Assembly: GCA_947650875.1 (NCBI GenBank)
Contig: CANSXE010000010.1
Coordinates: 1-41,758 of the forward strand
Direction of reading: 5' to 3'
Length of the DNA stretch: 41,758 nt
From: an uncultured Bacillota bacterium
Lineage (GTDB): Bacteria > Bacillota > Clostridia > Oscillospirales > Oscillospiraceae
The translations under genes and the position numbers were made by a program. The notes beneath the pieces were generated by a model. That model was not told where the DNA came from. It saw only the letters and a list, made by a program, of their open reading frames with translations, and did not search any database. Position 1 is the first letter of the stretch; each line of letters opens with the position of its first letter. Below, in pieces: positions 1 to 41,758 of the stretch.

Positions 1-634
1 GGCGGATGGCCGCCTTGGACTGCCGCACCGCCACCTGGGCGTTGGCGGCGATGGCGTTAGCCAGCTCGACAGCCTTGTCCATCAGCTCCTCGGCGGGGTA
101 GACGTGGCTCACCAGGCCGATGCGGGCGGCCTCCTCCGCCTTGATGACCTTGGCGGTGAGAATCAGCTCCATGGCGTTGGACACCCCAACGATCCGGGCC
201 AGCCGCTGGGTGCCGCCGAAGCCGGGGGTGATGCCCAGGCCCACCTCGGGCTGGCCGAACTTGGCCTTTTCGCTGGCGATGCGGATGTCGCAGGCCATGG
301 ACAGCTCGCAGCCGCCCCCCAAAGCAAAGCCGTTGACGGCGGCGATGGTGGGCTTGGTCAGGTTCTCCAGCTTCAGGAACACCCCATTGCCGTAGGCCCC
401 GAAGGCCTTGCCCTCCACGGCGGTGAAATTGGACATCTGGCCGATGTCCGCCCCGGCCACAAAGGACCGGCCCGCGCCGGTGACAATGGCCACCAGAATT
501 TCAGGGTCGGTCTCCACCTGGTCCAGCACGGTGTTCAGGTCCTCCAGCACCTGCTTGTCCAGGGCGTTGAGGGCCTCGGGCCGGTTCATGGTAACAATGC
601 CCACAGGGCCCTTCTTCTCAAGTGTTACAAACAT
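1..634 (-). CDS. crt: Enoyl-CoA hydratase / crotonase (3' end outside window)
   Basis: Probable short-chain enoyl-CoA hydratase (3-hydroxybutyryl-CoA dehydratase), which hydrates crotonyl-CoA reversibly in the cytoplasmic butyrate/beta-oxidation route. The 211 visible residues are the N-terminal four fifths of a protein of about 260. The crotonase oxyanion region AGADI lies near residues 60-64. Both family catalytic glutamates are in place: E110 in GGGCELSMACD and E130 in FGQPEVGLG, followed by GFGGTQRL. The ATG at 634 follows a good GGAGGAA ribosome site (643-649), and a sigma-A promoter lies just upstream. The gene has its own promoter, so it may be the first gene of a unit continuing off the left edge; whether bcd-etf-hbd genes follow cannot be seen. 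Motif fit is strong, but exact chain-length preference is inferred. Confidence 0.93.
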   Translation of the reverse strand, partial: MFVTLEKKGPVGIVTMNRPEALNALDKQVLEDLNTVLDQVETDPEILVAIVTGAGRSFVAGADIGQMSNFTAVEGKAFGAYGNGVFLKLENLTKPTIAAVNGFALGGGCELSMACDIRIASEKAKFGQPEVGLGITPGFGGTQRLARIVGVSNAMELILTAKVIKAEEAARIGLVSHVYPAEELMDKAVELANAIAANAQVAVRQSKAAIR

Positions 635-670
635 AGGAAAATTCCTCCTTATTTTTGAAGTGGTGGTTTC

Positions 671-699
671 ATTATAGCGGATAGTCTTCAAAAGGGCAA
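671..699 (-). promoter_or_regulatory. Sigma-A promoter for the crotonase gene
   Basis: Read on the minus strand: -35 TTGCCC (694-699), 17-base spacer, -10 TATAAT (671-676), about 37 bases upstream of the start codon. Confidence 0.7.
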
Positions 700-721
700 G
701 GGAAAACAGAGGAACATTTTC

Positions 722-750
722 TTGACGGAACGGTGAAAACATGGTACATT
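722..750 (+). promoter_or_regulatory. Sigma-A promoter for the 20-codon ORF
   Basis: TTGACG (722-727), 17-base spacer, TACATT (745-750). The predicted start is near A757, so the RNA would begin AGGTGTTGTCC. It faces a second promoter at 969-997. Confidence 0.7.
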
Positions 751-756
751 GCATAC

Positions 757-789
757 AGGTGTTGTCCAACACAGGCGAGACGGTTCAGC
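757..789 (+). repeat. Left arm of inverted-repeat leader
   Basis: Two blocks, AGGTGTTGTCC (757-767) and AGACGGTTCAGC (778-789), recur in inverted orientation at 949-959 and 934-945. Because they are inverted in DNA, the two convergent RNAs start with nearly the same 5' sequence. A read-through RNA could fold the two arms into a long stem. A short local hairpin (GTGTT/AACAC, 759-772) lies within this arm only. Confidence 0.8.
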
Positions 790-794
790 TACAC

Positions 795-810
795 CACCCG
801 AAAGGGGGTG
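795..810 (+). promoter_or_regulatory. Hairpin over the ribosome site of the 20-codon ORF
   Basis: CACCC (795-799) can pair with GGGTG (806-810). The second arm contains part of the AAAGGGGGTG ribosome site at 801-810, so translation of the small ORF is probably kept low in the folded leader. Sequestered ribosome sites are usual in type I toxin mRNAs; the role here is inferred. Confidence 0.5.
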
Positions 811-815
811 AGCGT

Positions 816-878
816 ATGCCGGTTACGGTTACATTTCATATCTTTGGTCTTACCGTAACGATATGTATTAAACGCTGA
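816..878 (+). CDS. 20-residue hydrophobic peptide, candidate type I toxin
   Basis: A 20-codon frame, ATG 816 to TGA 876-878, preceded by a very strong ribosome site (AAAGGGGGTG, 5 bases before the ATG), its own promoter and a terminator hairpin that begins at the stop codon. The peptide starts MPVTVTF, has an uncharged beta-branched/aromatic core with one histidine, and ends IKR. A small hydrophobic peptide with a basic tail fits membrane-acting type I toxins in general, but I cannot place it in a named family (Fst, TxpA, BsrG). A convergent promoter downstream would produce an RNA covering its 3' end. It could instead be a leader peptide or part of a small inverted-repeat element. That it is a real translation unit is likely; toxicity is inference. 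Confidence 0.6.
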   Translation: MPVTVTFHIFGLTVTICIKR

Positions 879-908
879 AAACCGCCACCCCGGACCGGTG
901 ACGGTTTT
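878..908. terminator. Bidirectional intrinsic terminator between convergent small RNAs
   Basis: AAAACCGCCACC (878-889) pairs with GGTGACGGTTTT (897-908) with a single mismatch and a 7-base loop. The flanking A4/T4 gives a short U run in both directions, so it can end both the toxin RNA and the opposing RNA. Confidence 0.75.
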
Positions 909-933
909 CTTAGTATAATCGCTAACCACCTGG

Positions 934-959
934 GCTGAACCGTCTTGCGGACAGCACCT
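934..959 (-). repeat. Right arm of inverted-repeat leader
   Basis: On the minus strand AGGTGCTGTCC (959-949) and AGACGGTTCAGC (945-934) match the left arm with one change in the first block and none in the second. The resemblance extends outward into the -10 region of each promoter. Confidence 0.8.
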
Positions 960-968
960 TGTATGTTT

Positions 969-997
969 AATATACCACCGCCCTAACCTTTTGTCAA
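969..997 (-). promoter_or_regulatory. Sigma-A promoter for the antisense RNA
   Basis: On the minus strand TTGACA (992-997), exactly 17 bases, TATATT (969-974). This is closer to consensus than the opposing promoter, as expected for an antitoxin RNA made in excess. Confidence 0.75.
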
Positions 998-1044
998 GGC
1001 GGCTTTTTGTTCTTCCGGCTCTAAAACGATAGGAGGGGGTTCAT

Positions 1045-1767
1045 ATGAAACAGAAAAAATGGCTGCTCTCAATTTGTGCCCTGGCTGGGCTGCTTATCCT
1101 CTGTGTAGGAGTATATACCGTGCTTGATCCGGGCCGCGGCGATATCAGCGGTACCCTGGAAGGCACCCCGGCAAAATCCGAAACGTCCGGCCCGGCCGAT
1201 TCCTCGCAGCCCGGAGCAGATCTGCCGGACGACGCCTTTGAAGCGGCGTCATCCTGGGTCAACTGGAGCGACGAAGAGGACTTCTATCTTGCCGCCCTGA
1301 ACTCGGACAAGCTGGCCATCAGCAGTGTGCGGCATCTACCCGTCTTTTGCTTTGAGACGGCCGGAGAGCTGGAGGGGTTTAAGGAGCGGTTTGCGGGTGA
1401 GTTTGCCATGGAGCACGAGATCGACGAGTTCGGCCCGTCCTTTGCGGATGTGACAGAAGGGATGGACGAGGCGTATTTTGAGGACCGTACGGTATTTGTC
1501 GTGTATGTCCCCAGCGGAAGCGGCTCCTACCGGTTTGGCGTGGACAGTGTTTACCGGGACAGTAAAGCCCTCTGTATCCACATCAAAGAGACTGGGAATC
1601 CGGAAGTCTACACCTGTGACATGGCGGGCTGGTTTGTGGTTGTCTCCCTTGAAAAAGCCCTGGTGGAAGGTGTCACAGACATTGACGCGGATATGAATCA
1701 TCTTCAATCCTATGCTGTAGCAAATATCGCGGATTATTTACGGATAAGTGCCCCCCTTCCCGAATAG
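1045..1767 (+). CDS. Putative exported, membrane-anchored protein
   Basis: A 240-residue protein of unknown function. Residues 1-5 are basic and 6-26 form a hydrophobic signal/anchor. A Ser/Pro/Asp-rich linker (about 30-65) follows, then a globular part. The C-terminal part (about 150-215), with short beta strands around GSYRFGVDSVY and GWFVVVSLEK, resembles small PrcB-type beta domains, but that is a weak impression. The ATG at 1045 follows AGGAGGGGG (1031-1039). The stop codon lies in the loop of a hairpin whose right arm is the ribosome site of the next gene, so it is probably co-translated with the SpoVB-like flippase. No promoter is obvious immediately upstream. Confidence 0.75.
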   Translation: MKQKKWLLSICALAGLLILCVGVYTVLDPGRGDISGTLEGTPAKSETSGPADSSQPGADLPDDAFEAASSWVNWSDEEDFYLAALNSDKLAISSVRHLPVFCFETAGELEGFKERFAGEFAMEHEIDEFGPSFADVTEGMDEAYFEDRTVFVVYVPSGSGSYRFGVDSVYRDSKALCIHIKETGNPEVYTCDMAGWFVVVSLEKALVEGVTDIDADMNHLQSYAVANIADYLRISAPLPE

Positions 1768-1783
1768 AGTGTCGGGAGGGGGG
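1752..1783 (+). promoter_or_regulatory. Hairpin sequestering the flippase ribosome site
   Basis: Left arm 1752-1763, in the last codons of the upstream gene, pairs with right arm 1772-1783, which contains the GGGAGGGGGG ribosome site of the flippase. The stop codon TAG (1765-1767) sits in the loop. A ribosome finishing the upstream gene would open the stem, so this looks like a translational-coupling switch rather than a terminator; no U run follows. Confidence 0.55.
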
Positions 1784-1789
1784 ATTGTC

Positions 1790-3319
1790 TTGTCTGAAAA
1801 AATGCTGTCCGCCGGGAAGGGGGCGCTGTTCCTCACGGCGCTGAGCGCAATTTCCCAGGTGCTGGGCTTCTTCTACCGGGTGGTGCTGTCCCGGCTGGTG
1901 GGGGCGGAGGTGATGGGGCTGTATCAGCTTATCATGCCGGTGTGTTCGGTGATTATGTCCCTCACCGCCGTGGGCCTGACGGCCGCGGTGTCCAACCTCA
2001 CCTCCCAGCACCTGGCCCTGGGCAACCGCCGGGCGGCCGACCAGACCATCGCCGCCTGCCTGAAAGCCTTTTTTCTCCTGCTCCTTCCGGTAGGGGCGGT
2101 GGTGATCTTGGGCTCCGATGCCATCTCTGTGTATCTCCTGGGGGACGCCCGGACCCAGCTGGGGCTAATCCTTCTTATCCCCTGCGTGGCCCTGATGGGG
2201 GTGGAGAACTGCCACAAGCACTACTTCTATGGCTCCGGGGTGGTGCGCCCCCCGGCCATTGTGGAGCTGCTGGAGCAGTTTGTCCGCACCTTTGCGGTAA
2301 TCGCTCTGCTGGTGGCCTTCCTGCCCCAGTACCCGGAGCGGGTGGTGGGCCTTATCGTAACCGGCATGGTCATCTGTGAGATTTTCTCCTCCTGCACCCT
2401 GGTGGTGCTCTACCGCCGCCGGCGGGGGCCACTCACCGGCCGGGGGGAGGAGGGCCGGGTGCGGCGGCGGCGCATCTTTGCCATCGCCCTGCCGGTGGGG
2501 CTCAACGCCCTGTTGGGCAACCTGCTGGGGGCGGCCAACTCCGCCCTGATTCCTCAGAAACTGGTGGAGGGCGGGTTGGACCGGTCCGCCGCCGTGTCGC
2601 AGTTTGGGGTGGTGTGCGGCATGACCATGCCCATGCTGTCCCTGCCCATCGTCTTCCTGGGGGCGCTGAATCTGGTGATGGTGCCCCGGCTGGCCCGGAC
2701 CTGCGCCCTGAACCGTCCGGCCGAGGCCCGGCGGCTTATCGCCCAGGCCATCTCGGCGGTGTCGCTGCTCACCCTGCCCTGCATGGCCTTTATGGTGGTG
2801 GTGGGGCCCGACCTGGGCCGGGCTATGTTCCACCAGGACGGCGTCGGGGAGTATCTCATGCCCCTGGCCTGCGTCATGGCCATGAGCTGCGGCACCTCGG
2901 TGCTGGCCTCCGCCCTCAACGGAGTGGGCCGCCAGCGGACGGTGGCCCTCATCTCCCTGACGGGCGGGGCGGTGCAGCTGGCCTTTACCCTGGCGCTGGT
3001 CCCCCTGCCCGGGGTGGGCATGGCGGGCTACGTGGCGGGCGCGGCGGCCTCCACCGCGCTGGAGCTGGGGCTGTGCCTGTGGCAGGTGGTCCGGGCCACC
3101 GGGCTGGAGGTGCGGCCCTTCCAGTGGATGGCCGCCCCCGGCCTGGCCGCCGCCCTGGCGGGGCTGACGGGGAATCTGCTGTTTCAGGTGCTGAAGGACT
3201 CCGGCCTGGCCCCCGTCCCCGCCGGACTGGCCACCTTGGTTTTCGCCCTGATTTTGTATTTGGCCGCCCTCCAGGCCCAGGGGGTCAGAGCTAGGGAGGT
3301 GCTGCGGCTGGACTGGTGA
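1790..3319 (+). CDS. spoVB: SpoVB/MurJ-like polysaccharide flippase (MOP superfamily)
   Basis: A 509-residue polytopic membrane protein of the MOP flippase superfamily, best matching stage V sporulation protein B-type lipid-linked precursor transporters used in cortex/envelope assembly. About 14 hydrophobic segments span the length. The N-terminal stretch with ISQVLGFFYRVVLSRLVGAE is characteristic, and a basic loop (YRRRRG, later VRRRR) lies in the middle. I chose the TTG at 1790 because GGAGGGGGG (1775-1783) stands 6 bases upstream and the protein then begins MSEKMLSAGKG, as the family does. An in-frame ATG at 1748 lies inside the preceding gene without a ribosome site. Paralogues are common in spore formers, so it may serve another surface polymer. 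Confidence 0.85.
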   Translation: MSEKMLSAGKGALFLTALSAISQVLGFFYRVVLSRLVGAEVMGLYQLIMPVCSVIMSLTAVGLTAAVSNLTSQHLALGNRRAADQTIAACLKAFFLLLLPVGAVVILGSDAISVYLLGDARTQLGLILLIPCVALMGVENCHKHYFYGSGVVRPPAIVELLEQFVRTFAVIALLVAFLPQYPERVVGLIVTGMVICEIFSSCTLVVLYRRRRGPLTGRGEEGRVRRRRIFAIALPVGLNALLGNLLGAANSALIPQKLVEGGLDRSAAVSQFGVVCGMTMPMLSLPIVFLGALNLVMVPRLARTCALNRPAEARRLIAQAISAVSLLTLPCMAFMVVVGPDLGRAMFHQDGVGEYLMPLACVMAMSCGTSVLASALNGVGRQRTVALISLTGGAVQLAFTLALVPLPGVGMAGYVAGAAASTALELGLCLWQVVRATGLEVRPFQWMAAPGLAAALAGLTGNLLFQVLKDSGLAPVPAGLATLVFALILYLAALQAQGVRAREVLRLDW

Positions 3320-3325
3320 AAGCCG

Positions 3326-3354
3326 TTGCTTTTTCCCCGTCCCCCTGTTATCAT
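3326..3354 (+). promoter_or_regulatory. Promoter for the acetyltransferase gene
   Basis: TTGCTT (3326-3331), 17-base spacer, TATCAT (3349-3354), starting 6 bases after the flippase stop codon and 34 bases before the acetyltransferase start. Confidence 0.55.
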
Positions 3355-3388
3355 AGGGACAGAACATTGCGGCAGTTTGGAGGTTGAT

Positions 3389-3865
3389 ATGAACTATACG
3401 ATACGGGAGCTCCGGGAGGATGAATACCCCCTCCTCAACGAATTTTTGTATGAGGCGATCTTCGTCCCGGAGGGGACGGAGCCGCCCCCCAGGTCGATCA
3501 TAGACGCGCCGGAATTACAGGTCTATGTCTCAGACTTTGGTCATGAGCCGGATGACCATGCGCTGGCCGCGGAGGCCGACGGGGCTGTCGTGGGGGCTGT
3601 TTGGGTCCGGATTATGGACGACTACGGGCATGTGGACGACGAGACGCCGTCCTTCGCCATTTCGCTGTATCAGGAGTACCGGGGGCAGGGGATCGGCACA
3701 GAGCTGATGCGGAATATGCTTTCCCTGCTGGAGAAATACGGATACTGGCGGGCCTCTCTCGCGGTGCAAAAGGAAAATTACGCGGCAAAAATGTATCAAA
3801 AGCTGGGATTTGAAATCGTCAATGAGAATGAATCGGAATATATCATGGTAAAGCGCCTGAGATAA
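3389..3865 (+). CDS. GNAT-family N-acetyltransferase
   Basis: A 158-residue protein with the GNAT acetyl-CoA fold, predicted to transfer an acetyl group to an amine of unknown identity. The acetyl-CoA pyrophosphate loop is QEYRGQGIGTEL (about 98-109), followed by the usual helix and the C-terminal MYQKLGFEIVNE motif in which the tyrosine is often the general acid. Length is normal for a single-domain GNAT. The ATG at 3389 follows TTGGAGG with good spacing; a longer in-frame start at 3326 would overlap the promoter and has no ribosome site. The gene is monocistronic, with its own promoter and a strong terminator. The sequence does not show the substrate. Confidence 0.88.
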   Translation: MNYTIRELREDEYPLLNEFLYEAIFVPEGTEPPPRSIIDAPELQVYVSDFGHEPDDHALAAEADGAVVGAVWVRIMDDYGHVDDETPSFAISLYQEYRGQGIGTELMRNMLSLLEKYGYWRASLAVQKENYAAKMYQKLGFEIVNENESEYIMVKRLR

Positions 3866-3868
3866 TAT

Positions 3869-3895
3869 ACAGCCCCGTCCAATAGACGGGGCTGT
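3869..3895. terminator. Terminator between converging GNAT and MATE genes
   Basis: Perfect 11-bp stem ACAGCCCCGTC (3869-3879) / GACGGGGCTGT (3885-3895) with a 5-base loop, followed rightward by a T-rich run. It probably stops both converging genes. Confidence 0.8.
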
Positions 3896-3900
3896 GTTCG

Positions 3901-5280
3901 TTATTTTGTCTCCCGCATGGGGGCGATCTCTTTTTTGTAGACCCGGAACAGGAACAGGGTACACAGCGTCAAAGCGGCGGTCTCGGCCAGGGGGAAGGCC
4001 CACCACACCACCTCCAGCCCGCCCATTCGGGACAGCAGGAAGGCGGCGGGCAGCAAAATCACCAGCTGCCGGACGATGGACACAATCAGCGACAGGACCC
4101 CGTGGCCCAGGGCCTGGAACACAGACATGCTGACCACGCAGATGCCGGCGAACAGGAAGTGGTAGGAGATGGTGCGCAGGGCGGGCACGCCGATGGCCAG
4201 CAGGTCGCCGGCGTCCTCCCCTTCGGCCTCGAACAGGCTCAAAAACACGTCGGGGAACAGCTGGAACAGGGCCAGTCCCACCACCATGATGCACGCGGCG
4301 TAGAGGATGGCCAGCCGGACGGTTTTGATAATCCGCTCCGGCTTCCGGGCGCCGTAGTTGTAGGCGATGATGGGCACCATGCCGTTGTTCATGCCAAACA
4401 CGGGCATAAAGATGAAGGACTGGAGCTTGAAGTAGATGCCGAACACCGCTGTGGCGGTGGAGGTAAAGGCAATGAGGATCTGGTTCATGCCGAACACCAT
4501 CACCGAGCCGATGGACTGCATGATGATGGAGGGCAGGCCCACGCTGTAGATGCCGCCGATAATCTCCCGGCTGGGCTTCAGCCCCTTCCAGGACATCTGA
4601 AGCTCCGGGTTGTGGGTCAGCGACAGGTAGAGCCCCACCAGCCCGCCCACAATCTGGCCGGCCACGGTGGCCACGGCGGCCCCCGCCACCTCCAGCCGGG
4701 GGAAGCCGAACAGGCCGAAGATAAGGATGGGGTCCAGAATCAGGTTAATCACTGAGCCGGTGCCCTGGATGACCATGGCGTACACCGTCCGGCCGGTGGC
4801 CTGGACCAGCCGCTCGGTGGCCACTGAGACAAAGATACCCATGCTGCACCCGGCGATGATGGTGAGGTAGTCCACGCCGTAGGAGATGATGCCGGGGATG
4901 TCGGTCTGGATGGTGTAGAACAGCCGGGCGCAGGTCAGGCCCAGGGCGGTGAACACCAGGCCGCTGACTACCTCCAGCAGAAGGCCGTTCATGGCGGTGC
5001 GGTTGGCCCGGTCAAAGTCCTTCTGGCCTAAACTGCGGGAGAGCAGGGCATTGATGCCCACGCCGGTGCCCACCGCCACGGCGATCATCAGGTTCTGCAC
5101 CGGAAAGGCCAGGGAAACCGCGTTCAGCGCGTCCTCGCTCAGCTTGGCCACGAAATAGCTGTCCACAATGTTGTAGCAGGCCTGGATCAGCATGGAAATA
5201 ATCATGGGCAGCGCCATGTTCAGCAGCAGCCTGTTTTCGGGCATGACGCCCATTTTGTTTTCGCTCGCGGGCTGTGACAC
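3901..5280 (-). CDS. MATE-family multidrug/Na+ antiporter
   Basis: A 459-residue inner-membrane protein of the multidrug and toxic compound extrusion family, with two repeats of six membrane segments, predicted to export drugs or metabolites in exchange for Na+ or H+. Typical features are the N-terminal LLLNMALPMIISMLIQ, the YNIVDSYFVAKLSEDALNAV stretch and the mirrored second half (GMNQILIAF, VFGMNNGMVPIIAYNYGA). The start is GTG at 5278-5280, with AGGAGG 7 bases upstream. An earlier in-frame ATG near 5400 would overlap the promoter and is rejected. A consensus promoter lies 80 bases upstream, and the leader contains a terminator-like hairpin, suggesting attenuation. Length is normal for the family; the substrate is unknown. 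Confidence 0.9.
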   Translation of the reverse strand: MSQPASENKMGVMPENRLLLNMALPMIISMLIQACYNIVDSYFVAKLSEDALNAVSLAFPVQNLMIAVAVGTGVGINALLSRSLGQKDFDRANRTAMNGLLLEVVSGLVFTALGLTCARLFYTIQTDIPGIISYGVDYLTIIAGCSMGIFVSVATERLVQATGRTVYAMVIQGTGSVINLILDPILIFGLFGFPRLEVAGAAVATVAGQIVGGLVGLYLSLTHNPELQMSWKGLKPSREIIGGIYSVGLPSIIMQSIGSVMVFGMNQILIAFTSTATAVFGIYFKLQSFIFMPVFGMNNGMVPIIAYNYGARKPERIIKTVRLAILYAACIMVVGLALFQLFPDVFLSLFEAEGEDAGDLLAIGVPALRTISYHFLFAGICVVSMSVFQALGHGVLSLIVSIVRQLVILLPAAFLLSRMGGLEVVWWAFPLAETAALTLCTLFLFRVYKKEIAPMRETK

Positions 5281-5297
5281 CAAAATTCCTCCTCTGT

Positions 5298-5327
5298 AAA
5301 AAATAGCGGTATCCCCGGCGGGGATAC
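5298..5327 (-). promoter_or_regulatory. Terminator-like hairpin in the MATE leader
   Basis: On the minus strand an 8-bp perfect GC-rich stem GTATCCCC/GGGGATAC (5320-5327 with 5309-5316, 3-base loop) is followed after 5 bases by six U (5298-5303), just before the ribosome site. It lies between promoter and gene, so it can act as an attenuator. Confidence 0.55.
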
Positions 5328-5358
5328 GCATTTTCCCGTTTTTTCGCTTCGGAAACCC

Positions 5359-5387
5359 ATTATAGAGGATTGAAATTTTTATGTCAA
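5359..5387 (-). promoter_or_regulatory. Consensus sigma-A promoter for the MATE gene
   Basis: On the minus strand TTGACA (5382-5387), 17 bases, TATAAT (5359-5364): a full consensus match. Confidence 0.85.
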
Positions 5388-5418
5388 TGGCACTTTTCAC
5401 AGATTTTCCCCTTTTTGC

Positions 5419-5447
5419 TTGCGTCCTCTGCGATTTTGTATTAGGAT
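5419..5447 (+). promoter_or_regulatory. Possible promoter for the M42 peptidase cluster
   Basis: TTGCGT (5419-5424), 17 bases, TAGGAT (5442-5447). A moderate match, placed 44 bases before the TTG start. Confidence 0.35.
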
Positions 5448-5490
5448 AGGGATATCCTGGAAAGCTACCATGGAATGGAGGTATCCTGTT

Positions 5491-6528
5491 TTGAACTACG
5501 AAGAAATGTTAGGCCGGCTGTGCGCCCTGTCCGGGCCCAGCGGCTTTGAGGAGAAGGTGACCCGGGCGGCGGAGGACCTGCTCCGGCCGCTGGTGGACGA
5601 GGTGTACACCACCCGGCTGGGCAGCGTTGTGGGGGTGCGCCGGTGCAGACGGGAGAACGCCCCAAAGCTGCTGCTGGACGCCCACCTGGACGAAATCGGC
5701 TTTATGGTCACCGGCCATGACGAGGGCTTTCTCCGCTTCGCCCCCCTGGGGGGCGTGGACCCCCGAATGCTCCCCGACCGGGAGGTGGTGGTCCTCACCG
5801 ACCCGCCCATCCATGGGGTGGTGGCCTGCCTGCCCCCCCATGTCCAGACCGCCGAGGATATGGGCAAGTCCCTGCCTATCAAGGATTTGTTCATCGACGT
5901 AGGCCTGTCTCAGGAGGAGGCGGAGCGGCGCATCCCCATCGGCACCCCGGCGACCTACCGGGGAGACTGTACACCCCTGGGGGAGGACCTGCTGTGCGGC
6001 AAGGCCCTGGACGACCGGGCAGGCTTCGCCGTCCTGCTGGACGTGCTGGAGCGGCTGCGGGAGAAGGAGCTGAATGTGGACCTGTACGTCCTGGGCTCCA
6101 CCCAGGAGGAGACCCACTCCACCGGAGCCATTACCGCCGCCTATGAGATTGCCCCGGACCGGTGCGTGGCGGTGGACGTCACCCACGGGGACAGCCCCGA
6201 CGCGTCCAAACACGAGACCTTCAAGCTGGGGGGCGGTCCGGTGATCGGGGTGGGGCCCAACTGCGCCCGGTCTCTGTCGGGCCGTTTGAAGGAACTGGCA
6301 GGTAAGCTGGACATGCCCGTTCAGATCGAGGTCATGTCCGGCTCCAGCGGCACCAACGCCTGGCCCATCCAGGTCAGCCGGGAGGGGGTGGCCACCGCCG
6401 TGGTGTCCATCCCGGAGCGGTATATGCACACCCCGGTGGAGGTCGTGAATCAAACAGACCTGGAGAACACGGCGGCACTGCTGGCCGCCTTTGTGGAGAG
6501 CCTGGGAGAGGAGGAAGCCGCATGCTGA
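5491..6528 (+). CDS. M42-family aminopeptidase, first of three
   Basis: A 345-residue cytoplasmic metallo-aminopeptidase of the M42 (TET/glutamyl aminopeptidase) family, expected to form large oligomers that trim peptides. The two-metal site can be read: H65 and D67 in DAHLDE, D174/D175 in KALDDRAG, E206/E207 in TQEETHSTGA, D229 in VAVDVTHGD and H313 in YMHTPVE. After the catalytic Glu pair most members have VG; this copy has THSTGA, so its specificity may differ. I chose TTG at 5491 because AATGGAGG precedes it by 9 bases; an in-frame ATG at 5470 has a poorer ribosome site. It overlaps the second peptidase gene by 7 bases, so they are translationally coupled. Confidence 0.9.
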   Translation: MNYEEMLGRLCALSGPSGFEEKVTRAAEDLLRPLVDEVYTTRLGSVVGVRRCRRENAPKLLLDAHLDEIGFMVTGHDEGFLRFAPLGGVDPRMLPDREVVVLTDPPIHGVVACLPPHVQTAEDMGKSLPIKDLFIDVGLSQEEAERRIPIGTPATYRGDCTPLGEDLLCGKALDDRAGFAVLLDVLERLREKELNVDLYVLGSTQEETHSTGAITAAYEIAPDRCVAVDVTHGDSPDASKHETFKLGGGPVIGVGPNCARSLSGRLKELAGKLDMPVQIEVMSGSSGTNAWPIQVSREGVATAVVSIPERYMHTPVEVVNQTDLENTAALLAAFVESLGEEEAAC

Positions 6529-7559
6529 ATACCTTAAAGGAGTTGTGCCGCCTCAACGGTGTGTCCGGCGACGAGGACGAGGTGCGCCGGTATATCACCG
6601 CGAAAGCGGTGAAACACGCCGACCACCTCCATGCCGACGCCATCGGCAACCTGATTGTCTTCAAAAAGGGGAAACAGTCCACCGGGAACAAGCTGATGCT
6701 GGCCGCCCACATGGACGAGGTGGGGGTTATCATTACCCGTATCACTGACGACGGCTTTCTCAAATTTGACTTCGTGGGTGGGGTGGACCGGAGAGTTGCC
6801 ATCGGCAAACCGGTGGTCATCGGGGAGAAGAAGGTCCCCGGGGTGATCGGCCTGAAGGCCGTCCACCTGGTGAGCCGGGAGGAACGGAAGAAGGCCCCCA
6901 AGACAGAATCCCTCTATATTGACATCGGGGCCAAGGATAAGGAGTCCGCTGAAAAGCTGGTGGAGCTGGGGGACTACGGCGCCTTCGTCTGCCAGCCGGA
7001 GGAATTTGGCGACGGCCTGTTTAAGGCCCGGGCCATCGACGACCGGGTGGGCTGTGCAATTATGCTCAAGCTGCTGGAGGAGGACCTGCCTCTGGACGTG
7101 ACCTTTGCCTTCACCGCCCAGGAGGAGGTGGGCACCCGGGGGGCCTTCGGGGCGGCCTTCTCCGTCACCCCGGAGATTGCCCTGGTGCTGGAGACCACCA
7201 CCGCCGCCGACCTGCCCGGCGTGGAGAACCACCGCCGGGTGTGCGCCCCCGGCAAGGGGCCGGTGATCTCCTATATGGACGGCTCTACCATCTACGACCG
7301 GGAACTTTTTGAGACCCTGCGTCGTCTATCAGAAGAGAATGGGATTCCCTGGCAGACCAAGGAGTATATCGCTGGGGGCAACGACGCCCGCACCATCCAG
7401 CGCACCAAGGCGGGGGTGAGGGTGGCCGCCCTGTCCGCCGCCGTGCGGTATCTCCACGCACCTGCCAGCGTGGGCAGTATCGCGGATTTTGAAAATATGC
7501 TCAAGCTCACCCGGCTGTTCCTGGCCGAGATGGCCCAGCGGCTGGACGAGGGGGAATAA
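6522..7559 (+). CDS. M42-family aminopeptidase, second of three
   Basis: A 345-residue M42 metallo-aminopeptidase. Metal and catalytic residues: H63/D65 (AAHMDEVG), D173/D174 (AIDDRVG), E201/E202 (QEEVGTRGA) and H312 (RYLHAPAS). The ligand that is Asp in the flanking copies is E224 here (LVLETTTAAD), a variant I recall from some family members. GAGAGGAGGAAG in the end of the preceding gene supplies the ribosome site, and the ATG overlaps that gene's stop region. It probably works with the two neighbours in peptide scavenging, each with a different residue preference. Length equals the first copy, but sequence identity is modest, so this is an old duplication, not a recent one. Confidence 0.9.
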   Translation: MLNTLKELCRLNGVSGDEDEVRRYITAKAVKHADHLHADAIGNLIVFKKGKQSTGNKLMLAAHMDEVGVIITRITDDGFLKFDFVGGVDRRVAIGKPVVIGEKKVPGVIGLKAVHLVSREERKKAPKTESLYIDIGAKDKESAEKLVELGDYGAFVCQPEEFGDGLFKARAIDDRVGCAIMLKLLEEDLPLDVTFAFTAQEEVGTRGAFGAAFSVTPEIALVLETTTAADLPGVENHRRVCAPGKGPVISYMDGSTIYDRELFETLRRLSEENGIPWQTKEYIAGGNDARTIQRTKAGVRVAALSAAVRYLHAPASVGSIADFENMLKLTRLFLAEMAQRLDEGE

Positions 7560-7561
7560 TT

Positions 7562-7945
7562 TTGGACAGACAGACTGCGGAGCAAAAAGCGATTGAAATT
7601 CTGAAACAGGTAGTGGACGCCCTGGCGGAAAAGCGGTATGAGGACATCCCTAAGCTGGCGGAGATGGAGCATTGGACCCCTGAGATGCTACGGGACCATG
7701 TGGCGGAGCATCTCCAGCTGTGCGGGTTGTCCCGGATGGACGGCTGGACCGAGGAGCGGGCGGCCAGCCCCACAAATCCCCGCTATCAACAGCTGAATTT
7801 CTACCACTTCAACAACGGCAGCGGTCTTGCTGTGGACTACGACCTGACCTCAGACGGCGAACGGAACGACCTGACCCTGCAAATGGAATTTCTCTATGAG
7901 GGCGGGGGCCTGCGGCCCGTCCTCCTGGATTTGCATGTGATGTAA
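7562..7945 (+). CDS. Small conserved-looking protein within the peptidase cluster
   Basis: A 127-residue soluble acidic protein of unknown function. It starts with TTG at 7562, two bases after the preceding stop, with GAGGGGG overlapping the end of that gene. The N-terminal half is helical (AIEILKQVVDALAEKRYEDIPKLAE); the C-terminal half looks like beta strands (NFYHFNNGSGLAVDYDLTS, LTLQMEFLYEGG). This layout recalls small DUF proteins related to NTF2/immunity-like folds, possibly DUF7668, but I am not sure. Its place between two M42 genes, with tight spacing, suggests co-expression with the peptidases rather than a catalytic role of its own. There is no signal peptide or membrane segment. 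Confidence 0.75.
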   Translation: MDRQTAEQKAIEILKQVVDALAEKRYEDIPKLAEMEHWTPEMLRDHVAEHLQLCGLSRMDGWTEERAASPTNPRYQQLNFYHFNNGSGLAVDYDLTSDGERNDLTLQMEFLYEGGGLRPVLLDLHVM

Positions 7946-7964
7946 GCAGAGCAAGGAGGAAATG

Positions 7965-8951
7965 ATGGAACTGATTGAAATTTTAGAGACCCTGAACCAG
8001 ACCCACGGCCCCTCCGGGGACGAGGGGGGCGTCCGGGCGAAAATCGAGGAGCTGGCCCGGCCCTTTGCCGACGAGGTGATTACCGACACCCTGGGCAACC
8101 TGATTGTCCACAAAAAGGGGCCCGGCCCCCGGGTGATGTTCGCCGCACACATGGACAGCATCGGCTTCATTGTCACCCACATCGAGAAGGAGGGCTTCCT
8201 CCGGGTGGGCCGGCTGGGGGGCATTTCCCCCAAAGAGGCGGCCTACACTCCGGTCCAATTCAAAAACGGCGTCCGGGGGGTGTTCGTCCCTGAGGAGAAG
8301 GCCGACTTCGGCAAGCTGAAGCTGGACGAGTGCTTTCTCGACATCGGGGCGGAAAACGAGGAGGTGGCGAAGAAGCTGGTCCAGGTGGGGGACACCTGCG
8401 TCTACGACGGGTCCGTCCGGGTTCAGGGGAGCCGGGTAACCGCCCCCTATCTGGACGACCGCATCGCCTGCGCCGTACTGCTGTGCGCCCTGGAGCGGAT
8501 GGAAAAGCCCGCCTGCGACCTGTACATGGTCTTCACCGTCCAGGAGGAGGTGGGCCTGCGGGGGGCGCGCACCGCCGCCTGGTGGGCGGAGCCCGATGTG
8601 GGCATCGCCGTGGACGTCACCGACGTGGACGACACCCCCAGCTCGGAGAAGGGCGGCACCACCCGCCTGGGCAAGGGGGCGGCCGTCAAGGTGATGGACT
8701 CCTCAGTGATCTGCCACCCGGAGGTGGTGGCCCGGCTGGAGGAGCTGGCCAAAGGGGAGGACATCCCCGTTCAGCGGGACATCCTGCGGGCGGGGGGCAC
8801 CGACGCGGGAGCCATCCATACCGCGCGGTTTGGGGTAAAAACCGGGGGAATTTCCATCCCCTGCCGGTATGTCCACACCCCGGCGGAGACCGCCGACCTG
8901 GAGGATGTACAGGCCTGCGTGGCCCTGACAGTAGCTTTTGCCCAGCAATAA
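7965..8951 (+). CDS. M42-family aminopeptidase, third of three
   Basis: A 328-residue M42 metallo-aminopeptidase. H62/D64 (AAHMDSIG), D164/D165 (YLDDRIA), E194/E195 (QEEVGLRGA), D217 (IAVDVTDVDD) and H304 (RYVHTPAET) form the expected two-metal active site. I chose the second of two tandem ATGs (7965) because AAGGAGG lies 5 bases before it and only 2 bases before the first. It is slightly shorter than the other two copies and has the canonical EEVGLRGA motif. It is the last gene of the cluster, and the next gene has its own promoter. Substrates are unknown; clustering of three paralogues suggests complementary residue preference. Confidence 0.9.
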   Translation: MELIEILETLNQTHGPSGDEGGVRAKIEELARPFADEVITDTLGNLIVHKKGPGPRVMFAAHMDSIGFIVTHIEKEGFLRVGRLGGISPKEAAYTPVQFKNGVRGVFVPEEKADFGKLKLDECFLDIGAENEEVAKKLVQVGDTCVYDGSVRVQGSRVTAPYLDDRIACAVLLCALERMEKPACDLYMVFTVQEEVGLRGARTAAWWAEPDVGIAVDVTDVDDTPSSEKGGTTRLGKGAAVKVMDSSVICHPEVVARLEELAKGEDIPVQRDILRAGGTDAGAIHTARFGVKTGGISIPCRYVHTPAETADLEDVQACVALTVAFAQQ

Positions 8952-8995
8952 AAAAGACTGCTTTTGAAATTTGGATACTTTTCCCGATTTTTGTC

Positions 8996-9024
8996 TTGCA
9001 AAAAATCGAGCTGTCTGGTACAAT
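8996..9024 (+). promoter_or_regulatory. Sigma-A promoter (extended -10) for the membrane protein gene
   Basis: TTGCAA (8996-9001), 17 bases, TACAAT (9019-9024), with TGG directly before the -10. Confidence 0.7.
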
Positions 9025-9104
9025 AATAAAATGTCCGAATATTTTGGCATGACTGTAATACTCAATCGGGCCATGGCGGCCCGCGGCAAGGAGAATGAAC
9101 GCAC

Positions 9105-9887
9105 ATGGATAAGAAACAGAGAGAAGCACAGGAGGCGCGCCGCCGGCAGGAAGACATCGCGCTGCAGAGGGGACTGCTGTGGGTGGCAGGAGCCGTTGCG
9201 TTAGAAGCCCTTCTGGTGCTTATCAACCGCTTCTATTTTCACGCTAGCCTGGATCCTGCGGCCAATGAGGTCAATATCTATCTCGCCCTTCACGAGGTAT
9301 TCCCCCTTCTGCGTATGGCGCTGCCCGTAGCTGCGGTGCTGGGCCTGCTGTGGATGGTCTGGATGCTGAAGCAGAAAAAGAAATATGGACTGCCCCTGGT
9401 TGTAACCATCGCCCTGGCCGCGCTTACGGTGTGTGTCCATGTAATCGTCAAGTTTGAGACAGCCGGTATGTCTATGCTGTATTGGCTGGTGATCGCCTGG
9501 GCAGTGCTGGCAATGGTGTTTTATATCTACCAGCGGGAGTTTTTCCTGGGTGCTTCCGCCTGCGGCATGTCGGTGCTGGGGCTGTGGTTTGCCCGTTACG
9601 GCGCTGCCGGCCGGATGGAGGGCGCTCTGATTTCCGCCGCCATTGTGGTGGTAAGCGCAGCGGCCCTGTGGATGAAAAAGAACGACGGCGCCCTGCCCGG
9701 AAAAGAGCCTGTTCAGTTCCTTCCCAAAAAAACCAACTATGCTGTCCTGCTGGTCACCTGCCTGGTCAGCCTGGCGGCTGTGGTTGTGTCCATGCTGGCA
9801 GGGGATACGGTAGCCTACTACCTGATGTTTGTGATGGTGGCGTGGCTGTTTGCCTTGTTTGTGTACTATACCGTAAAGCTGATGTAA
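9105..9887 (+). CDS. Multi-pass membrane protein of unknown function
   Basis: A 260-residue integral membrane protein. A charged cytoplasmic N-terminus (MDKKQREAQEARRRQ) precedes about seven hydrophobic segments near residues 24-42, 63-88, 95-113, 122-142, 147-163, 174-190 and 212-258. No enzyme or transporter motif is visible. The ATG at 9105 follows AAGGAGA at a rather long spacing of 10 bases; an upstream ATG at 9095 runs into a stop after five codons. The gene is monocistronic, with an extended -10 promoter and a strong terminator. Function unknown. Confidence 0.82.
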   Translation: MDKKQREAQEARRRQEDIALQRGLLWVAGAVALEALLVLINRFYFHASLDPAANEVNIYLALHEVFPLLRMALPVAAVLGLLWMVWMLKQKKKYGLPLVVTIALAALTVCVHVIVKFETAGMSMLYWLVIAWAVLAMVFYIYQREFFLGASACGMSVLGLWFARYGAAGRMEGALISAAIVVVSAAALWMKKNDGALPGKEPVQFLPKKTNYAVLLVTCLVSLAAVVVSMLAGDTVAYYLMFVMVAWLFALFVYYTVKLM

Positions 9888-9892
9888 GCAGG

Positions 9893-9927
9893 AAAGTCTC
9901 TCCGCCGGTTGGGTGGAGAGACTTTTT
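9893..9927 (+). terminator. Intrinsic terminator of the membrane protein gene
   Basis: AAAGTCTCTCC (9893-9903) pairs perfectly with GGAGAGACTTT (9915-9925), followed by further T residues. Confidence 0.85.
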
Positions 9928-9962
9928 GCGTGTGTCCCCCGTCTCCGGCGGGGAACACACGC
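9928..9962. repeat. Second hairpin abutting the terminator
   Basis: GCGTGTGT (9928-9935) pairs with ACACACGC (9955-9962), continued inward by CCCCG/CGGGG after one mismatch. The flanking TTTTT (9923-9927) can also pair with AAAAA (9963-9967), which would consume the U run of the first terminator. The two structures therefore compete or act in tandem. Confidence 0.55.
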
Positions 9963-10002
9963 AAAAAATTTTTCCAGGCAGTCCTCTTTTTCGACAAGAC
10001 AG

Positions 10003-10031
10003 GTGACAAAACGACGACAATGTGGTATAGT
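10003..10031 (+). promoter_or_regulatory. Promoter for the glycosyltransferase operon
   Basis: GTGACA (10003-10008), 17 bases, TATAGT (10026-10031) with TGTGG before the -10 (extended -10). Leader about 75 bases. Confidence 0.6.
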
Positions 10032-10109
10032 CAACATGTTTGGAAGAAAAGAAGGCTGCTTTCTCCGCCCCATCGGAGGAGAAACAGGCTGAGAGGGGGA
10101 GCGGAGCGT

Positions 10110-11225
10110 ATGGAGGACAAGGAGATCAGAGGTCCGGCGGCGGTGGTTCCGTCTCTGAACCCGGACCGGCGGCTGAAATCGACGGTGGAGGGCCTTTTGG
10201 AGACGGGCTTTACCGACGTTATCCTGGTCAACGACGGCAGTACGCCGGAGACATTGCCGTATTTTCAGGAGCTGAACAGGCTGCCCCAGGTCACGCTGCT
10301 GACCCATTCGGTAAACCGGGGCAAGGGAGCGGCGATGAAGACCGCCTTCTCCTGGCTGCTGGAGCACTGCCCCGACTGCCCCGGCGTGGTAACGGTGGAC
10401 GGCGACGGCCAGCACCACCCGGAGGATGCTCTGGCCTGTGCCCGCCGGATGCTGGAGCGGGAGGAGGTGGTCCTGGGCTGCCGGGACTTCTCCAGGCCTG
10501 AGGTGCCCCCCCGGTCCCGCATGGGCAACCGGATCACCCGGGGGGTATTCAAGGTGTTCTGCGGTATGACCATCTCTGACACCCAGACCGGCCTGCGGGC
10601 CATCCCCCGCCGGTATCTGGAGGAGCTCACCGCCGTGGCCGGAGACCGCTATGAGTATGAGACCAATATGCTGCTGGCCATGAAGGACCGGCACATCCCA
10701 TGGGGCGAGACGCCCATCCGCACCATCTATCTGGAGGAGAACAGAAGCTCCCATTTTCATGCGGTGCGGGATTCCTGGCGGATCTATAAGCTGATTCTGG
10801 CCCACTTTTTCCGCTACACCCTCAGCTCGCTGGCCAGCGCCGTGGCGGATACGGGGCTGTTTGGCCTGCTGTCCGCCCTGCTGGCGGGGCTGCTCGCCGG
10901 GACGGCCCTCACCGCCGCCGCCACAGCGGGGGCCCGGATGCTGTCCTCCCTGCTGAATTTTTCTTTGAACCGGTGGGTGGTCTTTCAGAGCAGAGGCCCC
11001 CTGGGCCGCTCCCTGGCCCGGTACTACGCCCTGGCCCTCCCCCTGCTGCTGGCCCAGTTTTTGCTGACTGAGGGCGTGTTTCGGGCGGCCCATATCGCTG
11101 ACCGGCAGACAATCCTCCGGACCGTGATCTATGCCGTGGTTATGACTGTCCTCTTTGTGGGCAGCTATGTTATCCAGCACCGGTGGGTGTTTGGAGATCA
11201 AGAGGAAAGGAAGAGACACAAATGA
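10110..11225 (+). CDS. GT2 glycosyltransferase fused to a GtrA-like membrane domain
   Basis: A 371-residue protein. Residues 1-225 form a family 2 glycosyltransferase of the dolichyl-phosphate mannosyltransferase/polyprenyl-glycosyltransferase type: VILVNDGS at 38-44, the HSVNRGKGAAMKTA loop, and the metal-binding DxD at D97/D99 in TVDGDGQHHPED. Residues about 232-365 hold four membrane segments of the GtrA type (YTLSSLASAVADTGLF, LLNFSLNRWVVFQS, C-terminal IQHRWVFGD), suggesting transfer of a sugar to undecaprenyl phosphate and its flipping for surface decoration. The start at 10110 follows a GA-rich ribosome region (GAGAGGGGGAG); an in-frame GTG at 9909 lies in the upstream terminator. The stop overlaps the next gene (ATGA), so the two are coupled. 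Confidence 0.88.
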   Translation: MEDKEIRGPAAVVPSLNPDRRLKSTVEGLLETGFTDVILVNDGSTPETLPYFQELNRLPQVTLLTHSVNRGKGAAMKTAFSWLLEHCPDCPGVVTVDGDGQHHPEDALACARRMLEREEVVLGCRDFSRPEVPPRSRMGNRITRGVFKVFCGMTISDTQTGLRAIPRRYLEELTAVAGDRYEYETNMLLAMKDRHIPWGETPIRTIYLEENRSSHFHAVRDSWRIYKLILAHFFRYTLSSLASAVADTGLFGLLSALLAGLLAGTALTAAATAGARMLSSLLNFSLNRWVVFQSRGPLGRSLARYYALALPLLLAQFLLTEGVFRAAHIADRQTILRTVIYAVVMTVLFVGSYVIQHRWVFGDQEERKRHK

Positions 11226-12319
11226 GCGACGGAAATCGAGCGGGGGGTCAACAGGCGGCCCCCGGAAAGGCCCGGCGGGCACTGCGGTATATTCTGCGGA
11301 TACTGCTGGCTGTTTTGTCCACGGCGGCGGTGCTGGTGGCTGGGCTGTGCCTGATTATGGACGAGGTATTCAACGGCCCCTCTGAGACAGCCCGAAACCG
11401 GCTGACCATGTCCCTGTTGGAAGCCAGCGCCACCAAGTGGGTGCCCGCTGTCTTTGTGGGAGGGGATACCGTGGAGCAGATCAGGGCCAAGGTGGCGGCG
11501 GACCTGCCCGAGGGTCTGTCTGACCCCACCCAGGTGGTGGTTCGCGCCGACAGCCCCCTGAGCAGCGACGAGTGGAGCGAATACCCCGACGGTCTGCGGG
11601 TGGAGGAGGTCCACGGCGACACCTATAACGCCTATGTGATGCTCATCCAGGACCCCTCCCGGGTCTATCTGGCGTCCTCCTCCCAGCGCTATGCCAGGAG
11701 CAAGCCGGGCACCCGGATCACCCACCAGATTGAGACGGAGGGGGCGGCGGCGGCCATCAACGGCGGCGCCTTCTTCGACAACGGCACCATCAGCCCGGAG
11801 GTGGGCAGCGTCCCCTGCGGCCTGGTGGTCTCTCAGGGGGAGATTCTCTGGAATGACGGCAGCTCCTACTACGGTTTTGTCGGCTTTAATGAGGACGACA
11901 TCCTGGTGGTCTCCAAAACCATGTCCGCCCAAGAGGCCAAAGAGGCCCGCATCCGGGACGGCTGCTGCTACGGGCCGGTGCTGATTATGAACAGCGCCGT
12001 CAACGAGGAGGCCTACAACACCAACTCGGGCTACAACCCCCGCACCGCCATCGGCCAGCGGGCAGACGGAACGGTGGTTCTGCTGTGCATCGACGGCAGG
12101 CAGGCGGGCAGTCTGGGCGCCACCTACGCCGACATCATCGACGTGATGGTGGAGTACGGCGCGGTGAATGCCTGTAATCTGGACGGCGGCTCCTCCACCG
12201 TGATGCTCCTGCGGGACGAAAACGGCGAAGTGCAGACGGTAAACAATGTCTCCCTCCTCCAGGAGGAGCCCCGGCGGATGCCCACCTTCTTTATGGTGCG
12301 GCCCCAGGATGGGGAGTAA
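11222..12319 (+). CDS. Membrane-anchored phosphodiester glycosidase (NAGPA domain)
   Basis: A 365-residue protein with a cytoplasmic N-terminus, one membrane segment (about 22-46) and an extracellular C-terminal domain of the NAGPA / phosphodiester glycosidase family (about 165-360). Signature pieces are INGGAFFD (179-186), YNPRTAIGQRADG (271-283), LLCIDGR (287-293) and NLDGGSSTVML (319-329). The family cleaves sugars linked through phosphodiesters. Next to a glycosyltransferase this suggests trimming or remodelling of a phospho-sugar surface polymer such as teichoic-acid-like material. The ATG at 11222 overlaps the previous stop by four bases, with AGAGGAAAGGAAGAG upstream. The substrate is inferred from family and context. 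Confidence 0.88.
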   Translation: MSDGNRAGGQQAAPGKARRALRYILRILLAVLSTAAVLVAGLCLIMDEVFNGPSETARNRLTMSLLEASATKWVPAVFVGGDTVEQIRAKVAADLPEGLSDPTQVVVRADSPLSSDEWSEYPDGLRVEEVHGDTYNAYVMLIQDPSRVYLASSSQRYARSKPGTRITHQIETEGAAAAINGGAFFDNGTISPEVGSVPCGLVVSQGEILWNDGSSYYGFVGFNEDDILVVSKTMSAQEAKEARIRDGCCYGPVLIMNSAVNEEAYNTNSGYNPRTAIGQRADGTVVLLCIDGRQAGSLGATYADIIDVMVEYGAVNACNLDGGSSTVMLLRDENGEVQTVNNVSLLQEEPRRMPTFFMVRPQDGE

Positions 12320-12331
12320 GGAGCGCGCGTA

Positions 12332-13642
12332 ATGGAAAAGAAAAAAATCAGCCTGTTTTATATCATTCTGCCAGTCTTTCTGCTTCTGCTGCTGGCGGTG
12401 TTCCTCTTTATCCGCTTTGCCGTGCTGCGGCCCTGGCTTGTCCGCTTTGAGTCCTCCCAGCCCAAGCATGCCAGTCAGGAGGTCTTTGCCGAGCTGTTTT
12501 CCCCGGCGGACTGGAACAAAATCTATGATTTGGCCGGCCTGGAGGAGGACCGGGAGCGCTTTATCCAGGCGATGGAGGAGATGACCGGAGAGCAGACCCT
12601 CTCAATGGTAGAGACCTCCGCCGGACTGTCGGGAGACCGGCGCTACATTGTGAAGGCGGGAACGGACAACCTGGCCGTCTTTACCCTGGTCAGCGAGGAG
12701 CAGGACGGGCAGGTTAGCTGGAAGCTGGGCGGACTGGAGCTGCTGATGGGCCGAACCCCCGACGTTGTGCTGGTTCGGACGCTGGCCGGCCAGCGGGTGC
12801 TGGTGGACGGCGCGGAGCTGGGAGAGAGCTGCCAGGTCCAGACCACCGAGACGGCGGCGGAGCGCTATCTCCCAGAGGGCGTTCACGGCCGGCGGACCAT
12901 TTTGTGGCAGTCCCAGGGGAACGATGTGACCGTGCTGGACGAGAAGGGCAGTGAGGTCCCTCTTGCCCTTGATACAGACAGCGGCTGCTTTCTTGTGGAG
13001 GAGCCGGACGAGACGCCCACCCAGGAGGAGCGGGACGCCCTCATCGGCGCGGCGGAGGTCTATGCCAGGTATATGATCCGGGCCGCCAACTCTGCCCAGC
13101 TGCAAAAATACTTTGACAGCGACAGCGCTATCTACCAGACCATCCGCTCCAGCGAAATCTGGATTAAAACTACCTCCGGCCACTCCTTCTCCGACGAGAC
13201 GGTGGAGGAGTTCTACCGCTACGGGGAGGACATGTTCTCCGCCCGGGTGTCTATGCACATGGACGTGAAGCGGGGCAACGGCACCACCAAGGGCTACGAG
13301 GTGGACAGCACCCTGTTTTTCCACCGGAAAAACGGGGCCTGGCGGGCCTTTGAGATGACCAATATGGACGTGCAGGAGGAGCTGGTCCACACCCGCCTGG
13401 TCTTTATGGACGGGGAGAAGGAGCTGGGGAACATGTTTGTCTCCTCTCAGGACCACAGCTTTACGCCCCCCGCCGTCCCCGACCGGCCGGGAGAGCGCTT
13501 CGCCGGCTGGGCGGTCAGAAGCCTGGAGGGGAACAATGTCACTATGACGGTACAGTTCCAGCCCGGTGAGGACGGCACAGTCACCCTGCCTGCGGGATAT
13601 GAGCTGGAGCCCATGACCCTGTATGCCGTCTTTGAGCAATAA
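12332..13642 (+). CDS. Membrane-anchored surface protein with a C-terminal repeat-like domain
   Basis: A 436-residue protein with one N-terminal membrane anchor (about 8-30) and a large extracytoplasmic region. Residues about 225-355 (SAQLQKYFDSDSAIYQTI and the FFHRKNGAWRAFEM strand) look like an NTF2-like or SnoaL-type fold. The last 75 residues (LVFMDGEKELGNMF, PPAVPDRPGERFAGWAV, MTLYAVFEQ) match the pattern of InlB B-repeat / Listeria-Bacteroides repeats found on surface proteins. The ATG at 12332 follows AAGGAG 12 bases after the preceding stop, so it is the third gene of the surface operon, which then ends at a strong terminator. The biochemical role is unknown; an envelope-associated partner of the two enzymes is inferred. 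Confidence 0.8.
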   Translation: MEKKKISLFYIILPVFLLLLLAVFLFIRFAVLRPWLVRFESSQPKHASQEVFAELFSPADWNKIYDLAGLEEDRERFIQAMEEMTGEQTLSMVETSAGLSGDRRYIVKAGTDNLAVFTLVSEEQDGQVSWKLGGLELLMGRTPDVVLVRTLAGQRVLVDGAELGESCQVQTTETAAERYLPEGVHGRRTILWQSQGNDVTVLDEKGSEVPLALDTDSGCFLVEEPDETPTQEERDALIGAAEVYARYMIRAANSAQLQKYFDSDSAIYQTIRSSEIWIKTTSGHSFSDETVEEFYRYGEDMFSARVSMHMDVKRGNGTTKGYEVDSTLFFHRKNGAWRAFEMTNMDVQEELVHTRLVFMDGEKELGNMFVSSQDHSFTPPAVPDRPGERFAGWAVRSLEGNNVTMTVQFQPGEDGTVTLPAGYELEPMTLYAVFEQ

Positions 13643-13649
13643 TTGTGAT

Positions 13650-13685
13650 AAACGTGAGCGGTCCTCCGGGGCCGCTCACGTTTTT
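13650..13685 (+). terminator. Terminator of the surface operon
   Basis: AAACGTGAGCGG (13650-13661) pairs with CCGCTCACGTTT (13672-13683), extended by CC/GG in the loop and followed by T residues. Confidence 0.85.
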
Positions 13686-13765
13686 GCGCATAATCGGGAA
13701 AAAATCCGCCACAATGAAGATAGCGTGGTCTGAGGACCGGATATCTTAAAAGGAGGGGGATATTT

Positions 13766-14713
13766 ATGGCCATCAATTACAGAAAGGCGGCCGTCATCGG
13801 CTGCGGCTTTGTGGGGGCGTCCATCGCCTTCCGGTTTTTACAGCAGGGGCTGTTTTCCCACCTAGTGCTGGTGGACGCCAACCGGGAGAAGGCGGAGGGG
13901 GAAGCCATAGACCTGAGCGACGGCCTGCCCTACGGCGCGGCCATGGACATCACCGCCGGGGGCTACGACGACATCACCGACTGCGGCCTGGTGGTGATTA
14001 CCGCCGGGGTGAACCAGAAGCCGGACGAGACACGGCTCCAGCTCATCGAGCGCAACGCCGCCATTATGAAAAGCATCATCGGGGAGATTACCGCCCGGCC
14101 CTTCGAGGGGATTTTGCTGATTGTGTCCAACCCGGTGGACGTGCTCACCCACGTGGCCCGGGAGCTGTCGGGCTACCCCCGGGAGCGGGTGATTGGCTCG
14201 GGCACCGTGCTGGACACCGGCCGACTGAAGCAGCTGCTGGGGGCGGAGCTGGGGGTGGACAGCCGCAACGTCCACGCCTTCATCGTGGGGGAGCACGGGG
14301 ACAGCGAGCTGCCGGTGTGGAGCGGGGCCAACGTGTCCGGCCTGGGGCTGGACGACTTCTGCCGCCTGCGGGGGCTGGAGCTCCACCCGCCCGTCCGGGA
14401 GCGCATCTACCGGGAGATTCGGGACAGCGCCAACGAGATTATCAAGCGCAAGGGGGCCACCTACTACGGCATCGCCATGGCGGTGGGCCGCATCGCCGCC
14501 TGCATCGTGCGGGACGAGCACGCCATACTGCCCATCTCAGTGGCGCTGGAGGGGGAGTACGGCCTGGACCGTCTCGCCCTGAGCATCCCCTCCATTGTGG
14601 GGAAAAACGGGCTGGAGAAGGTGCTGGAGATACCCCTGGACCGGACGGAGCGGGCAGCGCTGGACAACTCCGCCGGGCAGCTGAGGGAGGTCATCTCCGG
14701 GCTGAAGCTGTAA
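13766..14713 (+). CDS. ldh: L-lactate dehydrogenase
   Basis: A 315-residue cytoplasmic NAD-dependent dehydrogenase interconverting pyruvate and L-lactate. The Rossmann motif is GCGFVGAS (12-19). Q84 in AGVNQKPDETR is the residue that marks lactate over malate specificity in this superfamily (malate enzymes have Arg), and R90 closes over the substrate. D150 and R153 (LDTGRL) and the catalytic H178 in GEHGDSELPVW are present. The ATG at 13766 follows AAAGGAGGGGG. No strong promoter was found in the 80 bases after the upstream terminator. The gene stands alone, converging with phosphofructokinase on a shared terminator. Malate dehydrogenase is the alternative, but Q84 argues against it. Confidence 0.9.
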   Translation: MAINYRKAAVIGCGFVGASIAFRFLQQGLFSHLVLVDANREKAEGEAIDLSDGLPYGAAMDITAGGYDDITDCGLVVITAGVNQKPDETRLQLIERNAAIMKSIIGEITARPFEGILLIVSNPVDVLTHVARELSGYPRERVIGSGTVLDTGRLKQLLGAELGVDSRNVHAFIVGEHGDSELPVWSGANVSGLGLDDFCRLRGLELHPPVRERIYREIRDSANEIIKRKGATYYGIAMAVGRIAACIVRDEHAILPISVALEGEYGLDRLALSIPSIVGKNGLEKVLEIPLDRTERAALDNSAGQLREVISGLKL

Positions 14714-14758
14714 AAAAGGGCCGTCCGTCTCAGGCTTTGAGGCGGGCGGTCCTTTTTT
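14712..14758. terminator. Bidirectional terminator between ldh and phosphofructokinase
   Basis: AAAAAAGGGCCGTCCGTCTC (14712-14731) pairs with the arm at 14739-14758, using several G-U pairs, flanked by A6 and T6. It serves both converging genes. Confidence 0.85.
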
Positions 14759-14761
14759 GGT

Positions 14762-15847
14762 TCAGTCGTCCCCGAAGCTGATGCCCAGCAGGCGGGCCTC
14801 GGTGATAATGTCGGACTTGGGGTCGATGGTCTTCAGCTTTCCGGCGATCTCCTTCAGGGGGACGGAGGTGATCACATGGTTCTGGATGGCCACCATGCTG
14901 CCGTACTCCTCCCGGGAGATCATCAGGGCGGCGGTGGTGCCCAGGCGGGAGGAGAGGACCCGGTCGTAGGCGCAGGGGGCGCCGCCCCGCTGCATGTGGC
15001 CGGGCACCGTCACCCGGACCTCCTTGCCCGTCTTCTTGAGAATCTTGTCGGCAATGGCGTAGGAGACGGAGGGGTATTTCTCCAGCACCTCGGCCATGTG
15101 CTGCTTGTACTCCTTCTTGCTCATGGCCGCCTCCTTCTGGGAGATGGCCCCCTCGGCCACGGCCAGGATGGTAAAGCCGTTGCCCGAAGCGGCCCGCTGC
15201 TTGATTTTGGCGATTACCGAGTCGATGTTATAGGGAATTTCCGGAATCAGAATGATGTCCGCGCCGCCGGCGATGCCGGCGTTGAGGGTGAGCCAGCCCG
15301 CCTTGTGGCCCATGATCTCCACCATGAACACCCGGTTGTGGGAGGCGGCGGTGGTGTGGATGCAGTCGATCACGTCGGTGGCGATGCCGATGGCGGACTG
15401 GAAGCCGAAGGTGGTGTCGGTGCCCCACAGGTCGTTGTCGATGGTCTTGGGCAGGCCGATGACGTTCAGCCCCTCCTCGCTGAGCAGGTTGGCGGTCTTT
15501 TGGCTGCCGTTGCCCCCCAGCACCACCAGGCAGTCCAGCCGCAGGCGGCGGTAGGTGTATTTCATGGCCTCCACCTTGTCCAGGCCGTTCTCGTCGGGCA
15601 CCCGCATCAGCTTGAAGGGCTGGCGGCTGGAGCCCAGGATGGTGCCGCCCCGGGTGAGCAGGCCGGTGAAGTCGATGGGGGACAGCTTTTTGTAGTCCTC
15701 ATAGATGAGACCCTTGTAGCCGTCGATAAAGCCGATGATCTCCACCTCGTTGCCGTAGATGTTGTAGAGACCCTTGGCTACGCCCCGCATGGTGGCGTTG
15801 AGGGCCTGGCAGTCGCCGCCGCTGGTGAGCATTCCGATCCGTTTCAT
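14762..15847 (-). CDS. pfkA: 6-phosphofructokinase
   Basis: A 361-residue glycolytic enzyme phosphorylating fructose 6-phosphate to the 1,6-bisphosphate. Recognisable motifs are TSGGDCQALNA (8-18), GGNGSQKTA (111-119), PKTIDND (133-139), MVEIMGHKAGWL and PGHMQRGGAP. Compared with E. coli PfkA, the position of Asp103 is Asn (N113), position 104 is Gly (as in ATP enzymes) and position 124 is Lys (K134, as in PPi enzymes). This mixed signature belongs to a long-chain clostridial/actinobacterial-type group, so the phosphoryl donor (ATP or PPi) is not settled by sequence. The ATG at 15847 follows AAAGGAAG. It lies downstream of the polyphosphate kinase gene on the same strand, separated by a small hairpin. 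Confidence 0.88.
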   Translation of the reverse strand: MKRIGMLTSGGDCQALNATMRGVAKGLYNIYGNEVEIIGFIDGYKGLIYEDYKKLSPIDFTGLLTRGGTILGSSRQPFKLMRVPDENGLDKVEAMKYTYRRLRLDCLVVLGGNGSQKTANLLSEEGLNVIGLPKTIDNDLWGTDTTFGFQSAIGIATDVIDCIHTTAASHNRVFMVEIMGHKAGWLTLNAGIAGGADIILIPEIPYNIDSVIAKIKQRAASGNGFTILAVAEGAISQKEAAMSKKEYKQHMAEVLEKYPSVSYAIADKILKKTGKEVRVTVPGHMQRGGAPCAYDRVLSSRLGTTAALMISREEYGSMVAIQNHVITSVPLKEIAGKLKTIDPKSDIITEARLLGISFGDD

Positions 15848-15881
15848 GAAATACCGCTTCCTTTCAGAAAAAGATAAGATA

Positions 15882-15901
15882 TATAAAAGCCGCTCCGGCT
15901 T
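15882..15901 (-). terminator. Small terminator after ppk
   Basis: On the minus strand AAGCCG (896-901 of this kilobase) pairs with CGGCTT (15887-15892) with a 3-base loop, followed by TTATATAT. A 6-bp stem, so probably a leaky terminator between ppk and phosphofructokinase. Confidence 0.5.
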
Positions 15902-15907
15902 GATCCA

Positions 15908-18133
15908 CTAATTTTTCCTGATAAGCCGTCCCAGCAGCCCCCGGCGGGTCTTTTTGACGGTAACCGCCGGTTTTTTCGGGGCCGCCTTGGCCGCCGGACG
16001 CTTCTCCGGGGCGGAGCCCTGTTTAACGGCCGGCTTGGGCTCTGTCTCGGGCCGCTCCAGCGCCCAGACTCCGGCGCTGGCCTGGTCGCAGAAGTACTCC
16101 TGCGCGTTGAAGGGCTCCCCCTGAGCCCGGACATAGCTGCCGTCGGGCTGCTGGACCCGGCCCTTGGCGGTGTCCCGGAGCTGGGCGGCAAACATCTCCT
16201 CCAGGTGAGCCCGGAGGGCGGGGGCGTTTACAGGGACGGCCACCTCCACCCGGCGGGTGGTGTTGCGGGTCATGAAGTCGGCGGAGGAGATATACACCTG
16301 CTTCCGCTCCTGCAAGCCGAAGATATAGATGCGGGCATGCTCCAGATAGCGGCCCACGATGCTGCGGACGGTGATGTTCTCCGTCAGCCCGGGCACGCCG
16401 CCGACAAGGCAGCAGATGCCCCGGACCACCAGGTCGATCTTCACCCCGGCCTGGGATGCCTGGATGAGCCGGTCGATAATCAGCTTGTCGGTGAGACCGT
16501 TGAGCTTGAAGCCCAGATAGGCCTCCTCCCCCGCCCGGGCCAGCTCCATCTCCCGGTCGATAAGGGCCAGCACCTTGGGCCGCAGACAGGCGGGGGCCAC
16601 CATGAGACGGCGGCTGTCCTCCACTACCTCGCCCATGGACAGGGCGTTGAAGACCTGGGCGGCTTCGGCGCCCAGCTCAGGGTCGGCGGTCATAAGGGCG
16701 TAGTCGGTGTAGAGCCGGACGGTGTCCTCGTTGTAGTTGCCGGTGCCCACCTGGGTGATATACTCCACCTGGCCGCTGCGCACCCGGGTGATGAGCAGGA
16801 GCTTGGAGTGGACCTTCAGCCCGTCCAAACCGTAGATGACCCGGCAGCCCGACTGCTCCAGCACCCGGGACCAGCCGATGTTGTTCTCCTCGTCAAAGCG
16901 GGCCCGGAGCTCCACCAGGGCCACGACCTCCTTGCCGTTCTCGGCGGCATCCACCAGGGCTTCCACGATTTTGCTGTTGTGGGCCACCCGGTAGAGGGTC
17001 ATTTTAATGGACACCACTTCCGGGTCCTGCCCCGCTTCCTGAAGCAGGCGGAGCATGGGCCGGACGCTCTCGTAGGGGTAGGTAAGCAGCAGGTCCCGCT
17101 TCCGAATTTGCTCTGTCATGGGGGTCAGCGGGTCCACATTTGGGGAATTTTGCGGGACGCGCCGGGGGTAGAACAGCTCCGTTTTTTCCCGGAGCATATC
17201 CCGCAGCGCCCCCATAAAGGACAGGTCCAGGGGGACATCGCTGGAAAACAGGTGCTTTTTAGACAGCCCCAGGCAGGTACACAGGGCATCCCGCACGGTG
17301 TCGGACAGCTTGCCCTGATACTCCAGCTTCACCGGCTGGAGACGCTTGCGGCGGCGGATGAGCTTCTCCATGCTCTTGCGGTACTCCTCGGCCAGCAGGT
17401 CGCTCATCTGGTCGGATGTCTCGTCCATGTGGATGTCGGCGCTGCGCACCAGGCGGATGAGGACGGCCCCTTCCACCTTGTAGTGGGCAAAAATTTTGGA
17501 GAGGAAGCCGGCGATCAGCTCCTCCACCAGCACAAACCGCTGGCCGTCGCCGGGCAGGGGGACCAGCCGGCGGAGCGTCCCCTCGCCGCAGGGGACAATG
17601 CCCATCCGCTCGCCGCCGCTCTTGGTGCGCAGGATGGCCACGGCGTAGATGGCCTTGTTGCGCAGGAAGGGGAAGGGCTGCTTGCGGCCGATGATCTGGG
17701 GGGAGAGCAGGGGCAGGACGTTGGAGGTGAAATACTTCTCCAGGAAGGCCTGCTGCTTGTCCAACAGGCCCCCGAAGCGGCATATCTCCACCCCCTGGCC
17801 GGCCAGCTCGGCCAGCAGTCCTCTGCAAATGTGGTCCCGCTCCGTCAACAGCTCCCGGGTCCTGTCCAAAACGGCGGTGGTCTGCTGGGCACTGGTGAGC
17901 CCCGTCTTGTCGTCCACGGCGGTGAGGTGGAGGGTGTCCATGAGCATCCCCACCCGGACCATGTAAAATTCGTCCAGGTTACTCTGGAAAATGGAGGCGA
18001 AGTTCAGCCGCTCACACAGAGGATTGGCGGGGTCCTCCGCCTCCTCCAGCACACGGCGGTTGAATTGGAGCCAGGACAGCTCCCGGTTCACAAAGCATCC
18101 CGCCGGGGCGGGGGAAATGCTGTGGTCTTTCAT
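15908..18133 (-). CDS. ppk1: Polyphosphate kinase 1 with a basic C-terminal tail
   Basis: A 741-residue peripheral enzyme that polymerises ATP gamma-phosphate into polyphosphate and runs in reverse. Domain order is the N domain (FVNRELSWLQFNRRVLEEA, about 12-30), the head domain, and two phospholipase-D-like C domains. The autophosphorylated histidine is H442 in KVHSKLLLI (E. coli His435), followed by ITQVGTGNYNEDT and later YISSADFMTRNTTRRVEV. The normal protein ends near residue 690; here a Pro/Ala/Lys-rich segment follows (PKPAVKQG, KRPAAKAAPKKPA) ending in a basic RRGLLGRLIRKN. That tail is unusual and could bind polyphosphate, nucleic acid or membrane. The ATG at 18133 follows AAAGGAGG at about 11 bases; an extended -10 promoter lies upstream. 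Confidence 0.93.
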   Translation of the reverse strand: MKDHSISPAPAGCFVNRELSWLQFNRRVLEEAEDPANPLCERLNFASIFQSNLDEFYMVRVGMLMDTLHLTAVDDKTGLTSAQQTTAVLDRTRELLTERDHICRGLLAELAGQGVEICRFGGLLDKQQAFLEKYFTSNVLPLLSPQIIGRKQPFPFLRNKAIYAVAILRTKSGGERMGIVPCGEGTLRRLVPLPGDGQRFVLVEELIAGFLSKIFAHYKVEGAVLIRLVRSADIHMDETSDQMSDLLAEEYRKSMEKLIRRRKRLQPVKLEYQGKLSDTVRDALCTCLGLSKKHLFSSDVPLDLSFMGALRDMLREKTELFYPRRVPQNSPNVDPLTPMTEQIRKRDLLLTYPYESVRPMLRLLQEAGQDPEVVSIKMTLYRVAHNSKIVEALVDAAENGKEVVALVELRARFDEENNIGWSRVLEQSGCRVIYGLDGLKVHSKLLLITRVRSGQVEYITQVGTGNYNEDTVRLYTDYALMTADPELGAEAAQVFNALSMGEVVEDSRRLMVAPACLRPKVLALIDREMELARAGEEAYLGFKLNGLTDKLIIDRLIQASQAGVKIDLVVRGICCLVGGVPGLTENITVRSIVGRYLEHARIYIFGLQERKQVYISSADFMTRNTTRRVEVAVPVNAPALRAHLEEMFAAQLRDTAKGRVQQPDGSYVRAQGEPFNAQEYFCDQASAGVWALERPETEPKPAVKQGSAPEKRPAAKAAPKKPAVTVKKTRRGLLGRLIRKN

Positions 18134-18174
18134 CGTCGGTCGCGCCTCCTTTGACGGTTTACTGTACTGCTATA

Positions 18175-18203
18175 AATGTACCACCCTTTTCCAACAGGCG
18201 CAA
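18175..18203 (-). promoter_or_regulatory. Promoter for ppk1
   Basis: On the minus strand TTGCGC (18198-18203), 17 bases, TACATT (18175-18180) with TGG before the -10. Confidence 0.6.
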
Positions 18204-18358
18204 GACCTTTTGTTAAAAACATTTTCATTCCAAAAATAGAAAATATAGGCAGGGACTGTAACGGGTATATCTCCGCATTCCGGGGCAAAGCTATGTGTGG
18301 ATGTTCCATCCAAGCCAATCGGCAAACACAAAAACAAATGAAAAAGGAGAGACGAGTC

Positions 18359-18559
18359 ATGTCTAACAGCAATAGCAATAAGATTATGGTTCCCAATGCC
18401 CGCGAGGCTATGAACAAGTTCAAGATGGAGGCCGCCAACGAGGTGGGCGTCAACCTGAAGCAGGGCTACAACGGCGACCTGACCAGCAAGCAGGCCGGCT
18501 CCGTGGGCGGCCAGATGGTCAAGAAGATGATTGAGTCCTACGAGAACGGCCTGAAGTAA
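18359..18559 (+). CDS. Alpha/beta-type small acid-soluble spore protein
   Basis: A 66-residue SASP, a DNA-binding protein that coats and protects spore DNA and is degraded at germination. The GPR protease site pattern is visible in FKMEAANEVGV (about 22-32), and the conserved GYNGDLTSKQAGSVGGQMVKKMI follows to near the C-terminus. The ATG at 18359 has AAAGGAGAG upstream. In this family transcription is by forespore sigma-G; I looked for a gHATR...CATnnTA pair in the 200 upstream bases and found no convincing match, so the promoter is unassigned. The gene is monocistronic, converging with the 2-hydroxyacid dehydrogenase gene. Confidence 0.95.
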   Translation: MSNSNSNKIMVPNAREAMNKFKMEAANEVGVNLKQGYNGDLTSKQAGSVGGQMVKKMIESYENGLK

Positions 18560-18596
18560 TCTGTTCTCTGATAGATGACCGGCAATTGACAAGAAA

Positions 18597-18631
18597 TCAG
18601 GGCCCCTGAAATATTGGGGGCCCTGACTTTT
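18597..18631. terminator. Terminator between SASP gene and dehydrogenase gene
   Basis: TCAGGGCCCC (18597-18606) pairs with GGGGCCCTGA (18617-18626), then CTTTTAT rightward. It overlaps the dehydrogenase stop codon on the other strand. Confidence 0.8.
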
Positions 18632-19619
18632 ATAATCCATTTACAATAAATTTCGGCTTTTGTCCCTCCAGAAGGAGCCGGACGGAGCTCCACATATTCC
18701 GGTGGGCCCGGCGGAAGACGCCGCCGGTGATTCCGCCCAGGTGGGGGGAGTACACCGCCCGGTCTGCGATTTCAGGCGGCAGGTCCACCAGGGGATGATT
18801 GGCGGGGGTGGGCTCGGGGTCGAAGGTGTCGATGGCGATGCCCCCCAGCGTCCCCTCCATCAAGGCCCGGCGGACAGCCTGGTTGTCCGTCAGCTGGCCC
18901 CGGGCGGTGTTGACAAGAATGGCCCCGGGTTTGACACAGGACAGCAGCGTCTCGTTCACCATATGGGTGGTCTCTTCATTGACGGCGCAGTGAAGGGAGA
19001 GGATATCACACCGGGCGGCCAGCTCCTTCAGGGGAAGATAGGTAATGCCCAGCTCGGTCTCCGTCTCGGGCGGGCGGCGGTGGGCGGAGTAGTAATAGAG
19101 CTGACAGCCAAAGGGGCGCAGCAGCCTGGCAGTAGCCGTTCCGATGTCCCCCAGACCGATGATTCCCACCGTCTGCTCCCCCAGTTCAGGAGAGTTGGAC
19201 ACCATAAACCGCTCCTTAAATTGAATCTGTTCCCCCGCCTTCACGGCGGCATGGCCGGTGACGCCCCGGCGCAGGGCCATGAGCATCAGCATAACTGTGT
19301 GCTCCGCCACAGACATGGCGTTGCAGCCCTTGTTGTTGCACACAAAGACGCCCCGTTCCCGGGCGGCGGCCACGTCGATGGCGTTGAAGGCCACCCCCTC
19401 GGAGTGAATCAGTTTTAACTGGGGCAGCTTGTCCATAATCTCCCGGCCTACGTGGGTGATGGCGTCTGCAAAAATAACCTCGGCATCCGGGTTCTCCTCC
19501 GCCGCCTGGAGGGTGGACTGGCGGGTCCCGCTGAAAACCAGCTCCACAGGCAGGTCCCGGACAAATTCCGGGAGGTACAGGTCATAGCGGGCCTTGGGGC
19601 CAAAAATCAGAATTTTCAT
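18630..19619 (-). CDS. D-isomer-specific 2-hydroxyacid dehydrogenase
   Basis: A 329-residue NAD(P)-dependent dehydrogenase of the D-2-hydroxyacid / phosphoglycerate dehydrogenase family. The nucleotide-binding loop is VGIIGLGDIGTATA (151-164). The catalytic triad is R240 (NTARG), E269 (FDPEP) and H293 (SPHLGG). There is no C-terminal ACT domain, so it is the short type, and the substrate (glycerate, lactate, 3-phosphoglycerate or another) is undetermined. The ATG at 19619 overlaps the prmA stop codon (ATGA) and uses GGAGGCGAAG within the end of prmA, so the two are translationally coupled. It is the last gene of a unit that probably begins with the DUF1836 gene. Confidence 0.88.
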   Translation of the reverse strand: MKILIFGPKARYDLYLPEFVRDLPVELVFSGTRQSTLQAAEENPDAEVIFADAITHVGREIMDKLPQLKLIHSEGVAFNAIDVAAARERGVFVCNNKGCNAMSVAEHTVMLMLMALRRGVTGHAAVKAGEQIQFKERFMVSNSPELGEQTVGIIGLGDIGTATARLLRPFGCQLYYYSAHRRPPETETELGITYLPLKELAARCDILSLHCAVNEETTHMVNETLLSCVKPGAILVNTARGQLTDNQAVRRALMEGTLGGIAIDTFDPEPTPANHPLVDLPPEIADRAVYSPHLGGITGGVFRRAHRNMWSSVRLLLEGQKPKFIVNGL

Positions 19620-20557
19620 CGCTTCGCCTCCAGAGCGGCCCAGCCGCTTTTCTCCCGCTTTTTCGTCACCGTGAGACCGGCCTGCTTCAGGGCGGTCTCC
19701 ACCTCCCGGGTCCGGGTGTCGATGATGCCGGAGCACAGGAACACGCCGTCCTCCTCCAGCAGGGCGGGCACCTGGGGGGCCAGGGGGATAATCACGTCGG
19801 CCACGATGTTGGCCAGCACCAGATGGTATTTCTTCTGGGCCAGCTCCGCGGCCAGGCGTTTGTCGGACAGCACGTTGCCCGCCCGGACGGTGTACCGGTC
19901 CCGGCCGATGCCGTTGAGGGCGGCGTTCTCATAGGCTACGTCAACCGCCTTGGGGTCGATGTCCACCGCCACGGCGGACCGTGCCCCCAGGCACAGGGCG
20001 GCGATGGACAAAATCCCGCTGCCGCAGCCCAGGTCCAGCACGTCCCGGCCGGGTACGGTGTGTTCCTCCACCCCCTCCAGGCACAGCTGGGTGGAGGCGT
20101 GGGAGCCGGTGCCGAAGGTGAGACCGGGGTTGAGATAAAAGGGCACCCGGCCTACCGGAACGGGCTCCTCCCCCATCCACTGGGGCACCACATAGAGCCG
20201 TTGGCCGATCTCCAGGGGCTTGTAGTACTTCTGCCAGCTGTAGGCCCAGTCGTTGTCGGTGAGGGGGGTGGCGGTAAACTCCTGGTCCAGCCCCCGGGTG
20301 TACTGCTCCAGCTGCTTCTTTCCGTCCTCGTCGTCGGTGACGTAGAACTTCACCCGGGTAACGCCCTTCATCCGGTCCAGCAGCTCCTGGTCCACATAGT
20401 CCCAATATTGCCGGTTTTGCTCCAGGAAGCTGAGAAAATCCTGCTCGTCCTCAATCACCAGGCTATCCATTCCGGCGGCGGCTAATTTTGCGCACACCTG
20501 GTCCAGCCGGTCCGGGGTGGTGTTGACGGCCACCTCCAGCCATTTAATCTCATCCAT
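19616..20557 (-). CDS. prmA: Ribosomal protein L11 methyltransferase
   Basis: A 313-residue SAM-dependent methyltransferase that methylates lysines and the N-terminus of ribosomal protein L11. The SAM motif I is VLDLGCGSGILSIAAL (173-188), the acidic loop VAVDIDPKAV follows, and the motif IV-like LANIVADVIIPL is near residue 245. The N-terminal substrate-binding part (WLEVAVNTTPDRLDQV) is typical. The ATG at 20557 has only a weak GGATG-like ribosome site, consistent with modest expression as an internal operon gene. It lies 70 bases after the degV stop. Confidence 0.92.
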   Translation of the reverse strand: MDEIKWLEVAVNTTPDRLDQVCAKLAAAGMDSLVIEDEQDFLSFLEQNRQYWDYVDQELLDRMKGVTRVKFYVTDDEDGKKQLEQYTRGLDQEFTATPLTDNDWAYSWQKYYKPLEIGQRLYVVPQWMGEEPVPVGRVPFYLNPGLTFGTGSHASTQLCLEGVEEHTVPGRDVLDLGCGSGILSIAALCLGARSAVAVDIDPKAVDVAYENAALNGIGRDRYTVRAGNVLSDKRLAAELAQKKYHLVLANIVADVIIPLAPQVPALLEEDGVFLCSGIIDTRTREVETALKQAGLTVTKKREKSGWAALEAKR

Positions 20558-20627
20558 GGTTACACATCCAATCTATTTTCTTGGCCAGTCCTGAAACCAC
20601 GCGTCTTTCCACTGGTCTGCCATGGGG

Positions 20628-21500
20628 TTAACGGTCCGTTCCCATGTAGAACAGGGCCACGGTGCCCGGGCCGGAGTGGGCTCCGATGACGGGACCCACA
20701 TAGTTCACATAGACCTCGTCCACGCCAAAGCGCTTTTTTACCATAGCGGCTACGGTTTGGGCGTCCTCCAGGCAGTCGCCATGACTGACAAAGACGGTGA
20801 GACTGCCGGAGTCAATGGCGGTATCCTCCATCCGGTCCACCAGGGCCTTGAGGGAAGCCTGCCGGCCCCGGGCCTTGCCGATATTAATGAGGTGGCCCTC
20901 GTTGTCCACATGGAGGACGGGCTTGATTTGGAGCATGGAGCCCACCATGGCGGTGGCGGCGGAGATGCGCCCTCCCCGTTTCAGGAAATGGAGGTCGTCC
21001 ACGGTGAACTGGTGGCAGAGATTCTGCTTGTGGTCCTCGATCCAGTCCCGGACCTCCTCAATGGACATGCCCCGGTCCCGCTGCCGGGCGGCATACCACA
21101 CCAGCAGGCCCTGGCCCAGAGAAGCGCACAGGGTATCCACGGTATACAGCTTCCGATGGGGATATTTGGCGCTCATCTCCTCCACCGCCAGCCGGGAAGA
21201 GTTGTAGGTATTGGACAGCCCGGAGGAGAAGGCCAGAATGAGCACATCCTTCCCTGTCTGGAGCAGGGGTTCCAGGGCCTCTGTATACTGGGCCACGTTG
21301 ACGGCGTTGGTGGTGGCCAACTCCCCTTTGCGCAGGCGGTCATAAAAAATGTGGGGGTCCATATCCCGGTTGTCGGGGTAGTTGTAATAGGTATGCTCCT
21401 CCATAATAAAGGCCAAAGGCAGCACCTGAACATCCAATTTACGGACCATGTCGGCATCCAGGTCGGCGGAGGAATCGGTTAAGATGATAAAATCGGACAA
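20628..21500 (-). CDS. DegV family fatty-acid-binding protein
   Basis: A 290-residue DegV protein. The family binds a fatty acid between two domains and includes FakB, the lipid-presenting subunit of fatty acid kinase. Motifs: FIILTDSSADL (4-14), LAFSSGLSNTYNSS, DDLHFLKRGGRIS and the C-terminal GPVIGAHSGPGTVALFY. I chose TTG at 21498-21500, preceded by AAAGGAG at good spacing, because the family begins exactly here; a longer frame runs back into the DUF1836 gene. No fakA gene is visible nearby, so a FakB role is inferred only from family. Upstream is a DUF1836 gene, with 13 bases between its stop and this start. Confidence 0.9.
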   Translation of the reverse strand: MSDFIILTDSSADLDADMVRKLDVQVLPLAFIMEEHTYYNYPDNRDMDPHIFYDRLRKGELATTNAVNVAQYTEALEPLLQTGKDVLILAFSSGLSNTYNSSRLAVEEMSAKYPHRKLYTVDTLCASLGQGLLVWYAARQRDRGMSIEEVRDWIEDHKQNLCHQFTVDDLHFLKRGGRISAATAMVGSMLQIKPVLHVDNEGHLINIGKARGRQASLKALVDRMEDTAIDSGSLTVFVSHGDCLEDAQTVAAMVKKRFGVDEVYVNYVGPVIGAHSGPGTVALFYMGTDR

Positions 21501-21513
21501 GGGAAACACTCCT

Positions 21514-22041
21514 TTACTGTTTTTTACGGTTCTTCTCCTCCTGCGGCTGGAGGATATGCAGGATACGCTGGCAGGCCAGCTGATTGGCATAGCTGCGCAC
21601 AGCGAAATCCAGGGCCATTTTAGCCAGATCAGACTCGTCCGCTTCCGGGTCGATGGCTTGGGCGGTGTCGGTAAGGGCATGGTCCAGGGCGTCCCGGAAG
21701 TAGGCGTACTGCTCCGGGGGACTCTTCTCCAGCGCCCGGCCGGCCCCCATCAGGGCTCCGATGTCCCGGACGGACAGCACCTGCTTCAGCGCCACCACGG
21801 CGGTGAGGTAACCCAGGTGGATGGGGCCGTACCGCTTGCCCTCCGCCCGGGGGACCAGGCCGTCTTTGATATAGTTGTTCACCATGGCGGAGGTGAGCAC
21901 GTTCCCCTCGTCAAAGCGGATGAGCTGCCGGGGCATATAGGAGATGAGCTGGTCCATATACAGGGCAATGTCAGGCAGGTCCTCCCAGGGGGCGGGGCGC
22001 TCCTGTTCCATGCGGGATTTGAGATTTTGCAGTTCGTCCAC
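21514..22041 (-). CDS. DUF1836 protein, MerR-like helix-turn-helix
   Basis: A 175-residue protein matching the DUF1836 pattern. A MerR-like DNA-binding N-terminal part (VLTSAMVNNYIKDGLVPRAEGKRYGPIHLGYL, about 49-80) is followed by a helical region. The YTxxMVNNYIKxGLV-type helix and the GKRYG wing are the recognisable parts. The start is GTG at 22041 with GGAGGAGGG upstream. It lies directly upstream of degV, a pairing often seen in clostridia, and may regulate it; that is inference. A good promoter stands just upstream, so the gene probably heads the unit through the 2-hydroxyacid dehydrogenase gene. Confidence 0.85.
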   Translation of the reverse strand: MDELQNLKSRMEQERPAPWEDLPDIALYMDQLISYMPRQLIRFDEGNVLTSAMVNNYIKDGLVPRAEGKRYGPIHLGYLTAVVALKQVLSVRDIGALMGAGRALEKSPPEQYAYFRDALDHALTDTAQAIDPEADESDLAKMALDFAVRSYANQLACQRILHILQPQEEKNRKKQ

Positions 22042-22076
22042 AGCCGGGACCCTCCTCCATTCATGTAATGCGAAAT

Positions 22077-22106
22077 ATTATATCATGAAATTTCCGGTAT
22101 TGTAAA
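22077..22106 (-). promoter_or_regulatory. Promoter for the DUF1836-degV-prmA unit
   Basis: On the minus strand TTTACA (22101-22106), 18 bases, TATAAT (22077-22082). Confidence 0.7.
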
Positions 22107-22116
22107 GGGGGAAAAC

Positions 22117-23007
22117 CTACCGTTTTCTAAAATATTCCATCCGCCGGCGCAGGCGCTCCTGTGCGCTCTGATGGTCGATGGAGCGCAGCCGGGGGAAAGC
22201 CTTGAGCAGACGCCGGTGGCCGAAGGACTCACGGACCAGCAGCTCCTGCATGGATGCGTGCCACTCCTCCAGCTGGAGCCTGGCCTGGGCCAAAAGCTCC
22301 TCCCGCCGCTGTTCCCGCTCCTCCCGCTCATCGGCCAGCTCCGCCCGGCGCTCGGCCAGCCGGAAGGCCAGCTCGTCCATGTCCTCCTTCCAGTCTGCCC
22401 CCCGCTCGACAGCGTCCAGCACCCGGTCGGCCAGGTTCTCCCCGAACTCGTTGGAGACCTCCTTAATCTTGGCGGCCATCTCGTCCAGCTGCTCCAGACG
22501 GTGGTTAAGCTTGACAATGGCGGACACGGTGGCGGCCAGGTCCACCGCCATCACCGCCCCCAGCAGCACCAGCAGGACAACGCCCAGCGCCTGGGGGATG
22601 ATTCGGATGAACAGCAGCACTGTGGGGTGGAGCAGCTTGACCACAAACATGCAGGCAAAGCCCCAGGCGATGGAAAAGCGCAGGCAGATGTAGCCGCTGA
22701 GGTTAAAGGGCTGGTCGGAGTAGTCCCACCACCGCTGATGGAACAGCTTCTCCAGTACAAAGCCGGTGATCCACTCCAGAGCGGAGGTGAGCACCACCGA
22801 GCCCAGGAACAGCAGAAGCAGGTTGTCCGCCAGGGGGGTGAGACAGGTCAGCACGATGACCACGCCAAAGCCGTAAATCGGGCAGACGGGGCCGTTGAGA
22901 AAGCCCCGGTTGACAAATTTTCCGGTCACCAGGGCGGCGTAGCTCACCTCGGTGCACCAGCCCAGAAAGGCGTAGATAAAGAATATCCAGATAAAACGAT
23001 AGAGCAT
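22117..23007 (-). CDS. CmpB-type membrane protein with a long coiled-coil tail
   Basis: A 296-residue protein. Residues 1-170 contain about five membrane segments and match the putative ABC-transporter type IV (CmpB, PF06541) pattern: FFIYAFLGWCTEVSYAAL, FVNRGFLNGPVCPIYGFG, LEWITGFVLEKLF, WWDYSDQPFNLSGYICL. Residues about 180-285 are strongly charged helix (LAERRAELADEREEREQRREELL), likely a cytoplasmic coiled coil. Despite the family name no ABC ATPase is adjacent and transport is unproven. I chose the ATG at 23007, with GTTTGGAGGAG upstream; a longer reading frame would run through the promoter. The gene is monocistronic and divergent from the GTPase-nuclease fusion. Confidence 0.82.
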   Translation of the reverse strand: MLYRFIWIFFIYAFLGWCTEVSYAALVTGKFVNRGFLNGPVCPIYGFGVVIVLTCLTPLADNLLLLFLGSVVLTSALEWITGFVLEKLFHQRWWDYSDQPFNLSGYICLRFSIAWGFACMFVVKLLHPTVLLFIRIIPQALGVVLLVLLGAVMAVDLAATVSAIVKLNHRLEQLDEMAAKIKEVSNEFGENLADRVLDAVERGADWKEDMDELAFRLAERRAELADEREEREQRREELLAQARLQLEEWHASMQELLVRESFGHRRLLKAFPRLRSIDHQSAQERLRRRMEYFRKR

Positions 23008-23040
23008 GGTCCACTCCTCCAAACAGGATGATTTTTGGAT

Positions 23041-23069
23041 ATTATACCTGTTTAAGGGGAAAATGTCCA
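23041..23069 (-). promoter_or_regulatory. Promoter for the CmpB-like gene
   Basis: On the minus strand TGGACA (23064-23069), 17 bases, TATAAT (23041-23046). Confidence 0.75.
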
Positions 23070-23093
23070 TCCCTTTCGGCGGGAGCTTCGCCC

Positions 23094-23123
23094 TTGACAG
23101 GAGCGGTATACACCATGTATCAT
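23094..23123 (+). promoter_or_regulatory. Promoter for the GTPase-nuclease fusion gene
   Basis: TTGACA (23094-23099), 18 bases, TATCAT (23118-23123). It lies back to back with the CmpB-like promoter, 24 bases away. Confidence 0.7.
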
Positions 23124-23155
23124 GGAACAAATGACACGCGAAGGGCGGAGACCGG

Positions 23156-25768
23156 ATGAAGAAGCTGGTTTTGGGAATGTTGGCCCATGTGGACGCGGGC
23201 AAGACCACCCTGTCCGAAGGGCTTTTATACCTCAGCGGGGCGGTGCGGAAGCTGGGCCGGGTGGACCACCGGGACGCCTTTCTGGACACCGACGCCCAGG
23301 AGCGGGAGCGGGGCATCACCATTTTCTCCAAACAGGCGGAATTTTCCTGGGGGGATACCGCCCTCACCCTGCTGGACACCCCGGGGCACGTGGACTTCTC
23401 CGCCGAGATGGAGCGCACCCTGTCTGTGCTGGACTGCGCCGTGCTGGTCATCAGCGGCACCGACGGCATTCAGGGCCACACCCGCACCCTGTGGCGGCTG
23501 CTGGAGCGGCACGCCATCCCCACCTTCCTCTTTGTCAACAAGATGGACCTGGCGGGGGCGGACCGGAACGCCCTCCTGGCCCAGCTCCAGGACAGGCTGG
23601 ACGGCGGCTGCCTGGACTTCTCCCAGGGGCTGGAGCCGGTCACAGAGGACCTGGCTTCCCTGGACGAGGAGCTGATGGACCGGTATCTGGAGGGAGGACC
23701 GGTCACAACCGGGGACGCCGCCGCCCTGATTGCCCGGCGGCTGGTCTTCCCCTGCTTCTTCGGCTCGGCCCTGAAGCTGGAGGGGGTGGAGGAGCTGCTG
23801 GACGGCCTGTCCCGGTACACCCTGCCCCCCTCCTACCCCACCGACTTCGGGGCGCGGGTGTTCAAAATCGCCCGGGACGGAGCGGACCGGCTCACCTATG
23901 TAAAGGTCACCGGCGGATCCCTCAAGGTGCGCACCCTGCTGCGGGAGGAGAAGGTCAATCAGATCCGCATCTACTCCGGGGCCAAATACCAGACCATCGA
24001 CGAAGCCCCGGCGGGGACGGTGTGCGCCCTCACCGGACTGACCAAAACCCGGCCGGGGGACGTCTTTGGGGTGGAGCCCCCCGCCGCCGGACCCGAGCTG
24101 GAGCCGGTGCTGACCTATCAGGTCATCCTCCCCCCCGGCTGCGACGTCCACACTGCCCTCCGCAATCTCCGCCAGCTGGAGGAGGAGGACCCCCAGCTCC
24201 GGGTGGTTTGGAACGAAACGTTGGGGGAGATTCACCTCCAGCTCATGGGGGAGATTCAGTTGGAGGTGCTCACCCGGCTCATTCGGGAGCGGTTTGGGAC
24301 GGAGGTCTCCTTTGGCGCCGGGAACATCGTCTACCGGGAGACCATCACCAATGCAGTGGAGGGGGTGGGCCACTTCGAGCCCTTGCGGCACTACGCCGAG
24401 GTCCACCTGCTGCTGGAGCCCGGCCCCCGGGGCAGCGGACTGCGCATCACCTCCGCCTGCCCCACTGACCAGCTGGAGCTGAACTGGCAGCGGCTCATCT
24501 TCACCCACCTGATGGAAAAGCGCCACCGGGGTGTGCTCACCGGGTCGCCCATCACCGACGTGAAAATCACCCTGGTGGCCGGCCGGGCCCATGTGAAGCA
24601 CACCGAAGGGGGCGACTTCCGCCAGGCCACCTACCGGGCGGTACGTCAGGGGCTGATGCAGGCGGACAGCATCCTCCTGGAGCCCCACTACGATTTTACC
24701 CTGGAGCTCCCCCCGGACTGCGTGGGCCGGGCCATGAACGATTTGCAGACCATGGGGGGCAGTGTGGAGGGCCCGGAACAGGAGGGGGAGCTGTCCGTCC
24801 TGACGGGCCACGCCCCGGTGGCCGGCCTGCGGGACTACTGGAGAGAGGTCACCGCCTACACCCGGGGCCGGGGACGGCTGTCCTGCACCCTCCGGGGGTA
24901 CGAGCCCTGCGCCAATCAGGAGAAAATTGTCTCCCAACTGGCCTACGACCCGGAGCGGGATGTGGACAACCCGCCCGACTCCGTCTTTTGCTCCCACGGG
25001 GCGGGGGTGATTGTCAAGTGGAATGAGGTCCGGGCACACATGCACGTGGACAGCGGCCTGCGGCTGGGAGAGGAAACACCCCGCCCGGAACCAGCCGCCC
25101 CCTCGGGCGGGGAGCGGCAGTACCGGGGGGGCAGTCTGGAACAGGATAAGGAGCTGCTGGCCGTCTTCGAGCGGACCTACGGCAGGGTGGACCGGGATAC
25201 CGCCTTTCAACCCCAGAAGAAGCCCGCCCGCACCAGCCTGGACGAGGGGAAGTACACCATCCGGGAGCAGAAAACCGGTCCGGAGTACCTCCTGGTGGAC
25301 GGCTACAACATCATTTTCGCCTGGGACGAGCTCACCGCCCTGGCCCGGCAGGACATGCCCGCCGCCCGGGGGGCGCTGGAGGACATCCTGTCCAACTACC
25401 AGGGCTTCCGCAAATGTGTGGTAATTCTGGTCTTCGACGCCTACCGGGTAAAGGGAAATCCCGGCTCGGTGGAGAAGAAAAACAACATCTATGTGGTCTA
25501 CACCAAAGAGGCCGAGACCGCCGACGCCTACATTGAAAAAGCCACCTACGACCTGGGCAAGGACCACCGGGTCCGGGTGGCCACCTCCGACGCCCTGGAG
25601 CAGATGATTATTCTGGGCCACGGGGCTCTGCGGCTGTCCGCCCGGGCCTTTCAGGCGGAGGTGGAACAGACCCAGGGGGAGATATCCGCCCTGGTGGCCA
25701 AGCTGAACCGGCGCAATACGGGGGACCGGAAGGTGAAAAATACGGCGAGATTGATAGAAAAACATTAG
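23156..25768 (+). CDS. TetM/EF-G-like ribosomal GTPase fused to a YacP/Rae1-type NYN nuclease
   Basis: An 870-residue two-part protein. Residues 1 to about 640 follow the five-domain plan of TetM-type ribosomal protection GTPases: G1 AHVDAGKTT (10-18), G2 region RERGITIF, G3 DTPGHVDF (74-81), G4 NKMD (128-131), then EF-G-like domains II-V ending around APVAGLRDYWREV and GYEPC. A linker with SVFCSHGAG and a Pro/Gly-rich part follows. Residues about 705-870 are a NYN (YacP/Rae1) domain: LLVDGYNIIF (D715), LVFDAYRV (D761), ETADAYIEKA (D790) and VATSDALEQ (D812), all four acidic positions kept. YacP/Rae1 proteins cleave mRNA at the ribosomal A site, and TetM-type GTPases act at the same site. Plain TetM proteins end near 640 residues. 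The ATG follows a GAAGGGCGGAG region. Tetracycline resistance is not implied. Confidence 0.9.
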   Translation: MKKLVLGMLAHVDAGKTTLSEGLLYLSGAVRKLGRVDHRDAFLDTDAQERERGITIFSKQAEFSWGDTALTLLDTPGHVDFSAEMERTLSVLDCAVLVISGTDGIQGHTRTLWRLLERHAIPTFLFVNKMDLAGADRNALLAQLQDRLDGGCLDFSQGLEPVTEDLASLDEELMDRYLEGGPVTTGDAAALIARRLVFPCFFGSALKLEGVEELLDGLSRYTLPPSYPTDFGARVFKIARDGADRLTYVKVTGGSLKVRTLLREEKVNQIRIYSGAKYQTIDEAPAGTVCALTGLTKTRPGDVFGVEPPAAGPELEPVLTYQVILPPGCDVHTALRNLRQLEEEDPQLRVVWNETLGEIHLQLMGEIQLEVLTRLIRERFGTEVSFGAGNIVYRETITNAVEGVGHFEPLRHYAEVHLLLEPGPRGSGLRITSACPTDQLELNWQRLIFTHLMEKRHRGVLTGSPITDVKITLVAGRAHVKHTEGGDFRQATYRAVRQGLMQADSILLEPHYDFTLELPPDCVGRAMNDLQTMGGSVEGPEQEGELSVLTGHAPVAGLRDYWREVTAYTRGRGRLSCTLRGYEPCANQEKIVSQLAYDPERDVDNPPDSVFCSHGAGVIVKWNEVRAHMHVDSGLRLGEETPRPEPAAPSGGERQYRGGSLEQDKELLAVFERTYGRVDRDTAFQPQKKPARTSLDEGKYTIREQKTGPEYLLVDGYNIIFAWDELTALARQDMPAARGALEDILSNYQGFRKCVVILVFDAYRVKGNPGSVEKKNNIYVVYTKEAETADAYIEKATYDLGKDHRVRVATSDALEQMIILGHGALRLSARAFQAEVEQTQGEISALVAKLNRRNTGDRKVKNTARLIEKH

Positions 25769-25789
25769 GCGGGGCGATGCCCCGCCTTT
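25768..25789 (+). terminator. Terminator of the fusion gene
   Basis: GGCGGGGC (25768-25775) pairs with GCCCCGCC (25779-25786), 3-base loop, then TTTC. It starts inside the stop codon. Confidence 0.75.
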
Positions 25790-25891
25790 CGCGTTGACAG
25801 CAATGGTCCCAATTGACGGCGCCGGACCGCCGGGGCAGAAATCCGTTTTCAGAAATTTTATATCCCGCGCCATCAGCGTAAAAAAGTCTCT

Positions 25892-25932
25892 ATAAAACCA
25901 CAAAAATTGGATTGCTTATTTTGTGGTTTTAT
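25892..25932. repeat. Perfect 14-bp inverted repeat upstream of the chemoreceptor
   Basis: ATAAAACCACAAAA (25892-25905) and its exact complement (25919-25932) flank a 13-base loop. It stands in the AT-rich 260-base gap before the chemoreceptor gene. No U run follows the stem, so it is either an operator, an attenuator or a weak terminator. The rest of 25790-26030 shows no gene. Confidence 0.7.
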
Positions 25933-26032
25933 GTTACGGTACCGGAGATCGAATTTATTTAAATTGTATATACTGCCGGAGAGACGCATATTATCCTGCC
26001 CTGCATAAAATTAGATGAGAGGAAGATATTAC

Positions 26033-27979
26033 ATGAAATCAATCAAATCAAAAATTCAAGTCAGCATGCTCTCAGTGGTGCTGATTGGCTCTGTTCTGAT
26101 CGGTGTGATTACCGCCCTTCTGAACGCCAGCGGAATTGATGATGTGATGACAAAGACCCTGGGTCCCGCAACCCAGATGGCCGCTGACGCCGTGGAGTGG
26201 AAAATGGGAAACTACTGGACAGCGCTGCAGGAGGCCGCCGCTTCTGATATCTTCCGGGAATCTGAGCCCACCGATCCGGCACTGGTTTCGGTGCGGGAAG
26301 AAATTGCCCAGCGCAACGGTTTTCTTTACACCGGGAAAATGGATGCCACCGGTTTCTCCTCCACAGGGTATAACTACGCGGAGGAGGAGTATTTTAAGCA
26401 GTGCAAATCCACCATGGAGCCCTATATCTCTGACATTATGAACGACGGCCAGCAAATGATCTTTCTGCTGGAGGTTCCGATCATCAACAACGGCCGTTTT
26501 GACGGCGTAGTCTACGGCGGCATCAGCGCCGATTTTCTGTCGGACATTGTGGCCAATCTGGCCATGGGCAGCAACGGCGTGGCCTATGTGCTGGATAACC
26601 GGGGCAACGTCATCGGCCACCGGGAGACCTCCATTGTGGAGGAGGGCTCCAATATGATTGAGGCCGCAAAGACGGACCCCAGTGTGGCGGATGTGGCCGC
26701 TGTAAATCAGCGCATGATTCAGGGCGAAACCGGCTTCGGTGCCTATCAGTTTTATGGCGACAACAAATTTGTGGGCTTTGCTCCCATCGACGGCAATCAG
26801 AGGTGGAGTATTGCCATTGAGACCAGCCAGCGGGAGTTTAAAGCCACCCTGGACCGGAGCATTCTGCTGACCGTCCTGGTGGTGCTCCTGGTTGTCCTTG
26901 CCACCTTCCCGGTGGCAGTCAAGGTGGGCAAGTCCATCTCCGGCCCGATTCAGTCCTGCGTCGCCCGGCTGGAGCAGATGGCCGACGGCGACCTCCATAC
27001 GCCCGCCCCCCAGGTGAAATCCAAGGATGAAACCGCCAAGCTGGCCAAGGCTTTAGAGACCATGCTCGCCCGGCTGAACGACGTGACCCGGGATGTGACC
27101 CATCACTTGAGCAAAATGGCCCAGGGAGATTTCCGTGAGAGCATCGACCGTACATATTGGGGCGACTTCGTGTCCATGGAGCAGTCCATCAAGGCGATCC
27201 ACAGCTCCCTGCGGAACACCCTCTCCCAAATCAGCCAATCTGCCGGAGCCGTGGCAAACGGCGCGGTCCAGGTCTCCAATGGAGCCCAGTCTCTGAGTCA
27301 GGGCGCGGCGGAGCAGGCGAGCGCCGTTCATGAGCTCTCCGCCACAGCGGCCAGCATTGCCGAGACCGCGCGGCAGACTGCCGCCGCCGCAGAGGAGGCA
27401 GGCCAGTTTGTAAACCAGGCCAGCGTGCAGATGGGCGTCAGCGTGAGCTGCGTCAAAGAGCTGAACGCCGCGATGGAGAAGATATCCAACTCCTCGACAG
27501 AGATTGGAAAGATTATTGATACCATTGAAAATATTGCGTTCCAGACCAATATTCTGGCGCTGAACGCGGCCGTGGAGGCCGCCCGGGCCGGGAATGCGGG
27601 CAAGGGCTTTGCCGTTGTGGCCGACGAGGTGCGCAACCTGGCCTCTAAGTCTGACGAGGCCGCAAAGGCCACTAAGGAGCTTATCGAAGGCTCCATCTCC
27701 TCTGTGCAGGAGGGCAGCCAGGTGGTGAAGCGGGTAACCGAGTCCCTGGATAAGACAAACGATATCTCCAGTAACGTCACCCTAAAGGTGAATACCGTGG
27801 TGGAGTCTGTAGAGGGTCAGACCACGGCTATCTCCCAGGTTACCGAGGGGATTGAGCAGATTTCCGCCGTTGTACAGAGCACCTCCGCCACCGCGGAGCA
27901 GAGCGCGGCCACATCTCAGGAGCTGACAGATCAGTCTCTGCTGATGAATAACCTGGTACACAAGTTCCAGTTGAGTTAA
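26033..27979 (+). CDS. Methyl-accepting chemotaxis protein
   Basis: A 648-residue transmembrane chemoreceptor that signals to CheA/CheW. Order: basic N-terminus, TM1 (about 7-28), extracellular Cache-type sensor (about 30-275, with [14 protein letters not shown] and [15 protein letters not shown] as PAS-like Cache strands), TM2 (277-300), HAMP (about 301-355), and a long MA signalling coiled coil whose tip is [19 protein letters not shown] (502-520). The ligand is unknown. I chose ATG 26033, with GAGAGGAAG upstream, over the in-frame ATG at 26015, which has no ribosome site. No che or flagellar genes are in the window, so it is an orphan receptor here. The C-terminus lacks a CheR-binding pentapeptide. 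Confidence 0.94.
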
Positions 27980-28051
27980 TGCGGGCTGGATACTGTGCCC
28001 GGTGAAGGAAACGCAGCAATCAAAGCACTGGGACAATGTCACAGAAGATGC

Positions 28052-28082
28052 AAAAAGCAGACACGCGATGCGTGTCTGCTTT
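28052..28082. terminator. Bidirectional terminator between chemoreceptor and hydrolase genes
   Basis: AAAGCAGACACGC (28054-28066) pairs perfectly with GCGTGTCTGCTTT (28070-28082), 3-base loop, with A5 on one side and T3 on the other. Confidence 0.85.
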
Positions 28083-28088
28083 CCCATG

Positions 28089-29159
28089 TCACAGCGCCCG
28101 CAAAGCCGCTCCCGCCAGACGGGCCAGTGATCCGGCCACGGTAAGCAGGTCCTGGGGGTCAGCGTCCAGGGCGGCCCGGAGGGCACCGGCCAGATGCCTG
28201 GGCTCCAGGGCCTCCTTCACCGTTTTGGCATCGCCGGAGGACAGCAGCTCATACAGGGTATCCGCCACCGTCTCCCGCTGGGCGCCGGTCAGCCCGGCCA
28301 GCCAGTTTTTCAGGGTCCGGTCAATGAGACGGCTGCCGGCGTCCACCTCCTCCAGCCGGACGAAGTCGGGCCCCAACACCTGCCAGGAGTAGGGGTCGTG
28401 CTGGAACAGCCCCTGCTGGTCGCTGTCCACCACGGTGTGGGGCTCCTCGTGGGCCAGCAGCAGCCCCACCACCGACGACCGGGGCACAAAGCTGCGCAGG
28501 CGGGTGCGCAGCTCCTGATAGCCCGGCCGGGCCAGCAGGTAGGGGTTGAGACCGGGGCCGTCGAAGGACCACACGCTGGCAATCCGGTCCCGCACCTTCA
28601 CCGCGGACAAAGCCCCCCCTGCCGCCGCCAGGTTGCCCCCCTTGGAGTGGCCCCCCAGCCGCAGCTGGCCGGGGAAGGACGCGGCAAAGTCCTGAATATA
28701 CCCCGCCGCCGCCAGCTGCGCGGGCACTACGTCCATAAAGCTGAGGTTAAAATCCTCCTTCCAGCCCACCAGGGTGCCGTCGGTGCCCCGGAAGGCCAGA
28801 AAGGCGGAGCCGTCGTCCAGCAGGACGGTGAGGGCGGCAAACTGGGTCTCCTCTTTGGGGACGAAGCGGTCGGCGCATCGACACAGCCCCAGCCGGACAA
28901 AGCGTGGCGCGCGGGCCAGAGCCCGGAGGAGGGCAAGGTCCGCCTCACACCGGCAGCGGCCCCGCCGGGCGGGCGGAAGGGCCAGGTACTCCTCCGCCGC
29001 CTCCCCCAGGGGGACGGGCTCCTCCCCCTGGGCCGGGCCGTCGAAGTGGATGTAGGACAGCACGGACAGGACCAGCCCGTCCACGGGACCGAAGGGGACC
29101 CGGTCCAGAGACAGGTCCCCCCGCCAGGCCAGGTAGTCCAAGAGGTTACCCACCGCCAT
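28089..29159 (-). CDS. Mbeg1-like (DUF2974) alpha/beta hydrolase
   Basis: A 356-residue cytoplasmic protein of the Mbeg1-like / DUF2974 group, lipase-class-3-like hydrolases. The N-terminal region MAVGNLLDYLAWRGDLSL is typical of this group. The oxyanion strand FLAFRGTDGTLVGWKEDFNLSF (about 120-141) and the nucleophile elbow GGHSKGGNLA (S172) are visible; FDGPGL follows and a late Asp/His pair (HTVVDSD) may complete the triad. The substrate is unknown. The ATG at 29159 follows AAAAGGAGTG; a longer in-frame start near 29462 would run across the spoIIID gene and is rejected. It is divergent from spoIIID, with about 100 bases between the starts. Confidence 0.85.
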   Translation of the reverse strand: MAVGNLLDYLAWRGDLSLDRVPFGPVDGLVLSVLSYIHFDGPAQGEEPVPLGEAAEEYLALPPARRGRCRCEADLALLRALARAPRFVRLGLCRCADRFVPKEETQFAALTVLLDDGSAFLAFRGTDGTLVGWKEDFNLSFMDVVPAQLAAAGYIQDFAASFPGQLRLGGHSKGGNLAAAGGALSAVKVRDRIASVWSFDGPGLNPYLLARPGYQELRTRLRSFVPRSSVVGLLLAHEEPHTVVDSDQQGLFQHDPYSWQVLGPDFVRLEEVDAGSRLIDRTLKNWLAGLTGAQRETVADTLYELLSSGDAKTVKEALEPRHLAGALRAALDADPQDLLTVAGSLARLAGAALRAL

Positions 29160-29199
29160 CACTCCTTTTCCCAGTCTATGACCGGGCAGGGAAAAAGGC

Positions 29200-29228
29200 T
29201 CATATCCCCCGAAAAATCCGCATAGGAT
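29200..29228 (+). promoter_or_regulatory. Sigma-E-type promoter for spoIIID
   Basis: TCATATC (29200-29206), 14-base spacer, CATAGGAT (29221-29228), matching the sporulation sigma-E pattern (ATA-type -35, CATANNNT -10). In Bacillus subtilis spoIIID is transcribed by sigma-E in the mother cell, so the match is biologically expected. Confidence 0.7.
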
Positions 29229-29258
29229 GGAACAGCAAAAGTCGGGGAGTGTTGTGCT

Positions 29259-29507
29259 TTGAAAGGAAATATGGAGGAACGGGCCGAGCGGCTGGCGCTC
29301 TACATTCTGGAGAACCGGGCGACGGTGCGTTCCGCGGCACAAAAGTTTGGGATATCCAAGTCCAGCGTACACAAGGACCTGGCCGAGCGCCTGCCCACCT
29401 TCAACCGGACGCTCTACCTCCAGGTGAAAGAGGTGCTGGAGCAGAACAAGGCGGAGCGCCACATCCGGGGAGGCATCGCCACGCGGAAGAAATACAAAGG
29501 AGCATAA
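29259..29507 (+). CDS. spoIIID: Sporulation transcription factor SpoIIID
   Basis: An 82-residue DNA-binding regulator acting in the mother cell during sporulation. The helix-turn-helix is TVRSAAQKFGISKSSVHKDL (about 22-41), followed by the family's AERLPTFN, VKEVLEQNKAERHIRGGIATRKKYK basic tail. I chose TTG at 29259, with GGGGAG 9 bases upstream, since it gives the same N-terminal length as the Bacillus protein; an in-frame ATG at 29271 (AAAGGA only 3 bases away) is the alternative. A sigma-E-like promoter stands 31 bases upstream and a strong terminator follows, so it is monocistronic. Confidence 0.95.
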   Translation: MKGNMEERAERLALYILENRATVRSAAQKFGISKSSVHKDLAERLPTFNRTLYLQVKEVLEQNKAERHIRGGIATRKKYKGA

Positions 29508-29510
29508 GAG

Positions 29511-29541
29511 ACACGGCGGGGCTTGCGCCTCGCCGTGTTTT
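29511..29541 (+). terminator. Terminator of spoIIID
   Basis: A 12-bp stem (29511-29522 with 29527-29538, one G-U pair), 4-base loop, followed by TTT. Confidence 0.85.
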
Positions 29542-29587
29542 ATGCTAAAATTGGGCTACTTTATGAAACAGAGAGGAACATCACGCC

Positions 29588-30418
29588 ATGAGCTACGCCG
29601 ACCAGGTATTTATTCAAAATTGCAGGGATATTCTGTCCCATGGGGTGTGGGACACCGACCGTCAGGTCCGCCCCCGGTGGGAGGACGGCTCCCCCGCCCA
29701 CACGGTAAAGCTGTTCGGGGTGGTGAACCGCTACGACCTGCGCCGGGAGTTCCCCATCCTCACGGTGCGCCGGCAGTATATCAAATCCGCCGTGGATGAG
29801 CTGCTGTGGATCTGGCAGAAGAAGTCCAACAACATCCACGACCTGAACAGCCATGTGTGGGACGCCTGGGCGGACGAGACCGGCTCCATCGGCAAGGCCT
29901 ACGGCTATCAGCTGGGGGTACGCCACCACTACCCCCAGGGGGACATGGACCAGGTGGACAAGGTGCTGTGGGATTTAAAGCACGACCCCGCCTCCCGGCG
30001 AATCATAACCACCCTCTACAACCACCACGACCTGAGCGAGATGGCCCTGTACCCCTGCGCCTACTCCATGACCTTCAACGTGTCGGGGAACACCCTCAAC
30101 GCCATCCTGAACCAGCGCTCTCAGGACATGCTCACCGCCAACGGCTGGAACGTGATGCAGTACGCCGTCCTCCTCCACATGTTTGCCCAGGTGTCCGGCT
30201 TCGAAGCCGGCGAACTGGTCCACGTCATCGCTGACTGCCACATCTATGACCGCCACGTCCCTGTGGTGGAGGAGCTGATTTCCCGCACCCCCTTCGACGC
30301 GCCGAAGTTCAGCCTGGACAGGAGTGTCACCGATTTTTACGACTTCACCCCCGCCAGCGTCACCCTGGAGGGCTACCAGGCCCACCCCCTGGAGGGGAAA
30401 ATTCCGGTGGCGGTGTAA
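29588..30418 (+). CDS. thyA: Thymidylate synthase
   Basis: A 276-residue classical ThyA that methylates dUMP to dTMP with methylene-tetrahydrofolate, giving dihydrofolate. The catalytic cysteine is C157 in LYPCAYSMTFNV; the preceding SRRIITTLYN contains the phosphate-binding arginines, and LNQRSQDMLTANGWNV, followed by the VHVIADCHIYDRH region, is diagnostic. The ATG at 29588 follows GAGAGGAAC. DHFR follows 80 bases downstream, the expected partner that recycles dihydrofolate; a palindromic repeat lies in between. No strong promoter was found just upstream. Confidence 0.96.
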   Translation: MSYADQVFIQNCRDILSHGVWDTDRQVRPRWEDGSPAHTVKLFGVVNRYDLRREFPILTVRRQYIKSAVDELLWIWQKKSNNIHDLNSHVWDAWADETGSIGKAYGYQLGVRHHYPQGDMDQVDKVLWDLKHDPASRRIITTLYNHHDLSEMALYPCAYSMTFNVSGNTLNAILNQRSQDMLTANGWNVMQYAVLLHMFAQVSGFEAGELVHVIADCHIYDRHVPVVEELISRTPFDAPKFSLDRSVTDFYDFTPASVTLEGYQAHPLEGKIPVAV

Positions 30419-30457
30419 CCCTTAAAGCAGACACAGTCTCATGTATATAGAGAGAAC

Positions 30458-30483
30458 GGACGCATCGTGATGCGTCCCTACAG
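30458..30483. repeat. Palindromic repeat unit, copy 1
   Basis: GGACGCATC (458-466 of this kilobase) and GATGCGTCC (30469-30477) form a 9-bp stem, followed by CTACAG. The same core, with a (T)GTAGGG arm, recurs at 35053-35078 and 35103-35127. It lies between thyA and folA. Confidence 0.75.
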
Positions 30484-30497
30484 AAAGAAGGGGCAGC

Positions 30498-30977
30498 GTG
30501 AACCTGATTGTCGCAGTTGACCAAAACTGGGCCATCGGCAGGGATGGCGACCAGTTGGTGTATCTGTCCGAGGACCTGAAGCACTTCAAGGCCCTCACCA
30601 CCGGCCATCCGGTGATTCTGGGTCGGAAGACCCTGGCCACCTTCCCCGGAGGCCGGCCTTTGAAGGGCCGGCGCAACCTGATTTTGTCCCGGAACTCCGG
30701 TTTTTCTCCTGAGGGAGCGGAGGTATTCTCCAATCTGGACGCCCTGCTGGCCGCCGTGTCGGAGGACGCCTTTGTGATCGGAGGGGCGTCGGTGTACGCC
30801 GCCCTGCTGGACCGGTGCGACACCGCATATGTCACAAAGATTCTCCACGCGTTTCCGGATGTGGACTGCTGGTTTCCCAACCTGGACGCCCGCCCGGAGT
30901 GGCACGTCACAGAGGAGGGGCCGGAGCTGGAGGAGAAGGGGATCAAATTCCGGTACACAACCTACAAACGGGTATAG
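30498..30977 (+). CDS. folA: Dihydrofolate reductase
   Basis: A 159-residue NADPH-dependent reductase making tetrahydrofolate. It begins with GTG at 30498, with AAGAAGGGG upstream. Family motifs: LIVAVDQNWAIGRDG (3-17), the substrate Asp in LSEDLKHF, ILGRKTLATFPGGRPLKGRRNLILS for NADPH binding, and VIGGASVYAALL. The usual active-site loop LPW is replaced by LVY here, so the conserved tryptophan is missing; the acid residue is kept. The last third (FPDVDCWFPNL, VTEEGPELEEKGIKFRYTTYKR) is normal. It is paired with thyA. Confidence 0.93.
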   Translation: MNLIVAVDQNWAIGRDGDQLVYLSEDLKHFKALTTGHPVILGRKTLATFPGGRPLKGRRNLILSRNSGFSPEGAEVFSNLDALLAAVSEDAFVIGGASVYAALLDRCDTAYVTKILHAFPDVDCWFPNLDARPEWHVTEEGPELEEKGIKFRYTTYKRV

Positions 30978-31040
30978 AAAACGGCCCCATTCCCTTTCGT
31001 GTCCCCTGTGTTCTCCAGGACACAGGGCCGTAAATCAGGA

Positions 31041-31080
31041 ATCCCCCGGTCATCGCCTCAGGCGGTGACCGGGGGATTTT
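31041..31080 (+). terminator. Terminator of thyA-folA
   Basis: A 17-bp stem (31041-31057 with 31061-31077, one G-U pair) with a 3-base loop and TTTT. A further 8-bp hairpin (31004-31011 / 31020-31027) precedes it. Confidence 0.85.
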
Positions 31081-31095
31081 GACGCTCAAAACAAT

Positions 31096-32040
31096 TTACT
31101 TCCCGCAGAAGTCTTTCGCGACCTCCACGATATGCTCCGCAGACAGCCCAAAGGCCTTGAGCAGCGCGGCGGCGGGGCCGGAGTGGCCAAACTCGTCGTT
31201 GACGCCGATGCGGCGCACGGGGGTGGGGCACTTCTCGCTGAGCAGGCCGCACACCGCCTCGCCCAGGCCGCCGATGACGGAGTGCTCCTCGCAGGTAATC
31301 ACCTTGCCGCACTCCTTCGCGGCCTTCAGCACCAGCTCCTCGTCCAGGGGCTTGATGGTGCACAGGTTAATCACCCGGGCGGAGATACCGGCCTCGGCCA
31401 GGGCCTTGCCCGCTTCCATTGCCTCGTTCACCAGCAGGCCGTTGGCGATGATAGCCACGTCGGTCCCCTCCTGGAGGACCTCGCCCTTACCGATCTCGAA
31501 CTTAAAGCTGGCCTCGTCGTGGAACACGGGCACGGCCAGCCGGCCGAAGCGCAGGTAGACAGGGCCCTCATACTCATAGGCGGCTTTCACAGCGGCCCGG
31601 GCCTCCACGTCGTCGGCGGGGGACATGACCACCATGCCGGGGATGGAGCGCATCAGCGCAAAGTCCTCGCAGCACTGGTGGGACGCGCCGTCCTCGCCCA
31701 CGGAGATGCCGCCGTGGGTGGCGCCGATCTTCACGTTAAGGTGGGGGTAGCCGATGGAGTTGCGCACCTGCTCAAAGGCCCGTCCGGCGGCGAACATGGC
31801 GAAGGAGGAGGCAAAGGGCACCAGACCCATGGTGGAGGCCCCGGCGGCCACGGCAATCATGTTGCCCTCGGCGATGCCGCAGTTAAAATGGCGCTCCGGG
31901 AAGGCCTTCTTGAAGGTGCCCGTCTTGGTGGCCCCGGCCAGGTCGGCGTCGAAGACGATCAGGTCGTCGTGCTCCGCGCCCAGGGCGGCCAGAGCGTTTC
32001 CGTAGCTGTCGCGGGTCGCGATCTTCTTCACTTCTGCCAT
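31096..32040 (-). CDS. tktB: Transketolase, C-terminal subunit
   Basis: A 314-residue half transketolase carrying the pyrimidine-binding and C-terminal domains, partner of the next gene product in the non-oxidative pentose phosphate pathway. Recognisable parts: the Glu-containing FNCGIAEGNMIAVAAG (TPP activation), GATHGGISVGEDGASHQ, DDVEARAAVKAAYEYEGPVYLRFGR and the C-terminal EEHSVIGGLGEAVCGLL. The ATG at 32040 is one base from the upstream stop, and GGAGGGG in the end of the other subunit gene is its ribosome site, giving equimolar coupled synthesis. A sugar-specific variant of split transketolase cannot be excluded. Confidence 0.92.
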   Translation of the reverse strand: MAEVKKIATRDSYGNALAALGAEHDDLIVFDADLAGATKTGTFKKAFPERHFNCGIAEGNMIAVAAGASTMGLVPFASSFAMFAAGRAFEQVRNSIGYPHLNVKIGATHGGISVGEDGASHQCCEDFALMRSIPGMVVMSPADDVEARAAVKAAYEYEGPVYLRFGRLAVPVFHDEASFKFEIGKGEVLQEGTDVAIIANGLLVNEAMEAGKALAEAGISARVINLCTIKPLDEELVLKAAKECGKVITCEEHSVIGGLGEAVCGLLSEKCPTPVRRIGVNDEFGHSGPAAALLKAFGLSAEHIVEVAKDFCGK

Positions 32041-32041
32041 C

Positions 32042-32887
32042 TTACATCCCCTCCACTTCTGCCAGCTGGGCCTTCAGCTCAGCCATGGCCTTCTCATACT
32101 CCTCGTCGTTGGGGGCCTTGCCGTGCCAGCCGGCCTGGTTCTCCATAAAGCTGACCCCCTTGCCCTTGGTGGTCTTCATCACGATGGCGGTGGGGACCCC
32201 CTTGGTCTCCCTGGCCTGGGCAAAGGCGGCGGCAATCTGGTCGAAGTCGTGGCCGTCAATCTCCACCACGTTCCAGCCGAAGGCCTTCAGCTTCTCGGGG
32301 ATGGGGTAGGGGCTCATCACCTGGTCCACCGGGCCGTCGATTTGCAGGCCGTTGTTGTCGATGACGGCGCACAGGTTGTCCAGCTTGTAGTGGCGGGCCA
32401 GCATGAAAGCCTCCCACACCTGGCCCTCCTGAATTTCGCCGTCGCCCAGCAGGGCATACACCCGGCAGCCCTTACCGGCGTGCTTGGCGGCCAGCGCCAT
32501 GCCGGCGGCGGCGGAGATGCCCTGGCCCAGGGAGCCGGTGGACATGTCCACACCGGGGACGCTGTTCATGTTGGGGTGACCCTGGAGGTAGCTGTCGATG
32601 TGCCGCAGGGTGGGCAGGTCGTCCACGGGGAAGAAGCCCCGCAGGGCCAGGGCGGCGTACAGCCCGGGGGCGGTGTGGCCCTTGGACAGGACAAACCGGT
32701 CCCGCTCCTCCCACTTGGGGTTCTTGGGGTCAATGTTCAGCTCCTGAAAGTAGAGATAGGTAAAGACGTCGGCGGCGGACAGACTTCCGCCGGGGTGGCC
32801 GGCCTTGGCCCCGTGGGTGCTCTCGATGACGCCCATGCGCACCTTGCAGGCCGTGGCCATCAGCTGCTTCTTCTCACTGGCTGTCAT
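32042..32887 (-). CDS. tktA: Transketolase, N-terminal subunit
   Basis: A 281-residue half transketolase with the TPP-diphosphate domain: STHGAKAGHPGGSLSAADV, RDRFVLSKGHTAPGLYAAL, and the metal/TPP motif LLGDGEIQEGQVWEA ... DNNGLQIDG. Together with the following gene it equals one full transketolase. I chose the ATG at 32887 because AAGGAG lies 6 bases upstream; an in-frame TTG at 32902 would place this ribosome site inside the gene. The split form is common in Firmicutes. A promoter lies just upstream. Confidence 0.93.
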   Translation of the reverse strand: MTASEKKQLMATACKVRMGVIESTHGAKAGHPGGSLSAADVFTYLYFQELNIDPKNPKWEERDRFVLSKGHTAPGLYAALALRGFFPVDDLPTLRHIDSYLQGHPNMNSVPGVDMSTGSLGQGISAAAGMALAAKHAGKGCRVYALLGDGEIQEGQVWEAFMLARHYKLDNLCAVIDNNGLQIDGPVDQVMSPYPIPEKLKAFGWNVVEIDGHDFDQIAAAFAQARETKGVPTAIVMKTTKGKGVSFMENQAGWHGKAPNDEEYEKAMAELKAQLAEVEGM

Positions 32888-32933
32888 AATGCTCTCCTTC
32901 AATTTGAAAATTTTTCTGGTTTTGCTGGGTTCT

Positions 32934-32962
32934 ATTATAAATCAGCCGGCTGAAAAAAACAA
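32934..32962 (-). promoter_or_regulatory. Promoter for the transketolase genes
   Basis: On the minus strand TTGTTT (32957-32962), 17 bases, TATAAT (32934-32939). Confidence 0.65.
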
Positions 32963-33017
32963 GTGGAACCACACAAAAGAGAGGGTCCGGCTGCGCATTT
33001 TATTGCTTGGCACAGGC

Positions 33018-33067
33018 TGTAGGGGCGCACAGTGTGCGCCCGCAGGCAGATATTGTCCGCCCCTACA
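33018..33067. repeat. Palindromic repeat with terminal inverted repeats
   Basis: TGTAGGGGCG (33018-33027) and CGCCCCTACA (33058-33067) are exact inverted ends of a 50-base unit that also contains an inner 8-bp stem GGGCGCAC/GTGCGCCC (33023-33041). The right end covers the vapC stop codon (33063-33065). It shares the GTAGGG(G/A)CGC arm with the units near 30458 and 35053-35127. Confidence 0.75.
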
Positions 33068-33464
33068 TAGCCCAATTCTCAATCACCAAGCCGGGCACCC
33101 GCTCAAACTCCTTCACGTTGTTCGTCACAAGGGTGAGCTCCTCCGCCCTGGCATGTCCGGCGATCAGCATATCCAGCGGCCCGATTGGCGTTCCCCGCTC
33201 CTGTAAATAAGTCCTGATCTCTCCATACTCATACGCCGCGGCCGGCCCAAACGGCAGAATACTGAACGGCGTCAAAAATCGCAGGAGCGCCTGTTTATTT
33301 TTTCCCGGGCTTGCACTGTGTCTGACCCCATACTCCAGTTCAGCCAGCGTGATGGACGAAATAAACACCCCGCTGTGCATTGTCTCTCTCAACCTGTGCA
33401 GTACCTGTTCCGGTTTTTTCTTTATGGCATAAATACAGATATTCGTATCCAGCATATAGGTCAC
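33063..33464 (-). CDS. vapC: VapC-type PIN-domain toxin
   Basis: A 133-residue PIN-domain ribonuclease, toxin of a type II toxin-antitoxin pair. Acidic site residues: D6 (MLDTNI), E42 (TLAELEYG), D98 (PLDMLIAGHA) and the final N115/N116 (LVTNNVKEF). VapC family members cut tRNA or rRNA; the target here is unknown. It starts with GTG at 33464, overlapping the antitoxin stop (GTGA), so it is translated by coupling. The stop codon lies within a dispersed palindromic repeat, so the repeat forms the 3' end of the gene. Confidence 0.92.
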   Translation of the reverse strand: MTYMLDTNICIYAIKKKPEQVLHRLRETMHSGVFISSITLAELEYGVRHSASPGKNKQALLRFLTPFSILPFGPAAAYEYGEIRTYLQERGTPIGPLDMLIAGHARAEELTLVTNNVKEFERVPGLVIENWAM

Positions 33465-33691
33465 AGCGTCTCTCTCTCCTTCTGGCCCCCCTGGTCCCGT
33501 CCATCCTCAAAAATATCGCCGGTGAAGGCGTCCAATCCGTCCAGAAAGGTCTGCCACAGGGATTCCTTCGGCACCAGCAGAATCGCGTCTCCCAGCTGCT
33601 GCACCACAACCTCGTCCACATTGAAACGATACTTCTTAGGCAGACGCACCGCCTGGCTTCTTCCGTTCTCAAATACCTTTGCTGTCTCCAT
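33461..33691 (-). CDS. vapB: VapB-type AbrB/SpoVT antitoxin
   Basis: A 76-residue antitoxin with an N-terminal AbrB/SpoVT-type DNA-binding fold (TAKVFENGRSQAVRLPKKYRF, residues 3-23, then VDEVVVQQLGDAILLVP) and a C-terminal tail that should wrap the toxin (LDGLDAFTGDIFEDGR). The ATG at 33691 follows GGAGGTG. It precedes vapC with a 4-base overlap. The promoter contains a palindrome positioned for autorepression by the VapBC complex. Confidence 0.92.
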   Translation of the reverse strand: METAKVFENGRSQAVRLPKKYRFNVDEVVVQQLGDAILLVPKESLWQTFLDGLDAFTGDIFEDGRDQGGQKERETL

Positions 33692-33712
33692 GGGTAACAC
33701 CTCCTTACCGAT

Positions 33713-33742
33713 AGTATATACCACGATATATACTTTAGTCAA
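33713..33742 (-). promoter_or_regulatory. vapBC promoter and palindromic operator
   Basis: The perfect inverted repeat AGTATATA-N6-TATATACT (33713-33734) covers the -10 region, and TTGACT (33737-33742, minus strand) is the -35. Overlap of operator and -10 fits autorepression. Confidence 0.75.
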
Positions 33743-33751
33743 GCGGTTGGC

Positions 33752-33783
33752 ATAAAAACAGCGGGCCGGTTTCCCGGCCCGCT
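33752..33783 (-). terminator. Terminator of the sigma/anti-sigma pair
   Basis: A 10-bp perfect stem AGCGGGCCGG/CCGGCCCGCT (33760-33769 with 33774-33783), 4-base loop, followed on the minus strand by GTTTTTATG. Confidence 0.85.
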
Positions 33784-33794
33784 GCTGCGCTGAT

Positions 33795-34436
33795 TTAGTG
33801 CTGTGCGGGAACATCTGCGCCTGTCGTATAAATACCGACAGTGGTGTCGCAGTCTTCTCCACCCACGCCGTCATCCTTGACAATGAAGCGTCCGTCTGTC
33901 CCGTCGTCCACGTCGTCGCTGGAATAGGTGACGGTTGGATTGTCGCTTCCGGGGTCACCGACGGATACCGCAATTTTCCAGTCCTGGGTCGTACCCTCAA
34001 CCGTTACAATCACCCGGCTGCCCTCGCAGTCCTTCTGGTATTCATAGCGGCCTGTATTGGCCAGAACCTCGGTGATGTCCGCTTCATCCTCACCATCCAA
34101 GGTCAGGATTGCTCTGCCATCCCGGAGTTCCACAGCGGCCTCAGGGACAGAGAACAGGGTTACTTTCTCCCCGTCCGCGGTGGTCAGTTCCTGGCGGTAG
34201 TCGTCCACCCGGACGATGGAGACGATGTTGTAGAAAAACTCCTCCACCGCCTCCGGGTTGGCGGCGGCCACGCTGACCACCATCATAGCCATAGCGGCGG
34301 CGCAGATCAGGGCGGTGCGCAGGGGGCGAATACGTCTCTTGTTGGTCTTCTCAGTCATGGCGATAATCTCCTTGATTTTATCCTCGGGAGCGGTAAGCTC
34401 CCGGCAGGCTTCACGGTATAATTTCGGGTCGAACAT
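33795..34436 (-). CDS. Putative anti-sigma / membrane-anchored extracytoplasmic protein
   Basis: A 213-residue protein with a cytoplasmic N-terminal part (1-40), one membrane segment (about 41-59) and an extracytoplasmic C-terminal region rich in Asp, Gly and Thr (TVTYSSDDVDDGTDGRF). No known anti-sigma zinc motif (HxxxCxxC) is visible. The call rests on its 26-base overlap with, and position after, an ECF sigma gene, the usual place for an anti-sigma factor. It may equally be a target membrane protein. The ATG at 34436 lies within the sigma gene, where GGAGGAATC precedes it. A strong terminator follows. Confidence 0.7.
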   Translation of the reverse strand: MFDPKLYREACRELTAPEDKIKEIIAMTEKTNKRRIRPLRTALICAAAMAMMVVSVAAANPEAVEEFFYNIVSIVRVDDYRQELTTADGEKVTLFSVPEAAVELRDGRAILTLDGEDEADITEVLANTGRYEYQKDCEGSRVIVTVEGTTQDWKIAVSVGDPGSDNPTVTYSSDDVDDGTDGRFIVKDDGVGGEDCDTTVGIYTTGADVPAQH

Positions 34437-34923
34437 AGACAGATTCCTCCTTCTTCTCCTCAGACAGCTCCTTCCGCAGCCGGGCCCGGGCCCGGAGCAG
34501 CCAGGTCTGCACCGTGGACACGTTGGCCTTCATGGCGGCGGCGGTCTCGGCCACGCTCAGCCCCTCATAGTAGTAGAGATAGACGGCCAAACGGTATTTG
34601 GACTCCAGAGCCATCACCGCCTCCAGCACCTCGGCCCGGGTGGGGTCCTCCGGAGCGGCGGTCTCCCGCCACTCCTCCATGGGCACAGCGGTCCGCCGCC
34701 AGAAGGAGCGCAGCACGCGGCGGCTCTCGTTCACCGCCACCCGCAGAATCCAGTGCTTCATGTGCTCCTCGCTCTCGAAGTCTTTTTTGCACTCGTACAG
34801 CCGTAAAAGCACCGTCTGCATCACGTCCTCGGCGTCGTGGGGGCTGCCCAGCGCGTGGTACGCCACCCGGTAGATGGTGTCCCCGTAGGTCCGGGCCGCC
34901 CGGGCGAATGCCTCGTCCGTCAT
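34411..34923 (-). CDS. ECF-type RNA polymerase sigma factor
   Basis: A 170-residue sigma-70 family extracytoplasmic function factor. Region 2 is recognisable (YGDTIYRVAYHALGSPHDAEDVMQTVLLRL, about 13-42) with the region 2.4-like MKHWILRVAVNESRRVLRS. Region 4 ends the protein (LAVYLYYYEGLSVAETAAAMKANVSTVQTWLLRARARLRKEL, about 112-153), with a helix-turn-helix. The ATG at 34923 follows AAGGAGGTG. Self-regulation is usual for this class, but no clear ECF promoter was recognised upstream. It overlaps the next gene by 26 bases, which suggests coupled synthesis. Confidence 0.93.
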   Translation of the reverse strand: MTDEAFARAARTYGDTIYRVAYHALGSPHDAEDVMQTVLLRLYECKKDFESEEHMKHWILRVAVNESRRVLRSFWRRTAVPMEEWRETAAPEDPTRAEVLEAVMALESKYRLAVYLYYYEGLSVAETAAAMKANVSTVQTWLLRARARLRKELSEEKKEESVYVRPEIIP

Positions 34924-35052
34924 CGCCGCTCACCTCCTTGGAAATCTGTTCTTGAAAGGCCTTTCACTATGTAATATCCATGAGCACAGGGTAAAATCTC
35001 AGGGATTAAAATATTTTTTCAGGTCCGCGTTTATCAAGGGTCTTCATCGCTT

Positions 35053-35127
35053 CTGTAGGGACGCATCATGATGCGTCCGCTATGGATCGCCTTCAGCACT
35101 GCGGACGCTTCATGAAGCGTCCCTACC
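35053..35127. repeat. Pair of opposed palindromic repeat units
   Basis: Two perfect 20-bp palindromes, at 35059-35078 and 35103-35122, of the form GGACGC(A/T)TC-AT-GA(T/A)GCGTCC. The first is preceded by CTGTAG and the second followed by CTACC, so the outer arms face away in opposite orientation, as in paired REP units. They are non-coding and lie between the sigma gene and the ABC transporter terminator. No gene is visible in 34924-35168. Confidence 0.8.
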
Positions 35128-35131
35128 AAAA

Positions 35132-35164
35132 TGAGGAAAGGCCCGCCGCAGACGCGGCGGGCCT
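35132..35164 (-). terminator. Terminator of the ABC transporter operon
   Basis: AGGCCCGCCGC (35139-35149) pairs perfectly with GCGGCGGGCCT (35154-35164), 4-base loop, followed on the minus strand by TTCCTCATTTT. Confidence 0.8.
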
Positions 35165-35168
35165 GTAT

Positions 35169-35969
35169 TCACGACAGCAAAATCCGGTCGTTGTCCAGAT
35201 CTTCGCCCACCCGGGCCTTGAACCGCTCCAGCAGGTCGTTGACGGTCATGTTCTTCCGCTCCTCCCCCTGGACATCCAGGACGATCCGCCCGCTGTCCAT
35301 CATCAGGGTGCGGCTGCCCAGCTCCAGGGCCTGGTGCATGTTGTGGGTGACCATCATGGTGGTGATTTTGTGCTCCGCCACCACCTCCCGGGTGATTTTC
35401 AGCACCTTTTCCGCCGTGCCCGGGTCCAGGGCGGCGGTGTGCTCGTCCAGCAGGAGGATTTTCGGGGGCACCATGGTGGACATGAGCAGGGTCAGCGCCT
35501 GGCGCTGTCCGCCGGACAGCAGGCCTACCGGCTGCTTCATCCGGTCCTCCAGCCCCATGTCCAGCCGGGCCAGCTGGTCCCTGAAAAAAGCCCGGTCCGC
35601 CTTGCCGGTGCGGCTAAAATAGGCGTGCTGGTGCTTGGCGGTGCGCAGATAGGCCAGGGCCAGATTTTCCTCGATGGTCATATGGGGGGCGGTGCCCTTC
35701 ATGGGGTCCTGAAAGAGCCGACCCAGCTGGCGGCTGCGCTGGTACTCGGGCTTAAAGGTGATTTCCTCCCCGTCCAGCACAATGGACCCCCGGTCCGGGA
35801 AAAATACCCCGGCGATGGCGTGAAACAGGGTGGACTTACCCGCCCCGTTGGAGCCCACCACCGTGACGAAGTCCCCGGGGGCCAGGTGGAGCTTCACCCC
35901 GTCCAGCGCCTTCTTCTCGTTGACGGTGCCGGGGTTGAAGGTCTTGGCGATATCGTTCAGCTTCAGCAT
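35169..35969 (-). CDS. trpZ: ABC transporter ATP-binding protein (TrpZ-type)
   Basis: A 266-residue ATPase: Walker A GSNGAGKST (about 39-47), Q-loop LFQDPMKG, signature LSGGQRQALTLL, Walker B KILLLDEHTAALD, H-loop VTHNM. It powers the permease encoded just upstream, whose gene overlaps by 7 bases (35963-35969). With the permease and the lipoprotein it forms a three-gene importer of the TrpXYZ kind, controlled by the T-box leader. The final gene of the operon, followed by a strong terminator. Symbol by family and context, not by homology search. Confidence 0.9.
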   Translation of the reverse strand: MLKLNDIAKTFNPGTVNEKKALDGVKLHLAPGDFVTVVGSNGAGKSTLFHAIAGVFFPDRGSIVLDGEEITFKPEYQRSRQLGRLFQDPMKGTAPHMTIEENLALAYLRTAKHQHAYFSRTGKADRAFFRDQLARLDMGLEDRMKQPVGLLSGGQRQALTLLMSTMVPPKILLLDEHTAALDPGTAEKVLKITREVVAEHKITTMMVTHNMHQALELGSRTLMMDSGRIVLDVQGEERKNMTVNDLLERFKARVGEDLDNDRILLS

Positions 35970-36889
35970 GGGGCGCCCTCCTTTCTCCGGGCCAGCTTCT
36001 GCCGCTGGAGGGCAATCAGCTTCCGCCCCTGGGGCATGGCGATGGCCACCGCCACGATGAGGGCAGATACCAGCTTAAAGCACTCGGTGGGTACGTTGGC
36101 CGCCAGGGCCACAGCGATGATGATGCGGTAGATGCAGGAGCCCGCAATCACCCCCACAATCCGCAGGCCGATGGAGAACCGGCCGAACATGGTCTCCCCA
36201 ATGATGAGGGAAGCCAGGGCCACCGTCACCATACCGGTGCCCAGGTTGATGTCGCAGCTCTTGTTCACCAGTCCGGTGAGACAGCCGGCCAGCCCGGTGA
36301 GGGAGTTGGCCACGCACAGCCCCACGGTGATGGTGAAGGCGGGGTTGATGGAGGAGGCCCGGACCATGTCGGCATTGTCCCCGGTGGCCCGGATGGACAG
36401 GCCCAGCCGGGTGCGGAAGAACAGGGCCGTCACCACCGCCACCGCCGTGAGGATGACCCCCAGCACAATGAGGGTGCTCCACCTGGTCCAGGCGGTGTTT
36501 TCGCTCAGCCCCTTGGCCAGGGACAGCAGGGTATCCGTCCCGAAGATGGACAGGTTGGACGACCAGCCCATCACCGCCAGGTTGACAGTGTACAGCCCCG
36601 TATTCACAATAATGCCGGCCAGGATGCTCTCCACCCCCAGCTTGGTCTGGAGGAAGGCGGTGACAAAGCCGGACAGCACCCCCGCCAGCATGGCGGCGGG
36701 GAGGGCCAGGAAGGGGTGGCCCGCCAGGGTGACGATGGCCCCCACGGCGAAGCCCAGGGTATAACAGCCGTCGGTGGACAGGTCAGCGATGTTCAGAATG
36801 GAGAAGCTGATGAACAGGGCCAGGGCCACCAGGGAGTAGATGGCCCCCATCTCCAGGGCGGTGCGCAGGGTTTCAACGGATAACAGCAT
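35963..36889 (-). CDS. trpY: ABC transporter permease (TrpY-type, BPD_transp_2)
   Basis: A 308-residue inner-membrane permease of the branched-chain/ribose-type superfamily (BPD_transp_2), with 8-9 hydrophobic segments. The RTRLGLSIRATGDNADMVRASSINPAF stretch (about 158-185) is the cytoplasmic coupling loop facing the ATPase, and NSLTGLAGCLTGLVNKSCDINLGTGMVTVALASLIIGE is the family's signature region. The ATG at 36889 follows AGGAGGCGCAAGCC. A strong GC hairpin lies between it and the lipoprotein gene and may lower its expression relative to the binding protein. Its last codons overlap the ATPase gene. Confidence 0.9.
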   Translation of the reverse strand: MLLSVETLRTALEMGAIYSLVALALFISFSILNIADLSTDGCYTLGFAVGAIVTLAGHPFLALPAAMLAGVLSGFVTAFLQTKLGVESILAGIIVNTGLYTVNLAVMGWSSNLSIFGTDTLLSLAKGLSENTAWTRWSTLIVLGVILTAVAVVTALFFRTRLGLSIRATGDNADMVRASSINPAFTITVGLCVANSLTGLAGCLTGLVNKSCDINLGTGMVTVALASLIIGETMFGRFSIGLRIVGVIAGSCIYRIIIAVALAANVPTECFKLVSALIVAVAIAMPQGRKLIALQRQKLARRKEGAPC

Positions 36890-36955
36890 GGCTTGCGCCT
36901 CCTAAAGGATTGGTAGGGGGCAGTCTCCGGGCCGCCCCGAATCCGGGGAATTTTT

Positions 36956-36976
36956 GGGGCGGCCGCAGGCCGCCCC
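36956..36976 (-). terminator. Intercistronic hairpin between binding protein and permease genes
   Basis: GGGGCGGCC (36956-36964) pairs with GGCCGCCCC (36968-36976), 3-base loop; on the minus strand AAAAATTCCCC follows, not a clear U run. Another GGCCGCCCC copy at 36930-36938 can compete for pairing. Such hairpins usually protect or attenuate, favouring more binding protein than permease. Confidence 0.5.
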
Positions 36977-36984
36977 TGCAGGAA

Positions 36985-38085
36985 TCAGAAGCCCTGCTTG
37001 GTCGTTGTCTCAATGACGTTGATGCCCAGCGTGGAGAAAGCGGACTTGAGCTGGTCCAGGTCCATGCCGATGGCGGCGCAGGTCTCGGTGTTGATAACGG
37101 CGTTCTCGGCGGTCATAATCTGCACCGGGGTGGCGGCGGGGTCAGCGCCGTTGACCAGCAGGTCGGCCACCATCTTTGCGGTGGCCTGGCCCAGCTGGAC
37201 ATAGTCCACGCCGTAGCCGCAGAAGGCGCCGTTGAGGGCGAAGGAGTCGGCGCCGCCGTAGTGGGGGACCTTGGCGTCCTGGAGCTTCTCAAAGATGGCC
37301 AGCTCGGCGCTCTGGACGGTGTTGTCGGTGGGGGTAAAGATGGCGTCCACCTTGGCGGCCACCAGGGCATCCACTGCGGAGCTGATCTCGTTGGTGTTGG
37401 TGCCCGTCTTCTCCTCCACGGCGATGCCCTTGGCGGCCAGGTAGGCCTTGGCCTCCTCCACCGGCTTGGCGGAGGAGCTCTCCGACTTGGAGTACAGCAG
37501 GCCCACCTTCTGGATATCCGGGTTGGCGGCCAGCATCAGCTCCATCACCATCTCGGTGTTCAGGGCGTCGCTGGTGCCGGTGGCCTTGCCGCCGGGGGCG
37601 TTCAGGTCGGCCACAATGCCGTCCTTAATGGGGTCGGAGACGGCGGAGAAGATAATGGGGATGTCGGTGTCCTCCACGGCGGCCAGCATGGACTGGACCG
37701 CGGGGGTGGCGATGGGGACGATCACGTCCACGTCGTTGGCGATCATCTGAGCGCCGATCTGCTGGAGAATGGTGCCGTCCCCCTGGCCGTTGGCGGAGTA
37801 GTCGGCGTAGTAGAAGGTGACCCCCAGCTCCTTGCCCAGCACATCCAGTTCCGCCTGGAGACTGGACTCGATCTGGTCCAGAGAGGCGTGGTCCGTAAAC
37901 TTCACGATGCCCACCTTGTAGGTCTTCTCGTGGACAGGCTGCTGGGCGCTGGAGCCGCTGCCCTGGGAGCCGCTGCCGGGATTGGGCTTGCCCATGTCTC
38001 CGCCGCCGCAGGCGGCCAGGGAGAGGGTCATGGCCAGAGACAGGGTCAGGGTCATCAGCTTCTTCATAGTATTGGTCTTTTTCAT
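36985..38085 (-). CDS. trpX: ABC transporter substrate-binding lipoprotein (TrpX-type)
   Basis: A 366-residue lipoprotein of the ABC_sub_bind (PF04392) family. Signal peptide MKKTNTMKKLMTLTLSLA then lipobox LAAC with C26 as lipidation site, then a Gly/Ser linker (to about 50) and a two-lobe periplasmic-type fold: VGIVKFTDHASLDQIESSLQ, IPIIFSAVSDPIKDGIV, VGLLYSKSESSS, VDAIFTPTDNTVQ and FALNGAFCGYGVDYVQLG. It captures the substrate outside the membrane and hands it to the permease; tryptophan is inferred from the T-box specifier. I chose ATG 38085 with GGAGGAACCCAAC upstream; the longer frame enters the T-box terminator. Confidence 0.92.
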   Translation of the reverse strand: MKKTNTMKKLMTLTLSLAMTLSLAACGGGDMGKPNPGSGSQGSGSSAQQPVHEKTYKVGIVKFTDHASLDQIESSLQAELDVLGKELGVTFYYADYSANGQGDGTILQQIGAQMIANDVDVIVPIATPAVQSMLAAVEDTDIPIIFSAVSDPIKDGIVADLNAPGGKATGTSDALNTEMVMELMLAANPDIQKVGLLYSKSESSSAKPVEEAKAYLAAKGIAVEEKTGTNTNEISSAVDALVAAKVDAIFTPTDNTVQSAELAIFEKLQDAKVPHYGGADSFALNGAFCGYGVDYVQLGQATAKMVADLLVNGADPAATPVQIMTAENAVINTETCAAIGMDLDQLKSAFSTLGINVIETTTKQGF

Positions 38086-38159
38086 GTTGGGTTCCTCCAA
38101 ATTTTTAGATTTAGGCGGCAGATGTGGGGGCCGTGCCAGGGTCCCTTTTGTTGGAGTAT

Positions 38160-38197
38160 AAAAAAACAGCCCCTTATCCCACATGGGACAAGAGCTG
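38160..38197 (-). terminator. T-box terminator hairpin
   Basis: The arms 38167-38181 and 38184-38197 pair with wobble pairs and are followed on the minus strand by seven U. The antiterminator uses the upstream T-box sequence instead. Confidence 0.85.
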
Positions 38198-38444
38198 CAC
38201 TCCTGCGATACCACCCAAATTGACGTCTTGGAAAACGTCCGCTCGCTTCATGCGCCATCACGCATGCCCGATGGATAACGGGTGGGTCCCCGTCGGCATC
38301 TACTCAGGTCGCCCCGTTCAAGCCGCCCTCGAAAGTCCATTCGCCCGACCGCGCCCCGCTCCGATTCCACCACCCGGAGCTCTCTGAAAGGTTTGCTGTG
38401 CCGGCTACTACTCTTTCTCAAAGGTTTACTGCTGTTTGGTTGTT
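38160..38444 (-). promoter_or_regulatory. T-box riboswitch, specifier apparently UGG (Trp)
   Basis: Minus-strand leader of about 360 bases before the lipoprotein gene. The T-box core TGGGTGGTATCGC (38205-38217) is the antiterminator that pairs with uncharged tRNA. Upstream, AGAGAG (38380-38385) and GGTGGTGGAA (38365-38374) are the Stem I elements. In the specifier region GAATGGACTTTCGAG the codon TGG lies at 38337-38339, implying tRNA-Trp. Stem III-like CCGACGGG...CCCGTTA follows. The terminator hairpin is 38167-38197 with U7 at 38160-38166. Low tryptophan charging should allow read-through into the transporter. Specifier assignment is by pattern; the core and terminator are clear. Confidence 0.85.
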
Positions 38445-38450
38445 GTGGCT

Positions 38451-38479
38451 ATTATAGCGGCTCCTCCCCCGCTTGTCAA
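38451..38479 (-). promoter_or_regulatory. Consensus sigma-A promoter of the T-box operon
   Basis: On the minus strand TTGACA (38474-38479), 17 bases, TATAAT (38451-38456): full consensus, so initiation is strong and control rests on the T-box. Confidence 0.85.
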
Positions 38480-38547
38480 GCCCCAAATTTTAATCTCCCT
38501 TTTCAGGTTGGTGCCGCCCAACGCCATTTGCGTCAAAATATCTAAAG

Positions 38548-38582
38548 CGAGCAGCTACCCTATACAGACATGTAGCTGCTCG
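38548..38582 (-). terminator. Hairpin downstream of the small membrane gene
   Basis: CGAGCAGCTAC (38548-38558) pairs perfectly with GTAGCTGCTCG (38572-38582), 13-base loop, followed on the minus strand by CTTTAGATATTTT. A plausible but long-looped terminator. The rest of 38480-38610 holds no gene. Confidence 0.55.
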
Positions 38583-38610
38583 ATAAAATCAATTTTTTCG
38601 ATTGGCATAT

Positions 38611-38781
38611 TCACAATAAGATACTTATAATCGCAATTGTGAAAATTAATAATGCTCCCACACTGCATACGGCAATCACTTTTTCAGCCTGTTTATTCCC
38701 TCTTACTTCCATATACATTTTACCTGAAAATGAAGCACAGAAAATGGCAATTAACAATAACAATATAGAAAGTTTTTCCAT
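38611..38781 (-). CDS. Small two-helix membrane protein
   Basis: A 56-residue protein with two hydrophobic segments (about 4-19 and 35-55) around a short charged loop (GKMYMEVRGNKQAEK). No family recognised. I chose the ATG at 38781 because GGGGAGGGAG precedes it by 2-3 bases; a longer frame to 38835 lacks a ribosome site. Its base composition is clearly AT-rich compared with neighbouring genes, and it stands alone between the T-box promoter and a phosphoribosyltransferase gene, so acquisition from outside is possible. The function is unknown. Confidence 0.7.
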   Translation of the reverse strand: MEKLSILLLLIAIFCASFSGKMYMEVRGNKQAEKVIAVCSVGALLIFTIAIISILL

Positions 38782-38853
38782 ATCTCCCTCCCCAGCTTCC
38801 AATTTGTTGAGCTGATTATAGCACACAGTTAACACTGCATCATCCAGATTTTC

Positions 38854-38881
38854 CAGGGCCTGCCGTCCCCGGCAGGCCCTG
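38854..38881. terminator. Hairpin after the phosphoribosyltransferase-like gene
   Basis: CAGGGCCTGCCG (38854-38865) pairs perfectly with CGGCAGGCCCTG (38870-38881), 4-base loop. It follows the stop of the minus-strand gene by 8 bases but has a better T run on the plus side, so direction is uncertain. Confidence 0.6.
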
Positions 38882-38889
38882 ACGGATTT

Positions 38890-39528
38890 TTAGAGTGCGG
38901 AGTATCCGAATTTATCCACCACCGCGTCCAGCTCCTGCTTATCCCGGCACATGGGGCACTCCTCCGGCAGGTAGCTGGCGTAGCCGGGCAGGTCGTTGGT
39001 GTCGAACAGGGAGGTGATGGCGACACCGTCAATCTCCTTCAGGTGGCTGTAGATGGCGGCGATGCCCACCACGCTGCCGTTGTAGTACTCGATGCACTCG
39101 ATGCCCTTGCGCACCGTGCCGCCGGTGGTGACGGAGGCCAGCAGCAGCAGGATATTTTTCCCCTCCAGCATAGACCGGGCGTTGTCCCGGAAAATCAGCT
39201 TGCCGTTGGTGCCCAGGTGCTCCCGGAGGACGTAAATCTCCCGGCCCGCGTTGATGGAGCGGAAGCCGCCCTGGGTCAGCTTCTGGGCCAGGCAGGTGCC
39301 GATCACCCGGGTGCCGTCCATACAGAGGATGGTGTCCACCATCAGGTGCTGGGTCAGGCGCTGGGAAAGCTGCTGGGCCGCCGCCTCGGCGTCCCGGATG
39401 CAGGACTGCTGGCTGGTCACATCGACAAAGTAATTGGTATGGCTGTTGCGGGTGGCAAAATGCCCCTGGGCCACCCGAAGGGATACGTCACCGACGCTGG
39501 TCGGAATCTTAAAAAACCTGGGCTCCAT
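38890..39528 (-). CDS. Phosphoribosyltransferase-like protein with altered PRPP loop
   Basis: A 212-residue protein with the type I phosphoribosyltransferase fold, closest in layout to orotate phosphoribosyltransferase-like proteins of clostridia. The PRPP-binding loop is LLLLASVTTGGTVRKGIE (about 127-144). The acidic pair (DD) that normally precedes the TTGG turn is replaced by Leu-Ala, so catalysis in the usual way is doubtful. The C-terminal end carries a CPMC (C191, C194) pair, perhaps a zinc site, before DKFGYSAL. The ATG at 39528 follows AAGGAGGAATAGCG. It may be a regulatory or binding protein rather than an enzyme. Its promoter is preceded by a strong palindrome. Confidence 0.82.
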   Translation of the reverse strand: MEPRFFKIPTSVGDVSLRVAQGHFATRNSHTNYFVDVTSQQSCIRDAEAAAQQLSQRLTQHLMVDTILCMDGTRVIGTCLAQKLTQGGFRSINAGREIYVLREHLGTNGKLIFRDNARSMLEGKNILLLLASVTTGGTVRKGIECIEYYNGSVVGIAAIYSHLKEIDGVAITSLFDTNDLPGYASYLPEECPMCRDKQELDAVVDKFGYSAL

Positions 39529-39575
39529 CGCTATTCCTCCTTTTCCTTCTTACATGGGTCATCTGCTTCTTCTTA

Positions 39576-39604
39576 AATATACCATATTTTTCCCGCTCTG
39601 TCCA
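39576..39604 (-). promoter_or_regulatory. Promoter of the phosphoribosyltransferase-like gene
   Basis: On the minus strand TGGACA (39599-39604), 17 bases, TATATT (39576-39581). Confidence 0.7.
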
Positions 39605-39608
39605 GCTA

Positions 39609-39630
39609 ATTTTGTAAAAAATTACAAAAT
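39609..39630. promoter_or_regulatory. Candidate operator palindrome upstream of -35
   Basis: ATTTTGTAA-AAAA-TTACAAAAT: perfect 9-bp arms separated by four bases, ending 5 bases from the -35 of the minus-strand promoter. It resembles no operator I can name with confidence. Confidence 0.55.
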
Positions 39631-39640
39631 CGTCCCACAA

Positions 39641-39675
39641 AATAACCCAGGCACGCCAAGCGCACCTGGGTTATT
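39641..39675 (-). terminator. Terminator of the membrane protein gene 39685-40257
   Basis: AATAACCCAGG (39641-39651) pairs perfectly with CCTGGGTTATT (39665-39675), 13-base loop, and TTTG follows on the minus strand. Confidence 0.75.
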
Positions 39676-39684
39676 GCATTTCCT

Positions 39685-40257
39685 TCAGCTCAGTGCCGCG
39701 GCGCCCGCCTTCAAATAGGACAGATAAAATACCAGCGCGGCAATACTCACACCAAGAGCGCCCAGCACCAGCACAATGCTCAGCCCCGGCGCCGCAAAAA
39801 GCGACACTGCGGCCAGCACCGCGGCAGCCACGCCAGCCACAGCGGAAATCAGCGTCCACCTCCAGGCCTTGTCGCCCATAGCCACCTCCATCAGGCACCC
39901 ACGCTCCTGCAGGAAGCTGTTTGTCCCGCGAATGACAAAATACGTCTCAAGCAGGGCGCATATCGTATTGGCCAGACTCATCAGGCTTCCGAAAACGCTC
40001 TCATTATTAGACAACAGGCCGAACACAATCCCAAGCACGCAGGCCATCAAAGCGCTCATATAGTCCTCGTGCTCGTTGCGCAGCTTTGCCAGCCCCACCA
40101 GACAGACAACACCGCCAATAAAAGCAGCTATCGACGTCAAAATCACCAACGGCAGTATTATAAAAGTAAGCAGCATACACAAAGCAGACACAATTGCAAT
40201 CATGTTCCCAACATACATCAGGTTCAGACCTTCGCTGATTTTTCCTGTATCTCTCAA
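39685..40257 (-). CDS. Multi-pass membrane protein of unknown function
   Basis: A 190-residue integral membrane protein with about five hydrophobic segments (near 15-33, 35-57, 66-82, 88-108, 132-183). No enzyme or transporter motif is visible. The start appears to be TTG at 40257, with GGGAGGGAGG directly upstream; an internal ATG near 40215 would cut the first membrane segment. It follows tuf on the same strand with a terminator in between, so it is probably a separate unit. Compared with its neighbours it uses more A/T at third positions. Function unknown. Confidence 0.75.
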   Translation of the reverse strand: MRDTGKISEGLNLMYVGNMIAIVSALCMLLTFIILPLVILTSIAAFIGGVVCLVGLAKLRNEHEDYMSALMACVLGIVFGLLSNNESVFGSLMSLANTICALLETYFVIRGTNSFLQERGCLMEVAMGDKAWRWTLISAVAGVAAAVLAAVSLFAAPGLSIVLVLGALGVSIAALVFYLSYLKAGAAALS

Positions 40258-40287
40258 AGTCCTCCCTCCCTCATTTCCAAAATTTAG

Positions 40288-40316
40288 AAAAAGGACGAGC
40301 CGGAGCCCGTCCTTTT
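40288..40316 (-). terminator. Terminator of tuf
   Basis: AAAAGGACGAGC (40289-40300) pairs with GCCCGTCCTTTT (40305-40316), with one mismatch and a 4-base loop; U5 follows on the minus strand. Confidence 0.8.
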
Positions 40317-40329
40317 ATGGCGCTATATC

Positions 40330-41532
<1,203 letters not shown>

Positions 41533-41601
41533 TGGAATTTTCCTCCTTATAATTCAGTTATGCTTTTTTGGGGGTTGTTGGGCTGTGGACGTATTGTGGA
41601 T

Positions 41602-41630
41602 ATTTTATCCTATTTCGTCCATAATTGCAA
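41602..41630 (-). promoter_or_regulatory. Promoter of tuf
   Basis: On the minus strand TTGCAA (41625-41630), 17 bases, TAAAAT (41602-41607), about 70 bases before the start codon. It would allow tuf transcription apart from fusA. Confidence 0.65.
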
Positions 41631-41642
41631 CCCTATTTTTCA

Positions 41643-41758
41643 TCAGTCCTGATTGCGGCCGCGCTCGGCCACGATCTTCTCAGCGATGTTCTTGGGAATC
41701 TGGACGTAGCTGTGGGGCTCCATGGAGTACTGGCCGCGGCCCTGAGTGGAGGACCGCA
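41643..41758 (-). CDS. fusA: Elongation factor G, C-terminal end (partial)
   Basis: The last 37 residues of EF-G, the translocase GTPase, cut by the right edge of the window. The visible end reads [17 protein letters not shown], then [15 protein letters not shown] and a short basic tail ending NQD; this is the domain V terminus typical of EF-G. It ends 110 bases before tuf on the same strand. Confidence 0.93.

Follow-up and report, generated by a model that had tools for sequence, protein, structure and literature searches.

A clostridial translational GTPase fused to a Rae1-type nuclease as a probable replacement for stand-alone Rae1

Proteins that join a Tet/EF-G-type GTPase to a YacP-like NYN nuclease domain have been described before. 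In the excerpted text of Atkinson 2015 (PMC4342817), the Tet proteins of ten Clostridiales species are reported to have gained such a domain, and it is proposed that the fusion may be a new antibiotic resistance mechanism. The architecture studied here is already known from that excerpt, and our protein, matched by architecture and by the order of its relatives, almost certainly belongs to the same family. Rae1 (YacP) of B. subtilis (5mq8, 5mq9) is a stand-alone protein that excerpts of the literature describe as able to attack mRNA within the A site of the ribosome (PMC12320835) and as destabilising mRNAs in a manner that depends on translation. It shares with the fusion the NYN domain, four aligned Asp and the fold, whereas here the nuclease is the C-terminal part of a GTPase. 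The ribosomal protection proteins Tet(M) and Tet(O) resemble the other half in domain order and G motifs, but the fusion differs from them in its ~30% identity, its scores under their cut-offs, another domain IV tip, an extra C-terminal extension and the NYN domain. Closer are NYN-less members of the same subfamily, a 'translation factor GTPase family protein' from a Ligilactobacillus salivarius megaplasmid and clostridial proteins of ~650 aa, which share the tip motifs and the C-terminal extension at 42-53% identity, end before a helix in the tether and carry no nuclease. RelE-type A-site mRNases have an unrelated fold, a toxin-antitoxin setting and no GTPase. In the excerpted sources they act on A-site mRNA, as is proposed here for the fusion. 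To what the excerpts of Atkinson 2015 contain, we add subfamily identity, spread, exclusion of yacP, operon fragments and trees. Within the open-licence literature, no account was found of the spread, the yacP exclusion, the yacP fragments or how far the GTPase lies from Tet, and a search by title and abstract start returned no further paper on the fusion, which is no proof of absence.

The window, that is, the whole 41,758-nucleotide stretch of DNA that was analysed, carries the fusion as one ATG-to-stop frame with both halves inside it, as seen in an ORF and translation check (Table 1). Every Pfam match of the protein exceeds its curated cut-off, including EF-G_D2 (aa 232-305) and EFG_III (aa 336-387). 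The G motifs AHVDAGKT, RGIT, DTPGH, NKMD and GSA are all found, and with domains G and II-V they place the protein in the EF-G/Tet superfamily of translational GTPases. The four Asp of the NYN domain were located at D715, D761, D790 and D812. The preliminary description of this DNA had read a complete GTPase running in one frame into a NYN domain with acidic residues at exactly these four positions, and each of these points is borne out.

Table 1. Features of the fusion gene and their positions in the window
Feature	Position	Strand	Length or basis
Fusion gene, EF-G/Tet superfamily translational GTPase + YacP/Rae1 NYN nuclease	23156..25768	+	870 aa
G domain, aa 5-221	23168..23818	+	Pfam PF00009 GTP_EFTU, 171 bits
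Domains II + III, aa 232-387	23849..24316	+	PF22042, PF14492
Domain IV, aa 390-503	24323..24664	+	PF03764 (EFG_IV)
Domain V, aa 507-588	24674..24919	+	PF00679 (EFG_C)
Subfamily-specific C-terminal extension, aa 589-631, SVFC(S/K)(H/K)G...W...H	24920..25048	+	Alignments
Tether between GTPase and nuclease, aa 632-710	25049..25285	+	Low pLDDT, length survey
Conserved tether helix, aa 661-676, consensus LEQDKELxAIFERTYG	25136..25183	+	Alignment, two models
NYN_YacP nuclease domain, aa 712-855	25289..25720	+	PF05991

We then compared the protein with its relatives, of which the best 80 of at least 591 confirmed candidates were kept, picked by likeness to the whole protein. GTPase and NYN lie in one open frame in 80/80 of these best relatives; the shortest has 684 aa because its contig starts within the gene. 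Together with the single frame in the query, this rules out a frameshift or assembly join as the source of the fusion. The four Asp are invariant in all 81 sequences, that is, the query and the best 80 of at least 591 relatives. Since these had been picked by whole-protein likeness, seven fusions found through a search of the NYN family were examined as well, and the four Asp are kept in 7/7, as they are in 23/23 stand-alone YacP. As far as sequence conservation tells, both active sites are under constraint. The domain search that the preliminary description had proposed for the junction confirmed the fusion, and two of the outcomes it had named as speaking against its reading, an assembly join and a loss of nuclease residues in relatives, were not found.

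The nuclease half is of the Rae1/YacP type. It scores 161 bits against PF05991, where the Pfam cut-off is 24.6, and matches B. subtilis Rae1 (5mq8/5mq9) by sequence with an E value of 7.5e-24 in phmmer. When residues 631-870 were modelled alone, 5mq9 was the top Foldseek match (E 3.7e-11, TM 0.74 to the target), so the modelled NYN part has the fold of solved Rae1. Both the sequence and the fold of the domain point to B. subtilis Rae1.

The distribution of the fusion was examined in a class sample of 293 genomes from the window's class, which the named relatives suggest to be Clostridia. The genome of the window itself is 77% complete, and all the others were drawn with a completeness of at least 90%. 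A NYN_YacP match is present in 192/293 and absent from 101/293. The fusion, counted by frame length, occurs in 99 genomes from 24 families and a stand-alone yacP in 88, and a single genome (G284) has both, where 29.7 are expected under independence. The Fisher p for exclusion is 2.7e-18, uncorrected for relatedness and with five cut or frame-broken fusions and an edge scrap (G261) scored as neither. Those five shorter cases, kept like the scrap outside the 99 and the 88, are fusions too, and none has a second NYN: G156, G172 and G185 have both halves in one frame beginning at the contig start, and in G044 and G235 a single contig carries both, the reading frame changing within the GTPase end. 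Among the 99 themselves, one is cut at a contig end (G071) and two have shorter frames (G062, G190). Mutual exclusion of the fusion and stand-alone yacP is near-total, also within families: six contain both kinds, and in five of them (f22, f23, f27, f28, f47) no genome has both. A phylum sample of 199 genomes gave 12 with the fusion, three of which also belong to the class sample, and none of the 12 has a second NYN; one genome there, G466, has an unfused GTPase and a stand-alone NYN. The preliminary description had proposed a survey of the fusion's spread and had asked whether genomes with it lack stand-alone yacP. An intact one is lacking in 98/99 cases, and a separate intact yacP, which it counted as evidence against its reading, was found in G284 only. 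It should be noted that outside the 99 there are 194 genomes, among them the five cut or frame-broken fusions, and that yacP is present in 87 of these. Because it is often missing without a fusion, exclusion alone is no proof of replacement, and the 101/293 genomes with no NYN match tell against replacement as the sole reason for its loss.

We further examined the site from which yacP would have been lost. The stand-alone gene lies in the order mrnC-rlmB-yacP-sigH (G180, G284), and the rlmB-sigH stretch was found and inspected in 12 fusion genomes. These come from three families (f27, f51, f74), so they do not represent 12 independent events; they were chosen mainly from f27 and f51, in part because both kinds occur there. 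At the old site yacP is intact in one (G284), a fragment in three and undetected at E 1e-3 in eight (G191, G238, G253, G174, G208, G120, G156, G291). The fragments comprise ~40 residues in G097 and 35 in G075; in G022 the first ~47 residues are unmatched and the remainder is split over two frames. All three fusion-free genomes compared (G051, G095, G206) have an intact yacP followed by sigH, with rlmB seen in two of them, as the contig of G095 ends first; yacP is also intact in G180. One genus holds G051 together with five fusion genomes, including G022. In four further fusion genomes, G000 (where the contig ends early), G029, G242 and G135, the mrnC stretches gave no rlmB match and are uninformative on yacP loss. 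Second NYN matches in G120, G174 and G208 were rejected as yacP remnants, being 21-bit matches under the cut-off and far from rlmB. In G209, yacP adjoins a manganese efflux gene, outside the old operon.

The deficit of genomes with both genes and the fragments at the ancestral site in 3/12 give genomic support to the fused NYN standing in for Rae1. We favour, with a probability of about 0.6, a ribosome-binding GTPase with a tethered A-site mRNase that replaced stand-alone Rae1 in this lineage. On the genomic record, the best reading is that the fusion displaced the separate protein and that its GTPase would bring the nuclease to the ribosome. Fusion-bearing genomes almost always lack the separate gene or have a decayed one, which suggests that the GTPase and nuclease parts work together. 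The idea of the preliminary description, that the fusion could couple clearing of a stalled or drug-bound A site to cleavage of the mRNA, receives partial support.

The two halves might instead hold independent jobs, the GTPase as a translation factor and the NYN domain as an ordinary Rae1, with the fusion setting proximity or dosage and the GTP cycle uncoupled. We consider this unlikely, though it accounts for several observations. The GTPase occurs without any NYN in 7/293 genomes (in one of them, G203, in two frames) and so seems to be of use on its own, and in 74 genomes of the class sample a stand-alone NYN is present with no GTPase match. In the 13 genomes that have the two as separate genes, these are on different contigs or separated by at least 0.3 Mb. 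The tether is long, with 70-107 aa between H630 and D715 (median 83, 69 sequences), and in the predicted model it contains two low-confidence stretches, 639-660 and 679-705, with pLDDT below 50; the whole-protein model has a pTM of 0.55 and does not settle where the NYN domain lies. The nuclease might also act independently of the GTPase. However, the fusion is found in 24 families with the L. salivarius copy as the sole possible later split, which hints at more than chance tethering, and so does the conserved helix in the tether. Within it L667 and T674 are kept in 69/69 sequences and G676 in 67/69, and aa 661-676 are helical both in the model of the whole protein and in that of residues 631-870 alone. 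The unfused proteins examined end, at the C-terminal side, before this helix.

A role in ribosome assembly or in rRNA or tRNA maturation, in which the NYN domain would trim stable RNA and the GTPase would check the new subunit, is improbable. It draws on the position of stand-alone yacP beside mrnC and rlmB, which are rRNA processing and modification genes. The excerpted Atkinson 2015 (PMC4342817) also cites an early suggestion that NYN domains trim stable RNA. Against this, the characterised Rae1, as described in the excerpts, destabilises mRNAs in a translation-dependent manner and attacks A-site mRNA.

The GTPase half, judged by its profile scores, forms a separate subfamily well under the Tet cut-offs. 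In NCBIfam it reaches 405 bits for NF012153 and 266 for NF033148, Tet models with cut-offs of 775 and 1100, whereas a Tet(M) control scores 873 bits where 775 are needed and passes three Tet models; against the cut-off for the translocase EF-G it reaches 288 of 659 bits. Identity is ~30% to Tet(M/O/S) and ~50% to the unfused L. salivarius plasmid protein. The VIA-align comparison spans residues 1-598 of the fusion protein, and comparisons with EF-G were based on alignments with PDB sequences. There, EF-G residues 160-213, the 54 residues after the G domain, are skipped, a stretch that we take to be the G' insert. Tet proteins are not known to have this insert either. Domain IV is the most conserved of nine parts compared, with a mean identity to the query of 0.787, and the invariant positions of the alignments give the tip motifs GHFEPLRHYAEV (405-416) and RAHxKHTEGGDFR (477-489). 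The C-terminal extension (SVFC..G) is common to the aligned fused and unfused members, and the Tet(M), Tet(O) and Tet(S) sequences used for comparison lack it. A zinc site in this extension was considered, as all 58 rows have C585 and C612, and was dropped because H614 is replaced by Lys in 14/21 unfused rows. Loop III of TetM contains Pro509, assigned to the drug site in an excerpt of PMC8161019. The aligned position, residue 509 of the TetM used, is Pro in TetM, TetO and OtrA-like proteins, and in the subfamily it is Lys in 57/58 rows (37/37 fused and 20/21 unfused, the remaining one being Val), so that the fusion GTPase lacks the loop-III proline of Tet.

These differences bear on the proposal, made in the excerpted Atkinson 2015, of a tetracycline-resistance protein with an added RNase, in which the drug would be displaced from the A site and the RNA cleaved. 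The domain order is that of Tet(M), and a Tet product name appears in some database entries. The score of 405 bits, the ~30% identity, the Lys at the Pro509 position and the lack of neighbours common to many loci nevertheless make such a function quite improbable, and Tet(M)-type membership was rejected on the score and the Lys. The preliminary description had called the protein 'TetM/EF-G-like', which holds for the fold and fails for membership of the Tet(M) type; its term 'ribosomal-protection-type', if taken to mean drug removal, was not supported. Database naming in this subfamily varies: one of the NCBI records listed for the unfused L. salivarius protein names it 'translation factor GTPase family protein', and others assign it to the TetM/TetW/TetO/TetS family.

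The surroundings of the gene were surveyed with simple ORF calls and short flanks in the 75 of 80 loci in which it could be placed (L008, L010, L024, L054 and L070 were left out). No partner was common to many of the 75 loci, and the largest neighbour cluster comprised 7. Within 22000-27000 of the window no RNA leader or riboswitch matched Rfam at gathering scores, and PADLOC gave no defence-system match. A nuclease joined to a ribosome GTPase would suit an anti-phage or stress-triggered device that shuts off translation, but with no PADLOC match and with the fusion present in 24 families in exchange for yacP, this is highly improbable. The NYN part also matched 12 records of a phage collection. 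All ten among the matches listed are unannotated and come from Listeria (six), Enterococcus (one) and faecal samples (three). We take these matches to be probable host DNA.

To follow the origin of the fusion, trees were built for both halves. In the GTPase tree (64 rows, quick search), six rows of Tet, OtrA-like and paralogous proteins served as the root, and the 58 rows of the subfamily separate from them with an SH-aLRT of 100. All 37 fused rows group with the long-branched L. salivarius protein (SH-aLRT 97), and the other 20 unfused rows fall outside this group; the plasmid copy, nested among fused rows, is a possible later split. In the NYN tree (56 rows), 33 fused rows form a clade with the stand-alone proteins of G140, G225 and G209 (support 100/99). 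Two state changes are needed, and the fused rows by themselves make up one side of a branch in 0/200 bootstrap trees because the G209 NYN falls beside part of them (85/69). The genomes G225 and G209 also have an unfused GTPase, and G140 has no GTPase match. The NYN tree thus allows one fusion origin and does not prove it. One fusion of two genes co-resident in a genome, followed by a later split or with a misplaced row, would fit; two fusion events are possible.

In the reading that we prefer, replacement of Rae1 by a GTPase with a tethered mRNase, the EF-G/Tet-like GTPase would occupy the factor site of the ribosome and reach into the A site with domain IV, by analogy with EF-G and Tet, whose domain IV reaches the decoding centre. 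The Rae1-type endonuclease on its flexible tether would then cut mRNA in the A site, as Rae1 does. Since domain IV and the nuclease are assumed to be unable to share the A site, probing or clearing would come before the cut: GTP hydrolysis would follow, withdraw domain IV and let the tethered nuclease into the same A site. Alternatively, cutting may take place on a neighbouring ribosome. The fusion would have taken over the work of stand-alone Rae1, with yacP lost or decaying between rlmB and sigH.

These results bear on the question of how Rae1 reaches the A site and how it chooses its ribosomes. Because the fusion occurs in 24 families with the separate gene missing or decaying, its joining to an A-site-type GTPase points to a concrete partner for Rae1 and allows the question to be tested on each part separately. 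That the unfused GTPase would partner Rae1 elsewhere too is a tentative extension that we hold to be rather doubtful. Finally, a common clostridial gene that is labelled tetracycline resistance in places is more likely a housekeeping translation factor, which has consequences for surveys of resistance genes.

Within the tether that joins the GTPase to the nuclease, a 16-residue helix, DKELxAIFERTYG, was strongly conserved and the remainder was variable. This helix was present in the fused proteins and was not seen in the aligned unfused ones. Close to the end of the GTPase part, the fusion genes of two genomes (L199 in G044 and L200 in G235) carried a frame change, caused either by gene breakage or by faulty sequence. 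The unfused GTPase of G203 (L104, L108) was made up of two separate frames, for which one or the other of these causes is likewise the probable reason.

On the L. salivarius plasmid, the unfused GTPase gene adjoined genes for ribosomal protein S14 (rpsN) and a 'putative metal homeostasis protein', and a metal-limitation (Zur-type) link is conceivable for this GTPase. For the fusion protein of the Agathobacter rectalis plasmid, the annotation gave tetracycline resistance protein of the TetM/TetW/TetO/TetS kind, a name that is probably misleading. Additional Tet-like paralogues were found in G214 (L107), with the Tet-type SPASTPADFR loop, and in G178 (L106), with a different tip. Some 15 kb away from the fusion, where the window ends on the right, lay a translation-GTPase frame, which we read as EF-Tu type, together with the C-terminal end of an EF-G match.

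Positions of the features discussed
Feature	Sequence	Coordinates	Setting
Tether helix	window	25136-25183	
Translation-GTPase frame and C-terminal end of EF-G match	window	41107-41756	right end
Fusion	L084	3974-6775	A. rectalis plasmid
Unfused GTPase	L082	2402-4920	L. salivarius plasmid NZ_CP117984.1
Split unfused GTPase	G203:C63	4252-6167	
Decayed yacP	L168	2727-3090	between rlmB and sigH
Decayed yacP	L195	1857-1976	between rlmB and sigH
Decayed yacP	L197	1523-1627	between rlmB and sigH
Intact operon yacP, with fusion	L145; L112	2246-2758 (L145)	G284

Decayed pieces of yacP were retained in three loci, and the same genomes carried the fusion. Only one genome of the 293 sampled, G284, combined an intact operon yacP with the fusion, possibly representing a transitional state.
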